Shown here piece by piece: positions 1-64,000 of a DNA stretch of 64,000 nucleotides (positions are counted from its first letter, which is position 1; the number at the start of each line of letters is the position of its first letter). The position numbers and the translations under genes are program-made. This DNA comes from Candidatus Tabaqchalia intestinavium (lineage in GTDB: Bacteria; Bacillota; Clostridia; Oscillospirales; CAJFTT01), in assembly GCA_904420005.1 (NCBI GenBank), contig CAJFTT010000042.1, positions 1 through 64,000 of the forward strand, in the 5' to 3' direction. The notes beneath the pieces were generated by a model that saw only the letters and a program-made list of their open reading frames with translations, ran no database searches and was not told where the DNA came from.

Positions 1-283
1 ACATTGGAGCCGATCTCTTTCTTGATTTCTTTCAGCACGTTCGTAAAGGCGTTTTGAATAGCGGTCAGATCAGCTTGGTACATCGGCATCCTTGAAACGC
101 TGACCGTCTTTGCGGCTTCTGTAATGGCTTCTCTATCTTCGGGATGCTGCTTCGCTTCTCCCATCAACAGCGCACTCAATGTGGCAAACATCTGATTCTG
201 TGCGGCATATCCGGCGGCAAGGGTATCATCAAAATAGTGTGCGATCATATTGGTCATTGCAGCGAAGTTTTTGTTTTCAAGTA
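1..283 (-). CDS. Partial unidentified protein, cut at both ends
   Basis: The minus strand is open through this segment and reads as a plausible helical protein, including the stretches HYFDDTLAAGYAAQNQMF and NAFTNVLKEIKKEIGSN. It runs off the window at its C-terminal side, and its N-terminal side is lost at about position 280, where sequence that is clearly coding on the other strand begins. Base composition is visibly lower in GC than the following 60 kb. I do not recognise the family. The amphipathic, charged character would fit an accessory protein of a mobile element, but that is a guess. The reading frame is what is seen; gene identity is unknown. Confidence 0.4.
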
Positions 284-1472
284 CTATGACAATCTCACCT
301 GTAAGCAAATTGCGCAGCGGCTCGGTGTTCCCGAGGGTACAGTGACGTACCGCCTGGCTGCTGCACGAGACAAATTGAAAAAGAGGTGCGAAACGATGAA
401 TGAAACGGCTTTACATCCCATGACTTTGAAAATCCGAATTGCCGGCGAGGGGGATTACAACGGGGAAGATCGCCCGTTTCCATGGCAGTTTGTGTGCGAC
501 GCCCTGTCTCAGAATATCCTTTGGTATGCGTATCGCACGCCCCGGTCGGTGGAGGAGCTGGCGGCGCTCACCGGAGTCCCAGCGTTTTACATTGAGGATA
601 CGGTCGAAAACCTCCTGCGGCGGGAAGCGCTGATGCGGCCGGCCAAACGTACCGTGCAGACAGATTTCCTGATTTTTGACGATCGAGTCCGTACCTATGA
701 GACCGAACAGCGTGTTGCGCTGGCGCGTGAAGTTGCGCCGGTACTGTATCCAAGCGCGAAAAAGCTGGCAGAACAGATGATAGCGCTGCCGATAGACACT
801 GCAGGCCGACCGTTTGACGTGTTGCTGTGTCTGTTCACATTGTTGGCGCTCGACGAATCGGCAGCGGCGTATTCACCGGTCGCCTGTGAGAAGATCGGCG
901 CGCGTTATGACGGCGGACGGTGGGAATACCGGGGAGAGCGGGAAGAAGGCGCTATGGACATCGGCGTCAATAAAAACTTGAACTGCGGCGAACCGGATTC
1001 CTGGATGCATTATGTTTATTGCTTTCCACCGTTTCGAGCGCGACGGATGATGCGCAGCCAGGAACTGGCCGTCTGCGCTGCACTGCTGCGGGGTGATGCG
1101 CTCGATCGTACGCAGAAGGAGATTGCAGCCCGAATGGTTGCCGAGGGGTATTGCCAGCGGGAGCAATCGGGCGTGAAAGTGATGATACCGGCGCTTTCCG
1201 CGCAGCACTATGCACAGTTCCACGCGTTCGTTGCAAAGGACTTCGCCGAATTTTTGCCCGTGTACCGGCAGAAACTGCAGCAGTATATGCAAGGATATAT
1301 ACGCTGCTTCCCGGCCCATCTGGAAAAAGCCGCCGCGCGCAGCGGACAGTTCCTGTTCGTTTCCCTGTTCCGCCAGATCGCGGAAATTTGGCAGCGGCAG
1401 GGGCTGCTGCAGCTGCCGGATGGCGCGGACTGCGATGTGCTGATTGCGCGTGGCGGGGCGCCGAAGGCATAA
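279..1472 (+). pseudogene. Sigma-70 family factor, C-terminal part only (region 4 plus long C-terminal domain)
   Basis: The frame begins abruptly with KYYDNLTCKQIAQRLGVPEG, a sigma-70 region 4 helix-turn-helix that binds the -35 element. About 360 further residues follow, beginning LHPMTLKIRIAGEGDYNG. This extended architecture (ECF-like core plus a winged-helix-like domain with VEELAALTGVPAFYIED) is known from clostridial sigma-70 proteins. Region 2, needed for core binding and -10 recognition, is missing: upstream the DNA switches to an unrelated sequence that reads better on the minus strand. The open frame continues upstream to 144, but those residues look like antisense noise. The gene therefore appears truncated, by insertion, deletion or misassembly. 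A downstream restart at the ATG at 396 would give only the C-terminal domain. Confidence 0.6.
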
Positions 1473-1884
1473 AGCGGGAGCGGAAAAAGGAGGGAGCCCT
1501 AAGGGGACGAAAAAAGCGGTGCGATGCAATCCTCTTTGCCCATTGGGATTATCAGCGGTTTGACATATTCTCCCATCGCCAGACGAAGAGCTGCATTGCG
1601 GCAATTGCCCAATCCCAGTTTATTGAGTATCATGCCGACGAGGATTTTGGCCTGTGCGCGGATACCGAACTGCATGCGTCTCTGCATTTTGGGAACCTAT
1701 TTGAACAGGACTTACCTATAACTTGATCGTCTCATCCCGAACTACAATCCCTGCGGAAGGTCGTTCCAGACCAGTTGGATGGAGTTTGCGGACGGTGTAT
1801 GGTCAGAGCGATATGCCGAGGAAGCCGTCGTGCGGTCGCCGTTTCCAACAATGGGCCTGATACTGTTGGGCATATCCCTGTTTA

Positions 1885-1925
1885 CCCCTCTGCCGGTTCG
1901 TCTCTGCACAAAACCGGCAGAGGGG
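1885..1925. repeat. Perfect 14-bp inverted repeat
   Basis: The arms CCCCTCTGCCGGTT (1885-1898) and AACCGGCAGAGGGG (1912-1925) are exact reverse complements around a 13-base spacer. No T-run follows on either strand, so a standard intrinsic terminator is unlikely. It lies in the gene-poor stretch upstream of the larger inverted repeat. Confidence 0.6.
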
Positions 1926-2041
1926 CGCCACGAGTCGGAAAAGGGATTGCGTCCTGGCGCTGGCCGAGGTATAATAAAGGCAGAAAAGGATAGCCGCGAT
2001 GGATGCGGTGGGATAAGAAACTTTCGTGGATCCGGTAGGAT

Positions 2042-2100
2042 AAGCGGCCATTCGTCCATAAGGGCGCAGGGTACGCGCCCTTATGGACGAATGGCCGCTT
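2042..2100. repeat. Perfect 26-bp inverted repeat with 7-base loop
   Basis: The left arm (2042-2067, beginning AAGCGGCCATTCG) and right arm (2075-2100) are perfect reverse complements across 26 bases, with loop AGGGTAC. Weaker complementarity continues outward: TAAGAAAC at 2014-2021 matches GTTTCTTA at 2106-2113. There is no T-run immediately after either arm. It could be a cruciform-forming repeat, a MITE-like relic, or a processed RNA hairpin upstream of the NAD synthetase gene. Confidence 0.7.
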
Positions 2101-2182
2101 CCATAGTTTCTTAAAAACCATCACACTGAAATTGGCAAAACTTCTGCCAGCGGCAGTTTCGGAAATGAGGAGGAAACGGCAA

Positions 2183-2917
2183 ATGCAGCGGGATTATGCG
2201 AAAGAGACGCGCGAGCGGGTAGCCTTCATTCAGTCACAGCTGGCCCAGGCTGGCGCGGCGGGGATCGTGTTCGGCAACAGCGGCGGCAAAGACAGCGCGC
2301 TGGTTGGCATTTTGTGCAAGATGGCGTGTGAAAATACGGTGGGCGTGTTGCTGCCGTGCCAGTCCAGCCGTAATTTCGGGGAGGACATGCAGGACGGCCG
2401 CGCCGTCGCTGCCCAGTTTGGCATTGAAACGCTCACGGTCGATCTCACGGCAGTCAAAGCGAGCATGCTGACGGCGCTGGCGCCCGCCGGGGAAATTACG
2501 GCTGCGTCCACCGGGAATATTGCGCCCCGTCTGCGCATGACTGCGCTGTATGCCATCGCGCAAAGCCGCAACTGCCTGGTTGCCGGGACGGGCAATCGCA
2601 GCGAGCGGTATATGGGCTATTTCACCAAATGGGGCGACGGCGCATGTGACTTCAACCCCATTGCCGACCTGACCGTGACGGAAGTATATGCGTTCCTTGC
2701 CTATCTCCATGCGCCTGAGAACATTCGCACCAAAGCGCCGTCGGCCGGTTTGTTTGAGGGGCAGACGGATGAGAAGGAAATGGGCGTGACCTATGCTGCG
2801 ATTGATCAGTTCTTATTTGAAGGGACGGGGGAGACCGCGGCGGTGGAGAAAATCACGCGTGCGCACGCCCGGACAGAACATAAACGCCGCTTGCCCGTGA
2901 CCTACGGGGACGCCTGA
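2183..2917 (+). CDS. nadE: NAD(+) synthetase, ammonia-dependent type (copy 1)
   Basis: This 244-residue protein has the ATP-pyrophosphatase loop SGGKDS near residue 33, followed by NAD synthetase motifs GTGNRSE, GYFTKWGDGACDFNPIADL and PSAGLFEGQTDE. It makes NAD from nicotinate adenine dinucleotide with ATP and ammonia. There is no N-terminal glutaminase domain, so it is the short ammonia-using form. The start is the ATG at 2183 because GAGGAGG lies 6-12 bases upstream; an upstream in-frame codon at 2132 has no such site. A second, similar gene lies at 26658-27410. It precedes sbcD by 91 bases and may share its transcript. Confidence 0.85.
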   Translation: MQRDYAKETRERVAFIQSQLAQAGAAGIVFGNSGGKDSALVGILCKMACENTVGVLLPCQSSRNFGEDMQDGRAVAAQFGIETLTVDLTAVKASMLTALAPAGEITAASTGNIAPRLRMTALYAIAQSRNCLVAGTGNRSERYMGYFTKWGDGACDFNPIADLTVTEVYAFLAYLHAPENIRTKAPSAGLFEGQTDEKEMGVTYAAIDQFLFEGTGETAAVEKITRAHARTEHKRRLPVTYGDA

Positions 2918-3008
2918 GGGGTAGACGGGAAAAACAGCTCCGCGCGGTGCGGGCGTGGGATAAAAGCGCTGGGTTTGGCGTAGAGGTGAAAAGAGGAAGG
3001 GACAAGCG

Positions 3009-4166
3009 ATGAGGATTCTGCATACCTCGGATTGGCATCTTGGGAAAAGCATTTACGGGCACAGCCTGCTGGATGACCAGCGGGCTTTTTTCCACGATTG
3101 TTTTTTCCCGGCGGTGCAGGAGGAGAAACCCGATGTGGTGCTGGTGGCGGGGGATTTGTTTGACCGGCAGATTCCGCCGGCCGCCGCCGTGCGTCTGCTG
3201 GATGAGGTAACGGGGACGCTCTCCTGTGATCTGCGCGTCCCGGCGATTTTCATCGCGGGCAATCATGACGGCCCGGATCGCATTTCTATCGGGCTGCGCC
3301 TGCTGCGGGAGAAGGGGTTATATATTGTGCCGCGTGCGGAGCTTGCCCCCGCGCCGATTACGTTGGAAGATGCGTTCGGCCCGGTGCATTTTTATCCGCT
3401 GCCTTATTTTGACGCGGCCTATATCCGGGAGATGTGCGGCGAGGAGACGATCCGCACGACGCAGGACGCCTTCCGCCTGCTGTTGGACGGGATTCGGGCG
3501 CGCTGGAACCCGCAGGAGCGCAACGTTCTGATTTCGCATTGCTTTGTTTCCGGCGCGCAGCCGTCTGACAGCGAGAGCAGTTATGCTGTGGGAGGCGCGG
3601 CGGATGTGGCGGCGGAAGCGTTCGAAGGGTTCGACTACGTCGCGCTGGGGCACCTGCATCGCCTGCAGCGCACGGCGGAGAACGTCTATTACAGCGGCTC
3701 GCCGCTCAAGTTTTCCTTCGACGAGGCGAAGCACCGCAAGGGTTTGCTGCTGGTAGAGCTGGGAGAAAAAGGACGGGTGGAAGTGCGAGAGCTGCCGGTG
3801 CGCCCGCCGCGCGACATGCGTGTCCTTGCGGGCTCGATGGAGGAGCTTGCCGCGCAGAGTGAAGCCTATCGGGAAGATTATATTTACGCGTTGGTGGAGG
3901 AAGAGGGGCCGGTGTTTGAGCCGATGTCGACGCTGCGGCAGCGGTATCCGTACCTTCTTGGCCTGCGGCAGACCTGGTATGACCGGCAGGAGCTGGAGGC
4001 GCGGGAGCGTATGGCGGCGGGGGAGATGCGGCGCAGTACAGATGCGCAGCTATTTTCGGCGTTCGTGGAATATGTGACGGGCGGCCAACCGACGCCGCGC
4101 GACGGGGAAATTTTCGACGCGATGATGCGGCAGACGAGCAGGGAGGCGACGGAATGCGGCCGATGA
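3009..4166 (+). CDS. sbcD: SbcD-type exonuclease subunit (Mre11 family)
   Basis: This 385-residue protein opens with the metallophosphoesterase signature HTSDWHLGK. The other metal-binding motifs follow in order: VAGDLFDR, FIAGNHD, and the late histidines SHCFV and GHLHR. It is the nuclease subunit of the SbcCD complex, which cuts hairpins and processes DNA ends. A GGAAGG site precedes the ATG by about 8 bases. Its last codons overlap the start of sbcC, so the two subunits are probably translationally coupled and made together. Confidence 0.93.
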   Translation: MRILHTSDWHLGKSIYGHSLLDDQRAFFHDCFFPAVQEEKPDVVLVAGDLFDRQIPPAAAVRLLDEVTGTLSCDLRVPAIFIAGNHDGPDRISIGLRLLREKGLYIVPRAELAPAPITLEDAFGPVHFYPLPYFDAAYIREMCGEETIRTTQDAFRLLLDGIRARWNPQERNVLISHCFVSGAQPSDSESSYAVGGAADVAAEAFEGFDYVALGHLHRLQRTAENVYYSGSPLKFSFDEAKHRKGLLLVELGEKGRVEVRELPVRPPRDMRVLAGSMEELAAQSEAYREDYIYALVEEEGPVFEPMSTLRQRYPYLLGLRQTWYDRQELEARERMAAGEMRRSTDAQLFSAFVEYVTGGQPTPRDGEIFDAMMRQTSREATECGR

Positions 4167-6742
4167 AACTGGTGATGGAGGCTTTTGGACCATATCTCGA
4201 TCGCACCGAAATCGATTTCACCCGATTTGCGGACAGTGGGCTGTTCCTCATTTCCGGGCCTACCGGCAGCGGCAAAACCACGATCCTCGACGCTATGACG
4301 ACTGCGCTTTACGGTGCGCCGAGCGGGAGCGTGCGGGAGACGAAAGCCATGCGCACAACCATGGCGCCCGACGACACGCCGACAATGGTGTCCCTGACGT
4401 TTTCGCTGGGAGAGAAGCAGTATCGCTTTGTGCGCTCTTACCGCATGCATATGGTCAAAAAACGCGCGGGCGGCACGGAGAAACGGGAAGTAACCAGCTT
4501 TGCCTGCTTCGATGTGACGGGCGACACGCCGGTGCAGCTGGGGGACGGCGCGGAGGTGACGCGCTGCGCGGAGACGCTGCTCGGGCTGACGCGGGAGCAG
4601 TTTTCCCAGCTGATTATGCTGCCGCAGGGGGAGTTCCGCACGCTGCTGCTGTCCAATTCCCGCGATAAGGCGCAGACGCTTGAGCGGCTGTTCGGCATGG
4701 AGCGTTGGCGGCTGCTGACCCAGCGGCTGCGGGAAGAGACGCTGCAGCTGTGGACGCAAGCGAAGGAAACGCAGACAAAGCTCGAGACCCTGCTGCAAAA
4801 CGTGCAGGCGGAGTCGGCGGACGCGCTGGCGGAAACGGCGGCCGAAGCGGGGAAAGAAGCGGCCGCGGCGGAAGCCGGGCTTGCCGCGTGCCGCGAGGCC
4901 TATGAGAAGTTTCAGACGGCATACGAAAAACAGGCGGCGGCAGAGACGCTTTTTGTCCGGCGGGAGACCGCGCAGAAACGGCACGCGCAGCTGCTGGCAC
5001 AGCAGGAAGAGATCCGCAGGATGCAGGCGGCGCTGGCGCTTTTTGAACGGGCGAAGCTTGTGCGGGAGGAATATGGAGCGTTTTGTGAGGCGGAGCGCCG
5101 CGAGACCCGCGCCCGCGCCGAGGCGGAAACGCTGCGGCTCACGGCGGAGCAAAGCCGCGCGGCGCAGGCGAAAGCGCAGGAGGAGGCGCAGCCGCTGGCA
5201 CAGTGGAAACAGGAGGCGGCGGCGCTGCGGGAACGCATGGGAAAAGGCGAGCAATACCGCGCGCTGGCCCGGCAGCGAAAGGAAACGCTGGAGTGCAGAA
5301 CAGAGGCGGCGGCCCGGCAGCTGGCTGCGGAGCAGGCGGCGCGCCGCCAGGAAGACACGCTACCGGCGCTGCGCGCGCAGGTCGAGCAATATCACCGACA
5401 GCGGATGGAGAACGCGGCGGCCTCTCTGGCGGCAACGCTGCAGGAGGGGGTACCCTGCCCGGTTTGCGGCGCGGTGCATCATCCCGCGCCCGCCGTGGAC
5501 GGCGGAGAAGCGCTGACGGAAGCGCATGGAAAAGCCCTGCAGGAAAATCTGCGCATGGCGGAAGAAAAAGCAGCTGCGCTGCGCACACAGGCGCAGCAGG
5601 CGGCCATGCAGGAGGCGCAGCTTTCAGAGCGTCTGGCGCAGCTGGACGTGCAGCTGCCGGAGAACCTGCGCGATGGCGCACAGATCGAGGCTGCGTTGCA
5701 GAAACTCGCGGTCCGCGCCGCGGAGAGGGAAAAGCAGATCGCCGCGGCAGAGGCGGCGCAGCGCGCGGCGGGGGAGAAAGCGGCGGGAGATGCGGCTGCG
5801 GCCGAATATGCCCGGCAGCGTGCGGCGAAAGCGGCGCAGGAGCGCGAGGAGGCCGCAACGAGGCTCGCGCAGCGCCGAGAAGAAACCGGGCTGGAGGCTT
5901 CGTTTGATGTGGCCGCCGCGCTGCTTGATGCGGCGACGGAGCGGCAATACCGCGAACGTACGGCAGCCCATGCAGCGCAGCGGGAGGCAGCGGAGCGCGA
6001 GATCGCGGAGCTGACAGTGCAGCTGGAGGGCGTGCAGCGGACAGACATGGCGGCGCTGGAAGAAGAAAAAACGCGGCGCACCACGGAGCTGCTCGCGCGG
6101 CAGCGGGAAGCGGCAGAGCGTATCGGCGTGCGGGACAAGCTCGCGTGTACGCTGCAGACGGTGCAGGAACTGGAGCGGCAGGGCGGTGCGCTGCGAGCGC
6201 AGTACGCGGAATATGCGCGGCTGGCTGATCTGACGCAGGGCAAGAATAGCCGGAAAATCCCGGTGGTGAACTTCATGCTCAGCATGATGTTCGATGAGGT
6301 CCTCTGCCGGGCGAACGAGCACCTGTCCCGCATGAGCCGCGGACAGTACACGATGCGCCGCAAGGAAGAAACGGCCGGCGGTGGGCAGAAGGGCTTGGAG
6401 ATTTCTGTGCTGGACGCTTACCGCGGCGGGGAACGCGACGTTTCCACGCTTTCGGGCGGCGAATTGTTCCTCACGTCGTTGTCTCTGGCGTTCGGCCTTG
6501 CGCAGACGGTGCAGGAGAACGCGGGCGGTGTGCGCATAGATGCCATGTTCATCGATGAGGGCTTCGGCTCGCTGGACGAAGAGCTGATGGAGACCGCGAT
6601 GAATACGCTTGTCAGCCTGCGCAATGCAGGACGGATGGTGGGGATCATTTCGCATGTCTCGGAGCTCAAAGCGCGGATTCCCGCGCGCATTGAGGTCGTG
6701 CGGGACGAGGAGGCCCGCAGCCATATCCGCCTGCGGGTATGA
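4154..6742 (+). CDS. sbcC: SbcC-type ATPase subunit (Rad50 family)
   Basis: This 862-residue SMC-like ATPase pairs with SbcD. The Walker A loop GPTGSGKT is at residues 35-42, followed by a long Ala/Glu/Arg-rich coiled coil. The zinc hook CPVC is at residues 435-438, then comes the return coil. The C-terminal ABC signature STLSGGELFLTS and Walker B IDAMFIDEGFGSLDEE complete the ATPase head. The zinc hook dimerises two complexes; ATP cycling opens DNA ends to SbcD. I chose the ATG at 4154 because MRPMKL fits the family; the ATG at 4163, forming an ATGA overlap with the sbcD stop, is also possible. The coil is extremely GC-rich, which creates long meaningless frames on other strands. Confidence 0.93.
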   Translation: MRPMKLVMEAFGPYLDRTEIDFTRFADSGLFLISGPTGSGKTTILDAMTTALYGAPSGSVRETKAMRTTMAPDDTPTMVSLTFSLGEKQYRFVRSYRMHMVKKRAGGTEKREVTSFACFDVTGDTPVQLGDGAEVTRCAETLLGLTREQFSQLIMLPQGEFRTLLLSNSRDKAQTLERLFGMERWRLLTQRLREETLQLWTQAKETQTKLETLLQNVQAESADALAETAAEAGKEAAAAEAGLAACREAYEKFQTAYEKQAAAETLFVRRETAQKRHAQLLAQQEEIRRMQAALALFERAKLVREEYGAFCEAERRETRARAEAETLRLTAEQSRAAQAKAQEEAQPLAQWKQEAAALRERMGKGEQYRALARQRKETLECRTEAAARQLAAEQAARRQEDTLPALRAQVEQYHRQRMENAAASLAATLQEGVPCPVCGAVHHPAPAVDGGEALTEAHGKALQENLRMAEEKAAALRTQAQQAAMQEAQLSERLAQLDVQLPENLRDGAQIEAALQKLAVRAAEREKQIAAAEAAQRAAGEKAAGDAAAAEYARQRAAKAAQEREEAATRLAQRREETGLEASFDVAAALLDAATERQYRERTAAHAAQREAAEREIAELTVQLEGVQRTDMAALEEEKTRRTTELLARQREAAERIGVRDKLACTLQTVQELERQGGALRAQYAEYARLADLTQGKNSRKIPVVNFMLSMMFDEVLCRANEHLSRMSRGQYTMRRKEETAGGGQKGLEISVLDAYRGGERDVSTLSGGELFLTSLSLAFGLAQTVQENAGGVRIDAMFIDEGFGSLDEELMETAMNTLVSLRNAGRMVGIISHVSELKARIPARIEVVRDEEARSHIRLRV

Positions 6743-6826
6743 GCCGGCGCGGGATTGCGCTGGAAAGCAAGGCTTTGCACTGCAGGACAGGGAAAGAGAC
6801 ACAGCCGGTGTGTCACGGCCAAGCAA

Positions 6827-6868
6827 AAAGCGGCCCCGGGAACCCGATCGGGTTCCCGGGGCCGCTTT
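6827..6868. terminator. Perfect 42-bp palindrome, bidirectional terminator
   Basis: The sequence is an exact palindrome centred at 6847/6848, with an A-run on the left and a T-run on the right. It lies between the convergent sbcC and rhamnosidase genes, so it can terminate transcription from both sides. Confidence 0.85.
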
Positions 6869-6884
6869 ATAGAGGAGAAAAAAC

Positions 6885-9644
6885 TCAGTTCGCGGCGACG
6901 GTGAACGTATACGTGCCGGACGCCAGCTCAAACACAGCCGCGCCATCTTCATACCCCGCCGCCGTCACGCCTTCGGCGCTGTCCGCCGGGTTGCCGGATT
7001 CCTGCACGCTCGCGCCTTCAGCGCAGGGGAGCCGGAGCGTCGCCGTGGTGTTGGCCGGCACCGTGCAGGTGTAAACCAAGTTGCCGTTTTCCAGTTTCCA
7101 GCTGCTTTCGATCGTGCCGTACATGGAAACATAGGAGCCGGAGGCGTAGGTCAGAGAACCGCCGGTATGCGGCTGCAGCGTGAAGTGGGAGAAGGCCGCG
7201 CCGTCTTTTGTAGTGTCGCATTGAATGCCGATGAGCGAAGAATACACCCAGTCCATCACTGAACCGAAGGCATAATGGTTGAAGGAATTCATCGAAGGAT
7301 CCTGGAAGCCCTCGCCCGGAACATAACCATCCCAGCGCTCCCAGATCGTCGTGGCGCCGAGCGTCACGGGATAAAGCCAGGAGGGGCACTCGGTCTGCTC
7401 CAGCAGGCGGAAAGCGACGTCGGAGCGTCCGTTTTCTGTCAGCGCGGGGAGGATACGGCTGACGCCCGCGTAACCCGCCGCGATCTTCCAGCCATTGGCT
7501 TCGATCCGGTCGACCAGCTTTTGCGTGGAGGCCGGCTTAATTTCGTCCGGGATGATGTCGAAGGTGAGGCCCATGGCGTAGGAAGTCTGTGTGTCGCAGG
7601 TGGTGGAGCCGTCCTCGTTGAGATAGGCATTGCACCATGCGTCCTTGAATTTCTGCGAATAGTCGGCGTACTTTGCCTGGTCGTCTGTTTTTCCAAGCCA
7701 GCCGGCCATCTCGCTCATCAGACCGAACGTATAAGCGCAGTAGGCCGTGTCGATGACCGGGACGGGCGTCGATTCTCCGATCACCAGCCAGTCGCCGTAA
7801 ATGGGCTGAGAATCGCGAATGAAATCATCGCCTGCATCGCGAAGCATATAGTCGAGGTAGGTGACCATGTTGTCGTAATATTTTTCGATCAGCGACAGAT
7901 CTCCATACCGGACGTACATGGTGTAAGGAATAATGATGCCGCCGTCCGCCCAACCGCCGTGCGCCGCTTGATCTTCGGTTTTATAAGCGCCGGGCGCGGA
8001 GTTGGGGAAGGTTCCGTTGAGCTGCTGGCAGTCGGCGATGGACATCATGAACTGATCAAAGAAGGTCTTGGTGTCCATCTGGTACATGGCGGTGCCGCAG
8101 AATACCTGAGCGTCGCCGAGATAGCCATAGCGCTCGTCGCGCTGCGGGCAGTCGGTCGGCGTGACGAGGAAATTGGACCGCTGGCCCCAATAAGTGTTGG
8201 AAGAAAGCTGGTTGATCATTGCGTTGGAGCATTCGAAAGTGGACGAGTCCGCCATATCGGAATACAGCACGAGCGCCTTGAGGCTGACGATGTTCTCCAG
8301 CTCGACGCCGGTGACCTCAACGTAACGGAATCCGTGATAGGTAAACACCGGGTGCCAGGTTTCCTCTCCGGTCCCCATGCAATTATAGCGGTCGGTCGCC
8401 TCCGCGCCGCGCAGGTTGGCGGTATAAAGCGTTCCTTCCGGCCCGTCAGCAGTGGAGGAGTCGTCATTGAGCATCTCGCCGAAGCGCATGGTAACGACCG
8501 TGCCGGCCTCTGCATTGACGGTGATTTCCGCGACGCCTGCGAAATTCTGCCCGAAGTCGTAAAGATATGTTCCTTCCGAGGTTTCCGTCATGCTGATCGG
8601 CTCCAGCGTCTGCATGGCCTTGACGGTGCCGGAGACCTGCGAGGTAATGGTGCCGATATCCAGTTCCTCGGCAGAGGTGACCTTGACGGGCGAATAACGG
8701 TATTCTTCCGGCGTTTTCCGGGCATTGTACGTTTCACCGTTGTAAATATCGTTTTCTGTAATAGGACCGTCGAGCGTATATTCCCAGGAGCCGTCCGAGA
8801 CGATTGTCTGCACGGAGCCGTCGGTATATTCGATCACAATCTTGCCGATAAAGGCCGGCTGGGGCTTGTTGAAAACGAGACCCGCCCAGCCGCAGTACCA
8901 GCCGCGGCCTAGCATAGCGCTTACTGTGTTGTCTCCCGACTGCAGCATTTCGGTGATGTCAAAAGACTGATACATCACGTGCTGATCGTACTGCGTGGAG
9001 CCGGGGTTGAGGAAATCGTCGCCCACTTTCTGCCCATTGAGGTAAAGTTCATACAGGCCCGCTGCGGAAGCATATGCCCGTGCCTGGGCAATTTTTCCTT
9101 TGCTTTGATCCAGCTTAAAACTCTTGCGCACGATCGGCGCGCCGGAGCGCAGGCCTGATTCCGCGTCCTGCATGATCCACTGTGCATCCGAGAACCCGGT
9201 TTCCATCAGCCCTGTTTCAAAGTAGGCTTCCTCACTGGACAGGCAGTTGTTGCCGTCTTTATCCCACACCTGGACTTGCCAATAGTAGCGCGTAGAGGGA
9301 GTGAGCGTCGGGCCGCCATAGGTCACCGCGAGGGATTGGCTGGATTCCACCACGCCGCTGTCCCATACGTCATAATCCCCGCGCAGGAGATTGTCGCGCG
9401 TCGAGGCGACCATGATCTGATATTTTGTCTGACGCTGGCCGCGCACGCCGGCTTCCTCCATCGTCCAGCTGAACAGCGGCGCCGGCGTGTCAACCCCCAT
9501 CGGATTGACGGCGTAATTGACCTTGAGCGCACCGATGAGGGCGTTGCCGGTCGTTTTGATCACCTGTTTGGTGTTGCAGCCAGCGGTAGCAAGCAGCATT
9601 GTGCATGCGAGCATAAAACAAAGACCCCTTTTGAAGATTTTCAT
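6885..9644 (-). CDS. Alpha-L-rhamnosidase, GH78 family, predicted lipoprotein
   Basis: This 919-residue protein starts at 9644 (AAGGAAGG upstream). It has a lipoprotein signal peptide, MKIFKRGL followed by a hydrophobic stretch and lipobox LLATAGC, so it should be anchored outside the membrane. The body has the GH78 layout: N-terminal beta domains with YELYLNGQKVGDDFLNPG, then the (alpha/alpha)6 barrel with the family motif DCPQRDERYGYLGDAQVF at about residue 500, then GWADGGIIIPY and a C-terminal beta domain. GH78 enzymes remove terminal L-rhamnose from plant glycosides, pectin side chains or bacterial polysaccharides. It has its own promoter and no sugar transporter beside it, so it may supply free rhamnose at the surface. 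An in-frame upstream ATG at 9713 is unlikely, because it would bury the signal peptide. Confidence 0.88.
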   Translation of the reverse strand: MKIFKRGLCFMLACTMLLATAGCNTKQVIKTTGNALIGALKVNYAVNPMGVDTPAPLFSWTMEEAGVRGQRQTKYQIMVASTRDNLLRGDYDVWDSGVVESSQSLAVTYGGPTLTPSTRYYWQVQVWDKDGNNCLSSEEAYFETGLMETGFSDAQWIMQDAESGLRSGAPIVRKSFKLDQSKGKIAQARAYASAAGLYELYLNGQKVGDDFLNPGSTQYDQHVMYQSFDITEMLQSGDNTVSAMLGRGWYCGWAGLVFNKPQPAFIGKIVIEYTDGSVQTIVSDGSWEYTLDGPITENDIYNGETYNARKTPEEYRYSPVKVTSAEELDIGTITSQVSGTVKAMQTLEPISMTETSEGTYLYDFGQNFAGVAEITVNAEAGTVVTMRFGEMLNDDSSTADGPEGTLYTANLRGAEATDRYNCMGTGEETWHPVFTYHGFRYVEVTGVELENIVSLKALVLYSDMADSSTFECSNAMINQLSSNTYWGQRSNFLVTPTDCPQRDERYGYLGDAQVFCGTAMYQMDTKTFFDQFMMSIADCQQLNGTFPNSAPGAYKTEDQAAHGGWADGGIIIPYTMYVRYGDLSLIEKYYDNMVTYLDYMLRDAGDDFIRDSQPIYGDWLVIGESTPVPVIDTAYCAYTFGLMSEMAGWLGKTDDQAKYADYSQKFKDAWCNAYLNEDGSTTCDTQTSYAMGLTFDIIPDEIKPASTQKLVDRIEANGWKIAAGYAGVSRILPALTENGRSDVAFRLLEQTECPSWLYPVTLGATTIWERWDGYVPGEGFQDPSMNSFNHYAFGSVMDWVYSSLIGIQCDTTKDGAAFSHFTLQPHTGGSLTYASGSYVSMYGTIESSWKLENGNLVYTCTVPANTTATLRLPCAEGASVQESGNPADSAEGVTAAGYEDGAAVFELASGTYTFTVAAN

Positions 9645-9711
9645 AGAGCACCTTCCTTGTACGTAAACTGGAAAATTGAACGAAATAATGGAAAGCATTT
9701 TGACTAAGTTC

Positions 9712-9740
9712 ATTGTACTTCACAGAAGGTGGGTTGTCAA
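9712..9740 (-). promoter_or_regulatory. Sigma-A promoter of the rhamnosidase gene
   Basis: On the minus strand TTGACA (9740-9735) is followed after 17 bases by TACAAT (9717-9712). Transcription would start near 9705, giving a leader of about 60 bases before the ATG at 9644. The surroundings are AT-rich. Confidence 0.8.
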
Positions 9741-9933
9741 TGGGTTATGCATAAAAATAATTCTTATTACCCGTAATATTTCACAGTTTCATCCAAAAAG
9801 ATTTTGTTTTATAATGTTGTGTTGCAAAATAATAAAAGGAAATGATCAGCTGACTTGCACTGTCTGGAAGAAACGAAATGTATAATCGAATGAAAATTGT
9901 AAAATTGAATTCTTTGTCTGTGAGGGCGGAGCA

Positions 9934-11217
9934 TCAATCGCATGGAGCGTCGTCCTCCAGCGTGCAGGCGAGTTGTCGCAGGTGATCTGGGGACAGGGAC
10001 TTGGTGGATTTGGCAAACAAACACAGCCGCGCCGGACGGAAGGTATCCTGTGCCAGGGCGGCGAGCTGCGCGGGCGTTACGGCCCGGATGGCGCGCGCCA
10101 CATCCTCCAGCGTATGGTAAGATTCCCCGAGAATATGGCCAGAATAGGCAAATTGCCATTCGAGATCCTCGGGCGAATCCGGCAGAATGGACAGCTCCAG
10201 CAACAAGCTTTCCTTAATGGCGTCGAGTGCCTGCGGCTTTTTTAATTGCTGAAAGATTTGCAGTGCTTCCGCGATCGCCCGTTTGAGTGTGGCCGGATCC
10301 GGTGCTTCGAAACTGACATGTAAATTTCCAATATTGCAATATTCTTCCAGCCGCGCGTCAAAGCTGTAAATCAACCCCAAATCTTCTTTCAGACGCTGGT
10401 TGAATGCGCATCCATCCCCGCCGAACAGCAAGTGATACAGTACAGTGCGCAGCGCATACGAATAGCGGCGGCAATCCAGGTCGAAGTGTATAGAAGCAGT
10501 GTTGTAAAGCTGACTAGGATAGACGCGCGCCTTGCAATCCCGCTGACCGAAATCCGCCGGCACGGCGGCGCAGTTGTCGTAGACTTTCGGGGAAGCTGGC
10601 AACGGCAAGGCGCCGATTGCGGCCTGCAGACGCTGGACGCCCTCGCCGCGATCATTGCCGGTCAGATAAAAGAACAGCGTATCGCAGGTCAGCACGCTTT
10701 GCTGGTATTCCTGCAGTTTTTTGCCCGAAAGGCGGCGCAGCGTCGTCCGATTACCCAGAATCGGCAAACTATTGGCTGTGCCGCTCCAGAATAGGCGGTT
10801 GGCGCAGGCTTCGGTCGAATTTCTCCGACCGTTTTCGCTGATTTCCGCACGGATTACGGATTTTTCCGTTTCGATTTCCGCCGGAGTCAGCGCCAGCGGG
10901 CAGAAAATCCGCGACATTACTTCCACGCCGAGCGCGAGCTGTGAGGAAGGGCCGGACATTTCAAAATGCAAAAATTCCTTGTAGGTGCAAGCGTTGAAAT
11001 CCAGACAGGCGCGGTTGAGCAGCGCATATAGACGGCCTTGATAGAGCTTGTTAATATTGCGGAATGTTAGGTGCTCAAAAAGATGCGTAATCCCAGGCGC
11101 TTCTGGGGAATACATAGTTCCGGCCGGCACAAACAAGGAGAGACGGAAGGTATGCAGATTGGGATTGGGGAAGCGGTAAATGCGCACCCCATTGGGGTAC
11201 AAAAACATCTGTTCCAT
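9934..11217 (-). CDS. M16 family zinc metallopeptidase (single half-unit)
   Basis: This 427-residue protein carries the inverted zinc motif HLFEH (HxxEH) at residues 45-49. A downstream glutamate region, TEKSVIRAEISENG, could supply the third ligand. The second half (from about residue 215) matches the inactive M16 C-terminal domain. Peptidases of this family form clam-shell dimers and degrade or process peptides. In many Firmicutes two M16 genes are adjacent (YmfF/YmfH type), but here only one is present. There is no signal peptide, so it should be cytoplasmic. An AGGAGG site lies 7 bases before the ATG. The C-terminus is near the rhamnosidase promoter region, with no clear terminator between. 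Confidence 0.8.
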   Translation of the reverse strand: MEQMFLYPNGVRIYRFPNPNLHTFRLSLFVPAGTMYSPEAPGITHLFEHLTFRNINKLYQGRLYALLNRACLDFNACTYKEFLHFEMSGPSSQLALGVEVMSRIFCPLALTPAEIETEKSVIRAEISENGRRNSTEACANRLFWSGTANSLPILGNRTTLRRLSGKKLQEYQQSVLTCDTLFFYLTGNDRGEGVQRLQAAIGALPLPASPKVYDNCAAVPADFGQRDCKARVYPSQLYNTASIHFDLDCRRYSYALRTVLYHLLFGGDGCAFNQRLKEDLGLIYSFDARLEEYCNIGNLHVSFEAPDPATLKRAIAEALQIFQQLKKPQALDAIKESLLLELSILPDSPEDLEWQFAYSGHILGESYHTLEDVARAIRAVTPAQLAALAQDTFRPARLCLFAKSTKSLSPDHLRQLACTLEDDAPCD

Positions 11218-11375
11218 CTTCTGCCTCCTGAACTGTGGAAAATAAAGACCATCCCCCTGGCGAACAGAGGGAAAGACGGTTTTCCGGGATCAAACAGACG
11301 GTCAGCCGTGTTTGCCTGTGCCCGTTTTTGATTGAAAAACACCTGGATGGGAGCATGACGGCTTAAAACATGGCA

Positions 11376-11413
11376 CGGCCGGTCCACGCCGCTTTTCTTG
11401 CGGAGGACCGGCC
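11376..11413 (-). terminator. Stem-loop after the acetyltransferase gene
   Basis: CGGCCGGTCC (11376-11385) and GGACCGGCCG (11404-11413) form a strong stem, with a second small CCGC/GCGG stem inside. It lies just 3' of the minus-strand acetyltransferase gene. The T-run is weak and displaced. Confidence 0.5.
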
Positions 11414-11427
11414 GCGTACCCGGCAGA

Positions 11428-11994
11428 TCAGGCCTTGCTGTTTGCCGGTGTGGTGGCTTGTGCGGGGAAATCCGCCGTGCCGTTTGTCACGCAAAACACG
11501 TCGTGCGGCATATCCATGCCATAATAGTGCTTGACGAACCGACCGACCTGGTGCATTCCCACGCGCAGCGCGACCCGGCGGGAGGCGGCGTTGGTGTCCC
11601 GGATGATGGAATAAACGGCATCCAGCCCCAAAGTACCGAATGCATGGTCCCGGCAGCCGCAGGCTGCTTCCGTAGCGTACCCGCAGTGCCAGTGCCGGCG
11701 CTTGAGCAGATACCCGATTTCCGGCACACGACGTCCTTCCCAATCCTGCATGGTCAGTCCGGCCTGCCCGATGAACGCGCCGTCTTCACGCCGGATCATC
11801 GCCCACAGCCCGAAGCCGTCCCGCCGATAACGCGCCTGCTGGCGATGCAGCCAGTCCCAGGCTTCCGCATCGGAAAATGTATGCTCGTAAGCGTACATCG
11901 TTTCCTCGTCCTGCAGGATTTCGCACAGATCGGGGAAATCCGCTTCCATCATTTCCCGCAGCCACAGCCGTGGCGTCTGCAAAATACTCTCCAT
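11428..11994 (-). CDS. GNAT acetyltransferase, RimJ/RimL-like
   Basis: This 188-residue protein begins with LQTPRLWLREM, typical of the RimJ/RimL branch of GNAT enzymes. It continues with IGQAGLTM, the acetyl-CoA-binding strand VPEIGYLLKRRHWHCGYATEA and a C-terminal SRRVALRVGM. These enzymes transfer acetyl from acetyl-CoA to an N-terminal or other amine; the substrate cannot be read from sequence. The start at 11994 has AGAGGAAG upstream. The gene is separated from rnhA by 73 bases and may be co-transcribed with it. Confidence 0.82.
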   Translation of the reverse strand: MESILQTPRLWLREMMEADFPDLCEILQDEETMYAYEHTFSDAEAWDWLHRQQARYRRDGFGLWAMIRREDGAFIGQAGLTMQDWEGRRVPEIGYLLKRRHWHCGYATEAACGCRDHAFGTLGLDAVYSIIRDTNAASRRVALRVGMHQVGRFVKHYYGMDMPHDVFCVTNGTADFPAQATTPANSKA

Positions 11995-12067
11995 CTTTTT
12001 TCTTCCTCTCAGCGGTCAGCGCGCCAAATTGGCGCGCGCCTATTTTGTGTTGGAGCAAAGCATAGTT

Positions 12068-12535
12068 CTAAATGGCAGGGGAGGACTGTGACTGGATACG
12101 GCGCGTTGCCTCCACGGCCAGCCGGTCGCAGCGCTCGTTTTCCGGATGCTCGTTGTGTCCGCGCACCCAGAAAAAATGGACCACGTGCGTTTCGGTCAGC
12201 TGCAGCAGCTGCTCCCACAGGTCGGCGTTGAGCGCAGGGGAGCGGTCGCTTTTCTTCCAGCCGTTTGCGCGCCACTTTTTGGCCCAGCCTTTGCTCATGC
12301 CGTTGACGAGATATTGGGAATCGCTGTACAAATCCACTTCGCACGGTTCCTTGAGGCAACGGAGCCCTTCAATGGCCGCGGTCAGCTCCATGCGGTTGTT
12401 GGTGGTTTGCCGTTCCCCGCCGGAAAGCTCGCGTTCTGCCCCACGGTATCGGAGAATCACACCCCAGCCGCCTGCGCCGGGATTACCGGAGCAGGCGCCG
12501 TCTGTGAAGATTTCCACTTTTTTGCGTTGTGTCAT
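12068..12535 (-). CDS. rnhA: Ribonuclease HI
   Basis: This 155-residue protein is the usual RNase HI length. The four catalytic acids are visible: D12 in [12 protein letters not shown]50 in NRMEL, D72 in YSDSQY, and D137 in ERCDRLA, with histidine 127 in VRGHNEHP. It cleaves the RNA strand of RNA-DNA hybrids, removing R-loops and primers. The handle loop [14 protein letters not shown] is present, as in the Escherichia coli type. A GCAGGAGGACGG site lies before the ATG. A promoter is predicted about 270 bases upstream. Confidence 0.93.
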
Positions 12536-12802
12536 TTTACTTCCGTCCTCCTGCGATGTATATCAATCCTTGGTGCATGAAAAACAATGCGCCGGTCGGC
12601 TGCGGGCATGACAGCGGACGGCGTTTTTGAAGCAGCCGAACAGCCGCCTGCGATATTGCGGCTTTGTTTGTAAAAGACATGGTCTGTGTTTACCGGAAAC
12701 AGCCGCTCGGAGAAGGGCCACAGAACGGACGGATCCAGCAACGAAAAACGGTTTGGGTTGAGAGAACCATATTTCCCCTTGCGCACCGAAGATCGTGTTT
12801 CC
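12536..12802 (-). other. Long leader of rnhA, no gene seen
   Basis: Between the predicted rnhA promoter and the gene lie about 265 transcribed bases. Short open frames occur on the minus strand but none has a ribosome binding site or recognisable protein. No riboswitch structure was recognised. Confidence 0.35.
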
Positions 12803-12831
12803 ATTTTATCATACGGTCGGGCGAAGCGCAA
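12803..12831 (-). promoter_or_regulatory. Predicted sigma-A promoter upstream of rnhA
   Basis: On the minus strand TTGCGC (12831-12826) is followed after 17 bases by TAAAAT (12808-12803). It lies just downstream of the terminator that ends the carboxypeptidase gene. Confidence 0.55.
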
Positions 12832-12894
12832 CCCAAAGGAAAATCGCTGCCTCCAAGCAAGACGGGGGACGCTCAATGGGCCGTTGTATAAAAA

Positions 12895-12923
12895 GCAGCC
12901 GGCCCTTCGAGCGGGCCGGCTGC
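12895..12923 (-). terminator. Intrinsic terminator of the carboxypeptidase gene
   Basis: Arms GCAGCCGGCCC (12895-12905) and GGGCCGGCTGC (12913-12923) form a perfect stem, followed on the minus strand by TTTTTATA. It ends the M18 aminopeptidase/VanY-type unit. Confidence 0.85.
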
Positions 12924-12989
12924 GATTGTCTCCTTTGCTCGCGTTTGCAATGGAGGAGATCGTGAACAGGGAAGGGACGGCGGGGAAGT

Positions 12990-13937
12990 TTAGGCCTGGC
13001 CGGTATATTCCTCCAGGCAGAGCCCCTTTTCGTAGATTTCCGTCGCGGCCTCCACGCCGACATAGCGGAAATGCCACGGCTCAAAAGCGATCATGGTGAT
13101 GTCTTCTTTATCTTTGGGATAGCGCAGAATGAACCCATATTTGTGGGCGTTCTCTTTCATCCACACGGCCAACGGGTCGCTTTCAAACTGGGCGTCGAGC
13201 TTTTTGCCGTATTTGCTGTAGGCCGACCAGGTGTAAATATCGACCGCCAGACCGATGCAGTGCTCGCTGGTGCCCGGCGGCGCGACGCGCACCGTGTTCT
13301 CCACCGCGTCTTCGCGGGAGGCGCCAGGATGCTCCTCCATATAGTCTTTCAGGGCGTTTTCGTAATTATTCGCCTGGTATTGGTAGGTGCGGTAGGTGGA
13401 ATAGACGATCGGAAGGAAGCCCTCCTCCCGCGCGGCGGCGAGAAACTCCGCCAAAGGTTCAGCGGCGCGCTCGTCGAGCTTATAGGTCGCGCCGGCACGG
13501 TCGGTGGTGCTGTCCGGCAGCGTGACGAGCTTGGGCGTTCCGCTGGATTCAGTCATGCGGTATTCCTTGTTGACGACCGTCGTCAGCTCGTAGCCGACGC
13601 CTTCGATGTATTGATCGTCTACATAGCCTTTGACATCCGGATTTGCGGGAATCTCCGCGTCCGAAGAGGCGCCGCCGTTGGAAGAAACAGGTTCGTCAGA
13701 GGAAGCGTCGCTTTGGGATGAGACGGGCGACTGCGAGGAGGCGCCCTCCTGGGAAGTACTTGTATCGGCGCCGCTTTCGCTTCCTGTCGAGGCGACGCTG
13801 GCAAGCGTACCCGCCGCCGAAGAGACGTCCTCGCCGCCTGATGAGCAGGAGGCGAGGAAAACACTGCAGGCCAGCAGCAGGCTGACCGCGCACAGGATGG
13901 ACGGGCATTTATGCATCGGTTTCTTTTCTGTCATCAT
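12990..13937 (-). CDS. VanY-type D-alanyl-D-alanine carboxypeptidase, lipoprotein
   Basis: This 315-residue protein has a lipoprotein signal with cysteine 31 in VFLASC. A Ser/Ala/Gly-rich linker of about 65 residues would span the cell wall. The peptidase domain has the M15B metal motifs SEHCIGLAVD and EPWHFRYVG, which bind zinc. It should trim the terminal D-alanine from peptidoglycan stem peptides at the outer surface. Presence of such a protein alone does not indicate vancomycin resistance, because no VanH/VanA genes are near. AAAGGAGG precedes the first ATG by 6 bases. It lies 18 bases after the M18 aminopeptidase gene and is probably co-transcribed. Confidence 0.88.
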   Translation of the reverse strand: MMTEKKPMHKCPSILCAVSLLLACSVFLASCSSGGEDVSSAAGTLASVASTGSESGADTSTSQEGASSQSPVSSQSDASSDEPVSSNGGASSDAEIPANPDVKGYVDDQYIEGVGYELTTVVNKEYRMTESSGTPKLVTLPDSTTDRAGATYKLDERAAEPLAEFLAAAREEGFLPIVYSTYRTYQYQANNYENALKDYMEEHPGASREDAVENTVRVAPPGTSEHCIGLAVDIYTWSAYSKYGKKLDAQFESDPLAVWMKENAHKYGFILRYPKDKEDITMIAFEPWHFRYVGVEAATEIYEKGLCLEEYTGQA

Positions 13938-13955
13938 GAATCCTCCTTTTGCCTT

Positions 13956-15356
13956 TTAGCCGATGAAAGCCAAAAATGCGCGGTATGCCATATAGACGTC
14001 CAGCTTTGCCACCACTTCATAGGGCGAATGCATGGACAGCACCGGCACGCCGAGATCGACGGTATCGACGTTGAGGTTGGCGATATACATCGCCACGGTG
14101 CCGCCGCCGCCCTGATCGACCTTGCCGAGCTCGCCCGTCTGCCAGACGACGTTGGCGTCATCGAGCGTGCGGCGGATCTGCGCCATATATTCTGCGGAAG
14201 CGTCGGAAGTATCGGATTTGCCGCGGGCACCGGTATATTTCGTGATAACGACGCCGTAATTGAGCAGCGCAGTGTTGCGCTTCTCGGTCACTTCCGGATA
14301 GGAGGGGTCGAACGCGGCGTTGACGTCGGCGGACAGGCAGCAGGATTTGGAGAGTACGTGGCGGCCCTTCGTGCCGGCGGCTTCGGCGATGTCGTCGATG
14401 AAATAGGCCAGGAAGCTGCTCTGCATGCCGGTGTTGCCGTTGCTGCCGACCTCCTCTTTGTCTGCGAGGATCGTGACCATCGTGCGCGCGGGCTTCTCTG
14501 CGTCGAGCGTGGCGCGCAGCGCGGTATAAGCGCAGACACGGTCGTCATGGCCGTAAGCGCCGATCATGCTGCGGTCGAAGCCGACGTCGCGCGCGGAAAA
14601 GGCGGGCGTGAATTCCAGCTCTGCCGAGAGGAAATCCGCCTCGTCGATGCCGTACTTTTCTTGCAGCAAATGCAGCACGTTGAGCTTCACCTTTTCGCTC
14701 GCGGCGTCATCCTTGAAGGGGCGGCTGCCGATCAGGATGTTCAGCGCCTCGCCCGCCACGCCTTCGGTCATTTTTTTGCTCATCTGGTCCTTGGCCAGAT
14801 GGGGCAGCAGGTCGGTGATGACGAAAAGGGGATCGCCCGCGTCCTCGCCGAGCTTGACCTCGACGACGGTGCCGTCGCGCTTGACGACAACGCCGTGCAG
14901 CGAGAGGGGAATGGCCGTCCACTGGTATTTTTTGATACCACCGTAATAGTGGGTTTTGAAGTAACAGATCTCGTTGTCCTCATAGACGGGGCGCGGCTTG
15001 AGATCGATCCGCGGCGAATCAATATGCGCAGCGAGCAGGTTGACACCCTCCTGCAGCGGCGCTTCGCCGAAGACGGCCAGCAGCAGGCTCTTGCCGCGAT
15101 TGTTGAGATACACTTTATCCCCGGCCTTGTAAACCTGCCCGACGCAATAGGGGACGAAACCGCGCGCCTCGGCGAGCTTGACGGCGGTGCATACCGCTTC
15201 GCGCTCTGTTTTTGCCGCGTCGAGGAATTGCTTATAATCCTCGCAGAAAGCGTCCGCCCGCTGCACTTCTTCTTCCGAAATGCGCTCCGCCGCATGTTTC
15301 GGCTCCCAGAAAAGCGTCTCGCGCAGCGTCTGTCCGGCAGTTTTTTCCTGTTTCAT
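13956..15356 (-). CDS. M18 family aminopeptidase
   Basis: This 466-residue protein matches the M18 aspartyl-aminopeptidase family in length and motifs. AAHIDSPRID supplies the first metal histidine, YGHDDRVCAYTAL an aspartate, and DKEEVGSNGNTGM the catalytic glutamate region. SMHSPYEV near the C-terminus supplies the last histidine. It is a cytoplasmic di-zinc enzyme that removes N-terminal, usually acidic, residues from peptides. There is no signal peptide. An AGAGAGGTG sequence precedes the ATG. The downstream carboxypeptidase starts 18 bases later; upstream is coaE, separated by a hairpin. Confidence 0.9.
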   Translation of the reverse strand: MKQEKTAGQTLRETLFWEPKHAAERISEEEVQRADAFCEDYKQFLDAAKTEREAVCTAVKLAEARGFVPYCVGQVYKAGDKVYLNNRGKSLLLAVFGEAPLQEGVNLLAAHIDSPRIDLKPRPVYEDNEICYFKTHYYGGIKKYQWTAIPLSLHGVVVKRDGTVVEVKLGEDAGDPLFVITDLLPHLAKDQMSKKMTEGVAGEALNILIGSRPFKDDAASEKVKLNVLHLLQEKYGIDEADFLSAELEFTPAFSARDVGFDRSMIGAYGHDDRVCAYTALRATLDAEKPARTMVTILADKEEVGSNGNTGMQSSFLAYFIDDIAEAAGTKGRHVLSKSCCLSADVNAAFDPSYPEVTEKRNTALLNYGVVITKYTGARGKSDTSDASAEYMAQIRRTLDDANVVWQTGELGKVDQGGGGTVAMYIANLNVDTVDLGVPVLSMHSPYEVVAKLDVYMAYRAFLAFIG

Positions 15357-15392
15357 CGTAACAACACCTCTCTATTAAAATAAATATGCAAA

Positions 15393-15409
15393 CGGCGGCC
15401 CGGCCGCCG
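15393..15409 (-). terminator. Probable terminator after coaE
   Basis: CGGCGGC and GCCGCCG form a seven-pair stem with a three-base loop. On the minus strand it is followed by a T-rich stretch (TTTGCATATTTATTTT). It would end the operon from the acetyltransferase at 19046 to coaE. Confidence 0.55.
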
Positions 15410-15459
15410 GGATGGAAACGATACAATGCGCGCCTGTTGCTGGCCGCGCGCCTTTGGGA

Positions 15460-16083
15460 TTACTGTATGCAGTTTGGGGGGCGTTCATCCGCGCCGACCA
15501 TGCAGGCGTAGGCTTTTTCCAGCTTTTCCTCAAACGCACCAAGCGTGCTGTCGTTGTCAATGACGAGATCTGCGCGGGCAGCAAATTCTGCCATCTGCGC
15601 CTGCGCGTCGAGCCGCCGCTGCGCCGCTGCTTCATCCAGGCCGTCGCGCGCGATGATCCGTGCCCGCTGTGTCTCCGGCGCGGCAGTGAGAAACAGCACC
15701 CCATCGCACAGACGTTCCGCGCCGCTCTGATAAAGCAGCGGCGCATCGAGCAGAACCAGCGGGATACCGGCCATTTTGGCCGCGTCGATCTGCCGGGCGC
15801 ATTCGCGCAAAATGGCCGGATGCGTGATGGCGTTGAGCCGGGCGAGGGCAGCGCCGTTTATGAAAGCGCGCTCCGCGAGCGCCCGGCGATCGATCTCCCC
15901 CTCGGGCGTGAGGATCTGCGCGCCGAACGCTTCGACCAGCGCCGACTTTACCGCCGGAAAGTGCAGTGCCTCGTGCGCGATGCGGTCGGCGTCGACTACG
16001 GCGGCGCCCTGTCGCGCGAAATAGGCTGCCGCGGTGCTTTTGCCCGCGCCGGTCATGCCGGTCAGGCCCCATACACGGCTCAT
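15460..16083 (-). CDS. coaE: Dephospho-CoA kinase
   Basis: This 207-residue P-loop kinase has GLTGMTGAGKST near the N-terminus. The DADRIAHEAL motif follows, and the family pattern NAITHPAI and LLDAPLLYQSG comes after. It phosphorylates dephospho-CoA at the ribose 3'-hydroxyl, the last step of coenzyme A synthesis. Its start overlaps the stop of the TsaC-type gene by four bases (ATGA), so translation is probably coupled. Confidence 0.92.
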   Translation of the reverse strand: MSRVWGLTGMTGAGKSTAAAYFARQGAAVVDADRIAHEALHFPAVKSALVEAFGAQILTPEGEIDRRALAERAFINGAALARLNAITHPAILRECARQIDAAKMAGIPLVLLDAPLLYQSGAERLCDGVLFLTAAPETQRARIIARDGLDEAAAQRRLDAQAQMAEFAARADLVIDNDSTLGAFEEKLEKAYACMVGADERPPNCIQ

Positions 16084-17114
16084 ACGGAGATCACCTCGAA
16101 ATTGGCGGCGCGCAATAGGCGATTATTGACGGCAAGGCCAATGCCTTCGTTGGTTTCCGTGCGCACCAGCACAAGACGGAACCCGTCCTCGTCCGCCTGC
16201 CGCAGCAGCGTGAAGATCTCATGGGCCTTTTCTTTCCCCTGTGCCGAGGCGCCGAGACTGTAGCGCGCCATACCGGCCGGAGCAGGCTCATCGTCAAACG
16301 CGAGATAGACGCTGCCCTCGTGTGGAAAATGCGCGGCCGCGTAAGCGGCGGCCGCCTCCGGCGAGCCGGAGAGCAGCACCACCCGCGCGTCGGGAGCATA
16401 GTGCTTGTGCTTCATGCCGGGCGAAAGCGCAGCCTCGCCCTCGGCGAGCGGCTGCAGCACCGCGCCCGCGATCTGCACTTCGACGCCCGCGCCGCGCAGC
16501 ATTTCCGCGGTGACGGCGCCGGGGCGCAGGATAGTCGCCTTCTCGCCCTGCAGGGAGAGCACCGTGGATTCCAGCCCCACTTCGCAGGGGCCGCCGTCCA
16601 AAATCAGAGGGATGCGGCCGTCCATATCATGCAGCACATGCGCCGCCGTCGTTGTGCTGGGCCGGCCCGAGCGGTTGGCAGAAGGGGCGGCGAGAGGCGT
16701 GCCGGCCGCGGTGATGAGCGCCTGCGCCGCCGGATGGGAGGGCATGCGCACGGCAACGGTGGGCAGCCCCGCGGTGACGCAGGCGGGCAGCGCTTCGCTT
16801 TTGGGAAACAGCAGAGTGAGCGGGCCGGGCCAAAACGCCTCCATCAGCCGCCGCGCAGTGGCAGAAACCTCGCGCACCACAGCGGTCAGCTGGGCGCGGT
16901 CAGCGATATGCACGATGAGGGGATTATCCTGCGGACGTCCCTTGGCGAGGAAAATCTTCTCCACCGCCGCAGGGTTGAAGGCGTCGGCCGCAAGGCCATA
17001 GACGGTTTCCGTCGGCATGCCGACAACTTCGCCCGCTCGCAGCAGCGCCGCTCCTTCCGCTGCGGCTGCGGCCAGCGCGGCGGGGGTGCGTGTGTCGAGA
17101 ACGCGCGTATGCAT
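16080..17114 (-). CDS. Threonylcarbamoyl-AMP synthase, Sua5/TsaC type
   Basis: This 344-residue protein has the long Sua5 form. The YrdC domain (about residues 20-205) contains GEVVGMPTETVYGLAADAF, the lysine/arginine-bearing FLAKGRPQDNPLIVHI and APSANRSGRPS. The C-terminal Sua5 domain includes SPGMKHKHYAPDA. It makes threonylcarbamoyl-AMP from threonine, bicarbonate and ATP for the t6A modification of ANN-decoding tRNAs. This fits its place beside release factor 1. AAAGGAGGGG precedes the start at 17114. Confidence 0.92.
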   Translation of the reverse strand: MHTRVLDTRTPAALAAAAAEGAALLRAGEVVGMPTETVYGLAADAFNPAAVEKIFLAKGRPQDNPLIVHIADRAQLTAVVREVSATARRLMEAFWPGPLTLLFPKSEALPACVTAGLPTVAVRMPSHPAAQALITAAGTPLAAPSANRSGRPSTTTAAHVLHDMDGRIPLILDGGPCEVGLESTVLSLQGEKATILRPGAVTAEMLRGAGVEVQIAGAVLQPLAEGEAALSPGMKHKHYAPDARVVLLSGSPEAAAAYAAAHFPHEGSVYLAFDDEPAPAGMARYSLGASAQGKEKAHEIFTLLRQADEDGFRLVLVRTETNEGIGLAVNNRLLRAANFEVISV

Positions 17115-17134
17115 GGCGTCCCCTCCTTTCTAGA

Positions 17135-17257
17135 TCAATCGGATTCGCGTAAATATTTGGAACCGAAGCGCTCCTGCGCCATCAGCAGAAATTTCATCTG
17201 TTTGATTTTTCCTGAAGAAAAGTATTTAATCCCTTTATACGTCTTATACGTCGCCAA
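17135..17257 (-). CDS. Candidate small basic protein overlapping the end of prfA
   Basis: A 40-codon frame from a TTG at 17257 ends at 17135, between prfA and the Sua5-type gene. It overlaps the prfA stop in another frame. The peptide is lysine-rich and protein-like ([20 protein letters not shown], then [12 protein letters not shown]). A shorter version of 20 residues would begin at the ATG at 17197. No strong ribosome binding site precedes the TTG, so coupling to prfA would be needed. I recognise no family. It is listed because the amino-acid pattern is better than expected for an intergenic spacer. Confidence 0.3.
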
Positions 17258-18314
17258 GTCGGAGCTTTTCCGCCTGATCGGCGGCGATGAGCGCGTCAAT
17301 CAGCTCGGTCAGGTCGCCGTTGAGGATCGCCTCCAGGCGGTAAAGCGTCAAGCCAATGCGATGGTCGGTCACGCGCCCCTGCGGATAGTTGTACGTGCGG
17401 ATGCGCTCGCTTCGATCGCCGGTGCCCACCTGGCTGCGCCGCTCTGCCGCGATGGCGTCAGCCTGCTCCTGCTGCATTTTTTCGTAAAGCCGGGAGCGCA
17501 GGATGCGCATGGCTTTTTCCTTGTTTTTGTATTGGCTGCGCTCGTCCTGGCACTCCACGACCAGGCCGGTCGGCAGGTGCGTGATGCGGATGGCGGACTC
17601 GGTTTTGTTTACGTGCTGACCGCCGGCCCCGCCGGAACGGTAGGTATCGATCTGCAGGTCGCCGGGCTGGATTTCCAGCTCGACCTCCTCCGCTTCCGGC
17701 AGCACGGCCACCGTGGCGGTGGAAGTGTGGATGCGGCCGCCGGCTTCTGTTTCCGGCACGCGCTGCACGCGGTGTACGCCGCTTTCAAACTTGAGCTTGG
17801 AGAAAACGCCATCCCCCTCGATCATGAAACAGATTTCCTTGAACCCGCCGAGCTCCGTGGGGTTGGAGGAAAGCACCTCGCTCTTCCAGCCGAGAGAAGA
17901 AGCATACATCGAATACATGCGAAACAGCGTGCCGACAAACAGCGCCGCTTCCTCGCCGCCCGCACCGCCGCGGATCTCGATGATGACGTTTTTTTCATCG
18001 TTGGGGTCATGCGGGAGCAACAGGACGCGCATCTCCTGCTGCGTGCGCGCGAGCGTATCCCGCGCCGTGCGCAGCTCTTCTTCCACCAGCGCGCGGAACT
18101 CCCGGTCCTGCGGTTCCCGCAGCAGCGCGGCGGCCTCTTCCTCGGCCTGCCTTGCCGCGCGGTGCTCGCGATATTTCTGCACCAGCGGGGTGAGGGATTT
18201 ATATTCCTTCATGAGCGCGCGATACTGCGCCTGATCGCCGACCACAGCGGGGTCGGTGAGTTTACGGGCGATCTCTTCAAACCGCGCCTCCACCAATTCG
18301 AGTTTTTCCAGCAT
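17244..18314 (-). CDS. prfA: Peptide chain release factor 1
   Basis: This 356-residue protein is a typical RF1. The stop-codon recognition region has PET in [16 protein letters not shown] (the PxT motif reading UAA/UAG). The GGQ loop, in [17 protein letters not shown], triggers peptidyl-tRNA hydrolysis, and the N-terminal helical domain is complete. AAAGGAAC lies before the ATG. It is flanked by DUF951 and Sua5-type genes in one operon. Confidence 0.95.
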
Positions 18315-18355
18315 GGCGTTCGTTCCTTTCTTCCGATGGATGGGGAAGAAAACCG

Positions 18356-18550
18356 CTACAGCCCCGGTTCCGACTCTCGATGAATTTTTTTGATGTTTTT
18401 CTCAATTTTGGCCCGGGCGACCAGAACCTCACGTCCGCATTGCAGGCAGCGAATGCGGAAATCCATCCCGGAGCGCAGCACCAAAAACCGATGATTGCCG
18501 CAGGGATGCGCTTTTTTCAGTTCCAGAACATCGCCGACGCGCACGTCCAT
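18356..18550 (-). CDS. DUF951 family protein
   Basis: This 64-residue protein begins [18 protein letters not shown] and has two further cysteines in CLQCGREV. The pattern is the DUF951 family of small Firmicute proteins of unknown function, plausibly a metal- or nucleic-acid-binding beta barrel. A GAAAGGCGG sequence precedes the ATG at 18550. It sits between an acetyltransferase and prfA, all on one strand with short gaps. Confidence 0.85.
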
Positions 18551-18596
18551 CCCATTTCCGCCTTTCTTCTTCCTTTTGCTCCGCTTTGGGGGCGGA

Positions 18597-19046
18597 TTAT
18601 TGCGCCGCCTCATCTGGCAGAAGCCGTTTCTCCATACGCACATGCGGGCAGGATTCGTCCAGGTATTGCCCCGACACGGCGGTATATCCCAGCTTTTCGT
18701 AGAACCCCTGCGCCTGCACCTGCGCGGACAGCGTAATGACCTGTGCGCCGGTACGCTGCGCCTCGGCTTCCAGCACACGCAGCACTTCCCGGCCGAGAAA
18801 ACGCCCGCGCCAGGCGCGGCGCACCGCTACGCGCCCGATGGTCTGCCGCCGCGGCGTCTCGTCAAAAAACAGACGCCCCGTCGCGACGGCGTCCTCGCCA
18901 TCATAAAGCACCACGTGGGTTGCGCGCGCGTCAATATCGTCAAATTCCCCGATGAATCCTTGTTCCTGGATAAAAACTTCTTCCCGGATGGCCGCGGCGT
19001 CGGGGTTGTCCGCGAGACCATGGGAAAGATTGATACGGTAAGACAA
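18597..19046 (-). CDS. GNAT acetyltransferase, ElaA-like
   Basis: This 149-residue protein has the ElaA-type start AIREEVFIQEQGF, then ATHVVLYDGEDAVATGRLF, the acetyl-CoA loop IGRVAVRRAWRGRFLGREVL and the C-terminal QVQAQGFYEKLGYTAVSGQY. Its substrate is unknown. It is the first gene of the operon leading to DUF951, prfA, the Sua5-type gene and coaE, and has a sigma-A promoter about 70 bases upstream. Confidence 0.85.
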   Translation of the reverse strand: MSYRINLSHGLADNPDAAAIREEVFIQEQGFIGEFDDIDARATHVVLYDGEDAVATGRLFFDETPRRQTIGRVAVRRAWRGRFLGREVLRVLEAEAQRTGAQVITLSAQVQAQGFYEKLGYTAVSGQYLDESCPHVRMEKRLLPDEAAQ

Positions 19047-19112
19047 ACGGATCCCTCATTGTCCCAAGCTGCCGGAAAAACGTCCGGTGGCAGAAAGATT
19101 TTCGATTTTATT

Positions 19113-19142
19113 ATTATAGCACAATTTTGCCATTGAAAGCAA
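19113..19142 (-). promoter_or_regulatory. Sigma-A promoter of the acetyltransferase-prfA-coaE operon
   Basis: On the minus strand TTGCTT (19142-19137) is followed after 18 bases by a perfect TATAAT (19118-19113). Transcription would begin near 19106. Confidence 0.75.
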
Positions 19143-19241
19143 TTCTTTTCTGGTTTAGCACGCGACGGTCGGGAAACAACTAACATTGACAAGTTTCGCG
19201 TCAACCGGCGCGAGGCGCCTGTCGGAAAGGAGGGATGCAGT

Positions 19242-19619
19242 TTGGTGACGATTTACGCTGATTTCGACACGGTGGACATGGCGGAATTCGCCGCGCGGCG
19301 GCTCAAGCAGAAAGTGCCCGACATCAAAAGCGTGGCGCTGCTCGACAATCGCCATATTCCGTATTACCAGAATCCCGGCCCAACGTATTTCACGCCGCAC
19401 AGGGCGGACGGCTCTATGTCGTTTTTCCCCACGCCGGCTTATTTCATGAACGATTACGAGCCGTACAGTTCACCCTGGAACAACGATATCGGCTATTTCG
19501 AGCCGCAGCAGCGCGCCGATACGACGCTGCGTGTGCGGGTGGAGTCCGATAAGCTCAAAGCATGCGAGTCCACGCTGCGCAATATGGGCGGCATGAAGAT
19601 CGAGATCACGGATGACTAA
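19242..19619 (+). CDS. Hypothetical protein of about 125 residues
   Basis: GGAGGG lies 8-9 bases before a TTG at 19242 and slightly farther from a GTG at 19245; either could start the gene. The protein begins VTIYADFDTVDMAEFAARRL, and ends LRVRVESDKLKACESTLRNM followed by a short beta strand. Both ends look like halves of a ferredoxin-like fold. The middle is rich in Tyr, Pro, Phe and Asn (for example NDYEPYSSPWNNDIGYF). I do not recognise the family. It may be an envelope or stress-related protein like others with this fold, but nothing in context decides. Confidence 0.7.
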   Translation: MVTIYADFDTVDMAEFAARRLKQKVPDIKSVALLDNRHIPYYQNPGPTYFTPHRADGSMSFFPTPAYFMNDYEPYSSPWNNDIGYFEPQQRADTTLRVRVESDKLKACESTLRNMGGMKIEITDD

Positions 19620-19720
19620 ACGGCAACAGGCCGGAAACAATTTTTTCCCGGCGAGGTCATTCTTCGCGCCCCGGCGCATATAAATCCTGTGTAGGACGAT
19701 TGAAACAGGAGGCTGCTGGA

Positions 19721-20650
19721 ATGACGAAGAAGTATTATCCCGAGGGCGGGTTGCTGGAAACCCGTGAGAATCTGGAATATTGTAAGGATGCCGCCGGACT
19801 GCAGCGCGCTGCGGAAACCGGGGCGATTGTGGAGGCGCGCGCGGTGATCTGTGACAGCGCGCACAATTTGATCGTCGACCTGGGAGAGGTGCGGGGCATC
19901 ATCCCGCGCGAGGAGGGCGCCATCGGCATCAGTGACGGCAGCGTGCGCGACATTGCCGTCATCTCCCGGGTCAACAAATGCGTCTGCTTCAAGGTACGCC
20001 GCGTCTATAAAAACGAAGCCGGCCGCTGGGAGGCGCTCCTGTCCCGGCGCATCGCGCAGGAGGAATGCTTCAACCGGTACTTATACACGCTCATGCCGGG
20101 AGATATTATCGATGCGAAGGTGACGCATCTCGAGCCGTTCGGCGCGTTTGTAGATGTTGGCTGCGGGATTCCGTCGCTGATTCCCATCGATGCGATCTCC
20201 ATCTCGCGCATCTCTCATCCGAGCGACCGCTTCACCGTTGGGCAGGACATCAAGGCCATCATCCGCGAGGTGGACTGTTTCTCCGGCCGGATCACCCTGA
20301 GCCACAAAGAGCTGCTCGGTACCTGGGAGGAGAACGCGCAGAATTTCAGCGCCGGCGATACGGTGGCGGGCATCATCCGTTCCATTGAGAGCTACGGCAT
20401 CTTCGTCGAGCTCACCCCCAATCTTGCGGGGCTCGCGGAGCTGCGGGAGGATGTGGCCGTCGGCCAGCATGCGAGCGTTTACATCAAGAGCCTGATCCCG
20501 GAGAAGATGAAAGTCAAGCTCATCATCATCGACAGCTTTGATGCACATTTCCGCACGCCGCCGCTCAATTATTTCCTCAAAAGCGGCAATATCGGCAGCT
20601 GGACGTATTCGCCGGAACGGTGCAGCAAAGTGATCGAAACGGTGTTCTGA
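19721..20650 (+). CDS. S1 RNA-binding domain protein, ribosomal protein S1-like
   Basis: This 309-residue protein (start ATG 19721, AGGAGG about 8 bases upstream) has an N-terminal S1-like domain, GAIVEARAVICDSAHNLIVD. A second is PGDIIDAKVTHLEPFGAFVD (about residues 128-200), and a third is AGDTVAGIIRSIESYGIFVE (about 210-270). Such proteins bind single-stranded RNA and may help mRNA load on the ribosome or regulate decay. Three domains is shorter than the proteobacterial S1 (six) but similar to many Firmicute homologues. A terminator follows, then the RNase P RNA gene. Confidence 0.82.
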   Translation: MTKKYYPEGGLLETRENLEYCKDAAGLQRAAETGAIVEARAVICDSAHNLIVDLGEVRGIIPREEGAIGISDGSVRDIAVISRVNKCVCFKVRRVYKNEAGRWEALLSRRIAQEECFNRYLYTLMPGDIIDAKVTHLEPFGAFVDVGCGIPSLIPIDAISISRISHPSDRFTVGQDIKAIIREVDCFSGRITLSHKELLGTWEENAQNFSAGDTVAGIIRSIESYGIFVELTPNLAGLAELREDVAVGQHASVYIKSLIPEKMKVKLIIIDSFDAHFRTPPLNYFLKSGNIGSWTYSPERCSKVIETVF

Positions 20651-20675
20651 GCCGGCGGGCGGAAAACGCGATCGC

Positions 20676-20701
20676 CGCGGCGGGGAAGATATCCCGCCGC
20701 G
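20676..20701 (+). terminator. Stem-loop after the S1-domain gene
   Basis: CGCGGCGGG (20676-20684) and CCCGCCGCG (20693-20701) pair perfectly around an eight-base loop; only three T follow. It lies between the S1-domain gene and the RNase P RNA promoter. Confidence 0.55.
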
Positions 20702-20788
20702 TTTGCATGCCCGCGGCCGGACCGGACAGCAGGACCCGCGGAATGTTGCTTTTGGATGGAGGGAGACGTACGTTTTACCGCTGTGGTC

Positions 20789-20817
20789 TTGACTTTTGCC
20801 GCGTTCCCCGGTAAAAT
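20789..20817 (+). promoter_or_regulatory. Sigma-A promoter of RNase P RNA
   Basis: TTGACT (20789-20794) is followed after 17 bases by TAAAAT (20812-20817). The predicted start is near 20824, which is exactly where the P1 helix of the RNA begins. Confidence 0.8.
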
Positions 20818-20823
20818 GAATCC

Positions 20824-21167
20824 GCGAGGAAGTCAAACGGTCGCGCGCGCCCATGCCGAAAGGCCGGCGCGTGAGGAAAGTCCGAGCTCCACAGGGCAGG
20901 AATAGCGGATAACGTCCGCCGGAGGCGACTCCAGGGAAAGTGCAACAGAGAGATACCGCCGAGCAATCGGTAAGGGTGGAAAGGCGAGGTAAGAGCTCAC
21001 CGGCCTGCGCGGAGACGCGCGGGTCCTGTAAACCCTATTCGGAGCAACACCGTTATGGGACATATGGCTTGCCCGGCCGTCCCGAGGTGGCTTGAGACCG
21101 TCAGCAATGGCGGCCCTAGATAGATGATCGTTCTCGACAGAACTCGGCTTACAGGCTTGCTCGCACC
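20824..21167 (+). ncRNA. rnpB: RNase P RNA, class A type
   Basis: The core signatures are present: GAGGAAAGTCCGAGCTCC near the 5' end, ACAGAGAGATACCGCC and GTAAGGGTGGAAAGGCGAGG in the middle, CCTGTAAACCC, and AACTCGGCTTACAG near the 3' end. The ends GCGAGGAAG and CTTGCTCGC pair as helix P1, which fixes the boundaries. The RNA is the catalytic subunit that matures tRNA 5' ends. The architecture appears to be the ancestral A type rather than the Bacillus B type. A terminator follows immediately. Confidence 0.93.
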
Positions 21168-21207
21168 AAAAGGAGAGGCTGCCGGATTTCCGGCGGCCTC
21201 TCCTTTT
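21168..21207 (+). terminator. Intrinsic terminator of rnpB
   Basis: An 18-base stem (AAAAGGAGAGGC... pairing with ...CTCTCCTTTT, one G-U pair) with loop ATTT follows the RNase P RNA directly. Confidence 0.85.
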
Positions 21208-21373
21208 GGGGGCTGGAAATAAGGCATGGGGTTGACGGCGCTTGCGCTGCATGTGGGAAGCTTGTCTGCCGTAAAATACCAGAGGCAGGCCGGCGCGCGT
21301 CGCCGCAGCCCTGTGTGCCGCAGGAAAACCGAAAAAATTCGTCCTTCATCAGAGGGAAGGGGAGAGACACGCC

Positions 21374-22486
21374 ATGAAAGAACGCCTGCTGGCGATTGTT
21401 AAGCGGGAAACTGTGCTGCTTGTCGCAGTTGCCGTGGCGGCGGCCTCCTGCTTTGCCATCCCGCCGGATGGGGAATATGTCGGCTATTTTGATATGCAGA
21501 CCATCCTGCTGCTGTTTTGTCTGATGGCGGTGACGGCGGGTTTGCAGCGGGCAGGGCTGTTTCGGGCGGTGGGGAACGCTCTGCTGCGCAACGTGCGCAG
21601 CAGCAGGGCGCTCGCGGCGATCCTGGTGCTTTTGTGCTTTGTCAGCAGCATGCTGGTGACCAACGATGTGGCGCTGATTACGTTTGTCCCGTTTGGCCTG
21701 TTTCTGATGCAGGTGGCAGGCTGGAAGAGACGGGTTTGCCTGACGGTGACGCTCATGACGGTCGCGGCCAATCTGGGCAGCATGCTTACGCCGATTGGAA
21801 ACCCGCAGAACCTGTATCTATTCACGGCGTCGGGCCTTTCTATCCCGGCGTTTCTGCGGATCACGCTGCCCTATGTGCTGCTGGCGGCGCTGCTGCTGAC
21901 AGGGGCGATCGTTGTGTTCTATCGCAGGGAGACCGTGCAGGCGGTTGAATGGAAAGCGGGAAAAACAGATGGCAGGCGGTTGCCGATTTATGCGCTGCTG
22001 TTTGCGGGCTGTGTGGCGTCTGCCGCAGGGGCGGTGCCGGCGCTGGTCCTCGCGCCGGTGGTGCTGGTTGTGATGCTGCTGCTGGATCGGTGTGCGCTGA
22101 CGCAGGTGGATTACGGCCTGCTGCTGACGTTTCTCGCTTTGTTTGTTTTCACAGGCAATATGGGACGCATCCCGGCTCTGCACACATTTTTGGAGAGCAC
22201 GCTTGCCGGGCGTGAAATGCTGGTCGCTGTCGGCGCGAGTCAAATCATCAGCAATGTCCCGGCCGCACTGCTGCTTTCCGGTTTTACGGAGCATTGGCGC
22301 GCGCTCATCGTGGGGACCAATCTCGGCGGGTTGGGCACGCTGATTGCCTCGATGGCCAGCCTGATTTCCTATAAGCAGCTGGCAATCCGTCATCCGGAGA
22401 AAAAGAAAAAATATCTGCTCGTCTTTACCCTGGTGAATGTGGCGTTTCTGGCGGTATTGATTCTGGCGGCGTGCATTCTGGAGTAA
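21374..22486 (+). CDS. ArsB/NhaD-type anion permease
   Basis: This 370-residue membrane protein has about ten hydrophobic segments. Re-entrant motifs of the ion transporter superfamily occur as two repeats: LVTNDVALITFVPFG with GSMLTPIGNPQNL in the first half, and IISNVPAALLLSGF with GTNLGGLGTLIASMASLI in the second. The family includes arsenite, sodium/proton and dicarboxylate carriers. There is no arsR, arsA or arsC nearby, so arsenite export is not supported by context and the substrate is open. It begins at an ATG preceded by GGGAAGGGGAGAGA. Confidence 0.8.
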   Translation: MKERLLAIVKRETVLLVAVAVAAASCFAIPPDGEYVGYFDMQTILLLFCLMAVTAGLQRAGLFRAVGNALLRNVRSSRALAAILVLLCFVSSMLVTNDVALITFVPFGLFLMQVAGWKRRVCLTVTLMTVAANLGSMLTPIGNPQNLYLFTASGLSIPAFLRITLPYVLLAALLLTGAIVVFYRRETVQAVEWKAGKTDGRRLPIYALLFAGCVASAAGAVPALVLAPVVLVVMLLLDRCALTQVDYGLLLTFLALFVFTGNMGRIPALHTFLESTLAGREMLVAVGASQIISNVPAALLLSGFTEHWRALIVGTNLGGLGTLIASMASLISYKQLAIRHPEKKKKYLLVFTLVNVAFLAVLILAACILE

Positions 22487-22686
22487 GGGGCAAGGCGCAC
22501 AAAAGCGCCATGGGACGAACGCGTCGCCTGCGCGCTTTTGCGCTGTAGTATGGGCGCTGCTTTCCCGGCCGGTTTTGAAAAATGAGGTGCATTGGCTCGC
22601 CTGGTATAAGGCCACGCTGACCCGGCGGTTTTTCGATTGACTGCCTGCTGCGGCGCATTCGCAAAGGGGACAAGGGGGATTTCTCT

Positions 22687-22998
22687 GTGAAATACGTATT
22701 GTTAAGTGCCGATGGGGAAATAAGCGTCTTCGCTGTTCCGGACGAAATCGCAAATAACCTTGAAAAATACTGCCTGGAGTTTTGCCACGAGTGGTTACAT
22801 AAAAGCCCGGACGCAGCGAAGTACCGTGTGAAAATAGGCGGCGGGTTTGGCGTGTGTTATAACGAAAAAGATTTTATTGATTATCTGAATCAGTACGTAT
22901 GTGAGGAACAGTCGACGTTAATCGCAACCTTGGCTGGCGTGTATGATGAAGATAGCCTGCCGGAAGAATATATCGGGTTGCCCTACTTTAATTTTTGA
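22687..22998 (+). CDS. Hypothetical protein of 103 residues
   Basis: A GTG start at 22687 (AAGGGGGA upstream) opens a 103-codon frame: KYVLLSADGEISVFAVPDEI, later YRVKIGGGFGVCYNEKDFID, ending EEYIGLPYF. The protein is acidic and has no membrane segment or signal. The codons are less GC-rich than neighbouring genes, which hints at recent arrival. A terminator hairpin follows 12 bases after the stop. I recognise no family; isolated genes of this size are sometimes immunity proteins, but no toxin is visible here. Confidence 0.6.
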   Translation: MKYVLLSADGEISVFAVPDEIANNLEKYCLEFCHEWLHKSPDAAKYRVKIGGGFGVCYNEKDFIDYLNQYVCEEQSTLIATLAGVYDEDSLPEEYIGLPYFNF

Positions 22999-23010
22999 AA
23001 AACTCCTGAA

Positions 23011-23046
23011 AAATGGCGGGTGCCTGTAAGGCGCCCGCCATTTTTT
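23011..23046. terminator. Bidirectional terminator
   Basis: AAATGGCGGGTGCC and GGCGCCCGCCATTT form a 14-pair stem (one G-U) with loop TGTAA, flanked by A- and T-runs. It lies between the 103-residue gene (+) and dapL (-), so it can end both, including the long nitrogen operon. Confidence 0.85.
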
Positions 23047-23117
23047 GCGTCGGCAGTTTCTCTCGAAAATGCGCCGAAACGCAGGCTTTTTCCGTCGATT
23101 GTTTCACGATAGGAGCA

Positions 23118-24299
23118 TTACCGCAGCAGGGTTTCCAGCCTGGCCATGGCCTCCTGCGTATCTTCGTGGCTGGAAAAGGCGGAGAAGCGGAAATAGCCCT
23201 GCCCGCATTGCCCGAATCCTTCGCCCGGCGTACCGACGATCTGCGCCTCATGCAGCAGCTTGTCGAAGAACGCCCAGGAATCCATATTTCCAGGGCAGCG
23301 CAGCCAGACGTAAGGGGAATTCTTTCCGCCGGTATACCAGATCCCCAGCCGATCGAGCGTGTCGGTCATGCACCGGGCGTTGCGCTTGTAGTATTCGATG
23401 CTCTCCCGTGTCTGCGCCTGCCCTTCGGGGGTGAAAACGCCCATTGCCGCGCGCTGCACAACGTAGGAAACGCCGTTGAACTTGGTGGTCTGCCGCCGCA
23501 GCCAAAGCCGGCGCAGCGGGGCGCCGTCAAAGACAAGCGCCTGCGGGACGATGGTATATCCGCAGCGCGTGCCCGTGAAGCCCGCCGTTTTCGACAGAGA
23601 GCAGAATTCGATCGCGCAGCGCCGCGCGCCTTCGATTTCGTAAATACTGCGTGGACTGCCGTCGGAAACGAAGGCCTCGTACGCCGCGTCGAACAGGATC
23701 AGGCTGCGGTGCGCGAGCGCGAAGTCCACCCACGCCTGCAACTGTGCCCGGCTGTAGACCGCGCCCGTCGGATTGTTCGGCGAGCAAAGATAGATCAGAT
23801 CGCCCTGCGTGTCGTCCTGCGGCAGGGGAAGGAACCCGTTTTGCTGGTTGGCTTCGAGGAAATGAATCGTCCGTCCTTCCATGATGTTGGTGTCGACATA
23901 AACAGGGTAAACCGGATCGGGAATGAGCACGGTATTGTCGCGCGAGAACAGATCGAGAATATTGCCCAGGTCACTTTTGGCTCCGTCGGAGATGAAGATC
24001 TCATCGGGATCGAGCGTGATCCCCCGGTTGGCGTAATAACCCGCGACAGCGCCGCGCAGGAAGTCATATCCCTGTTCGGGTCCATATCCGTGGAATGTCT
24101 CGGCCCGGCCCATTTCCGCCACGGCCGCCTGCATCTGCTTGATGACAGCGGGGCAGAGGGGGCGGCTGACATCCCCGATGCCCATACGGATGACGCGCTG
24201 CTCCGGGTGCGCGGCGGTGTATTCGCGAACCCGTTTGGCGATTTCGGAAAAAAGATAGCTCTCCTTGAGCTGCAAATAATGCTCGTTGATCTTCAGCAC
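23118..24299 (-). CDS. dapL: LL-diaminopimelate aminotransferase
   Basis: This 393-residue class I/II aminotransferase has IRMGIGDVSRPLCPAVI near the N-terminus, GYGPEQGYDFLR, YLCSPNNPTGAVY, and the PLP lysine in SLSKTAGFTGTR. These are characteristic of DapL, which converts tetrahydrodipicolinate directly to LL-diaminopimelate with glutamate as amino donor, bypassing the acylated branch. Its start overlaps the dapF stop by seven bases. It is the last gene of the long nitrogen operon; its product goes straight to the epimerase encoded just upstream. Confidence 0.92.
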   Translation of the reverse strand: MLKINEHYLQLKESYLFSEIAKRVREYTAAHPEQRVIRMGIGDVSRPLCPAVIKQMQAAVAEMGRAETFHGYGPEQGYDFLRGAVAGYYANRGITLDPDEIFISDGAKSDLGNILDLFSRDNTVLIPDPVYPVYVDTNIMEGRTIHFLEANQQNGFLPLPQDDTQGDLIYLCSPNNPTGAVYSRAQLQAWVDFALAHRSLILFDAAYEAFVSDGSPRSIYEIEGARRCAIEFCSLSKTAGFTGTRCGYTIVPQALVFDGAPLRRLWLRRQTTKFNGVSYVVQRAAMGVFTPEGQAQTRESIEYYKRNARCMTDTLDRLGIWYTGGKNSPYVWLRCPGNMDSWAFFDKLLHEAQIVGTPGEGFGQCGQGYFRFSAFSSHEDTQEAMARLETLLR

Positions 24300-25102
24300 G
24301 GCAAATCCTCCTCTTTGTATTCTCCGTCAAATACGAACGCGGCCGGCCCGGTCATGAGCAGCTGCGTATCGGGAAGGTACTGGATCGTCAATGGTCCGCC
24401 AAGCAGATGGACCGTTACGTCCCGATCGCACAGGCCGTTTGCCACCGCAGCGACGACGCTGGCGCAGGCCCCTGTGCCGCAGGCGAGGGTTTCGCCGCTG
24501 CCACGCTCCCAGACGCGCATTTTCAGCTGATGCCGGTCGAGGATCTCGACGAATTCCACATTGGTGCGTTCAGGGAAATTTTCATGCGTTTCGATCTGCC
24601 GCCCCGGCGTCTCGATGTCCATGTCATCCACGCCCTTTACAAACAGCACGCAGTGCGGATTGCCGACGGAAATGTCGGTGTAGCGGTATTGCACGCCGCC
24701 GGCCGTCAGCGTCGCGCCGACAGCCCGCACCTGCGGCGCGCCCATCTCCACGGAGACGGAGGTCACGACGCCGCCCTCGAGCGTCAAATGCAGGCGTTTG
24801 ATCCCGCTGCGTGTTTCCAGCGTGAGATCGGTTTTGTCGGTCAGCCCCCGCTCGAATACGTATTTCCCGATGCAGCGGGATGCGTTGCCGCACATCTTTC
24901 CTTCGCTGCCGTCGGCGTTGAACATCCGCATGCGAAAATCCGCCACGTCGGAAGGGAGGATCAGCACGATCCCGTCCGCTCCCACGCCAAAGTGCGGCTG
25001 CGACAGCCGCACCGAGAGCGCTTCAGGGTTTTCCGGCGCGCCCTGCATGCAGTCAAAATAAATATAATCATTGCCGAGCCCTTGCATTTTCGTAAACTTC
25101 AT
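24293..25102 (-). CDS. dapF: Diaminopimelate epimerase
   Basis: This 269-residue protein begins KFTKMQGLGNDYIY and has both catalytic cysteines: GKMCGNASRCIGKY (first) and ETLACGTGACASV (second). It interconverts LL- and meso-diaminopimelate, giving the cross-linking amino acid of peptidoglycan and the lysine precursor. GGAGGAGAAGG precedes the ATG. It lies 42 bases after purF and overlaps dapL. Confidence 0.94.
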   Translation of the reverse strand: MKFTKMQGLGNDYIYFDCMQGAPENPEALSVRLSQPHFGVGADGIVLILPSDVADFRMRMFNADGSEGKMCGNASRCIGKYVFERGLTDKTDLTLETRSGIKRLHLTLEGGVVTSVSVEMGAPQVRAVGATLTAGGVQYRYTDISVGNPHCVLFVKGVDDMDIETPGRQIETHENFPERTNVEFVEILDRHQLKMRVWERGSGETLACGTGACASVVAAVANGLCDRDVTVHLLGGPLTIQYLPDTQLLMTGPAAFVFDGEYKEEDLPC

Positions 25103-25144
25103 GGTTTTTCCTTCTCCTCCTCCGGCCTCACCTGTCTCGCAGTG

Positions 25145-26608
25145 TTAAGCGTCGCGGGAGGCCGCGTCGGTCCGCGCGCCGCGCTGACTGAGCTTCTGCT
25201 CGAATTTGTTCTTGCCTCGCCCCTGCGGAACGGCGGTGGGATACCGTCCATCGAAGCACGCGCTGCAAAATCCCATGCAGGGCGATGTCCCCAGCAGCTC
25301 ATGCAGCCGTTCCAGCGGCAGGTATCCAAGGCTGTCCGCGCCGATCATGTCGCGGATTTCCTCGACTGTGTGCTGGCAGGCGACCAGCGAGTCGCGCGAG
25401 TCGATGTCCGTGCCGTAATAGCAGGGGTTGAGAAACGGCGGGGCAGAGATGCGCACATGGATCTCACGCGCGCCGGCCTCTCGCAGCAGCCGGACGATGC
25501 GCGCGCTCGTCGTGCCGCGCACGATGGAGTCGTCGATCATCACCACGGATTTGCCCCGCACCGTTTCCTGCATGGGATTGAGCTTGATTTTGACCTTATC
25601 CTCCCGCGATGCCTGCCCCGGCGCGATGAAAGTGCGGGCAATGTACCGGTTTTTGATAAAACCGGTGCCGTAAGGAATACCTGCGGTCTGGGCGTATCCC
25701 AGCGCCGCGTCGAGCCCCGAGTCGGGGACGCCGATAACCACATCCGCCGCCACCGGATAGGTCTCGGCAAGGATCGCGCCGGCCGTTCGCCGCGCGCGGT
25801 GCACGCTGACGCCGTCCAGGACGGAATCGGGCCGGGCGAAATAAATATGCTCAAAAATGCAGGTGCGCTTTTCGCACCGGCCGCAGTGCTCGCGCAGGGA
25901 ATGGACGCCGTCCTGATCGAACAGGAGAATTTCTCCCGGCTCCACATCGCGGATGAAGGCGGCGCCCACTGCGTCGAGCGCGCAGCTTTCCGATGCGACG
26001 ATATATTGTCCCGCCGGCGTGCGGCCAAAGCACAGCGGCCGAAAACCGTGCGCGTCCCGCACGGCGATCAACTTGGCCGGGGACATGATCACCAGCGAGT
26101 AAGCGCCCTCGAGGATCCGCATGGCCCGGTTGACCGCTTCTTCGATCGACGGAGCGCGCAGACGCTCCCGCGTGATGATATAAGAGATGACCTCCGTGTC
26201 GCTGGTGGTGTGGAAAATGCAGCCCTCCAGTTCCAGCGCGTCACGCAGCTGCTGGGAATTGACAAGATTGCCGTTGTGCGCGAGCGCCATGTGCCCTTTG
26301 CGGTGGTTGACGACGATGGGCTGCGCGTTGATCCGCCCGCTGCCGCCTGTGGTGCCGTATCGCACATGCCCCACCGCCATGTGTCCGCGCCCCAGCGATT
26401 GCAGCACGGCAGGCTGAAACACGTCACCGACCAGTCCGACGTCTTTATAAGCGTGAAACAGCCCGTCGTCGTTGACGACGATGCCGCAGCTTTCCTGCCC
26501 GCGATGCTGCAGCGCGTAAAGCCCGTAATAAACCGTCGACGCGACGTCCGCCTCACCTTCCGGACAGAATACGCCGAACACGCCGCATTCCTCATGAATT
26601 TCCCGCAT
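25145..26608 (-). CDS. purF: Amidophosphoribosyltransferase (PurF)
   Basis: This 487-residue protein has a short propeptide, MREIHEE, ahead of the catalytic cysteine in CGVFGVF (residue 8). The glutaminase motifs RYGTTGGSGRINAQP and HNGNLVN follow, then the PRPP-binding VVMIDDSIVRGTTSARI. Cysteines in KRTCIFEHI, LVACQ and FCSACFDGRYPT match iron-sulfur ligands of the Bacillus-type enzyme, suggesting an oxygen-sensitive cluster. It uses glutamine and PRPP to make phosphoribosylamine, the first purine step. No other pur gene is beside it, which is unusual; it is embedded in the glutamine operon instead. Confidence 0.94.
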   Translation of the reverse strand: MREIHEECGVFGVFCPEGEADVASTVYYGLYALQHRGQESCGIVVNDDGLFHAYKDVGLVGDVFQPAVLQSLGRGHMAVGHVRYGTTGGSGRINAQPIVVNHRKGHMALAHNGNLVNSQQLRDALELEGCIFHTTSDTEVISYIITRERLRAPSIEEAVNRAMRILEGAYSLVIMSPAKLIAVRDAHGFRPLCFGRTPAGQYIVASESCALDAVGAAFIRDVEPGEILLFDQDGVHSLREHCGRCEKRTCIFEHIYFARPDSVLDGVSVHRARRTAGAILAETYPVAADVVIGVPDSGLDAALGYAQTAGIPYGTGFIKNRYIARTFIAPGQASREDKVKIKLNPMQETVRGKSVVMIDDSIVRGTTSARIVRLLREAGAREIHVRISAPPFLNPCYYGTDIDSRDSLVACQHTVEEIRDMIGADSLGYLPLERLHELLGTSPCMGFCSACFDGRYPTAVPQGRGKNKFEQKLSQRGARTDAASRDA

Positions 26609-26657
26609 ACAAACGCTCCTTCTGTGAACTCAGCTGTTGTCCCCGCATCGCCATCTT

Positions 26658-27410
26658 TCAGCTTTGCGGGAAAGCGCCGTCCTCCTCGCGGTAGCACAGG
26701 ATCGGCCGGCGCTTGTGCTCGCTGCGCGCATGGAATTTCTGCAGGATGGCGCGGTTGCGTTCGGTGGTGGTGCCGTTGAGCAGATATTCGTCAATCTCGC
26801 GGTAGGTGATTCCCATTTCCGCCTCGTCCGTTTGCCCGTCGAACAGTCCGGCGGAAGGCGCTTTTTCCAGGATGGCGGCCGGCGCGCCGAGATATTCGAG
26901 AAATTCGTAGATTTCCGTCACCGTCAGGTCTGCGATAGGATTAAAGTCGCAGGCCCCGTCGCCCCATTTGGTGAAATATCCCATATATGCTTCGCTGGCG
27001 TTGCCGGTACCGGCGACAAGCCGGTTTTCCGAGGCCGCCACGGCATAAAGCGAGGCCATCCGCAGCCGGGGCGCGAGATTGGCGGTCGCGGCCGCTGTGA
27101 GCGCCGTGACGCCGGCGAGCTGCGAGAGCGCCGCGTCCCGCACCGGCGTGAGATCCATCACCCGCGTTTCGATGCCGTATTGCCGGGCGACCGCCTCGCC
27201 GTCCTGCCGGTCCTGGGTGAAATTTCGCTGCGAGAAGCAGGGGAGGATAAGCCCCACGGTGTTTTCACACGCCTTTTTGCAGAGGATGCCGACGAGCGCG
27301 CTGTCTTTTCCGCCGCTGTTGCCGTAAACGATGCCCTGCGCACCGCTGGCTTTCAGCGCGTGCCGGATGAAATGCACCCGGTTTTCTGTTTCCTGCTTGT
27401 AGTTTCTCAT
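26658..27410 (-). CDS. nadE: NAD(+) synthetase, ammonia-dependent type (copy 2)
   Basis: This 250-residue protein resembles the copy at 2183-2917 throughout: GNSGGKDSALVGILCKKAC, GTGNASEAYMGYFTKWGDGA and PSAGLFDGQTDEAEMGITYR. It lacks a glutaminase domain. AAAGGAGGG precedes the ATG. It lies between carB and purF in the long operon, so its ammonia supply may be tied to the same nitrogen signal. Either copy could instead act on a related substrate. Confidence 0.87.
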   Translation of the reverse strand: MRNYKQETENRVHFIRHALKASGAQGIVYGNSGGKDSALVGILCKKACENTVGLILPCFSQRNFTQDRQDGEAVARQYGIETRVMDLTPVRDAALSQLAGVTALTAAATANLAPRLRMASLYAVAASENRLVAGTGNASEAYMGYFTKWGDGACDFNPIADLTVTEIYEFLEYLGAPAAILEKAPSAGLFDGQTDEAEMGITYREIDEYLLNGTTTERNRAILQKFHARSEHKRRPILCYREEDGAFPQS

Positions 27411-27476
27411 GGGAAAACCCTCCTTTGGACGATGCCTGGAATCAAGCCCGGCGGAAAAAACTATGCCGGTGAGAGG

Positions 27477-30400
27477 TCATTTGGAATCGATCGTATCGAC
27501 GGACGGCACGATGTCCTCCAGCACGTCGAGCAGAATGCGCGCCGTGTCGAGCGAGGTGAAAGCAGTCACGCCGTTTTCCACTGCGCAGCGGCGGATGTAC
27601 GCGCCGTCATCGGCGTGCGAGCCGGAAAAAAGCGAACGGGTATTGATGATATAGCTGACATACCCTGCGCGAATGGATTGCAGGATCTGGTCGCTGCCCT
27701 CGCTGATTTTCCCCAGCACGCGGGTTTTGATGCCGTGCTTGCGGAGGAAAGCCGCTGTACCGGCCGTGGCCTCGATGTTGAAGCCCAGGCGGTAAAACCG
27801 CTGCACAAGCGGCAGGGCCTCCTGCTTGTCCTCGTCGGCCAGCGTGACAAGCACGGTACCGTAATCGCGCACATGAATGCCCGACGCCTGCAGCGCCTTG
27901 TACAGCGCGCGGTTGAGCCGCGTGTCGTAGCCGATGGCCTCGCCCGTGGATTTCATTTCCGGGGAGAGATAGGTGTCCATGCCGCCGAGCTTCGAGAAAG
28001 AGAAGGCCGGCGCTTTGACGTACCACCGCGGTTTCTTGCCGGCGAGGGAAAGCGCCGCGCGCTGCTCCTGCAGCGATTGCCCCAGCATGGCCCTGACCGC
28101 GATCTCCACAAGATTGCAGCCGGCTGACTTGGACAGAAACGGGACGCTGCGGGACGCGCGGGGATTGACCTCGATGATATAGACGTTCTCGTCGCTGTCT
28201 ACGATGAACTGGATATTGAACAGCCCCACGATGCCAATGCCGAGCCCCAGCTTGGTGGTGTAATCGAGGATCGTATCCCGCACTTTCTCCGACAGGCTGA
28301 AGGGAGGATAGACGCTGATGCTGTCGCCCGAATGCACGCCGGTGCGCTCGACCAGCTCCATGATGCCCGGCACGAACACTTCCTTGCCGTCGCAGATGGC
28401 GTCGACCTCCACCTCTTTGCCGGTGACATATTTGTCGACCAGTACGGGTTTGTCGACGTCGACCTCCACGGCGGTTTTCAGATAATGCCGGAGCATGGCG
28501 TCGTCCGCCACGATCTCCATCGCCCGGCCGCCGAGCACGAAGCTGGGCCGCACGAGCACCGGGTATCCGATCTCCGCCGCGACGCGCAGCCCGTCCTCCA
28601 TGGTGGTGACGGCCGCGCCGGTCGGATGGGGAATGCCGAGAGAAAGAATGAGGTTTTCAAATGCGTCGCGGTTCTCGGCCTTTTCGATGGCTTCGCACCC
28701 TGTGCCGATGATGCGCACGCCGCGCCGCGCCAGCGGCTCGGCCAGATTGACCGCGGTCTGTCCGCCGAGGGAAACGATGACGCCCAGCGGCTTTTCATGC
28801 TCGAGGACATTCATCACGCTTTCCACCGTCAGCGGCTCGAAATAAAGCTTATCAGCCTGCGTGTAATCGGTGGAGACCGTCTCGGGGTTGTTGTTGATGA
28901 CGATGGCTTCATACCCCGCCTCACGAATGGTGCGCAGCGCATGCACGGTGGAATAGTCGAATTCCACGCCCTGGCCGATGCGGATAGGGCCCGAACCGAG
29001 CACGACGATTTTCTCCCGGTCGGTCACGACGGATTCTTCTTCCGCCTCGTAGGTCGAATAGAAATACGGTACGTAGCTCTCAAATTCCCCCGCGCAGGTG
29101 TCGATCATCTTATAGGTGGGGAAGATGCCTTCGCGCCGCCGCATGGCGAACAGATCCTCCTCCTGCAGGTTCCACAGCTGCGCGAGATACTGATCGGAAA
29201 AGCCCATCTTTTTCGCCTGACGCAGCAGCGCGATATCGCCCGGCGCAGCTTCCAGCTCTTTTTCAAAATCGACGATATTCTTGATCTTGTCCAGGAAGAA
29301 CATATCAATCTGCGTGATGTCGCAGATGCGCGAATGGTCAACGCCCAGCCACATCAGCTGCGCGATGGCGTAAAGCCGGTCGTCCGTGCCCTCTTTGATG
29401 TAGTCGAGCAGTTCGTCGACCGTCATATTTTTGCGATCGAACTTCGCGGCGTGAATGTGGCAGACGCCGGTCTCCAGCGACTGGATGGCTTTGAGAATGC
29501 TTTCCTCAAATGTGCGGCCAATAGCCATCACTTCGCCCGTCGCTTTCATCTGGGTAGAGAGGGCATTGGAGCAGTTGGTGAATTTGTCGAACGGGAAGCG
29601 CGGGATTTTTGTCACGACATAATCCAGCGCCGGCTCAAAGCAGGCCGGGGTGTTGATGAGCTGGATTTCCTCCAGGCGCATGCCCACGGCGATCTTGGCC
29701 GATACGCGGGCGATGGGATAGCCGGTGGCTTTGGAAGCCAGGGCAGAGGAGCGCGAGACGCGGGGGTTGACCTCGATGACGTAATACTGGAACGACTGGG
29801 GATCCAGCGCGAACTGGACGTTGCAGCCGCCCTTGATGCGCAGCGCGCGGATGATGCGCAGCGCGCTGTCGCGCAGCATCTGGTATTCCTTATTGGTGAG
29901 GGTTTGGCTGGGCGCGACGACGACGGAGTCGCCGGTATGAATGCCGACGGGATCGACGTTCTCCATGTTGCACACGGTGATGGCGGTGTCGTTCGCGTCG
30001 CGGATGACTTCGTATTCGATCTCCTTATAGCCCTTGATGCTCTTTTCGATGAGCACCTGATGCACGGGGGAGAGCGCCAGCGCGTGTTTCATCATTTCCT
30101 TGAGCTCCGCGTCGTCATGCGCGAAGCCGCCGCCTGTGCCGCCCAGCGTGAAAGCGGGGCGCAGGATAACGGGATAGCCGATTTTCTGCGCGGCGGCCAG
30201 CGCTTCCTCCACGCTGAACGTGACTTCGGACGGGATGACCGGTTCGCCGATTTGCAGGCACAGCTCCTTGAACAGGTCGCGGTCCTCCGCCTGCTCGATG
30301 CTCTCCGCGTCGGAACCGAGCAGCTCAATCTGGCATTCGTTGAGCACGCCTTTTTTCGCCAGCTGCATCGCAAGGTTGAGGCCCGTCTGCCCGCCGAGGC

Positions 30401-30657
30401 TCGGCACGATGGCGTCCGGCCGTTCATAACGGCAGATGCGCGCGAGATATTCCAGCGTCAGCGGCTCCATATAAACCTTGTCCGCGATAGAGGTGTCCGT
30501 CATGATGGTGGCGGGATTAGAGTTGACCAGCACCACCTCGTACCCTTCCTCTTTGAGCGCCAGGCAGGCCTGGGTGCCGGCATAGTCGAATTCCGCTGCC
30601 TGGCCGATGACGATCGGCCCGGAGCCGATGACCATGATTTTGTGCAGATCCGTTCTC

Positions 30658-30665
<8 letters not shown>
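27477..30665 (-). CDS. carB: Carbamoyl-phosphate synthase large subunit
   Basis: This 1062-residue protein has the duplicated ATP-grasp structure. The first half starts [20 protein letters not shown]; the second repeats it with [20 protein letters not shown] near residue 555. The C-terminal methylglyoxal synthase-like allosteric domain (from about residue 930) is complete. It makes carbamoyl phosphate from bicarbonate, ATP and ammonia channelled from CarA, for pyrimidine and arginine synthesis. Its start overlaps the carA stop by eight bases. Confidence 0.96.
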
Positions 30666-33373
<2,708 letters not shown>

Positions 33374-33961
33374 TCAGTTATTATAGGTTTTGATAATATT
33401 TTCCGCGATCTCCCTGCGCTTGACGCAGGTGTCCATCGCGCGTTTTTCAATATAGCGGTGCGCTTCCGGCTCGCTCATTTTCATGTGTTCCATCAGCAGC
33501 AGCTTGGCGCGGTTGACCAGCCGGATTTCCTCCATTTTGCTCTGCAGCGTGGAAGCTTTGGCTTCCAGCGCCCGGATTTTCTGCCGCGTGGCAACCAGGA
33601 GCTTGACGGACTGAAAAACCATCTGCCGGTTGACCGGCTTGGACAGGGTCAACACACCATAGTCTTCCACCCGATGGCTCACGGCGTCCTGCAGCTCGGC
33701 TTTGACGAACAGGAGCACGCCGCAGCTCTGTGTCTGGGCTGTTTCCAGCGCGAACTGCACGCCGAAGTCGTCGGGCAGCGGAGAATTGATGATGAGGATA
33801 TCAAACGGCCTGTCCACCAACATCCGTCTGGCTTCCCCCACAGTGTGAACGGAGAGGATCGGAGAAAATTCCTGCGGCGGCAGAAGCTGGGTCAGCAGCG
33901 CCGTCGCTTTCTCGCCTGCAGAAACGATCAAGATGCTCATTTGACTTTTTTCCTGCATCAA
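33374..33961 (-). CDS. ANTAR-domain antitermination regulator with pseudo-receiver (NitR-like)
   Basis: This 195-residue protein has an N-terminal receiver-like fold (about 1-125), a coiled coil (RQKIRALEAKASTLQSKMEE) and a C-terminal ANTAR domain with VNRAKLLLMEHM and the RNA-contacting end EPEAHRYIEKRAMD. In the receiver the phosphorylation aspartate is replaced by asparagine 59 (FDILIINSPLP) and the acidic pocket is lost. Control should therefore come from partner binding, not phosphorylation. ANTAR proteins bind paired six-base-loop hairpins and prevent transcription termination. In clostridia a similar protein (NitR) follows glnA. Such hairpins occur in the glnA and glnN leaders here. 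A second ATG at 33940 is a possible start. Confidence 0.88.
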   Translation of the reverse strand: MMQEKSQMSILIVSAGEKATALLTQLLPPQEFSPILSVHTVGEARRMLVDRPFDILIINSPLPDDFGVQFALETAQTQSCGVLLFVKAELQDAVSHRVEDYGVLTLSKPVNRQMVFQSVKLLVATRQKIRALEAKASTLQSKMEEIRLVNRAKLLLMEHMKMSEPEAHRYIEKRAMDTCVKRREIAENIIKTYNN

Positions 33962-33997
33962 GCGGGCCTCTCCTTTCGTGCGGGGTATAGGGGAACG

Positions 33998-35188
33998 TCA
34001 CGCGAGAATATCCGGCATACAGCGGCGGATCAGCTCGCTTTGCCGGGCCAGCTGGAGCGCTTCCTCCAGCGTGGCGGGCAGCGTTTCCAGCGCCTGCGTG
34101 ACGCCGGGACCCGCGGTGAAAAGATTCAGGTCGAGCGGCTGACAGAGCGGAAGGCGTCGGCGGATGCCGTCAAGCCCCGCGTGGATCAGCAGCGCATAGG
34201 CAAGATACGGGTTGGCGGCGGGATCCGGGGAGCGCAGCTCAAAGCGCACATATTGTCCTTTGGCTGCGGGAATGCGGATCAGCTGAGAACGGTTCTCGGA
34301 GGACCAGGTGACATATTTGGGCGCTTTCTTTTCTCCCAGCCGCAGATAGGATTCCTCCGTGGGATTGAGAAACGCAGTGATTTCGCGAATATGGCAGAGG
34401 ATCCCCGCCATGAATGCGTCGGTGTCCTCTTTGCCGCGGGGGCTTTGCAGAGAAATGTTAATGTGCAGGCCGTTGCCGCTCTGCCGCTCGAGCGGCTTGG
34501 GAGAGAAGCAGGCGAAGAGGCCGTTTTGTGTGGCGATGGTTTTGACGACCGCCTGGAAGGTGACGGCGTTGTCCGCGGATGTCAGCGCGTCGCTGTAACG
34601 GAAATCGATCTCGTTCTGGCCCGGCCCTTCCTCGTGATGGGAGCTTTCCGGCTGGATCCCCATGTTTTCCAGCGTCAGGCAGATGTCGCGCCGGATGTTT
34701 TCCCCGCGGTCATCCGGCGCAATGTCCATATAGCTGGCGCTGTCAAACGGAATTTTTGTCGGGCGACCGTTCTCGTCTGTCTGGAACAAATAAAACTCAA
34801 ATTCCACGCCGAACGAGCAGGAAACCTGCAGCTTTTCCGCTTCTGCGATGGCCTGCTTGAGCAAAAAACGGCTGTCCCGGCGAAACGGCGTGCCGTCCGG
34901 GTGCCGGATGTCGCAAAACATACGAACCACGCGTCCCTGCGCGGGCCGCCAGGGAAGGACCGAAAGGGTAGAAGGGTCCGGGAAAAGAAACAGGTCGGAC
35001 TTCACTTCATCCCCGAAGCCATGGATGGCGGAAGCGTCGAAAGAGATACCATGGAGAAAGGCGCGCTCCAGCTCCGCCGGCATGATGGCGATGTTTTTCT
35101 GCTTTCCCGTGAGGTCGCAGAACGCCAAACGGATGAATTTGACGTCTTCTTCCTGGCAGTAGGTCATCACTTCGTCATAGGAATACAT
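33998..35188 (-). CDS. glnA: Glutamine synthetase type I (short form)
   Basis: This 396-residue protein has the GSI motifs FDASAIHGF, SFGVEFEFYLF, NEIDFRYSDALTSADNAVTF, NGLHINISLQS and RFELRSPDPAANPY. It makes glutamine from glutamate, ammonia and ATP. It is shorter than the usual 440 residues. Most of the shortage is near the C-terminus; the region where an adenylylated tyrosine would lie has no obvious site, as expected in Firmicutes. AAGGAAGG precedes the ATG at 35188. It is the first gene of a nine-gene run ending with dapL, and its leader carries a terminator and ANTAR-like hairpins. Confidence 0.92.
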   Translation of the reverse strand: MYSYDEVMTYCQEEDVKFIRLAFCDLTGKQKNIAIMPAELERAFLHGISFDASAIHGFGDEVKSDLFLFPDPSTLSVLPWRPAQGRVVRMFCDIRHPDGTPFRRDSRFLLKQAIAEAEKLQVSCSFGVEFEFYLFQTDENGRPTKIPFDSASYMDIAPDDRGENIRRDICLTLENMGIQPESSHHEEGPGQNEIDFRYSDALTSADNAVTFQAVVKTIATQNGLFACFSPKPLERQSGNGLHINISLQSPRGKEDTDAFMAGILCHIREITAFLNPTEESYLRLGEKKAPKYVTWSSENRSQLIRIPAAKGQYVRFELRSPDPAANPYLAYALLIHAGLDGIRRRLPLCQPLDLNLFTAGPGVTQALETLPATLEEALQLARQSELIRRCMPDILA

Positions 35189-35310
35189 GCTTTTCCTTCC
35201 TTTCTATGTTTCTATGCAGCGGCTCTATGCTGCGGCGCGAACGTCGTTCCCCTGCAAAGCGGCCGGCGCGAACCATGCCGGAACGAAGCTCCCAAGCGGC
35301 CGTGTGCAAC

Positions 35311-35366
35311 AAAAAAAGCGTCTCATATGCCGCGAGAAGAAACACTTCTCCAAAACATATGAACGC
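35311..35366 (-). terminator. Attenuator (intrinsic terminator) in the glnA leader
   Basis: On the minus strand GCGUUCAUAUG pairs with CAUAUGAGACGC (two bases mismatched in the middle), enclosing a GAGAAG/CUUCUC hairpin. Seven U follow. It lies about 30-85 bases after the predicted start and 120 bases before glnA, so transcription must read through it to express the operon. Confidence 0.82.
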
Positions 35367-35378
35367 CATTGCCCATAT
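35336..35378 (-). promoter_or_regulatory. Dual six-base-loop hairpins, predicted ANTAR binding site
   Basis: Hairpin 1 (35378-35357) has eight pairs, AUAUGGGC with GUUCAUAU, closing loop AAUGGC. After five bases hairpin 2 (35351-35336) has GGAGA with UCUUC closing loop AGUGUU. Both loops have A at position 1 and G at position 4, the known ANTAR RNA signature. The 3' arm of hairpin 1 is also the 5' arm of the terminator, so the two are mutually exclusive. For hairpin 2 an alternative six-pair register with a five-base loop also exists. Confidence 0.65.
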
Positions 35379-35400
35379 CGAATTCCCCTATTTTCTTTTT

Positions 35401-35430
35401 ATTATATAATCTTGCACACAGGTTTGTCAA
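35401..35430 (-). promoter_or_regulatory. Sigma-A promoter of glnA and the nitrogen operon
   Basis: On the minus strand TTGACA (35430-35425) is followed after 18 bases by TATAAT (35406-35401), both perfect consensus hexamers. Transcription would begin near 35394, about 205 bases upstream of glnA. Confidence 0.85.
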
Positions 35431-35489
35431 TACCCGTTTTCGCGTTTTTTCGGTCTTGTAATCGTTTTGCGGTTGACTGCCCTCCATCC

Positions 35490-35518
35490 TTGCTATGGCC
35501 AGCTTCATGTGGTAAAAT
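35490..35518 (+). promoter_or_regulatory. Predicted promoter of the flavodoxin/ferredoxin gene
   Basis: TTGCTA (35490-35495) is followed after 17 bases by TAAAAT (35513-35518). It lies about 70 bases before the start codon, divergent from the glnA promoter. Confidence 0.5.
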
Positions 35519-35589
35519 GACGAAAGAGCCGATCTGTGGCGATTCGCCCGGAATAAACCGGCAGCGCACAGGAAAGGGGAGCGCAATGT

Positions 35590-36348
35590 ATGGGAACTAT
35601 CTGCTGCGTCAGTTTCAGCCCGACCGGAACGAGCAAAAACGTAGCATGTCAGATTGCACGGGAGTTGGAAGGCGAGAAAACCACCGTTGATCTGTGCGAA
35701 GCTCCCGCAAAAGACATCCAGTTTGGACGCAACGATCTCTGCATCTTTTCCGTGCCATGCTACGGAGGCCGGATCCCGCAGACTGCGGCGGCGAGGCTTT
35801 CCCGCCTGCACGGGGATGCGACTGCGGCGATTGTCTGCGTCACATTTGGAAACCGCGCGTTTGAGGACGCATTGCTGGAACTGGCGGATACAGTAGAGGC
35901 GCAGGGGTTTGCCGTGTTTGCCGGTGCGGCTGTCGCGGCAGAGCATACTATTATGCATATCTTTGGGCAGGGGCGCCCGGACGCGGCGGACCGGGAGGAG
36001 ATTGCGGCGTTCGCGCGTCAAGCGGCCCGAAAGCACTGCGCCGGCGACAGCGTTCGGCCCGCGTTACCGGGCAATCGTCCTTATCGGGCGTGGCACGGCG
36101 GCAGCACCCCCATTTTGGTGAAGGAAGCGACCTGCAACCACTGCGGGCTGTGCGCGCAGCGCTGTCCGGTGGACGCGATTTCGCCCGACGGCAGCAGGAC
36201 GGACGCGGGGCAGTGCATTGGCTGCATGCGCTGCATTCAGCAGTGCCCTACCGCGAGCCGATCCCTGCCGGCCGAGCATGTCGCGGCGCTGATCGCGCGG
36301 CTGGGGCCCGCGTGTGAAGGCAGGAAAGCGAATGCATTTTACTTATAA
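35590..36348 (+). CDS. EFR1-type flavodoxin/ferredoxin fusion protein
   Basis: This 252-residue protein has an N-terminal flavodoxin-like domain; the FMN phosphate loop is SFSPTGTSKNVA. The glycine-rich FSVPCYGGRIP and TFGNRAFEDAL follow. The C-terminus has two 4Fe-4S ferredoxin motifs, CNHCGLCAQRCP and CIGCMRCIQQCP. Such EFR1-family proteins are soluble electron carriers in anaerobes. Its place between glnA and glnN, upstream of glutamate synthase, suggests it could donate electrons to nitrogen assimilation, but this is only contextual. No clear terminator lies between it and the glnN promoter. Confidence 0.87.
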   Translation: MGTICCVSFSPTGTSKNVACQIARELEGEKTTVDLCEAPAKDIQFGRNDLCIFSVPCYGGRIPQTAAARLSRLHGDATAAIVCVTFGNRAFEDALLELADTVEAQGFAVFAGAAVAAEHTIMHIFGQGRPDAADREEIAAFARQAARKHCAGDSVRPALPGNRPYRAWHGGSTPILVKEATCNHCGLCAQRCPVDAISPDGSRTDAGQCIGCMRCIQQCPTASRSLPAEHVAALIARLGPACEGRKANAFYL

Positions 36349-36475
36349 TGGCTATAACGGCGAACAACACGGCAGGCGTTGTTTCCGGCACCAACCGGAG
36401 AATCTCGCAAGATGTGTGGAGAAGGCCGCTGCTTGCGGGTGAAATATGAAAATTTATAAAAATTCGAATCGGGGG

Positions 36476-36504
36476 TTGACAAACTGGCACGAAGAGAGTA
36501 TACT
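36476..36504 (+). promoter_or_regulatory. Sigma-A promoter of glnN, with a palindrome over the -10 box
   Basis: TTGACA (36476-36481) is followed after 17 bases by TATACT (36499-36504). The -10 is embedded in the perfect palindrome GAGAGTATACTCTC (36494-36507), which might be an operator. The predicted start is near 36511. Confidence 0.85.
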
Positions 36505-36512
36505 CTCAACGT

Positions 36513-36565
36513 AACAACGGCAATGACGTCGCGGTAAGAAATTTCTGCTTCGTCGTTGTTTTTTT
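36513..36565 (+). terminator. First attenuator in the glnN leader
   Basis: AACAAC and GACG on the left pair with CGUC and GUUGUU on the right, with a six-base bulge and an inner GCGG/CUGC stem, followed by seven T. It begins within a few bases of the transcription start, so unrelieved termination would give an RNA of about 55 bases. Inside it, CGGC (36518-36521), loop AAUGAC and GUCG (36528-36531) form an alternative hairpin with A at loop position 1 and G at position 4. That hairpin shares GGCAAUGRC with the glnA leader. Confidence 0.72.
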
Positions 36566-36683
36566 ATTTCCCGGACAAAGCCCGGCAGCGATCGGCGGTT
36601 TTGCCAATGGAGGCGAAAATCGCTTGGCCGGAGGAACCGGAACGGTGCGGCCGATAGTCTGGGGAAAATATTCTTTTGTGAAC

Positions 36684-36741
36684 AAGCGGCAAGGGCGTCG
36701 CGGGACAGTTGTCCCGAGGAGCCCCTGTCGCTTTATTTTTT
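36684..36741 (+). terminator. Second attenuator, immediately before the glnN ribosome binding site
   Basis: AAGCGGCAAGGG (36684-36695) pairs with CCCCTGTCGCTT (36722-36733), with an inner CGGGAC/GTCCCG hairpin, followed by TTATTTTTT. The gene's AAGGAG starts only a few bases later. An alternative hairpin, GCGGC (36686-36690) with GUCGC (36697-36701) closing loop AAGGGC, uses the terminator's left arm. This loop again has A at position 1 and G at position 4, so its formation would block the terminator. Confidence 0.75.
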
Positions 36742-36758
36742 ATCAAGGAGTTGTTTGT

Positions 36759-38855
36759 ATGAATGCGATCACAAACCTGTTTGGCACGAACGTTTTCAAC
36801 GACGCGGTGATGCGCGAGCGTCTTCCCAAGGAAACGTACCGGCAGCTGCAGCGCACAGTTAAAGAAGGCAAGCATCTGGACAATGCGGTCGCCAATGTCG
36901 TTGCCAACGCCATGAAGGATTGGGCCATCGAAAAGGGAGCGACGCATTTCACGCACTGGTTCCAGCCCATGACAGGCATCACGGCGGAAAAGCACGACAG
37001 CTTTATTACGCCGACGGACGACGGGCGCGTCATTTTGGAATTTTCCGGCAAGGAGCTGATCCAGGGAGAGCCGGACGCGTCGTCTTTCCCCTCCGGCGGC
37101 CTGCGGGCGACCTTTGAGGCCAGAGGATATACCACCTGGGATCCCACTTCTTATGCGTTCATTAAGGGGAAAACGCTGTGCATCCCGACGGCGTTTTGCT
37201 CGTACGGCGGGGAAGCGCTGGACAAGAAAACGCCGCTGCTGCGCTCGATGGAGGCCATCAATCGGCAGGCGCTGCGCGTTCTGCGCCTGTTTGGCGACAC
37301 GGCGGTGACCTCTGTCAAGACGACCGTAGGCCCTGAACAGGAATATTTCCTGGTAGAAAGGGAAATGTTTGAAAAACGCCCCGATCTGGTATTCACCGGC
37401 CGGACTCTGTTCGGCGCGCGGCCGCCCAAGGGACAGGAGCTGGACGATCATTATTTCGGCACCATCAAAACCCGCGTGGCTGAATACATGGAGGACCTCA
37501 ACGAAGAGCTGTGGAAGCTGGGCGTGCTGGCCAAGACGGAGCATAATGAAGTCGCGCCGGCGCAGCACGAGCTCGCGCCTATTTTCAGCACGACCAATAT
37601 CGCCACCGATCACAACCAGCTGACGATGGAGCTGATGCAGCGCATCGCGAAAAAGCATGGCCTGGTCTGCCTGCTGCATGAAAAGCCGTTTGCCGGCGTC
37701 AACGGCTCCGGCAAGCATAATAACTGGTCGATCTCCACCAGCACCGGCAAGAACCTGCTGGATCCGGGCGACACGCCGCGGGAGAACGCGCAATTTTTGC
37801 TGTTTTTGTGCGCGGTTATCCAGGCGGTGGATGATTACCAGGATCTGCTGCGCGTGTCGGTCGCCTCGGCGGGCAACGACCATCGCCTGGGTGCCAATGA
37901 AGCGCCGCCGGCGATCGTTTCGATCTTCCTGGGGACGGAGCTGACGGAGATTCTCGACTCCATCGAAAAGGACGAACAGTACGGCACGAAGGAAAAAGAG
38001 CTGTGGAAGGTCGGCGTACATATTCTTCCGCGCTTCCCCAAAGACACGACCGACCGCAACCGCACTTCGCCGTTTGCGTTTACAGGTAACAAATTCGAGT
38101 TCCGCATGCTGGGTTCCAGCAATTCCATTTCGGGCGCCAACATCGTGCTCAACACCGCCGTGGCGGAGAGCCTCCGGCAGTATGCCGATGAGCTGGAATC
38201 GGCGGAGGATTTCAACAAAGCGCTGCATGATCTGATCCAGCGCACCATCCGGGAACACAAGCGCATCATCTTCAACGGTAACGGCTACGATGAGGCGTGG
38301 GTGAAGGAAGCGGAGCGCCGTGGGTTGCTCAACCTCAAGACGACCCCGGAATGCCTGCCTTACTTCTGCGCGGAGAAAAATGTGCAGCTGTTCACGCAGC
38401 ATCGCGTATTTTCCGAGACGGAGATCAACGCCCGCTGCGAGATTATGCTGGAGACCTACAGCAAGATGCTCAATATCGAGGCGCTGACCATGCTGGATAT
38501 GGCCAATAAGGATCTGCTGCCGGCCTATTCGGCGTACGCCCGGCAGCTCAGCGAGGCGCTTCTTGCGAAGAAAGAGGCGGCGCCCGGCGTGGACTGCACG
38601 TACGAGGAAGAGCTGCTGCGCAAGGTTTCCGGTCTGTGCGGCGGTATGTATCAGAAAACCAAGGCGCTGGAAGCGACGCTGCTGGAGCTTGTCCATAAGG
38701 ACTGCAGCGAGCTTGAGAAGGCTCAGTATTACCGCTCGGTGGTGTTTGGCGCCATGAATGAGCTGCGCATTGTCGCCGACGAGCTGGAAAGCGTGACGGA
38801 TCGCAAATATTATCCGTATCCCACCTATGGCGATCTGCTGTTCGGCGTGCGCTGA
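36759..38855 (+). CDS. glnN: Glutamine synthetase type III
   Basis: This 698-residue protein has the GSIII length and motifs, including [70 protein letters not shown] and the late [17 protein letters not shown]. It makes glutamine like glnA, but from a structurally distinct family common in gut Clostridia and Bacteroidetes. The start at 36759 was chosen for AAGGAG nine bases upstream; an open frame extends 45 codons farther through the leader hairpins and is not coding. Two tandem attenuators precede it. It lies upstream of gltBD. Confidence 0.95.
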
Positions 38856-39054
38856 CGGCTTTCTTCAACGGGAGAAGGATTTTTGTGCCGGAGACCGCAG
38901 CGAGAGTCTGGCGGCCCGCACGGACGGCGGTACCGGCGCTGTCCGAAGGGATGTCGGCGGGAGCCGTTGAACGGGGAATGATTTGAATCAGACGGGCGGA
39001 ATGCGTGCGACGCTTCCCGGGTTCGGGAGGGTCGCGCGCGTTCCGCCGCAAACA

Positions 39055-39088
39055 GCCGCAGCGCGGAAATTTCGCCGCGCGCTGCGGC
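39055..39088 (+). other. Stem-loop in the leader of gltB
   Basis: GCCGCAGCGCG (39055-39065) and CGCGCTGCGGC (39078-39088) form an 11-pair stem ending 26 bases before the gltB start. No T-run follows, so it is not a standard terminator. The rest of the 260-base gap after glnN shows no gene, no clear terminator and no ANTAR-like loop. Confidence 0.45.
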
Positions 39089-39114
39089 AAATTGAGCAAC
39101 TGGAGGGTATCGGA

Positions 39115-42100
39115 ATGCAACAGCAACAACAGGGCCTGTACCAGCCGTCGTTTGAGCACGACGCCTGCGGCATCGGCGCGGTCGTCCAGATCAAGGGGAA
39201 GAAGAGCCATCAGGTCGTGGACGACGCGCTGAAGATCGTTGAAAAGCTCGAACACCGCGCCGGAAAGGACGCCACGGGCGAGGTCGGGGACGGCGTGGGG
39301 ATCATGCTGCAGATCTCGCACCCGTTTTTTGAGAGCGTGGCGCAGGAGCATGGCTGCTTTCTGGGGAAAGAAAGGGAATACGGCGTAGGGATGTTTTTCT
39401 TCCCGCAGAATCGGCTCTTGCGCACGCAGGCGATGAAAATGCTGGAGGTCATCGTGCAGAAGGAGGGGCTGGAGCTTGCCTTCTGGCGCGAGGTACCCGT
39501 GCACCCGGAGGTTTTGGGCAAAAAGGCGCTTGACTGCATGCCTGCGATTTATCAGTGTTTCATCAAAAAGCCGAAGGATTTGCCCGCCGGCATCGCGTTT
39601 GACCGGCGGCTTTACGTGGTGCGCCGCACATTTGAACAGAGCGACAACGGCACGTATGTCGCGTCGCTGTCCAGCAGGACCATTGTGTATAAAGGGATGT
39701 TCCTGGTGCATCAGCTGCGGGAATTTTATGACGATCTGCAGGATGAACGCTATACTTCGGCGATGGCGCTGGTGCATTCCCGCTTTTCCACCAATACCAA
39801 TCCCAGCTGGGAACGGGCGCATCCCAACCGGTTCCTGCTGCACAACGGCGAGATCAACACCATCCGTGGCAACGTCGACCGTATGCTCGCCCGGGAGGAA
39901 ACGATGCATTCTCCTTTCCTGCAGGGGGACATGGACAAGATCCTGCCGGTCGTGGACGACAATGGTTCCGATTCCGCGATTCTCGACAATACGATTGAAT
40001 TTCTCGTCATGAACGGGATGGATTTGCCGCTGGCCATGATGATCACCATCCCTGAGCCCTGGGACGGAGAGGAGAATATCAGCCGGGAGAAAAAGGACTT
40101 TTACCGGTATTACGCCACGATGATGGAACCATGGGACGGTCCCGCCTCCATCCTGTTTTCCGACGGCGATCTCGTGGGCGCGACGCTCGACCGGAACGGG
40201 CTGCGGCCTTCGCGCTACTATGTGACGGACGACGACATGCTCATTCTCGCCTCCGAAGTAGGGGTGCTGGATATCCCGCCGGAACGCATCGTGCGCAAGG
40301 CGCGTCTGGAACCCGGAAAAATGCTGGCGGTCGATATGATGCAGGGCAGGATTCTTTCCGATGAAGAGCTGAAAAATTCTTATGCCCGCCGGCAGCCGTA
40401 CGGAGAATGGCTCGACCGGAACGTGGTCAATCTCGCCACGCTTAAAGCGCCCAATCAGAAGGTGGAGACACATCCGCAGGCGCAGCGCGACAAGCTGTAT
40501 AAAGCGTTTGGCTATACCTATGAGGATATCAAGACGGCGATTCTCCCCATGGCGCGGGACGCCAACGAGCAGACCGCTTCGATGGGGATCGACATCCCGC
40601 TTGCGGTGCTGTCCGACAAGCACCAGCCGCTGTTTAACTATTTTAAGCAGAGCTTCGCGCAGGTCACGAATCCGCCCATCGACGCCATCCGGGAGAAGAT
40701 CGTCACCAGCACCACGGTATACGCCGGCTCCGACGGCAATCTGCTCGAGGAAAAGCCGGAAAACTGCACGGTGCTGCAGATCGACAATCCCATTCTCACC
40801 AGCGTCGATATGCTCAAGATCAAGGCGCTCGACCGCCCCGGACTGAAAACGGCCACCGTGTCGCTGCTGTATTACCGCAACACACCCGTGAAGAAAGCGC
40901 TGGATCGCCTGTTTGTGCAGGTGGATAAGGCCTATAAGAACGGGGCGAATATCATTGTTCTGTCCGACCGCGGCGTGGATGAGAATCACGTCGCCATCCC
41001 GTCCCTGCTTGCCGTGTCGGCTATGGAGCAGTATCTGATCCGCACCAAAAAGCGCACGGCTATTTCCATCATCCTGGAAAGCGGGGAGCCGCGCGACGTC
41101 CATCATTTTGCGACGCTGCTGGGCTACGGCGCGATCGCGATCAATCCGTATCTCGCGCAGGAAGCCATCGAGGAACTGATTGAGAACAACATGCTCAACA
41201 AGGATCTGTATGTGGCCATTGCGGACTACAACAAAGCGATTCTCAGCGGCGTGGTCAAGATCGCTTCCAAAATGGGCATTTCCACGCTGCAATCGTATCA
41301 GTCAGCGCAGATTTTCGAAGCGGTCGGCATCAAGCAATCGGTGATCGATGCCTATTTTACCAATACGGTCAGCCGCGTGGAGGGGATCGGGCTGGAGGAG
41401 ATCGATCAGGACATCCATGTCCGGCACGCGCATGCGTTCGACCCGCTGGGGCTGGGCGTGGATACCACGCTGGATTCTTCCGGCAGCTATCATCTGCGCA
41501 GCGGCAGGGATAAGGACGATCATCTTTACTCGCCCGAGGTGATTGTGGCGTTGCAGCAGGCGACGAAAACCGGCAGCTATGAGAAATTCCAGGAGTATAC
41601 CGCGATGGTGGACGACGAAACCCGGCCGCATACGCTGCGGGGACTGATGGATTTTGTTTTCGACGAAGCGGGCGGCGTTCCGCTGGAAGAGGTGGAACCG
41701 GCCGAGTCCATCGTGCGGCGGTTTAAGACCGGCGCGATGTCCTATGGCTCGATTTCCGAGGAAGCGCACAAATGTATGGCGCTGGCGATGAACCAGCTCG
41801 GCGGCAAATCCAACTCCGGCGAGGGCGGCGAGCTGCCCGAGCGTCTGAATTCCGAATATGGCAGCGCCATCAAGCAGGTGGCGTCCGGCCGCTTCGGCGT
41901 CACAAGCGAATATCTCATTTCGGCACGGGAGATCCAGATCAAGATGGCGCAGGGTGCGAAACCGGGCGAAGGCGGCCACTTGCCCGGCAAAAAGGTGTAT
42001 CCCTGGATTGCGAAAACGCGCTATTCCACGCCCGGCGTGTCGCTGATTTCGCCGCCGCCCCATCATGACATCTATTCCATTGAAGATCTTGCGCAGCTGA

Positions 42101-43635
42101 TCTACGACCTGAAAAATGCGAACCACAATGCGGATATTTCCGTCAAGCTCGTTTCCGAAGCGGGGGTGGGAACCATCGCCGCCGGCGTCGCGAAAGCGGG
42201 CGCCAGCGTCGTGCTCATTTCCGGCTATGACGGCGGCACCGGCGCCGCGCCGCGCAATTCCATCCACAATGCCGGCATGCCCTGGGAGCTGGGGCTGGCG
42301 GAAGCGCACCAGACGCTGATGCAAAACGGCCTGCGTTCCCGGGTGCGGCTGGAAACGGACGGCAAGCTCATGAGCGGGCGGGACGTGGCCATCGCCTGCC
42401 TGCTCGGCGCAGAGGAATTTGGCTTTGCGACGGCGCCGCTGGTGGTGATGGGCTGCCGGATGATGCGGGTATGCAACCTCGACACCTGTCCCTTCGGGAT
42501 CGCGACGCAGAATCCCAAATTGCGGCAGCGGTTTGCCGGCAAGCCGGAATACATCGTCAATTTCATGCTGTTCATCGCGCAGCAGCTGCGCGAAATCATG
42601 GCGAAGCTCGGCGTGCGCACGGTCGACGAGATGGTGGGGCGGACCGACCTGCTCAGAAAGCGGGAGAATTCCGCGGCGCCCCGCGGCGCGCTGGTGGATC
42701 TGTCGAGGATTCTGGCCCGGCCTTATCACGGCACCTGCCATTACCGGAAAGAGGACGCCTATGATTTTGCGCTGGAGAAAACGGTGGATGAGAGCGTCCT
42801 TCTGCCCAAGCTGCGGAAAAATCTCATGACAGGGGAGCCGGGAAAAGTGGAGCTGCGCGTTTCCAGCACAGACCGGACGGTCGGCACGCGTTTCGGCTCC
42901 GAGGTGACGCGCCGGTTCGGCGGCAGCTTGCAGGAAGACACGTTCCGGATCTTCTGTCACGGCGGTGGCGGGCAATCCTTCGGCGCGTTTGTGCCACAGG
43001 GAGTGACGCTGATCCTCGACGGCGACAGCAACGATTACTTCGGCAAGGGGCTTTCCGGCGGCAAGCTGGTCGTTTCCCCGCCGAAGCGCAGCCGCTTTGC
43101 CGCCGAAGAGAATATCATCATCGGCAATGTGGCGCTGTATGGCGCGACCGGAGGCAAAGCGTTCATCAACGGTATCGCCGGCGAACGGTTCTGCGTGCGC
43201 AATTCCGGCGCGCTGGCGGTGGTGGAAGGCGTGGGCGACCACGGCTGCGAATATATGACCGGCGGCACGGCGGTGATTCTGGGACCGACGGGCAAGAATT
43301 TCGCCGCCGGCATGAGCGGCGGCGTCGCCTATGTGCTGGATGCGGCGCATGACCTGTACCGCAAGGTGAATAAGGAAATGGTTTCGATCGAGCCGCTCGC
43401 CGAACGGCACGACGTGGAGGAGCTGCGCCGCATTGTGACGGAGCATTATCAGAACACTTCTTCTGCGCTGGCCAAAAGGATTCTCATGGATTTTGACGCG
43501 TATGTCCCGCAGTTCAAAAAGATCCTGCCCAATGACTACCGGAAAATGCTTGCTGCCATTTCTTCTATGGAAAAAATGGGCATGAACCGGGCAGAAGCGG
43601 AGATCGAAGCGTTTTATCAGAACACGAGGGGGTAA
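39115..43635 (+). CDS. gltB: Glutamate synthase large subunit
   Basis: This 1506-residue protein begins at the ATG at 39115 (GGAGG seven bases before). A short propeptide leads to the catalytic cysteine in HDACGIGAV. It has the N-terminal glutaminase domain, a central domain, the FMN/3Fe-4S synthase domain with RMMRVCNLDTCPFGIATQ, and the C-terminal beta-helix with repeated GG patterns such as GGTAVILGPTGKN. It makes two glutamates from glutamine and 2-oxoglutarate, and ammonia is channelled inside. It closes the GS-GOGAT cycle with the two glutamine synthetases nearby. Confidence 0.96.
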   Translation: MQQQQQGLYQPSFEHDACGIGAVVQIKGKKSHQVVDDALKIVEKLEHRAGKDATGEVGDGVGIMLQISHPFFESVAQEHGCFLGKEREYGVGMFFFPQNRLLRTQAMKMLEVIVQKEGLELAFWREVPVHPEVLGKKALDCMPAIYQCFIKKPKDLPAGIAFDRRLYVVRRTFEQSDNGTYVASLSSRTIVYKGMFLVHQLREFYDDLQDERYTSAMALVHSRFSTNTNPSWERAHPNRFLLHNGEINTIRGNVDRMLAREETMHSPFLQGDMDKILPVVDDNGSDSAILDNTIEFLVMNGMDLPLAMMITIPEPWDGEENISREKKDFYRYYATMMEPWDGPASILFSDGDLVGATLDRNGLRPSRYYVTDDDMLILASEVGVLDIPPERIVRKARLEPGKMLAVDMMQGRILSDEELKNSYARRQPYGEWLDRNVVNLATLKAPNQKVETHPQAQRDKLYKAFGYTYEDIKTAILPMARDANEQTASMGIDIPLAVLSDKHQPLFNYFKQSFAQVTNPPIDAIREKIVTSTTVYAGSDGNLLEEKPENCTVLQIDNPILTSVDMLKIKALDRPGLKTATVSLLYYRNTPVKKALDRLFVQVDKAYKNGANIIVLSDRGVDENHVAIPSLLAVSAMEQYLIRTKKRTAISIILESGEPRDVHHFATLLGYGAIAINPYLAQEAIEELIENNMLNKDLYVAIADYNKAILSGVVKIASKMGISTLQSYQSAQIFEAVGIKQSVIDAYFTNTVSRVEGIGLEEIDQDIHVRHAHAFDPLGLGVDTTLDSSGSYHLRSGRDKDDHLYSPEVIVALQQATKTGSYEKFQEYTAMVDDETRPHTLRGLMDFVFDEAGGVPLEEVEPAESIVRRFKTGAMSYGSISEEAHKCMALAMNQLGGKSNSGEGGELPERLNSEYGSAIKQVASGRFGVTSEYLISAREIQIKMAQGAKPGEGGHLPGKKVYPWIAKTRYSTPGVSLISPPPHHDIYSIEDLAQLIYDLKNANHNADISVKLVSEAGVGTIAAGVAKAGASVVLISGYDGGTGAAPRNSIHNAGMPWELGLAEAHQTLMQNGLRSRVRLETDGKLMSGRDVAIACLLGAEEFGFATAPLVVMGCRMMRVCNLDTCPFGIATQNPKLRQRFAGKPEYIVNFMLFIAQQLREIMAKLGVRTVDEMVGRTDLLRKRENSAAPRGALVDLSRILARPYHGTCHYRKEDAYDFALEKTVDESVLLPKLRKNLMTGEPGKVELRVSSTDRTVGTRFGSEVTRRFGGSLQEDTFRIFCHGGGGQSFGAFVPQGVTLILDGDSNDYFGKGLSGGKLVVSPPKRSRFAAEENIIIGNVALYGATGGKAFINGIAGERFCVRNSGALAVVEGVGDHGCEYMTGGTAVILGPTGKNFAAGMSGGVAYVLDAAHDLYRKVNKEMVSIEPLAERHDVEELRRIVTEHYQNTSSALAKRILMDFDAYVPQFKKILPNDYRKMLAAISSMEKMGMNRAEAEIEAFYQNTRG

Positions 43636-43640
43636 GAGAC

Positions 43641-45113
43641 ATGGGAAAGCCGACGGGTTTTTTGGAATATGATCGCTGTGCGACGCCGGCCAGGGCGCCG
43701 CAGGAGCGCCTGAAGGATTTTGAAGAATTTCACAGCGCGCTGTCCGAAGAGGAACGCCGCCGGCAGGGCGCGCGCTGCATGAACTGCGGCGTGCCGTTCT
43801 GCCAGTCCGGCATGATGCTGCACGGCATGGCGACCGGTTGCCCGCTGCACAATCTCATCCCGGAATGGAACGACGAGGTGTTCCATGGCAATACCTGGCA
43901 CGCGCTGTCACGGCTGCTCAAGACAAACAATTTCCCGGAATTCACCGGTCGGGTCTGCCCCGCGCTCTGCGAGGTAGCGTGCCTGTGCGGCGTGGAGGAT
44001 TCGCCTGTTACCATACGGGAAAATGAACTGGCTATCATCGAAAAAGGCTTTTCAGATGGATTCATGCAGCCGCGCGTGCCGGCGGTGCGCACGGAAAAGC
44101 GGGTGGCCATCGTCGGCTCCGGGCCGGCCGGGCTCGCGTGCGCCGATATGCTCAACCAACGCGGCCATCGCGTGACAGTCTACGAAAAAAGCGACCGGCC
44201 GGGCGGACTGCTGATGTATGGCATCCCCAACATGAAGCTCGACAAATCTGTGGTGGCGCGCCGGGTGTCGCTGATGCAGGAAGAGGGCGTCCGCTTTCTC
44301 ACAAGCACCGACGTGGGACGGGATGTGTCGCCGCAGACGCTGCGGGAACAGTTTGACGCGGTGGTGCTTTGCTGCGGTGCGGGAAGGCCGCGCGACATCC
44401 AGACGGAAGGAAGAGAGGCCGCGCAGGGTGTTTATTTCGCGGTGGATTTCCTCACGCGCAATACCAAGAGCTATCTTGACGCCCGGTTTGCTGATGGGAA
44501 TTTTATCAATGCGAAGGACAAACATGTCGTGATCGTCGGCGGCGGAGACACTGGGAATGATTGCGTGGGGACGGTGCTGCGGCATGGCTGCAAATCCGTG
44601 ACGCAGCTCGAGATGATGCCGCAGCCGCCGCAGGCCCGCGCGGAGGATAATCCCTGGCCGGAATATCCGCGGGTGTGCAAGGTCGATTACGGCCAGGAGG
44701 AAGCGATCGCCGTGTTCGGTGAGGATCCGCGTCGTTACAGCACGACCGTCAAGCGGATTCTGACAGACGACAGCGGCGCAGTCACGGCAATCCAGACGGT
44801 GAAAATGGCTTTTGACGCGCAGAACCGCTATGTTCCGGTTTCGGGCAGCGAGGAGGAGATTGCGTGCGACCTGCTGCTCATCGCCGCGGGTTTCACGGGT
44901 TGCGAGCCGTATGTGCCGGAGGCGTTTGAAGTGCCGCTCTCTGCGCGGGGAACGGTACAGACCGCCGCAGGGCACTATGCGACAGAGGTCCCGGGCGTTT
45001 TCACAGCGGGCGATATGCATCGGGGCCAGTCATTGGTAGTGTGGGCCATTGCCGAGGGAAGGGAATGCGCACGGGAGGTCGACCGGTTTTTGGAGGGCTA
45101 TTCTAACATGTGA
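43641..45113 (+). CDS. gltD: Glutamate synthase small subunit
   Basis: This 490-residue protein has N-terminal cysteines for two 4Fe-4S clusters (RCMNCGVPFC, TGCPLHN, CPALCEVACLCG). An FAD site, VAIVGSGPAGLACADML, is followed by an NAD(P)H site, VVIVGGGDTGNDCVG, and the final FAD motif VFTAGDMHRGQSLVVWAIAEG. It passes electrons from NAD(P)H to the large subunit. It begins five bases after gltB, so both are made together. A long palindromic terminator follows. Confidence 0.96.
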   Translation: MGKPTGFLEYDRCATPARAPQERLKDFEEFHSALSEEERRRQGARCMNCGVPFCQSGMMLHGMATGCPLHNLIPEWNDEVFHGNTWHALSRLLKTNNFPEFTGRVCPALCEVACLCGVEDSPVTIRENELAIIEKGFSDGFMQPRVPAVRTEKRVAIVGSGPAGLACADMLNQRGHRVTVYEKSDRPGGLLMYGIPNMKLDKSVVARRVSLMQEEGVRFLTSTDVGRDVSPQTLREQFDAVVLCCGAGRPRDIQTEGREAAQGVYFAVDFLTRNTKSYLDARFADGNFINAKDKHVVIVGGGDTGNDCVGTVLRHGCKSVTQLEMMPQPPQARAEDNPWPEYPRVCKVDYGQEEAIAVFGEDPRRYSTTVKRILTDDSGAVTAIQTVKMAFDAQNRYVPVSGSEEEIACDLLLIAAGFTGCEPYVPEAFEVPLSARGTVQTAAGHYATEVPGVFTAGDMHRGQSLVVWAIAEGRECAREVDRFLEGYSNM

Positions 45114-45126
45114 TGGCACTATACAA

Positions 45127-45176
45127 CACAACAAAAGGAGGCAGGGATCACATGATTCCTGCCTCCTTTTGTTGTG
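45127..45176. terminator. Long palindromic bidirectional terminator
   Basis: Arms of 24 bases (CACAACAAAAGGAGG... and ...CCTCCTTTTGTTGTG, one G-T pair) pair around a two-base centre. It separates gltD (+) from the convergent acetyltransferase gene (-). Confidence 0.85.
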
Positions 45177-45186
45177 GGAAACGTTT

Positions 45187-45702
45187 TCATGACTCTATGC
45201 CGAATTCTTTTGCATATACGATACTACCGTGTAACGGGGCCGCATCAGAGCACAGCTGGATCGCCAGGAAATTTTCTTTCGGTATTCCCGCTGGCGGCTT
45301 GACGCCGAGTTCTTCTGCCGGGCGGTAGCCAAAACGCGGATAATAAGTCTCGCTTCCCAAAACCAGCGCATATGCGTAGCCTAGTTCCTGTGCAATTTGA
45401 TGTCCACGCTGAATCAATGCTGTCCCGATCCCTTGTTTCTGAAAGCCGGGCAGCACGGCGAGCGGTGCTAGCACAAGCACTGTAGCATCCCCAACCTTGG
45501 CTTTTGTAAATAAAATATAGCCGGCGATACGCCCCTTCACTTCCGCAACCAACGACAGCTGCGGTACGAAAGCATCCCCGTTTCGCAGCGCAACGACTAA
45601 ATCCTGCTCGTTTCCATCCTTGTGTTTCGCTGATGCAAACGCTTCTTTCAAGAGTTTGTAAACGGCTGCGTAATCTTTCGAGGTTTCCTGCCGAATCAAC
45701 AT
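45187..45702 (-). CDS. GNAT acetyltransferase, YhbS-like
   Basis: This 171-residue protein begins MLIRQETSKDYAAVYKLLKE and has VLAPLAVLPGFQKQGIGTAL (acetyl-CoA pyrophosphate loop) and VLGSETYYPRFGYRPA, as in YhbS-type N-acetyltransferases. Its substrate is unknown. AAAGGGGCGGG precedes the ATG. Codon use is slightly less GC-rich than in the nitrogen genes. It is a single-gene unit bounded by the palindromic terminator and an AT-rich gap. Confidence 0.85.
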   Translation of the reverse strand: MLIRQETSKDYAAVYKLLKEAFASAKHKDGNEQDLVVALRNGDAFVPQLSLVAEVKGRIAGYILFTKAKVGDATVLVLAPLAVLPGFQKQGIGTALIQRGHQIAQELGYAYALVLGSETYYPRFGYRPAEELGVKPPAGIPKENFLAIQLCSDAAPLHGSIVYAKEFGIES

Positions 45703-46124
45703 GCGAACCCGCCCCTTTCAAATCATTATTGCATTTTTAGTTGTTTTGCTCTTTCTCCGCATTTCAAGACGAAAACTGCCGGTTATTGCACTGCCGCTGC
45801 CTAGGCTCATAACTGGCAAGCTCAATCGGCTGGTATACAAGGCTGTTTGCTATTTAATGTAAGAAAAGTATCCCGGCAAAAACTGCGATTTCTCTGGTTC
45901 TCTCAACTTACTATTTTTTAGTGTGACAGAAACCGATCCTTTTGTCAAATGAAAAAATGTTCGAAAAAAAGAAAATAAGCTTTTTTTATTCAAAAATGTG
46001 TGTTATACTAATTTCGTATAGAAAAGGATGCGGGTGGCACGCACGAAGTTTTGCAGGTATAGGATAACGCCGAAGCGCCTTGTATTGCATCTGAAGAAGG
46101 AACCTGAAAAGGACGGTGTGTTGC
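45703..46124 (+). other. AT-rich intergenic region with a possible promoter
   Basis: About 420 bases carry no gene I can support. Near its end TG-T-TATACT (extended -10, hexamer 46004-46009) may drive the following DUF1848 gene, but no good -35 is visible; an A/T-rich tract lies there instead. The region is much lower in GC than its neighbours. Confidence 0.4.
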
Positions 46125-47051
46125 GTGATTGTCTCAGCTTCCCGCCGCACAGATTTGGCCTGTTGCTTTCCCGAATGGCTTATGCGGCGGTTGCGGGCGG
46201 GTACCGTTCTGGTGCGCAATCCATTTCGCCCTTCGCAGATCAGCCGTGTTACGCTGACGCCGGACGTGGTGGATTGCATTGTCCTATGGACGAAGGATCC
46301 CGCGCCGCTTCTCCCATTCCTGCCGGAGCTGGAAAGTATGGGGCATCGGTTTTGTTTTCATTTCACGCTGACGCCATATGACTCGACGTTGGAACGTGGC
46401 CTGCGGGATAAACGGGCCATTGTCGAAACCTTTCAGCTGCTAGGGGGCACCATAGGCCGGCATCGCATGCATTGGCGGTACGATCCGATTATCGTGAATA
46501 ATGCGTGGACCATGCGGCGGCATGAGGCAGCGTTCGCCCGGCTGTGCGAGCTTCTCTGGCCGTATGCGGCGGATGTAACCATCAGTTTTGTCGACCTTTA
46601 CCCGGGACGAACCACCTCTTTGCAGGCTGTGTCCGCACAGCAAATGGAAGCGCTGTGCAGAAGTATCGGCCAAATTGCCGGACAATACGGTCTGCCTGTG
46701 CGCGCCTGCTGCGAAGCGACGGACTTCACACGCTTCGGTATTCTGCCCGGAAGTTGCCTGAGCCGAGAAGCGCTGGAGGCAGCGTGCGGATATTCGCTCG
46801 CGCTGCGCCCCGATCGAGCGCAGCGCAAAGGCTGCGGTTGTATGCAAAGCGTGGACATCGGCGCATATAATACTTGCCGCAACGGCTGTGTTTACTGTTA
46901 CGCAACGGGCTCCGCTTCGGTCGTCGATCGTCAGAACGCCGCCCATGATCCTGACGGCGAGCTCCTGGTGGGGCGGCCCGGCCGGAACGATACAATCAAG
47001 CAGCGCCCTGCGGTTTCCCTTCGTGCGCCGGCGCCCCTATTTCCTTTCTGA
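46125..47051 (+). CDS. DUF1848 family protein with C-terminal cysteine cluster
   Basis: This 308-residue protein starts at a GTG at 46125, giving the family's typical opening IVSASRRTDLACCFPEWLM; AAAAGGACGG lies about 10 bases ahead. It contains VDCIVLWTKDPAPLL, HRMHWRYDPIIV, and a C-terminal CGCMQSVDIGAYNTCRNGCV followed by YCYA. That end strongly resembles an iron-sulfur ligand set related to radical SAM or spore photoproduct lyase-like proteins. The function is not known. It stands alone, with a small hairpin after it. Confidence 0.82.
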   Translation: MIVSASRRTDLACCFPEWLMRRLRAGTVLVRNPFRPSQISRVTLTPDVVDCIVLWTKDPAPLLPFLPELESMGHRFCFHFTLTPYDSTLERGLRDKRAIVETFQLLGGTIGRHRMHWRYDPIIVNNAWTMRRHEAAFARLCELLWPYAADVTISFVDLYPGRTTSLQAVSAQQMEALCRSIGQIAGQYGLPVRACCEATDFTRFGILPGSCLSREALEAACGYSLALRPDRAQRKGCGCMQSVDIGAYNTCRNGCVYCYATGSASVVDRQNAAHDPDGELLVGRPGRNDTIKQRPAVSLRAPAPLFPF

Positions 47052-47054
47052 GGT

Positions 47055-47074
47055 TTTCTATATCTCTATAGAAA
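47055..47074 (+). other. Small AT-rich stem-loop
   Basis: TTTCTATA (47055-47062) and TATAGAAA (47067-47074) pair around TCTC just after the DUF1848 gene. It lacks a T-run and is a weak terminator candidate. Confidence 0.35.
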
Positions 47075-47192
47075 CAATCTGAACCGCAATCTTCCGTCGG
47101 CCATCATGCCGGCGTTAGAATAACAACCAAAATAACGCAATTGATCGAATACCATCAATATTCGATCGGGAAGTTAAAGGAGGAAGATACCC

Positions 47193-47924
47193 ATGCTGAA
47201 ATTGGAACACCTTGCATGGAATTTGCCGGACGGCGGAGAAATCATCCGGGACATCGACCTGACGCTGCAAAGCGGGAAGCTGGTCGTGGTCACGGGACCG
47301 AACGGCGGAGGAAAAACAACGCTTGCCAAGCTGATCGCCGGAATCGAGACGCCTTCGTCCGGCCGGATTTTGCTCGAAGGACAGGATATCACGCAGATGG
47401 ATCTGACGCAGCGCGCCCGTCTGGGCGTTGCTTATGCGTTCCAGCAGCCGGTACGGTTCAAGGGACTGACGGTGCGCGATCTGCTTGAGCTCGCCGCCGG
47501 CGAAGCGCTGTCGGAACCCGCGCTGTGCGCGTTGCTGACACGTGTGGGGCTGTGTGCGGAGGAATATATCAACCGCGAGATGAGCGCGGCATTGTCCGGA
47601 GGCGAAATCAAGCGAATTGAGATCGCCACCGTGCTTGCGCGCAAAGCAAAGCTTTCGATTTTCGACGAGCCGGAAGCCGGCATCGATTTGTGGAGCTTTG
47701 CCCGCTTGGTCGAGACGTTTGAAGAGCTGCGCAGTCAACGGTCCGGCCTGCTGCTGATCATTTCGCATCAGGAGCGGATCCTGTCCATCGCGGATGAAAT
47801 CGTCGTCATCACCAATGGCCGCGTGAGCGCGGCCGGCAGCCGGGAAGAAATCCTGCCCTCCCTTCTTGCCGAAGAGAAGACGGATTACTGCCCGCGCGGG
47901 AAGGAGGTTTTCTGCAATGAATAA
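47193..47924 (+). CDS. sufC: SufC-type Fe-S assembly ATPase
   Basis: This 243-residue ABC ATPase has Walker A GPNGGGKTT, signature ALSGGEIKRIEIA and Walker B LSIFDEPEAGIDLW. The FDEPEAGID form is typical of SufC. It would power Fe-S cluster building on SufB. AAAGGAGGAAG precedes the ATG. Its last codons overlap the sufB-like gene by eight bases. There is no sufD, sufS, sufU or sufE near, so the pair appears self-contained. Confidence 0.88.
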   Translation: MLKLEHLAWNLPDGGEIIRDIDLTLQSGKLVVVTGPNGGGKTTLAKLIAGIETPSSGRILLEGQDITQMDLTQRARLGVAYAFQQPVRFKGLTVRDLLELAAGEALSEPALCALLTRVGLCAEEYINREMSAALSGGEIKRIEIATVLARKAKLSIFDEPEAGIDLWSFARLVETFEELRSQRSGLLLIISHQERILSIADEIVVITNGRVSAAGSREEILPSLLAEEKTDYCPRGKEVFCNE

Positions 47925-48834
47925 GATTACAGATGAGCTGCTGCGGTTGGTTTCTGATTTCAAAGGCAGCTTCAAAGGTGCATTCAATATTCGTGAAGAC
48001 GGCCAGTGCGCCGGCCGGCAATCCACCAAGAACATCCGAATTGAGTCCAAAACGGACGCGCCGGGTCTTGTCATCCGCATTCAGCCTGGTACCAAAGGGG
48101 AGAGTGTCTACATTCCCGCCTGCGTAACGCACGGAGATCTGGACGATCTGGTTTATAATGATTTCTATGTCGGGCAGGACGCGGACGTCGTTATTGTAGC
48201 GGGCTGCGGCGTGCATACGGACGACGATGCGGAGGCGCGGCACAACGGGATCCATCGCTTCTTTCTGGAACCGGGTGCGCATGTTGTCTATAAAGAAAAG
48301 CACATTGGCACCGGCAGCGGCAACGGAACCAAACGGATCGATCCCGTGACGGACGCCGTTTTGTCGGAGAATTCCTATCTGGAAATGGACACTGTACAGA
48401 TCCGCGGTGTTGATTCGACTTTCCGCCGTACCACGGCGAAGCTCGCGGCCGGAGCGCGTTTGCTGGTTCGGGAGCGCATCATGACCGATGGGGATGAAAT
48501 TGCAAAGACCGATTTCGAGGTCACGCTGGAAGGCGAAGGCAGCGGCGTGGATTTGATTTCGCGTTCCGTCGCCCAGGGAAATTCCTTCCAGGAGTTTCGT
48601 TCCAGCATCAAAGGTCAGAACCGCTGCACAGGCCACTCGGAGTGCGACGCCATTCTGGTGGATCACGGAACCGTTAACGCCATCCCGGCGTTGGAGGCTT
48701 CGCACGTTGATGCAGAGCTTATTCATGAAGCTGCCATCGGGAAAATTGCTGGAGAGCAGATCATGAAACTGCGCACGCTCGGTCTCACAGAAGAGGAGGC
48801 AGAGGAAAAAATCATTTCCGGTTTCCTCAAATGA
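47917..48834 (+). CDS. sufB: SufB/SufD-type Fe-S scaffold, short form
   Basis: This 305-residue protein starts at the ATG at 47917 (AAGGAGG upstream, inside the end of sufC). The beta-helix core is visible, with FFLEPGAHVVYKEKHIG, FEVTLEGEGSGVDLISRSVA and the family C-terminus ALEASHVDAELIHEAAIGKI followed by EEEAEEKIISGFL. It is much shorter than the usual SufB of about 470 residues. Cysteines in HTDDD-flanking VAGCGVH and GQNRCTGHSECDAI could hold a cluster. With SufC it resembles the minimal two-gene Suf-like systems of anaerobes. Confidence 0.85.
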   Translation: MNKITDELLRLVSDFKGSFKGAFNIREDGQCAGRQSTKNIRIESKTDAPGLVIRIQPGTKGESVYIPACVTHGDLDDLVYNDFYVGQDADVVIVAGCGVHTDDDAEARHNGIHRFFLEPGAHVVYKEKHIGTGSGNGTKRIDPVTDAVLSENSYLEMDTVQIRGVDSTFRRTTAKLAAGARLLVRERIMTDGDEIAKTDFEVTLEGEGSGVDLISRSVAQGNSFQEFRSSIKGQNRCTGHSECDAILVDHGTVNAIPALEASHVDAELIHEAAIGKIAGEQIMKLRTLGLTEEEAEEKIISGFLK

Positions 48835-49238
48835 GGTCGTCCTGGCGGATACGCGCCGTGTGCCGCACGGTTTGTTAGTGCTGCATGGTCATATACAGGT
48901 CATGCGGAACGGTTACCTTCGTCAGACAACGGGGGATGTGCCCGGCGGCTGGGATGCGCACGGGCAGCGTTGATGCCTTTGGGCGGACGTCAGTTCGCTA
49001 TTCTGCTGCAGCCTTGCCCGTGCCCGTTCCACCGGGTCTATGGAGTTTTCGGGGAGAAAAGCGGGGCGGTAAGGTTGACGAGGCAGCCGTGTTAGCGCTT
49101 GTGGGGGAGAAAAACATAGCCGGCCGTCTATTTTGCCTCGAAATGTCCACTAAGGACACCCCAATTTTATATTCAGATATTCATGGCGCCAGCTTTGGTT
49201 CTTGTTGTTCACCGGCGGAATAAAAATGCCGCCAGGGC
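48835..49238. other. Intergenic region without a supported gene
   Basis: About 400 bases lie between the sufB-type gene and the infC promoter. A 112-codon frame at 48885-49223 has no ribosome binding site and an unlikely composition. No strong hairpin or repeat was found. Confidence 0.4.
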
Positions 49239-49267
49239 TTGACAAAGCTGCATTGGCGTGCTATGAT
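49239..49267 (+). promoter_or_regulatory. Sigma-A promoter of infC-rpmI-rplT
   Basis: TTGACA (49239-49244) is followed after 17 bases by TATGAT (49262-49267). The transcript would start near 49274, giving a leader of about 145 bases. Confidence 0.82.
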
Positions 49268-49351
49268 AAACAAAACAAAGCAGAATGGGAACCGTTCTCA
49301 CCCCGCTGTTTTATCTCGACGGGGTAAATACCTTACAGATTTGGGTATGAT

Positions 49352-49386
49352 TGCGGGCGCATTTTGTCGTCCGCATTTTTCTTTTT
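49352..49386 (+). terminator. Attenuator in the infC leader
   Basis: TGCGGGCG (49352-49359) and CGTCCGCA (49368-49375) pair (one G-U) and are followed by TTTTTCTTTTT. Upstream the leader has two more helices, ACCCCG/CGGGGT and TACC/GGTA. In low-GC Gram-positives the leader of this operon is controlled by ribosomal protein L20 through such structures; this is an analogy, as the L20-binding fold was not modelled. Confidence 0.65.
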
Positions 49387-49420
49387 CGCTTTGTTGAATA
49401 TTTTACTGGAGGTGCTGGAT

Positions 49421-49939
49421 ATCAAAGACAGGGAGCTTTTCATCAACGAGGAAATCAGGCACAGAGAAGTTCGCGTCATCGGGGAGGACGGCGCGCAGCT
49501 GGGCATTATGAAAACGTCCGACGCGCTCGCGCTTGCGTATGACAAGAATCTGGATCTTGTGGAGATTGCCCCGCAGGCGGCTCCGCCGGTCTGCCGGATC
49601 ATGGATTACGGCAAGTATCGCTTCGAGCAGTCGAAGAAGGAGAAAGAAGCCAGAAAGAACCAGCGCATTGTTGAGATCAAAGAAGTGCGCATGTCGGTCA
49701 ACATTGACACCAACGACCTGAACACCAAAATCAACAATGCACTCCGCTTCCTCAAAAACGGCGACAAAGTAAAGGTGTCGGTCCGGTTCCGTGGGCGTGA
49801 AATGGCGCATCAGAACCTGGGCCAGACGTTGCTGCTCAATTTTGCCGCCCAGTGTGAGGAATTTGGTTCTATGGATAAGCCGCCCAAGATGGAGGGACGC
49901 ACCATGTCTCTGTTCCTGCTGCCGAAAGCGGCGAAATGA
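49421..49939 (+). CDS. infC: Translation initiation factor IF-3
   Basis: This 172-residue protein has the IF-3 N-domain (INEEIRHREVRVIGEDGAQL and PPVCRIMDYGKYRFEQSKKE) and C-domain (VRMSVNIDTNDLNTKI, VKVSVRFRGREMAHQ). It prevents early 50S joining and checks the start codon. No ATG, GTG or TTG lies at a usable distance. GGAGG ends at 49412 and the only well-spaced codon is ATC at 49421, eight bases later, a rare start used for IF-3 autoregulation in many bacteria. It begins the operon with L35 and L20. Confidence 0.93.
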   Translation: MKDRELFINEEIRHREVRVIGEDGAQLGIMKTSDALALAYDKNLDLVEIAPQAAPPVCRIMDYGKYRFEQSKKEKEARKNQRIVEIKEVRMSVNIDTNDLNTKINNALRFLKNGDKVKVSVRFRGREMAHQNLGQTLLLNFAAQCEEFGSMDKPPKMEGRTMSLFLLPKAAK

Positions 49940-49983
49940 CACAGAGGTTACCACAGCATTAATTTTGGAAGGAGAAAATGACT

Positions 49984-50181
49984 ATGCCTAAGATCAAAAC
50001 CCACAGCGGCGCGTCGAAGAGATTCAAGCTGACCAAGAACGGAAAGGTCAAGCATGCACACGCGTACAAGTCCCATATTCTCAACAAGAAGAGCACCAAG
50101 CGCAAGAGAGGGCTTCGCAAGGCCGGCTATGCGGACATGACGAACGTTGCGGCGATCAGAAAGCAATTACCGTATTCTTAA
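49984..50181 (+). CDS. rpmI: 50S ribosomal protein L35
   Basis: This 65-residue protein, [20 protein letters not shown] onward, is a standard L35. The ATG at 49984 has GGAAGGAG at proper distance; an ATG at 49978 is too close. It lies 44 bases after infC. Confidence 0.96.
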
Positions 50182-50212
50182 TTTTGACATTTACGCATAG
50201 GAGGAAAATAAA

Positions 50213-50566
50213 ATGGCTAGAGTCAAGGGCGCGATGATGACGCGCAAAAGAAGAAATAAAATCCTCAAGCTCTCCAAGGGCTATTTTGGCGGCAAGAGCA
50301 AGCTGTTCCGTACCGCGAACGAAGCGGTCATGAAGTCCCTGATGTACGCATACATCGGACGCAAGCAGAAAAAGCGCAATTTCCGCCGGCTGTGGATCAC
50401 CCGTATTTCTGCGGCGTGCAAGCTCAACGGCACGAACTATTCCACCTTCATGAACGGCCTGAAGAAAGCGGGCATTACGCTCAACCGCAAGATGCTCTCC
50501 GAGATGGCGATTCATGATGCGGCGGGCTTCTCCAAGCTGGTTGAGACGGCTTTGGCGGCGAAATAA
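50213..50566 (+). CDS. rplT: 50S ribosomal protein L20
   Basis: This 117-residue protein begins [20 protein letters not shown] and has the L20 core [17 protein letters not shown]. It assembles early on 23S rRNA and, in related bacteria, represses its own operon by binding the leader. AGGAGG precedes the ATG by seven bases. Confidence 0.97.
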
Positions 50567-50574
50567 GAACCGGT

Positions 50575-50594
50575 ACCCGAGCTTCGACTCGGGT
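50575..50594 (+). terminator. Stem-loop after rplT
   Basis: ACCCGAG and CTCGGGT pair around CTTCGA, followed by a broken T-rich stretch (ATTGTTCGTTTG). It is a modest terminator for the infC operon. Confidence 0.6.
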
Positions 50595-50667
50595 ATTGTT
50601 CGTTTGTATGGAAATTTTTCTGCTGCCCGTATAATCCGGCGGGCAGCGGGCGGAGGTGGCGGCAGAT

Positions 50668-51456
50668 ATGCCCTTGATGCGGATCGAGAGCCGGGAGAAT
50701 CCGAAGGTGCGCCGTGTGGCGAAGCTGCTGGCTGACCGCGCCGCCCGGCGCGCGGAAGCGGTGTTTGTGGCGGAGAATCCCGGCCCAGTGCTGGAGGCGT
50801 TGGATGCTGGCATCGTGCCGGAGAGCGTCTTTTTCGACGAGACGGCGCTGGAGACGAACGCTGCGCTGGCAGCCCGGTGCGAGGCCTCGGGCACGGCTGT
50901 GTTTTGCCTGCCGCATACGTTGGCACGCCGCGTGTCTGCGCTGGAAACGCCGCAGGGGGTTTCGGCGATTATCCCGATCGTGCAGCTGCCCCGCTGCGTA
51001 TTGCAGCCCGGCGGACGGTACGTCGTGCTGGAGCGTGTGGCAGATCCAGGAAACGTGGGAACGATCATCCGCACGGCGGACGCGTTCGGCTTTGACGGCG
51101 TGCTGCTGTCGCAGGGCTGCGCCGACGCCTTCTCACCCAAAACATTGCGTTCCACGATGGGCAGCATTTTCCGCACGCCGCTCATGACGGGGATTTCGGT
51201 ACAGCAGGTGATCGCAGACTGTGCGCGGCACGGCATCGTAACAGCCGCGGCTGTGTTGGATGACGCAGCCGTGCCGGCAGAGCAGCTGGACGCGTCGCAG
51301 GGAATCGCCGTGTTCATTGGCAACGAGGCCGCTGGATTGACCAAAGAGACGGCAGAGAAAACAACACAGAGAGTATATTTGCAAATGACGGGAGGCGCGC
51401 AGTCCCTGAACGCGGCGGTGGCCGCGTCGATTTTGATGTGGATTTTGCGCCGGTGA
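50668..51456 (+). CDS. SpoU/TrmH family RNA methyltransferase
   Basis: This 262-residue protein has an N-terminal substrate-binding domain and a SPOUT domain with the three motifs LERVADPGNVGTIIRTADAF, AVFIGNEAAGLT and MTGGAQSLNAAVAASILMW. It methylates a ribose 2'-hydroxyl in rRNA or tRNA. Its place after rplT is common in Firmicutes, where the gene is often called rlmB-like or ysgA. The start codon is not certain: ATG at 50668 was chosen, but a GTG at 50656 is possible. Confidence 0.86.
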   Translation: MPLMRIESRENPKVRRVAKLLADRAARRAEAVFVAENPGPVLEALDAGIVPESVFFDETALETNAALAARCEASGTAVFCLPHTLARRVSALETPQGVSAIIPIVQLPRCVLQPGGRYVVLERVADPGNVGTIIRTADAFGFDGVLLSQGCADAFSPKTLRSTMGSIFRTPLMTGISVQQVIADCARHGIVTAAAVLDDAAVPAEQLDASQGIAVFIGNEAAGLTKETAEKTTQRVYLQMTGGAQSLNAAVAASILMWILRR

Positions 51457-51474
51457 GAGTATCGGGGTGAAACA

Positions 51475-52701
51475 GTGGAAAAATGGATATGGCTGGCGGA
51501 AAAATTCACGACCGGCTGTGTGAAAACGGACGAACTGCTCGACCGCTTCGGCTCTGCGGAAGGCGTCTATGAAGCGACCGAACAGGAATATCGCGAGACT
51601 TATTTTCTCAGCCGCAATGATATCGTCAAATTGACGGATAAATCTTTGTCCGCTGCGTATACAATTATGGAAGCCTGCCGCCGAAAAGGCTATCGCATCC
51701 TGACCCTGGACAGCGAGGAATATCCGGAAAAGCTGCGCAACATTCCGCAGCGCCCGCTGGTTTTATATGTAGAAGGGCAATTGCCGGATGTGGATCGGAC
51801 GCCGTCGTTTTCCATTGTTGGTACGCGGAAGGCCACGGCTTATGGCGCCAAAGTTGCGTCCGTCATGGCGATGGGCATCGCGCAGGCGGGCGGCATCGTC
51901 ACGAGCGGCATGGCGGTGGGCATCGATTCCTTCGCCCACAAAGGGGCGCTGCGAGGCGGCGGGAAAACGATCGCCGTGCTGGGCAGTGGCCTGGATGTGG
52001 TGTATCCCGCGAGCAATGCCGGGCTCAAAAAGCAGATCGCGGAACGGGGCTGCGTGATCTCGGAATTTTCCCCTGGAACCAAGCCGAGCAAAATCAGTTT
52101 TCCTATCCGCAACCGCATCATTGCCGGCCTGTCAGAGGCCACCATCGTGGTGGAAGCCGGCGTGCGCAGCGGTTCGCTGATTACAGCGAACCTGGCGGCG
52201 GAGCAGGGGCGTGCGGTCTATGCCGTGCCGGGTAACATCGATTCCAGCGAAAGCGCCGGGCCCAACCGGCTGATCCTCGACGGCGCGCGCCCGCTTGTGA
52301 CGGTACGGCAGCTCATCGGAGAATATGTCGGACTGTATCCGCATGCGCTCGATCCTGCCCGACTGCAGAACACACGCCTGTTGGAGGAAGCAAAGCGGTC
52401 GGAGGAAGTGCTGCTGGAAGAAGTTAAGCGGCACCAACGCCGCGGCGGGAAGGAACCCGCTGTGCAGATGGCGCTGGACCTGGGGAAAGCATCCGCGCCG
52501 GAGCATGCGGCTTCGCAGCCGGAGATCCCGCCGCAATATCAGGAGATTTATTCCCTGCTGGCACAGTCGCCGTGCCGGATGGAAGATCTGGTCGAGAAAA
52601 CCGGGCGCCCGGTTTACCGCATCGCGGCGGAATTGACAGCGATGGAGGTCAAGGGAATGATTGAAATTTTGCCGACGGGCTGTTATACTGTTAAGAACTA
52701 A
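51475..52701 (+). CDS. dprA: DNA-processing protein DprA
   Basis: This 408-residue protein has the DprA Rossmann core, with SIVGTRKATAYGAKVA, GIVTSGMAVGIDSFAHKGAL, AVLGSGLDVVYPASN, SFPIRNRIIAGLSEATIVVE and AVYAVPGNIDSSES. A C-terminal winged helix ends the protein. It protects incoming single-stranded DNA and loads RecA during transformation. The start is a GTG with GGGGTGAAACA just ahead. It is followed by topA, as in many Firmicutes. Confidence 0.93.
   Translation: MEKWIWLAEKFTTGCVKTDELLDRFGSAEGVYEATEQEYRETYFLSRNDIVKLTDKSLSAAYTIMEACRRKGYRILTLDSEEYPEKLRNIPQRPLVLYVEGQLPDVDRTPSFSIVGTRKATAYGAKVASVMAMGIAQAGGIVTSGMAVGIDSFAHKGALRGGGKTIAVLGSGLDVVYPASNAGLKKQIAERGCVISEFSPGTKPSKISFPIRNRIIAGLSEATIVVEAGVRSGSLITANLAAEQGRAVYAVPGNIDSSESAGPNRLILDGARPLVTVRQLIGEYVGLYPHALDPARLQNTRLLEEAKRSEEVLLEEVKRHQRRGGKEPAVQMALDLGKASAPEHAASQPEIPPQYQEIYSLLAQSPCRMEDLVEKTGRPVYRIAAELTAMEVKGMIEILPTGCYTVKN
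52661..52689 (+). promoter_or_regulatory. Promoter of topA inside the end of dprA
   Basis: TTGAAA (52661-52666) is followed after 17 bases by TATACT (52684-52689), 35 bases before the topA start. Confidence 0.6.
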
Positions 52702-52724
52702 AAGAGAAGCAGAGGTGCAAGCGA

Positions 52725-54980
52725 ATGTCCAAACTGGTCATTGTGGAGTCGCCCTCCAAGGCGAAAAATATCGGCAAATATTTGGGAAAGAACTATCATG
52801 TCGTGGCCTGCATGGGGCATGTGCGCGACTTGCCCAAAAGCCAGCTCGGGGTGGATGTGGAGCATGGTTTTGCCCCCAAATATATTTCCATCCGTGGCAA
52901 AGCGGAGCTCATCAACGGACTGAAAAAGCAGGCAAAAGCCAGCGATAAGGTCCTTCTTGCCGCTGACCCTGATCGCGAGGGGGAGGCGATTTCCTGGCAT
53001 CTGGCGCATGTGCTTGGCCTGAAGGAGGACGATCTCAACCGCGTCACATTCAATGAGATCACCAAGACGGCGGTCAAAGAGGGGATCAAGCATCCGCGCA
53101 AGATCGATCTCAATCTGGTCAATGCCCAGCAGGCGCGCCGGATTCTCGACCGGCTTGTGGGATATAAGCTCAGTCCGTTTCTGTGGAAAAAGGTGCGGCC
53201 TGGGCTGTCTGCCGGTCGTGTGCAGTCGGTTGCGGTGCGTATCATCGTGGACCGAGAGAATGAAATTCTGCGTTTTGTGCCGGAAGAATACTGGACCATT
53301 GACGCGCAGCTCGAGACGGAGAAAAAGGAGCGCTTCACCGCGCGGTTTTACGGCGACAAAAACGGCAAGATGGAACTGAAGGACAAAGAATCCACGGATC
53401 GCGTGCTGTCCGGACTGGAAGGCGTGCAGTATCTCGTCGGCAAAGTCAAAAAAGGAACCAAAACGCGCAATCCGGCGCCGCCATTTACCACCTCCACCCT
53501 GCAGCAGGAGGCATCCCGCAAGCTCAATTTCCAGTCGAAGAAAACCATGGCGACGGCGCAGGCGCTCTATGAAGGTATGGAGATCAAAGGTTATGGCGCG
53601 ATCGGTCTGATTACCTATATGCGTACCGACTCGCTGCGGATCTCTGCGGAAGCGGCGGCGGAAGCGCGCAGCTATATCGGCGAGAAATACGGGGAAGCGT
53701 ATGTTCCGGAAAGTGTGCGTGCCTTCAAGTCCCGCGCCAGCGCGCAGGATGCGCATGAAGCCATTCGCCCGACGGTGCCGTCGCTGACGCCCGCAATGGC
53801 GAAACCCGATCTCACCAACGATCAGTATAAACTGTATAAGCTCATTTGGGAGCGGTTCATCGCTTGTCAGATGAAGGCCGCTGTCTATGATACGACGCAG
53901 GCGGACATTCTGGCGGGGGAATATGTGTTCAAAGCAAGCGGCAGCAGTGTGAAGTTCCCTGGCTTTACGGTTCTGTACGAGGAGGGCCGGGATGAAAAAG
54001 TTGAAGAGGAGAAAACGCTGCCGCCGCTGCGGGAGCAAGATGCGCTGACGCTGCTCAAACTCGGCGGAGAGCAGCATTTCACACAACCGCCCGCGCGGTA
54101 TACGGAAGCGACGCTTATCAAAGCGCTCGAAGAGAACGGAATTGGTCGTCCGTCCACCTATGCGCCGACCATCTCCACGATTTTGCAGCGCGGCTATGTG
54201 AACAGGGAAGGAAAAGCCCTTTACCCAACGCCGCTCGGCATTGCCACCAATCAACTGATGTGCGAGCATTTCAAGGACATTGTGGATGTGAATTTCACCG
54301 CCAACATGGAGCATAATCTGGACGAGGTCGCAGCCGGCGAGCTCGGCTGGGTGGATTCGCTCGACAGCTTCTACCGGGTGTTTTCCAATACGTTGAGCGA
54401 GGCAGAAAAGACCATGGGCGACACCAAAGTGCAGGTCGAGGACGAAGTGACGGACATCGTTTGTGAGAAATGCGGGCGCAACATGGTGATCAAACAGGGG
54501 CGCTACGGCAAGTTTCTGGCCTGTCCCGGCTATCCCGAATGCAAGAACACTAGGCAGCTGGGAGAAAAAACGCCGCCCGAGATTTCCGATGTCAAATGCG
54601 AACTGTGCGGCCGTCCCATGGCCATCAAGCAGGGGCGCTACGGCAAATTTCTGGCCTGCACCGGCTATCCGGAATGCAAAAATACCAAACAGATTAATAA
54701 GGAGACGGCCGGTGTCTGCCCCAAATGCGGCGCCAAACTTGCCCAGCGGTATACCAAGCGGGGCAAGGCATTTTATGGCTGCACGAAATACCCGGAATGC
54801 GATTTTGTCAGCTGGGATGAGCCGACAGAGGAGAAATGCCCGCAGTGCGGCAGCACGCTTTTCAAAAAGCGTGTCAGCGGCGGATTCAAACTGAATTGCC
54901 ATAAAGAGGGCTGCGGTTATACCCGCACGGAAAAAGATGAGGCGCCGCACACGACTGATACCCCGGAAGCTAAGGAATAA
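52725..54980 (+). CDS. topA: DNA topoisomerase I
   Basis: This 751-residue type IA topoisomerase has the Toprim domain (LVIVESPSKAKNIGKYLG, AADPDREGEAISWHL) and the catalytic tyrosine 298 in GLITYMRTDSLRIS. The core is followed by four tetracysteine zinc motifs from about residue 580 (CEKCGR, CELCGR, CPKCGA, CPQCGS). It relaxes negative supercoils. An AGAAGCAGAGG site lies before the ATG. The gene has a predicted promoter of its own. Confidence 0.96.
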   Translation: MSKLVIVESPSKAKNIGKYLGKNYHVVACMGHVRDLPKSQLGVDVEHGFAPKYISIRGKAELINGLKKQAKASDKVLLAADPDREGEAISWHLAHVLGLKEDDLNRVTFNEITKTAVKEGIKHPRKIDLNLVNAQQARRILDRLVGYKLSPFLWKKVRPGLSAGRVQSVAVRIIVDRENEILRFVPEEYWTIDAQLETEKKERFTARFYGDKNGKMELKDKESTDRVLSGLEGVQYLVGKVKKGTKTRNPAPPFTTSTLQQEASRKLNFQSKKTMATAQALYEGMEIKGYGAIGLITYMRTDSLRISAEAAAEARSYIGEKYGEAYVPESVRAFKSRASAQDAHEAIRPTVPSLTPAMAKPDLTNDQYKLYKLIWERFIACQMKAAVYDTTQADILAGEYVFKASGSSVKFPGFTVLYEEGRDEKVEEEKTLPPLREQDALTLLKLGGEQHFTQPPARYTEATLIKALEENGIGRPSTYAPTISTILQRGYVNREGKALYPTPLGIATNQLMCEHFKDIVDVNFTANMEHNLDEVAAGELGWVDSLDSFYRVFSNTLSEAEKTMGDTKVQVEDEVTDIVCEKCGRNMVIKQGRYGKFLACPGYPECKNTRQLGEKTPPEISDVKCELCGRPMAIKQGRYGKFLACTGYPECKNTKQINKETAGVCPKCGAKLAQRYTKRGKAFYGCTKYPECDFVSWDEPTEEKCPQCGSTLFKKRVSGGFKLNCHKEGCGYTRTEKDEAPHTTDTPEAKE

Positions 54981-55228
54981 TTGTGGCTGCGCGCAGGAGC
55001 AGCCAGGGATCAATCAGCATGAGATACGGGCGGCGGGGCAGCGCATGCAGACGCGCCCGTCCCGGCACCGCCGGTAAAACGGCCGCCGGGGCGTAAGCCG
55101 TTTCCGCATGACAAGAGGGCCCGGGGCGCGCGACGTGCAAATTCGGGGACGTGCAAGGACATATAGGCGGACAATGGGCACCCTGAGGGGGCGGCGCGGC
55201 AATCGTTCGACTGAAAACAGGAGGAACT

Positions 55229-56530
55229 ATGCAAATTCATGTCATAGGTGCGGGGCTTGCGGGCTGCGAGGCGGCGTGGCAGGCTGCGCAGCACGGCGCG
55301 CAGGTAACGCTGTACGAGATGAAACCGGACCGGTTCTCTCCGGCGCATCACAGCGAAAATTTCGCGGAACTGGTGTGCTCCAACTCTCTGCGGGCGGAGG
55401 GGCTCGCCAATGCGGTGGGGTTGCTCAAAGAGGAGATGCGCCGTTTGAATTCGCTGATCATGCGGGCGGCCGATGCGACGCGTGTGCCGGCCGGCGGAGC
55501 GTTGGCGGTCGACCGGGCGGCTTTTTCCCAATACATCACGGACCAGATCTGCTCGCGGGAGAACATCACCGTTGTGCGTGGAGAGGTGAAGACGCTGCCA
55601 GCAGATGGGATCGTCATTGTGGCCTCCGGCCCGTTGACGGACGGCGCGCTGGGGGAGCAGATCCTCTCGCTGTGCGGCGGAGAGGCGCTGCATTTTTTTG
55701 ACGCGGCGGCGCCGATCGTGACGGCAGAGAGCGTCAATCTGGAGCGGGCTTATTTCGCATCCCGCTATGGAAAAGGCGGGGACGATTATCTCAACTGTCC
55801 CATGGACAAGCAGGAATACGAAGCGTTCTGCGCGGCGTTGATCGCGGCGGAAACCGCGCCGCTCAAGGAGTGGGACGCTGGCGAGCAGAAAGTGTTCGAA
55901 GGCTGCATGCCGGTGGAGGTGATGGCCGCTCGCGGGCCAGACACGCTGCGCTTTGGTCCGCTTAAACCTGTGGGACTGCCCGATCCGCACCGGGATGGCA
56001 AGCTGCCTTATGCCGTCGTGCAGCTGCGGCGGGACAATGCGGCCGGGACGCTGTTTAATCTTGTCGGATTCCAGACACATCTGAAATTCGGGGAACAGAA
56101 ACGCGTTTTTTCCATGATCCCCGGGCTGGAGCAGGCGGAATTTGTCCGGTATGGCGTCATGCATCGTAATACGTTTTTGAATTCGCCGCGCTTGCTCGAT
56201 TGTTTTTATCGCCTGCGGCAGGAACCGAGAATCTATTTTGCAGGTCAGATCACGGGCGTGGAGGGCTATGTCGAATCGACGGCTTCCGGTCTGGTGTGCG
56301 GCCTTTGCGCCGCGCGGCAGGCTGCGGGAGAGCCGCCGGTCGATTTCACCGCGCGCACTGCAATCGGCGCGTTGCAGCATTATGTCAGCAATCCCGCTGT
56401 TACAGATTTTCAGCCGATGAATGTGAATTTCGGGATCATTGACAGCCTGGAGGAACGGGTTCGTGGCAAGCGCGAGCGCTATATGCGCATTTCACAGCGT
56501 GCGCTTGCGGTTTTGGCGGAAAAAAGTTAA
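55229..56530 (+). CDS. trmFO: TrmFO, folate-dependent tRNA (uracil-54) methyltransferase
   Basis: This 433-residue flavoprotein has the FAD site [57 protein letters not shown] and the C-terminal [19 protein letters not shown]. It makes ribothymidine 54 in the tRNA T-loop with methylenetetrahydrofolate. AGGAGG precedes the ATG. It follows topA by 250 bases, a gap with no gene and only short GC hairpins; the dprA-topA-trmFO order is common in Firmicutes. Confidence 0.95.
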
Positions 56531-56533
56531 AAT
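56505..56533 (+). promoter_or_regulatory. Predicted promoter of plsX at the end of trmFO
   Basis: TTGCGG (56505-56510) is followed after 17 bases by TAAAAT (56528-56533), about 60 bases before plsX. Confidence 0.5.
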
Positions 56534-56593
56534 AGATACGCTGAGAATCGGACGGAGCGTGCGGCGGGTCGCGCGCCGGGAGGAGGAGCAATT

Positions 56594-57607
56594 GTGAAAA
56601 TTGTGATGGATGCGCACGGCGGCGACCATGCGCCGCTGGAGATCGTCAAGGGCGCGGCGCTCGCGGCGAAAGAATTTGACGCGACGCTGGTGCTTTGCGG
56701 CCGGGAGGCGGAGATCCGCGCAGCGGCGAAAGAGGCGGGCGTTTCGCTGGATGGGATGGAGATCGCGCCTGCCGAAGATGTGATCGGCATGGAGGACGAT
56801 CCGGTTTCCATCCTCAAGGAACACGCGGAGTGTTCGATGGCGCGTGGGCTCAAGATGGTGGCGGAAGGACAGGGAGACGCGTTTCTGTCGGCCGGCAGCA
56901 CCGGGGCGCTCGTGGTGGGCTCCCGCTTCTTCGTCAAAAACATGCCCGGTATCAAACGCGCAGCGCTCGCGCCGATCTTGCCCAGCGCTTGCGGACGCTA
57001 CATCCTGGCCGACGCCGGCGCGAACGTGGAGTGCCGGCCCGATTTCCTTGTGAAATTCGCCATCATGGGTTCGGCTTATATGAGCGGGATCCTCGGCGTG
57101 GAGAATCCGAGGGTTGGACTGCTTTGCAACGGCACGGAGGAAGGAAAGGGCAACAAACTGACCCAAGAGGCCTATGAACTGCTCAAGGCAGCGCCGATTC
57201 ACTTTGTCGGGAATCTCGAGGCGCGGGAAGCGCCGCTCGGCGGATGCGACGTGCTGGTGACGGACGGCTTTACGGGCAATATTTTCCTCAAGCTCAGCGA
57301 AGGTATGGGGAAAATGGTGTCAAACGGTCTGAAAACGGCGCTCAAGAAAAATCCGGTGCGCCTGCTCGGCGCAGCGCTTATCAGCGGCGGGTTGAAAGAA
57401 TTCAAAAAATCGCTGGATTACAAGGAAACCGGCGGCGCGCCGCTTCTTGGCCTGCGCTGCCCCGTGATCAAGGCCCACGGCAGCTCGGATGCCAAAGCGA
57501 TTTATAATGCGGTCCGGCAGGCGGTGCATTTTGTGCGCAATGATGTCAACGGGCGTATTGAAACGATGCTGCAGCAGACAGAGCAGCAGGAAAAAGAGAA
57601 AGAATAA
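56594..57607 (+). CDS. plsX: Phosphate acyltransferase PlsX
   Basis: This 337-residue protein starts at a GTG with GGAGGAG ahead. Motifs include IVMDAHGGDHAPLEIVKGAA, SAGSTGALVVGSRFF, LADAGANVECRPDFL and VTDGFTGNIFLKLSEGMG. It turns acyl-ACP into acyl-phosphate, the substrate for the first phospholipid acyltransferase. Usually fabD, fabG and acpP follow it; here the next gene is rnc. Confidence 0.95.
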   Translation: MKIVMDAHGGDHAPLEIVKGAALAAKEFDATLVLCGREAEIRAAAKEAGVSLDGMEIAPAEDVIGMEDDPVSILKEHAECSMARGLKMVAEGQGDAFLSAGSTGALVVGSRFFVKNMPGIKRAALAPILPSACGRYILADAGANVECRPDFLVKFAIMGSAYMSGILGVENPRVGLLCNGTEEGKGNKLTQEAYELLKAAPIHFVGNLEAREAPLGGCDVLVTDGFTGNIFLKLSEGMGKMVSNGLKTALKKNPVRLLGAALISGGLKEFKKSLDYKETGGAPLLGLRCPVIKAHGSSDAKAIYNAVRQAVHFVRNDVNGRIETMLQQTEQQEKEKE

Positions 57608-57683
57608 GAAACCCAAGCAGCAGAAATTCGGCATGTCAAAAGCGACCTGCTAACACTTGCTGCAGAAAGGAGAGGAAACAGCG

Positions 57684-59021
57684 GTGGAACAAGAAACACG
57701 AGAAAGGAAACGCCGCCCGCGCAGAAGAAACCGGGCGCATGCGACAGGGGATCCGATTGCCCAACAGCCGTCTGCCGAAACACCGACTGCAGCCCCGGCA
57801 GAGCGCCCTGTGATTCGGGATGCGTTGCTTTACGAGACCGTGCGGCAGCCGGCGCAGAAAAAGCCGGCCAAGGCAAAGGTCACAGAGACTACGGACGCGC
57901 AGAAAGGGGAGGCGAAAGGACCGAGGAAAGCGAAAGAAAAACCGGTCGCGCCGCCGACACAGCAAACGGTACAACAATCTGCCCCGCAGCCCAAAGCGCC
58001 GACGCAGGAGAACGAAGCGTCTGAGATGGTGCAGGAAAGCCAGCCCAAGGAGAGCGCCAAACGGCGCGGCCGCGGCGGCCGAGGCAGGAAGAAGCAACCC
58101 GCCGCGCAGGAGGCGGTTCCGGCAACGGCGGAGGCGGAGCCCAAAGCAAAGCCCGAACCCGTCGAGGAGACAGCAAGCGCTGAACCCAAGGAAGCGGCAC
58201 AAACGGCGTCCGCCTCCACACACGGCAAAAACCGCCGCAAGAAAAAGGCCAAGTCGCCGGCTGCCTCCCAGCCGGCAGAACAACCGGCGGCGCACAAGCA
58301 GAAAGTCACGCTGCGCGGCCCGGTGGTTCGCGACGCGATTTTGGACGAGTTCGAGCGTGTGATCGGGTATCAGTTCCAGAACAAGGAGCTGCTGCGGCAG
58401 GCGCTGACCCATTCCTCCTACGCCAACGAAACCAAAGGGCCGCCCATCGGGCAGAACGAACGGCTGGAGTTCCTGGGGGATTCGGTGCTTTCCCTCACGG
58501 TGGCCAATGAGTTATACCATAAGTATCCCGATTTCCCGGAAGGCGAGCTGACGCGGATGCGCTCTGCGCTCGTTTGTGAGAAAACGCTGCATATTCTCGC
58601 CAAGGAAATCCATCTGGGGCAGTACTTATACCTCGGCAAGGGGGAAGAAGCGACAGGCGGGCGTGAGCGTCCTTCCGTGCTGGCAGACGCTTATGAAGCG
58701 GTGATTGCTTCGATTTACCTTGACGGCGGCCTCGATGCCGCGCGCTGGTTCATCCTCACGCGGATGCATCAGCAGATGGTGATGCACAGTCAGGACATTC
58801 CGCGGGATTATAAGTCCGCGCTGCAGGAGATTGTCCAGCAGAATCCGGAAGAGCGTTTGACTTATGTGCTGGCAGACGAGAGCGGCCCTGACCACAATAA
58901 GAGCTTTACCGTGGAAATTTACCTCAATCGCAACCGCATCAGTTCAGGTACCGCCGCTTCCAAGAAAGAGGCGGAACAGCGCGCCGCAAAGGAAGCGTTG
59001 GAGCTGATGGGCCGGCGATGA
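57684..59021 (+). CDS. rnc: Ribonuclease III with a long disordered N-terminal extension
   Basis: The C-terminal 225 residues are a normal RNase III: the catalytic NERLEFLGDSVLSL begins at residue 258, ADAYEAVIASIYLDGGL follows, and a double-stranded RNA-binding domain ends with GTAASKKEAEQRAAKEAL. It processes rRNA and structured RNAs. Ahead of it lies an unusual stretch of about 215 residues rich in Lys, Arg, Ala, Pro, Glu and Gln (for example KRRGRGGRGRKKQPAAQEA), with no predicted fold. The start is a GTG at 57684, with GGAGAGG ahead. Restarting inside the extension would be possible, but no internal site is clearly better. The reading frame is unbroken and in the same codon style. Confidence 0.92.
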   Translation: MEQETRERKRRPRRRNRAHATGDPIAQQPSAETPTAAPAERPVIRDALLYETVRQPAQKKPAKAKVTETTDAQKGEAKGPRKAKEKPVAPPTQQTVQQSAPQPKAPTQENEASEMVQESQPKESAKRRGRGGRGRKKQPAAQEAVPATAEAEPKAKPEPVEETASAEPKEAAQTASASTHGKNRRKKKAKSPAASQPAEQPAAHKQKVTLRGPVVRDAILDEFERVIGYQFQNKELLRQALTHSSYANETKGPPIGQNERLEFLGDSVLSLTVANELYHKYPDFPEGELTRMRSALVCEKTLHILAKEIHLGQYLYLGKGEEATGGRERPSVLADAYEAVIASIYLDGGLDAARWFILTRMHQQMVMHSQDIPRDYKSALQEIVQQNPEERLTYVLADESGPDHNKSFTVEIYLNRNRISSGTAASKKEAEQRAAKEALELMGRR

Positions 59022-60055
59022 AACACGGGAACGTCGCAGTATTCGTGCCTCATGCCGGGTGCCCGCATCAATGTGCGTTTTGCAATCAAAAGCGTATTTC
59101 CGGCACATTGACCCCGCCGCGCGGCGAGGATGTGCAGCGCCTGCTGCAGCAGGCCGTCGATGCCATGCGGAAACATAGGCCGCAGCAAGCACAGATCGCG
59201 TTTTTCGGCGGCAGCTTTACCGCGGTGCCGCGCGCGTATATGCTTGAGCTGCTGGACGCGGCGCAGCCGTTTTTGGCTGAGTTTTCCGGCATCCGGATTT
59301 CCACGCGGCCGGATGCCGTCGATGATGAGATCCTGGCCATGCTGCGACGAAAAGGCGTGACAGCCATAGAGCTGGGCGCGCAGAGCATGCGTGAGGAAGT
59401 GCTGCTTCGATGCGGCCGCGGTCATACGGCGCAGGACACGCGGGACGCCGCGGCGCGGATTCTCGATCATGGCTTTGTTTTGGGGCTGCAGATGATGACC
59501 GGCCTGCCGGGGGACGACGACGCTGGCGCGCTGTCCACGGCGCGCCAGCTGCTCGCATTAGGGCCGCAGGAGATGCGTGTTTATCCCACGCTTGTGCTGC
59601 GGGATACGCCGCTTGCCGAAGCGTATACGGCGGGACAATATCGGCCGCAAACGCTGGACGAGGCGGTGGCGCTTGGCGCGCGGCTGCTGCAGCAGATCGA
59701 AGCTGCGGGCGTGCGCGTGCTGCGAATGGGTCTGCATGACGACCATTTGGCCGAATCTGTGTTGGCGGGACCGTACCATCCGGCTTTCCGCGCGCTGTGT
59801 GAAAGTCGGCTATATTATGAAAATGCCTGCAGGGCTATGGCGGCGGCCGGTGGACGCATACACACGCTGATTGTGCATCCCAAGGGGGTCTCTTCGCTCA
59901 TTGGCCAGCGGCGGGAGAATCTTCTCGCGCTGGAGCGGCGAAATGCAGGATCGCTGCGCATCAGAACGGATGCGGCGCTTTTGAAATACGCGGTGCGGGT
60001 GCAGCCGGCCGAGCGCGGAGAAACAGCGCCAGAGATAGAGAAATCAAAATTCTAA
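59018..60055 (+). CDS. Radical SAM protein, Elp3-like
   Basis: This 345-residue protein has the radical SAM cluster motif CPHQCAFCNQ, then FFGGSFTAVPRAYM, ISTRPDAVDDE and ELGAQSM, the Elp3/MiaB-type barrel. The C-terminus has no acetyltransferase domain. It overlaps rnc by four bases and stands before smc, an arrangement found in many clostridia. The substrate is unknown; a role in tRNA modification is possible. Confidence 0.87.
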   Translation: MKHGNVAVFVPHAGCPHQCAFCNQKRISGTLTPPRGEDVQRLLQQAVDAMRKHRPQQAQIAFFGGSFTAVPRAYMLELLDAAQPFLAEFSGIRISTRPDAVDDEILAMLRRKGVTAIELGAQSMREEVLLRCGRGHTAQDTRDAAARILDHGFVLGLQMMTGLPGDDDAGALSTARQLLALGPQEMRVYPTLVLRDTPLAEAYTAGQYRPQTLDEAVALGARLLQQIEAAGVRVLRMGLHDDHLAESVLAGPYHPAFRALCESRLYYENACRAMAAAGGRIHTLIVHPKGVSSLIGQRRENLLALERRNAGSLRIRTDAALLKYAVRVQPAERGETAPEIEKSKF

Positions 60056-60067
60056 AGAAGCAGGGAA

Positions 60068-63000
60068 GTGAAACGCTTGCAGTTGCGGTCTCTTGAGATT
60101 CAGGGCTTCAAATCGTTCCCCGACCGGACGAAACTGACGTTTGGGGAAGGCATCACCGCCGTCGTAGGCCCCAACGGCAGCGGAAAATCCAACATCAGCG
60201 ATGCTGTGCGATGGGTGCTGGGGGAGAAATCCAGCAAGAGCCTGCGCGGCACCAAAATGGAAGACGTCGTGTTCAACGGAACCCAGAAGCGCAAGCAAAT
60301 GGGATATGCGGAAGTGACTCTGACGATAGACAATACTGCCCGCACGCTGCCTTATGACGAAGATACGGTCGCCGTGACCCGCCGGTATTACCGTTCAGGA
60401 GAGAGCGAATACCAGATCAACGGCAATACCGTGCGTCTGCGCGACGTGCATGAGCTGTTCATGGATACCGGTCTGGGACAGGATGGGTATTCCATCGTCG
60501 GCCAGGGCCGGATTGCTGAGATTGTTGCCGCGAAGTCGGACGACCGCCGCGAGATTTTCGAGGAGGCCGCCGGAATTTCGCGTTTTCGCAGCAAAAAAGA
60601 GGAATCGGAGCGGCATCTCAAAGTGGCGGAAGAGAATCTTTCCCGCCTGCTGGATATTCTCACGGAGCTGGAGAGCCGCGTTGAGCCGCTGCGCGAACAG
60701 AGCGAGAAGGCCAAGCGTTTTTTGGAATATAACGGGGAAAAAAACGGGCTGGAGATCGCGCTGTCTCTGGTGCAGCTCGAGCGCGGACGCGACCAGCTGC
60801 GAGATGTCGAATATAAACTGAGGGCCGCGCAGGCGCAGTATCAGGCTGCGGCTGAAAAGATCGAGGCGCTTGCCGGCGAAAACGAAGAAGTGTACCTCCA
60901 GCAGCAGAAGCTGGCCGCCCGGACGGATGAAATCCGCCGCGCCGCGCAGCAGATGGAGGAGCAGGCGACGCAGCGGGAAGCTGAGGTGGCCGTGCTGCGC
61001 AACGATATGCGCCGCGATGAGGAGATCCGGCAGCGTATTGCGGGCGATCTGTCTGCCGCGCAGGATGCGGACGCGGGGTTTGACGCCCTGGTAGCGCAGC
61101 GGCAGGAACGGATCAAAACGCGGGAAGAGGAAATCCGCAAGCTGGAAGCGTCGCTGGAGACGCTCAATGCCGAGCTGCTGGAGAGCGTCACGCGCACGGA
61201 TGCTTTGGCGGGAGAATTGGAGACGCATAACCGCCGCCTTTCCGAGCTGACGGTCGCGGTGAGCGAGCGCCGGGTGCAGCTTTCCACCGCGCAGACGGCG
61301 GTCGAGGAGCTCGACGAGCGCGCGGCGTCTGTGGCGGAGCGGCGCGAGCAGCTGGCAGCCCGGGCGGAAAGGGCGCGGGAGGAACTGGAGACGCTGCAGC
61401 AGGAGCAGGCGGCGCAGACAGTTCGGCAGGAGAGCCTGCGCAATGCCGAAGGCGGCTACGCGATCAAGCTGGAAAATCGCAGAAAAAAGCGCGAGGAAAA
61501 AGAAGAAGCCGTGCGCCGGCTGGCGCTGCGGCTTTCGGAGAAGCAGCAGCGCGCAGAGATGCTTTCGAACCTTGAGCGTCAGCTGGAGGGCTTCGCCGGC
61601 AGCGTCAAGACCGTCATGCGGGAAAGCGAGCGCGGTCGGCTGCGCGGTGTGATCGGACCGGTGTCGCGCGTGGTCACGGTGCCGGATGATTATGCCGTCG
61701 CGGTGGAGACGGCGCTTGGCGCGGCGCTGCAGAATATCGTCGTCGAGACGGAGAACGACGCCAAAGCGGCGATCGGGTATCTCAAGCAGCAGGATGCGGG
61801 ACGCGCGACGTTTCTGCCGCTGTCCTCGGTGCGGGGCAATCTGCTTGACGAGCGCGGCGTCGCCGGGCAGCCGGGGTATGTCGGCGTTGCGGCGCGCCTG
61901 GTGCAGTATGAGGCGCGGTTTGAAGGCGTGGTTCATTCTCTGCTGGGGCGCATCGCTGTGGTACGGGATCTGGACGCTGGCATCGCGCTGGCGAGGAAGA
62001 ACCAGTTCCGTTTTCGTATCGTGACGCTCGACGGGCAGATCATCAACGCGGGCGGCTCCTTCACCGGCGGTTCCGTCGGGAGAAACGCAGGGCTGCTCAC
62101 CCGCTCCCGCGACATTGAAAAGCTGCAGCAGGAAGCGGCTGCGCTGCAAACGCAGCTGGATGCGGCTTCCGAAGAGAAACGGCGCATTTCAGAAGAAACG
62201 GCCGCGCTGGAAGCGGAATATCTCGGCCTCAAGAGCGAGCTACAGACCTGCGCGGAGAATCTCATTCGTCTGGACGGGGAGTTGAAGCTGCGGCAGGATC
62301 AGGCGGAGGCTGCCGACAGCATGCTTTCTTCCCTGGAGGAGGAAGCGGCTGACGCGGCGCAGCGGCGGGAAGCGCAGCTGGCCCAGATTGCGCAGACGCA
62401 GCAGGCGCTCTCCGAATTAAGCGAGCAGATGACGCAGGCCGAGGAAGCCGTTACGCGGCTGTCCGGCGGTCAGTCGCAGCTGGCGGCCCGCCGGGAGGCG
62501 CAGTCGCAGGAGATCGCCTCCATCCGGCTGCAGGTGATGGAGATCCGCAAGGATATCGACGCCGACGAGCAGGCGATCGCGGATGTCGAAGTCCGCCGGC
62601 AGGAGCAGAAAAGCCGCGCCGGCGCTTACGAGGAGGAAATCCGCACACTGGAAGAGAAAACCCGGCAGGATGAAGAAAAGATCCAGGCGCTCTTGGCGGA
62701 GGCGGCTGCGCTGCGCGAGCAGGCGAAGGCATCGGAGACCGGCGTGGCCGAAGTGGCCCGCGAGAGGGAGACGCTGGAAAAGCGCGTCACGCAGATCGGG
62801 GAAGAGCAGAAAGCCGCCTATAACGAGCGGGAGAAAATCGGAGGCGAGGTCGGTCGGCTGGAAGAGCGCCGCGCGAATCTCAGCCGCGACTATGACAAGA
62901 TTATCGCTTCCCTGCTCGAGGAGCATCAGCTCACCCGCTCGGAAGCGGAAGCGGCTGCGCCCAAGATCGAGGATGTACCGCAGGCGCAGCGGCGGCTGGC

Positions 63001-63658
63001 AGAGCTGAAAAACAAAATCAAAGCCCTGGGATCCGTCAACGTCGGCGCAATCGAGGAATATAAGGAAGTCTACGCCCGGTACGCCGCGATGAAGGAGCAA
63101 TATGACGATGTGGAGCAGTCGAGGAAAGAGCTGCTGCATATTATTTCAGACGTTACCTCCAAGATGAAAACCATCTTTGGGGAGGAATTTGCCCGCATCA
63201 ATCTCAATTTTACGGAAACGTTCCGGGAGCTGTTCGGTGGCGGCACAGCGCAACTGCGCTTGACGGACCCGGACGATGTGCTGACCTCCGGCATCGAGAT
63301 CGACGTGGCGCCGCCTGGGAAGATTATCAACAATCTCGCCTCACTCTCCGGCGGCGAGCAGGCGATGGTCGCTATGGCGATCTATTTCGCGATCCTGAAG
63401 GTGCGTCCCGCCCCGTTCTGCATTCTCGACGAGGTGGAGACGGCGCTGGACGACGTCAACGTCTCCCGCTTTGCGGCGTATCTGAACAAAATGTCGGATC
63501 GCACCCAATTCATTGCGATCACGCATCGGCGCGGCACGATGGAAATGGCGGACCGGCTTTACGGCGTGACGATGCAGGAAGAAGGCGTGTCCAAGCTGCT
63601 GGTGATGAACGTCTCGGAAATGGCGAAGGATAAGCAGCTCGGCGCGATCATAAAATAA
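60068..63658 (+). CDS. smc: Chromosome segregation protein SMC
   Basis: This 1196-residue protein has Walker A VGPNGSGKSNISDAVRWVLG near residue 32, a coiled coil, a hinge (about residues 500-680, with GVIGPVSRVVTVPDDYAVAV), the second coiled coil, signature LASLSGGEQAMVAMAIYFAI and Walker B FCILDEVETALDDVNV. It compacts and resolves chromosomes with ScpA/ScpB. It begins at a GTG 12 bases after the radical SAM gene; a TTG at 60077 is an alternative. ftsY follows. Confidence 0.95.
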   Translation: MKRLQLRSLEIQGFKSFPDRTKLTFGEGITAVVGPNGSGKSNISDAVRWVLGEKSSKSLRGTKMEDVVFNGTQKRKQMGYAEVTLTIDNTARTLPYDEDTVAVTRRYYRSGESEYQINGNTVRLRDVHELFMDTGLGQDGYSIVGQGRIAEIVAAKSDDRREIFEEAAGISRFRSKKEESERHLKVAEENLSRLLDILTELESRVEPLREQSEKAKRFLEYNGEKNGLEIALSLVQLERGRDQLRDVEYKLRAAQAQYQAAAEKIEALAGENEEVYLQQQKLAARTDEIRRAAQQMEEQATQREAEVAVLRNDMRRDEEIRQRIAGDLSAAQDADAGFDALVAQRQERIKTREEEIRKLEASLETLNAELLESVTRTDALAGELETHNRRLSELTVAVSERRVQLSTAQTAVEELDERAASVAERREQLAARAERAREELETLQQEQAAQTVRQESLRNAEGGYAIKLENRRKKREEKEEAVRRLALRLSEKQQRAEMLSNLERQLEGFAGSVKTVMRESERGRLRGVIGPVSRVVTVPDDYAVAVETALGAALQNIVVETENDAKAAIGYLKQQDAGRATFLPLSSVRGNLLDERGVAGQPGYVGVAARLVQYEARFEGVVHSLLGRIAVVRDLDAGIALARKNQFRFRIVTLDGQIINAGGSFTGGSVGRNAGLLTRSRDIEKLQQEAAALQTQLDAASEEKRRISEETAALEAEYLGLKSELQTCAENLIRLDGELKLRQDQAEAADSMLSSLEEEAADAAQRREAQLAQIAQTQQALSELSEQMTQAEEAVTRLSGGQSQLAARREAQSQEIASIRLQVMEIRKDIDADEQAIADVEVRRQEQKSRAGAYEEEIRTLEEKTRQDEEKIQALLAEAAALREQAKASETGVAEVARERETLEKRVTQIGEEQKAAYNEREKIGGEVGRLEERRANLSRDYDKIIASLLEEHQLTRSEAEAAAPKIEDVPQAQRRLAELKNKIKALGSVNVGAIEEYKEVYARYAAMKEQYDDVEQSRKELLHIISDVTSKMKTIFGEEFARINLNFTETFRELFGGGTAQLRLTDPDDVLTSGIEIDVAPPGKIINNLASLSGGEQAMVAMAIYFAILKVRPAPFCILDEVETALDDVNVSRFAAYLNKMSDRTQFIAITHRRGTMEMADRLYGVTMQEEGVSKLLVMNVSEMAKDKQLGAIIK

Positions 63659-63693
63659 TCTCGGATGGAATTTGAAGAGGAGAAGGTGCCGCA

Positions 63694-64000
63694 ATGGGAT
63701 TTCTGGAAAAGATCAAAAACGGACTGCGCAAAACAAGGGACAGTTTCACCTCCAATCTGCGCGGAATTTTGAATTCCTTCACCAAAATCGATGAAGAACT
63801 CTTCGAAGAACTTGAGGAAATCCTCATCATGGCGGATGTCGGGACGGTCACCACACAGCATATCCTCGATCGGCTGCGCCAGAAGATCAAAGAGGAGGGG
63901 CTGACCGACCCGCAAGCCATCCAGGAAAAGCTCAAAGAAGTGCTGTGCGAACTGCTGACAGGGGACAACACGCTGCATCTTGCCACACAGCCGTCGGTGA
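63694..64000 (+). CDS. ftsY: Signal recognition particle receptor FtsY (start only)
   Basis: The first 102 codons, up to the window end, read MGFLEKIKNGLRKTRDSF and then the four-helix N domain with FEELEEILIMADVG. The GTPase domain lies outside. There is no acidic A domain, so this is the short FtsY form with direct membrane contact through the N-terminal amphipathic helix. GAGGAGAAGG precedes the ATG. smc-ftsY order is conserved in Firmicutes. Confidence 0.9.
   Translation, partial: MGFLEKIKNGLRKTRDSFTSNLRGILNSFTKIDEELFEELEEILIMADVGTVTTQHILDRLRQKIKEEGLTDPQAIQEKLKEVLCELLTGDNTLHLATQPSV

Follow-up and report, generated by a model that had tools for sequence, protein, structure and literature searches.

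Does the leader of the glnA operon control this operon through the ANTAR protein that the operon itself encodes, and does it do so with two hexaloop hairpins or with one? The question arose from an initial annotation of a 64,000-nucleotide stretch of DNA (the window), which had placed a two-hexaloop ANTAR target upstream of glnA. ANTAR antitermination of nitrogen and glutamine genes is already known: the ANTAR target with two hairpins goes back to Ramesh 2012 (PMC3369931), which reported that antitermination by EutV in vivo needs both hexaloops and named glutamate and glutamine synthases among the predicted targets. Walshe 2022 (PMC8934654) found that the ANTAR dimer holds a single hexaloop at any moment, took one hexaloop as the new minimal motif, considered the need for two hexaloops not fully explained, asked to what extent single hexaloops occur in nature and called for work on single-hexaloop sites. 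From the evidence below, we consider it highly probable that the glnA leader is an attenuator run by the operon's own ANTAR protein via one hexaloop hairpin near the 5' end of the transcript.

The glnA leader and its conservation in relatives

The operon is preceded by the consensus promoter that had been claimed for it, a sigma-70 promoter on the minus strand (35401-35430) with a 12/12 match (TTGACA at 35430-35425, an 18-nt spacer and TATAAT at 35406-35401), and a promoter is found at the matching position upstream of the leader in nearly all relatives. The ANTAR-type candidate antiterminator, hairpin 1 (35357-35378, minus strand), reads AUAUGGGC[AAUGGC]GUUCAUAU from 35378 to 35357, with the loop at 35370-35365. 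It overlaps an intrinsic terminator (35311-35367, minus strand), whose left arm runs from G4 of the loop onward (GGCGUUCAUAUG...), whose right arm is CAUAUGAGACGC and which ends in U7 at 35317-35311. Both structures fold as the initial annotation had proposed. The left arm of the terminator is the 3' arm of hairpin 1, so that the two folds are mutually exclusive, with energies of about -5.7 kcal/mol for hairpin 1 versus about -23 kcal/mol for the terminator. The terminator fold has a z-score of -3.3, and 0 of 200 shuffled sequences folded equally well.

In order to assess the conservation of these elements, we used 29 loci besides the window's own, obtained by whole-genome search, and 70 named contigs, together with a covariance model (R1) built on 12 leaders. 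R1 matched in 102 of the 394 genomes of the order, and also at the collected loci and in further orders of the same class. Close relatives carry RUGRGC[AAUGGC]GUUCAY in their glnA leaders, just behind the promoter, and the terminator arm there is AUGRACGY followed by U. Every one of the 64 homologous leaders has a hairpin-1 loop of the form AANG(G/A)N, with A1, A2 and G4 invariant (64/64); the loop forms are AAAGGC (36 leaders), AAUGGC (17), AACGGC (5), AAGGGC (3) and three rarer ones. In all 64 leaders the 3' arm of hairpin 1 doubles as the left arm of the terminator, and the 8-bp base helix of the terminator is kept in 96.9% of the cells of the comparison, with paired changes.

The stem of the glnA/glt leaders alone is too conserved for covariation. 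The pairs were evaluated on 42 distinct hairpins in which glnA/glt and GSIII leaders were pooled. A1, A2 and G4 are invariant in all 42, and stem pairs 1 to 3 are formed in every one of them. Pair 4 is formed in 41, where shuffled sets lead one to expect 22 (maximum 33), and pair 5 is formed in 39, against an expectation of 20 (maximum 30), a shuffling statistic that ignores relatedness; both pairs are preserved through G-C, A-U and C-G exchanges. The GSIII sites had been chosen for a C-closed A1/G4 loop and four pairs, so that pairs 1-4 are partly selected there, and the C-G closing pair, present in 42/42 hairpins, was likewise partly required by site selection. By these measures hairpin 1 is a conserved RNA structure, and in sequence both its loop and its closing pair agree with what ANTAR proteins are known to recognize (PMC3369931, PMC7496416).

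Conservation of the loop could also reflect translation, since AUG, GUG or UUG stands at that place in most glnA/glt leaders, and AUGGGCAAUGGCGUUCAU is a possible short frame in the window (Met-Gly-Asn-Gly-Val-His...) on which ribosome-mediated attenuation by a leader peptide might act. The GSIII leaders, however, carry the same hairpin without a start codon, and one leader (L063) replaces the triplet while keeping the pairing (GCGGAC[AAAGGC]GUCCGC). Codon position three (GGC, GUU) varies no more than position one, whereas the changes between AAA, AAU, AAC and AAG alter the amino acid. In most relatives the triplet lies too near the estimated transcription start for a ribosome site. We therefore rejected the leader peptide, an explanation that is hardly credible.

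A strict-stem motif scan of glnA upstream regions missed most relatives, because glnA is often an internal gene with the leader 5-7 kb upstream. The pattern ACGGCAAYGAYGTCG gave mostly coding matches in the 394 genomes, with only three leaders among them, and the pattern GGCAAYGRYGTYS matched two leaders and two coding sequences in the window's own genome. In the 64-kb window, hairpins with a C-closed A1/G4 loop are rare, with 13 on both strands taken together; only four, of the type C[AANGNN]G, precede a U-run, and all four lie within the two glutamine synthetase leaders. The loci L062, L090, L100 and L101, on spirochaete-labelled contigs, carry close relatives of the glnA-ANTAR pair, some of them with the leader, which suggests either horizontal transfer or mis-binned contigs.

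One hexaloop or two

The initial annotation had drawn a second hexaloop, GGAGA[AGUGUU]UCUUC (hairpin 2, 35336-35351, minus strand), and had taken the two hairpins together as the target of an ANTAR dimer requiring both the AAUGGC and the AGUGUU loop. The letters of hairpin 2 are indeed present 5 nt 3' of hairpin 1, and this linker falls within the known range of 5-12 nt (PMC3369931), so that the window allows both loops to be drawn. At minimum energy, however, this place folds in a different register, GAGAAG[UGUUU]CUUCUC, whose loop has five bases, and hairpin 2 as drawn is closed by an A-U and not by a C-G pair. A second A1/G4 hexaloop on a stem of four pairs is found in 3 of 51 non-redundant leaders, namely in the window, L040 and L055. 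Permutation of the loop letters gives an expectation of 2.96 for these 3 observed (p = 0.58), and second A1/G4 hexaloops are no commoner than those that carry different bases at these two positions. No second hexaloop was detected inside the GSIII attenuators of relatives (0/29).

The canonical arrangement places the partner upstream, as it is the second hairpin (P2), and not the first (P1), that overlaps the terminator there; the order proposed for the window is thus the wrong one. We found no A1/G4 hexaloop partner upstream of hairpin 1 in any of the 51 non-redundant leaders, nor in any of the 14 leaders of the wider class sample. As a positive control, loci around ANTAR genes of the phylum were scanned in which an upstream A1/G4 partner was present in 6 of 17 attenuators (Fisher p = 1e-4 versus 0/51), a contrast that is approximate since interrupted stems escape the scan, which overlooked at least one partner with a mismatch (L249). 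The control loci also include attenuators with no partner detected by the scan, and one-hairpin forms may therefore be wider than this branch. Attenuators in which no second hexaloop was detected were seen at the Firmicutes ANTAR loci L238, L248, L250, L252, L253, L256, L260 and L261; at two of these, L252 and L256, a dual-type and a single-type attenuator lie near one ANTAR gene.

The position of hairpin 1 relative to the promoter points in the same direction. A1 of the loop stands at a median distance of 14 nt from the -10 box end, which places the start of the hairpin 0-2 nt from the transcription start in most leaders, the starts being estimates from the promoter consensus. With the hexaloop at the estimated start, most relatives appear to have no room for a canonical upstream recruitment hairpin. 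The window leader belongs to a minority with a longer gap (30 nt from the -10 end to A1), and a scan of this gap revealed no hexaloop. Since the terminator-overlapping hairpin of canonical leaders is P2, hairpin 1 is, as predicted from its place in the leader, topologically a P2 lacking P1, and hairpin 2 is best read as merely the apex of the terminator and not as an ANTAR site. Thus, these leaders lack the two hairpins with a short linker that characterize a dual-hexaloop target; they have one conserved hexaloop, usually at the estimated transcript start, and control by paired hexaloops is accordingly very improbable. Against the one-hairpin reading it nevertheless counts that EutV needs both hexaloops, that the affinity of NasR, which prefers C-G-closed loops, is about 12-fold lower for a single hairpin (PMC7496416), and that hairpin 2 can be drawn at all.

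The ANTAR protein, its operon and the wider regulon

The gene right after glnA (33374-33961, minus strand) encodes an ANTAR protein, as had been claimed, and is the candidate antiterminator gene. Its ANTAR domain is intact (PF03861, E 1.5e-18; 66.8 bits versus a curated cut-off of 27.3) and matches the structures of Rv1626, EutV and AmiR; the Met equivalent to Met172 of EutV is invariant in 91 relatives. The receiver domain is degenerate and scores below the Pfam cut-off. At the phospho-acceptor position, where a response regulator has aspartate, the window protein has Asn59, and Asn is found in 79 and Asp in 7 of the 91 relatives. The receiver is thus, as judged from these residues, an AmiR-like pseudo-receiver, and with Asn at the phospho-acceptor position a kinase is unlikely to be the switch. 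Candidates for the switch would be GlnA, whose gene is the constant neighbour, or else some partner protein of the kind that acts on AmiR, and the route by which glutamine status reaches the ANTAR protein becomes a question because the phosphorylation site is absent.

The ANTAR gene is the only one in the assembly (2.13 Mb, 82% complete), and glnA lies directly before the ANTAR gene at 84 of 87 loci with a glnA match. All 49 genomes with a leader match of E <= 1e-4 carry an ANTAR gene, compared to 233 of the 394 genomes overall (Fisher p = 6e-13); as a point against the proposed mechanism, 9 of the 102 leader-positive genomes have no ANTAR gene that we could find, although their matches all have E values above 1e-4. 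Of 57 matches checked, 53 share the contig with an ANTAR gene, and in 51 leader and gene are on one strand with the leader 1.7-8.6 kb upstream, for which reason the autogenous layout is a general one. The initial proposal of an autogenous ANTAR attenuator is therefore retained with regard to this layout and given up with regard to the dual hexaloop.

Binding by the ANTAR protein is a prediction, and the leader could instead be read by a riboswitch ligand or another RNA-binding protein, or be a constitutive attenuator. A search with 4227 Rfam models at curated and lax thresholds gave no match at the window leader, and two chance matches below the threshold were all that six homologous loci yielded, so that an undescribed ligand-binding RNA is conceivable. 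The hairpin, however, falls short of the size of a metabolite aptamer, the loop bears the ANTAR signature, and the ANTAR gene that accompanies every strong match typically lies in the same operon, all of which makes another reader very improbable.

The genes glnA (33998-35188; type I glutamine synthetase, PF00120 E 5.9e-85, PF03951), ANTAR, pyrG (31739-33361; CTP synthetase, assigned by sequence, 12 nt after the ANTAR gene) and carA plus carB (27477-31788; carbamoyl-phosphate synthetase, assigned by sequence, with overlapping ends) are co-oriented on the minus strand over 27477-35188, and neighbouring genes either overlap or lie a few bases apart. They appear to form one operon for glutamine synthesis and glutamine-consuming enzymes. 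On the plus strand, a type III glutamine synthetase (GSIII; 36759-38855, PF12437 E 3e-83) is preceded by a promoter with an 11/12 match (36476-36504, TTGACA-17-TATACT) and a leader (36505-36758) with three C-closed hexaloops in series at 36522, 36606 and 36691. The first, CGGC[AAUGAC]GUCG (attenuator 36518-36565, z = -3.9), and the third, GCGGC[AAGGGC]GUCGC (attenuator 36686-36741, tail UUUAUUUUUU), overlap terminators; the second, UUUUGCC[AAUGGA]GGCGAAA (36599-36618), has no U-run terminator directly behind it. In relatives, a GSIII leader contains a single attenuator or two consecutive ones spaced by about 60-80 nt, and here too the first follows closely on the promoter; GSIII is divergent from a glt-glnA-ANTAR operon in many genomes. 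For the second GSIII gene of the window's own genome (L262, G000 C67:17500-18700, 69% identical) we noted a good promoter and a short hairpin resembling a terminator, but no hexaloop. Between the two glutamine synthetase leaders, 35590-36348 (plus strand) encodes a flavodoxin-like protein with two 4Fe-4S motifs, and elsewhere in the window an RNase P RNA of bacterial class A is found at 20825-21167 (plus strand; Rfam RF00010, 266 bits).

In other genomes, leaders precede gltB-type GOGAT, an operon for an amidotransferase/FMN/ferredoxin glutamate synthase, carAB, pyrG, a purA-like gene together with carAB, and a dapF-like gene, the names being read from the proteins and not from profile searches. 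The common theme of this putative regulon is the making and spending of glutamine. One leader with a single hexaloop, L167, stands before the diaminopimelate-epimerase-like gene, outside the glutamine theme.

Proposed mechanism and comparison with known ANTAR systems

We propose that control by a single hexaloop would work as follows. By default, the downstream arm of the strong terminator would capture the 3' arm of the weak hairpin 1, and transcription would end ahead of glnA. Upon shortage of nitrogen (glutamine), the ANTAR protein would bind the AAUGGC loop via A1, G4 and the C-G closing pair and keep hairpin 1 closed, whereupon the polymerase would read through glnA, the ANTAR gene and pyrG-carAB. 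Read-through would yield more ANTAR protein and thus a positive feedback loop, and a second hexaloop, which is not conserved, would not be needed. Protein binding, antitermination as its effect, the glutamine signal and the switching of an unphosphorylatable protein are all inferred here. A broader version, in which a whole branch of the Clostridia would control type I and type III glutamine synthetases, GOGAT, CTP synthetase and carbamoyl-phosphate synthetase by single 5'-terminal hexaloops, with an ANTAR pseudo-receiver set by the adjacent glutamine synthetase as a trigger enzyme and not by a kinase, is doubtful as a whole and offered tentatively.

What appears to be new is the conserved one-hexaloop, 5'-terminal layout, a predicted one-hairpin switch that recurs in many related gut bacteria; in a literature search of openly accessible main texts, we found no description of one-hexaloop ANTAR attenuators at transcript starts. 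The leaders constitute a large natural set without the second hairpin, which makes the two-hairpin rule directly testable, and their layout bears on the question left open by Walshe 2022. They also suggest that gut Clostridia have a nitrogen regulon of this kind, and the missing second hairpin explains why searches for dual hairpins would overlook it.

The ANTAR RNAs that Ramesh 2012 predicted for glutamate and glutamine synthase genes (Desulfotomaculum) represent the same target class and the same idea of an autogenous regulon; the search behind them demanded two hairpins, whereas the present leaders have one. In Clostridia, an ANTAR antiterminator has been tied to glutamine synthetase and GOGAT before: the portions of PMC4676874 available to us report concerted expression changes of the GS-GOGAT cluster 2030-2036 of C. 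thermocellum, propose an antiterminator role for its ANTAR protein Clo1313_2030 and cite the nitR antiterminator of C. acetobutylicum. Unlike for the present leaders, no hexaloop leader RNA is described in these portions. AmiR of Pseudomonas aeruginosa likewise has a receiver-like domain without phosphorylation, and switching by a partner protein is conceivable by analogy; here, however, no AmiC-like partner gene was seen, and the constant neighbour is glnA. The closest resemblance is with EutV and the eutP leader of Enterococcus faecalis, which share with our system the A1/G4 hexaloop, the C-G closing pair, the competition of the hairpin with an intrinsic terminator, an ANTAR gene close by and nitrogen genes downstream. 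Unlike in the EutV system, the ANTAR protein here is not phosphorylatable, and where eutP has two hexaloops, these leaders have one that is conserved and that forms at the 5' terminus of the transcript or close to it. The glnA leader thus probably works like an ANTAR antiterminator, yet with a single hairpin in place of two.
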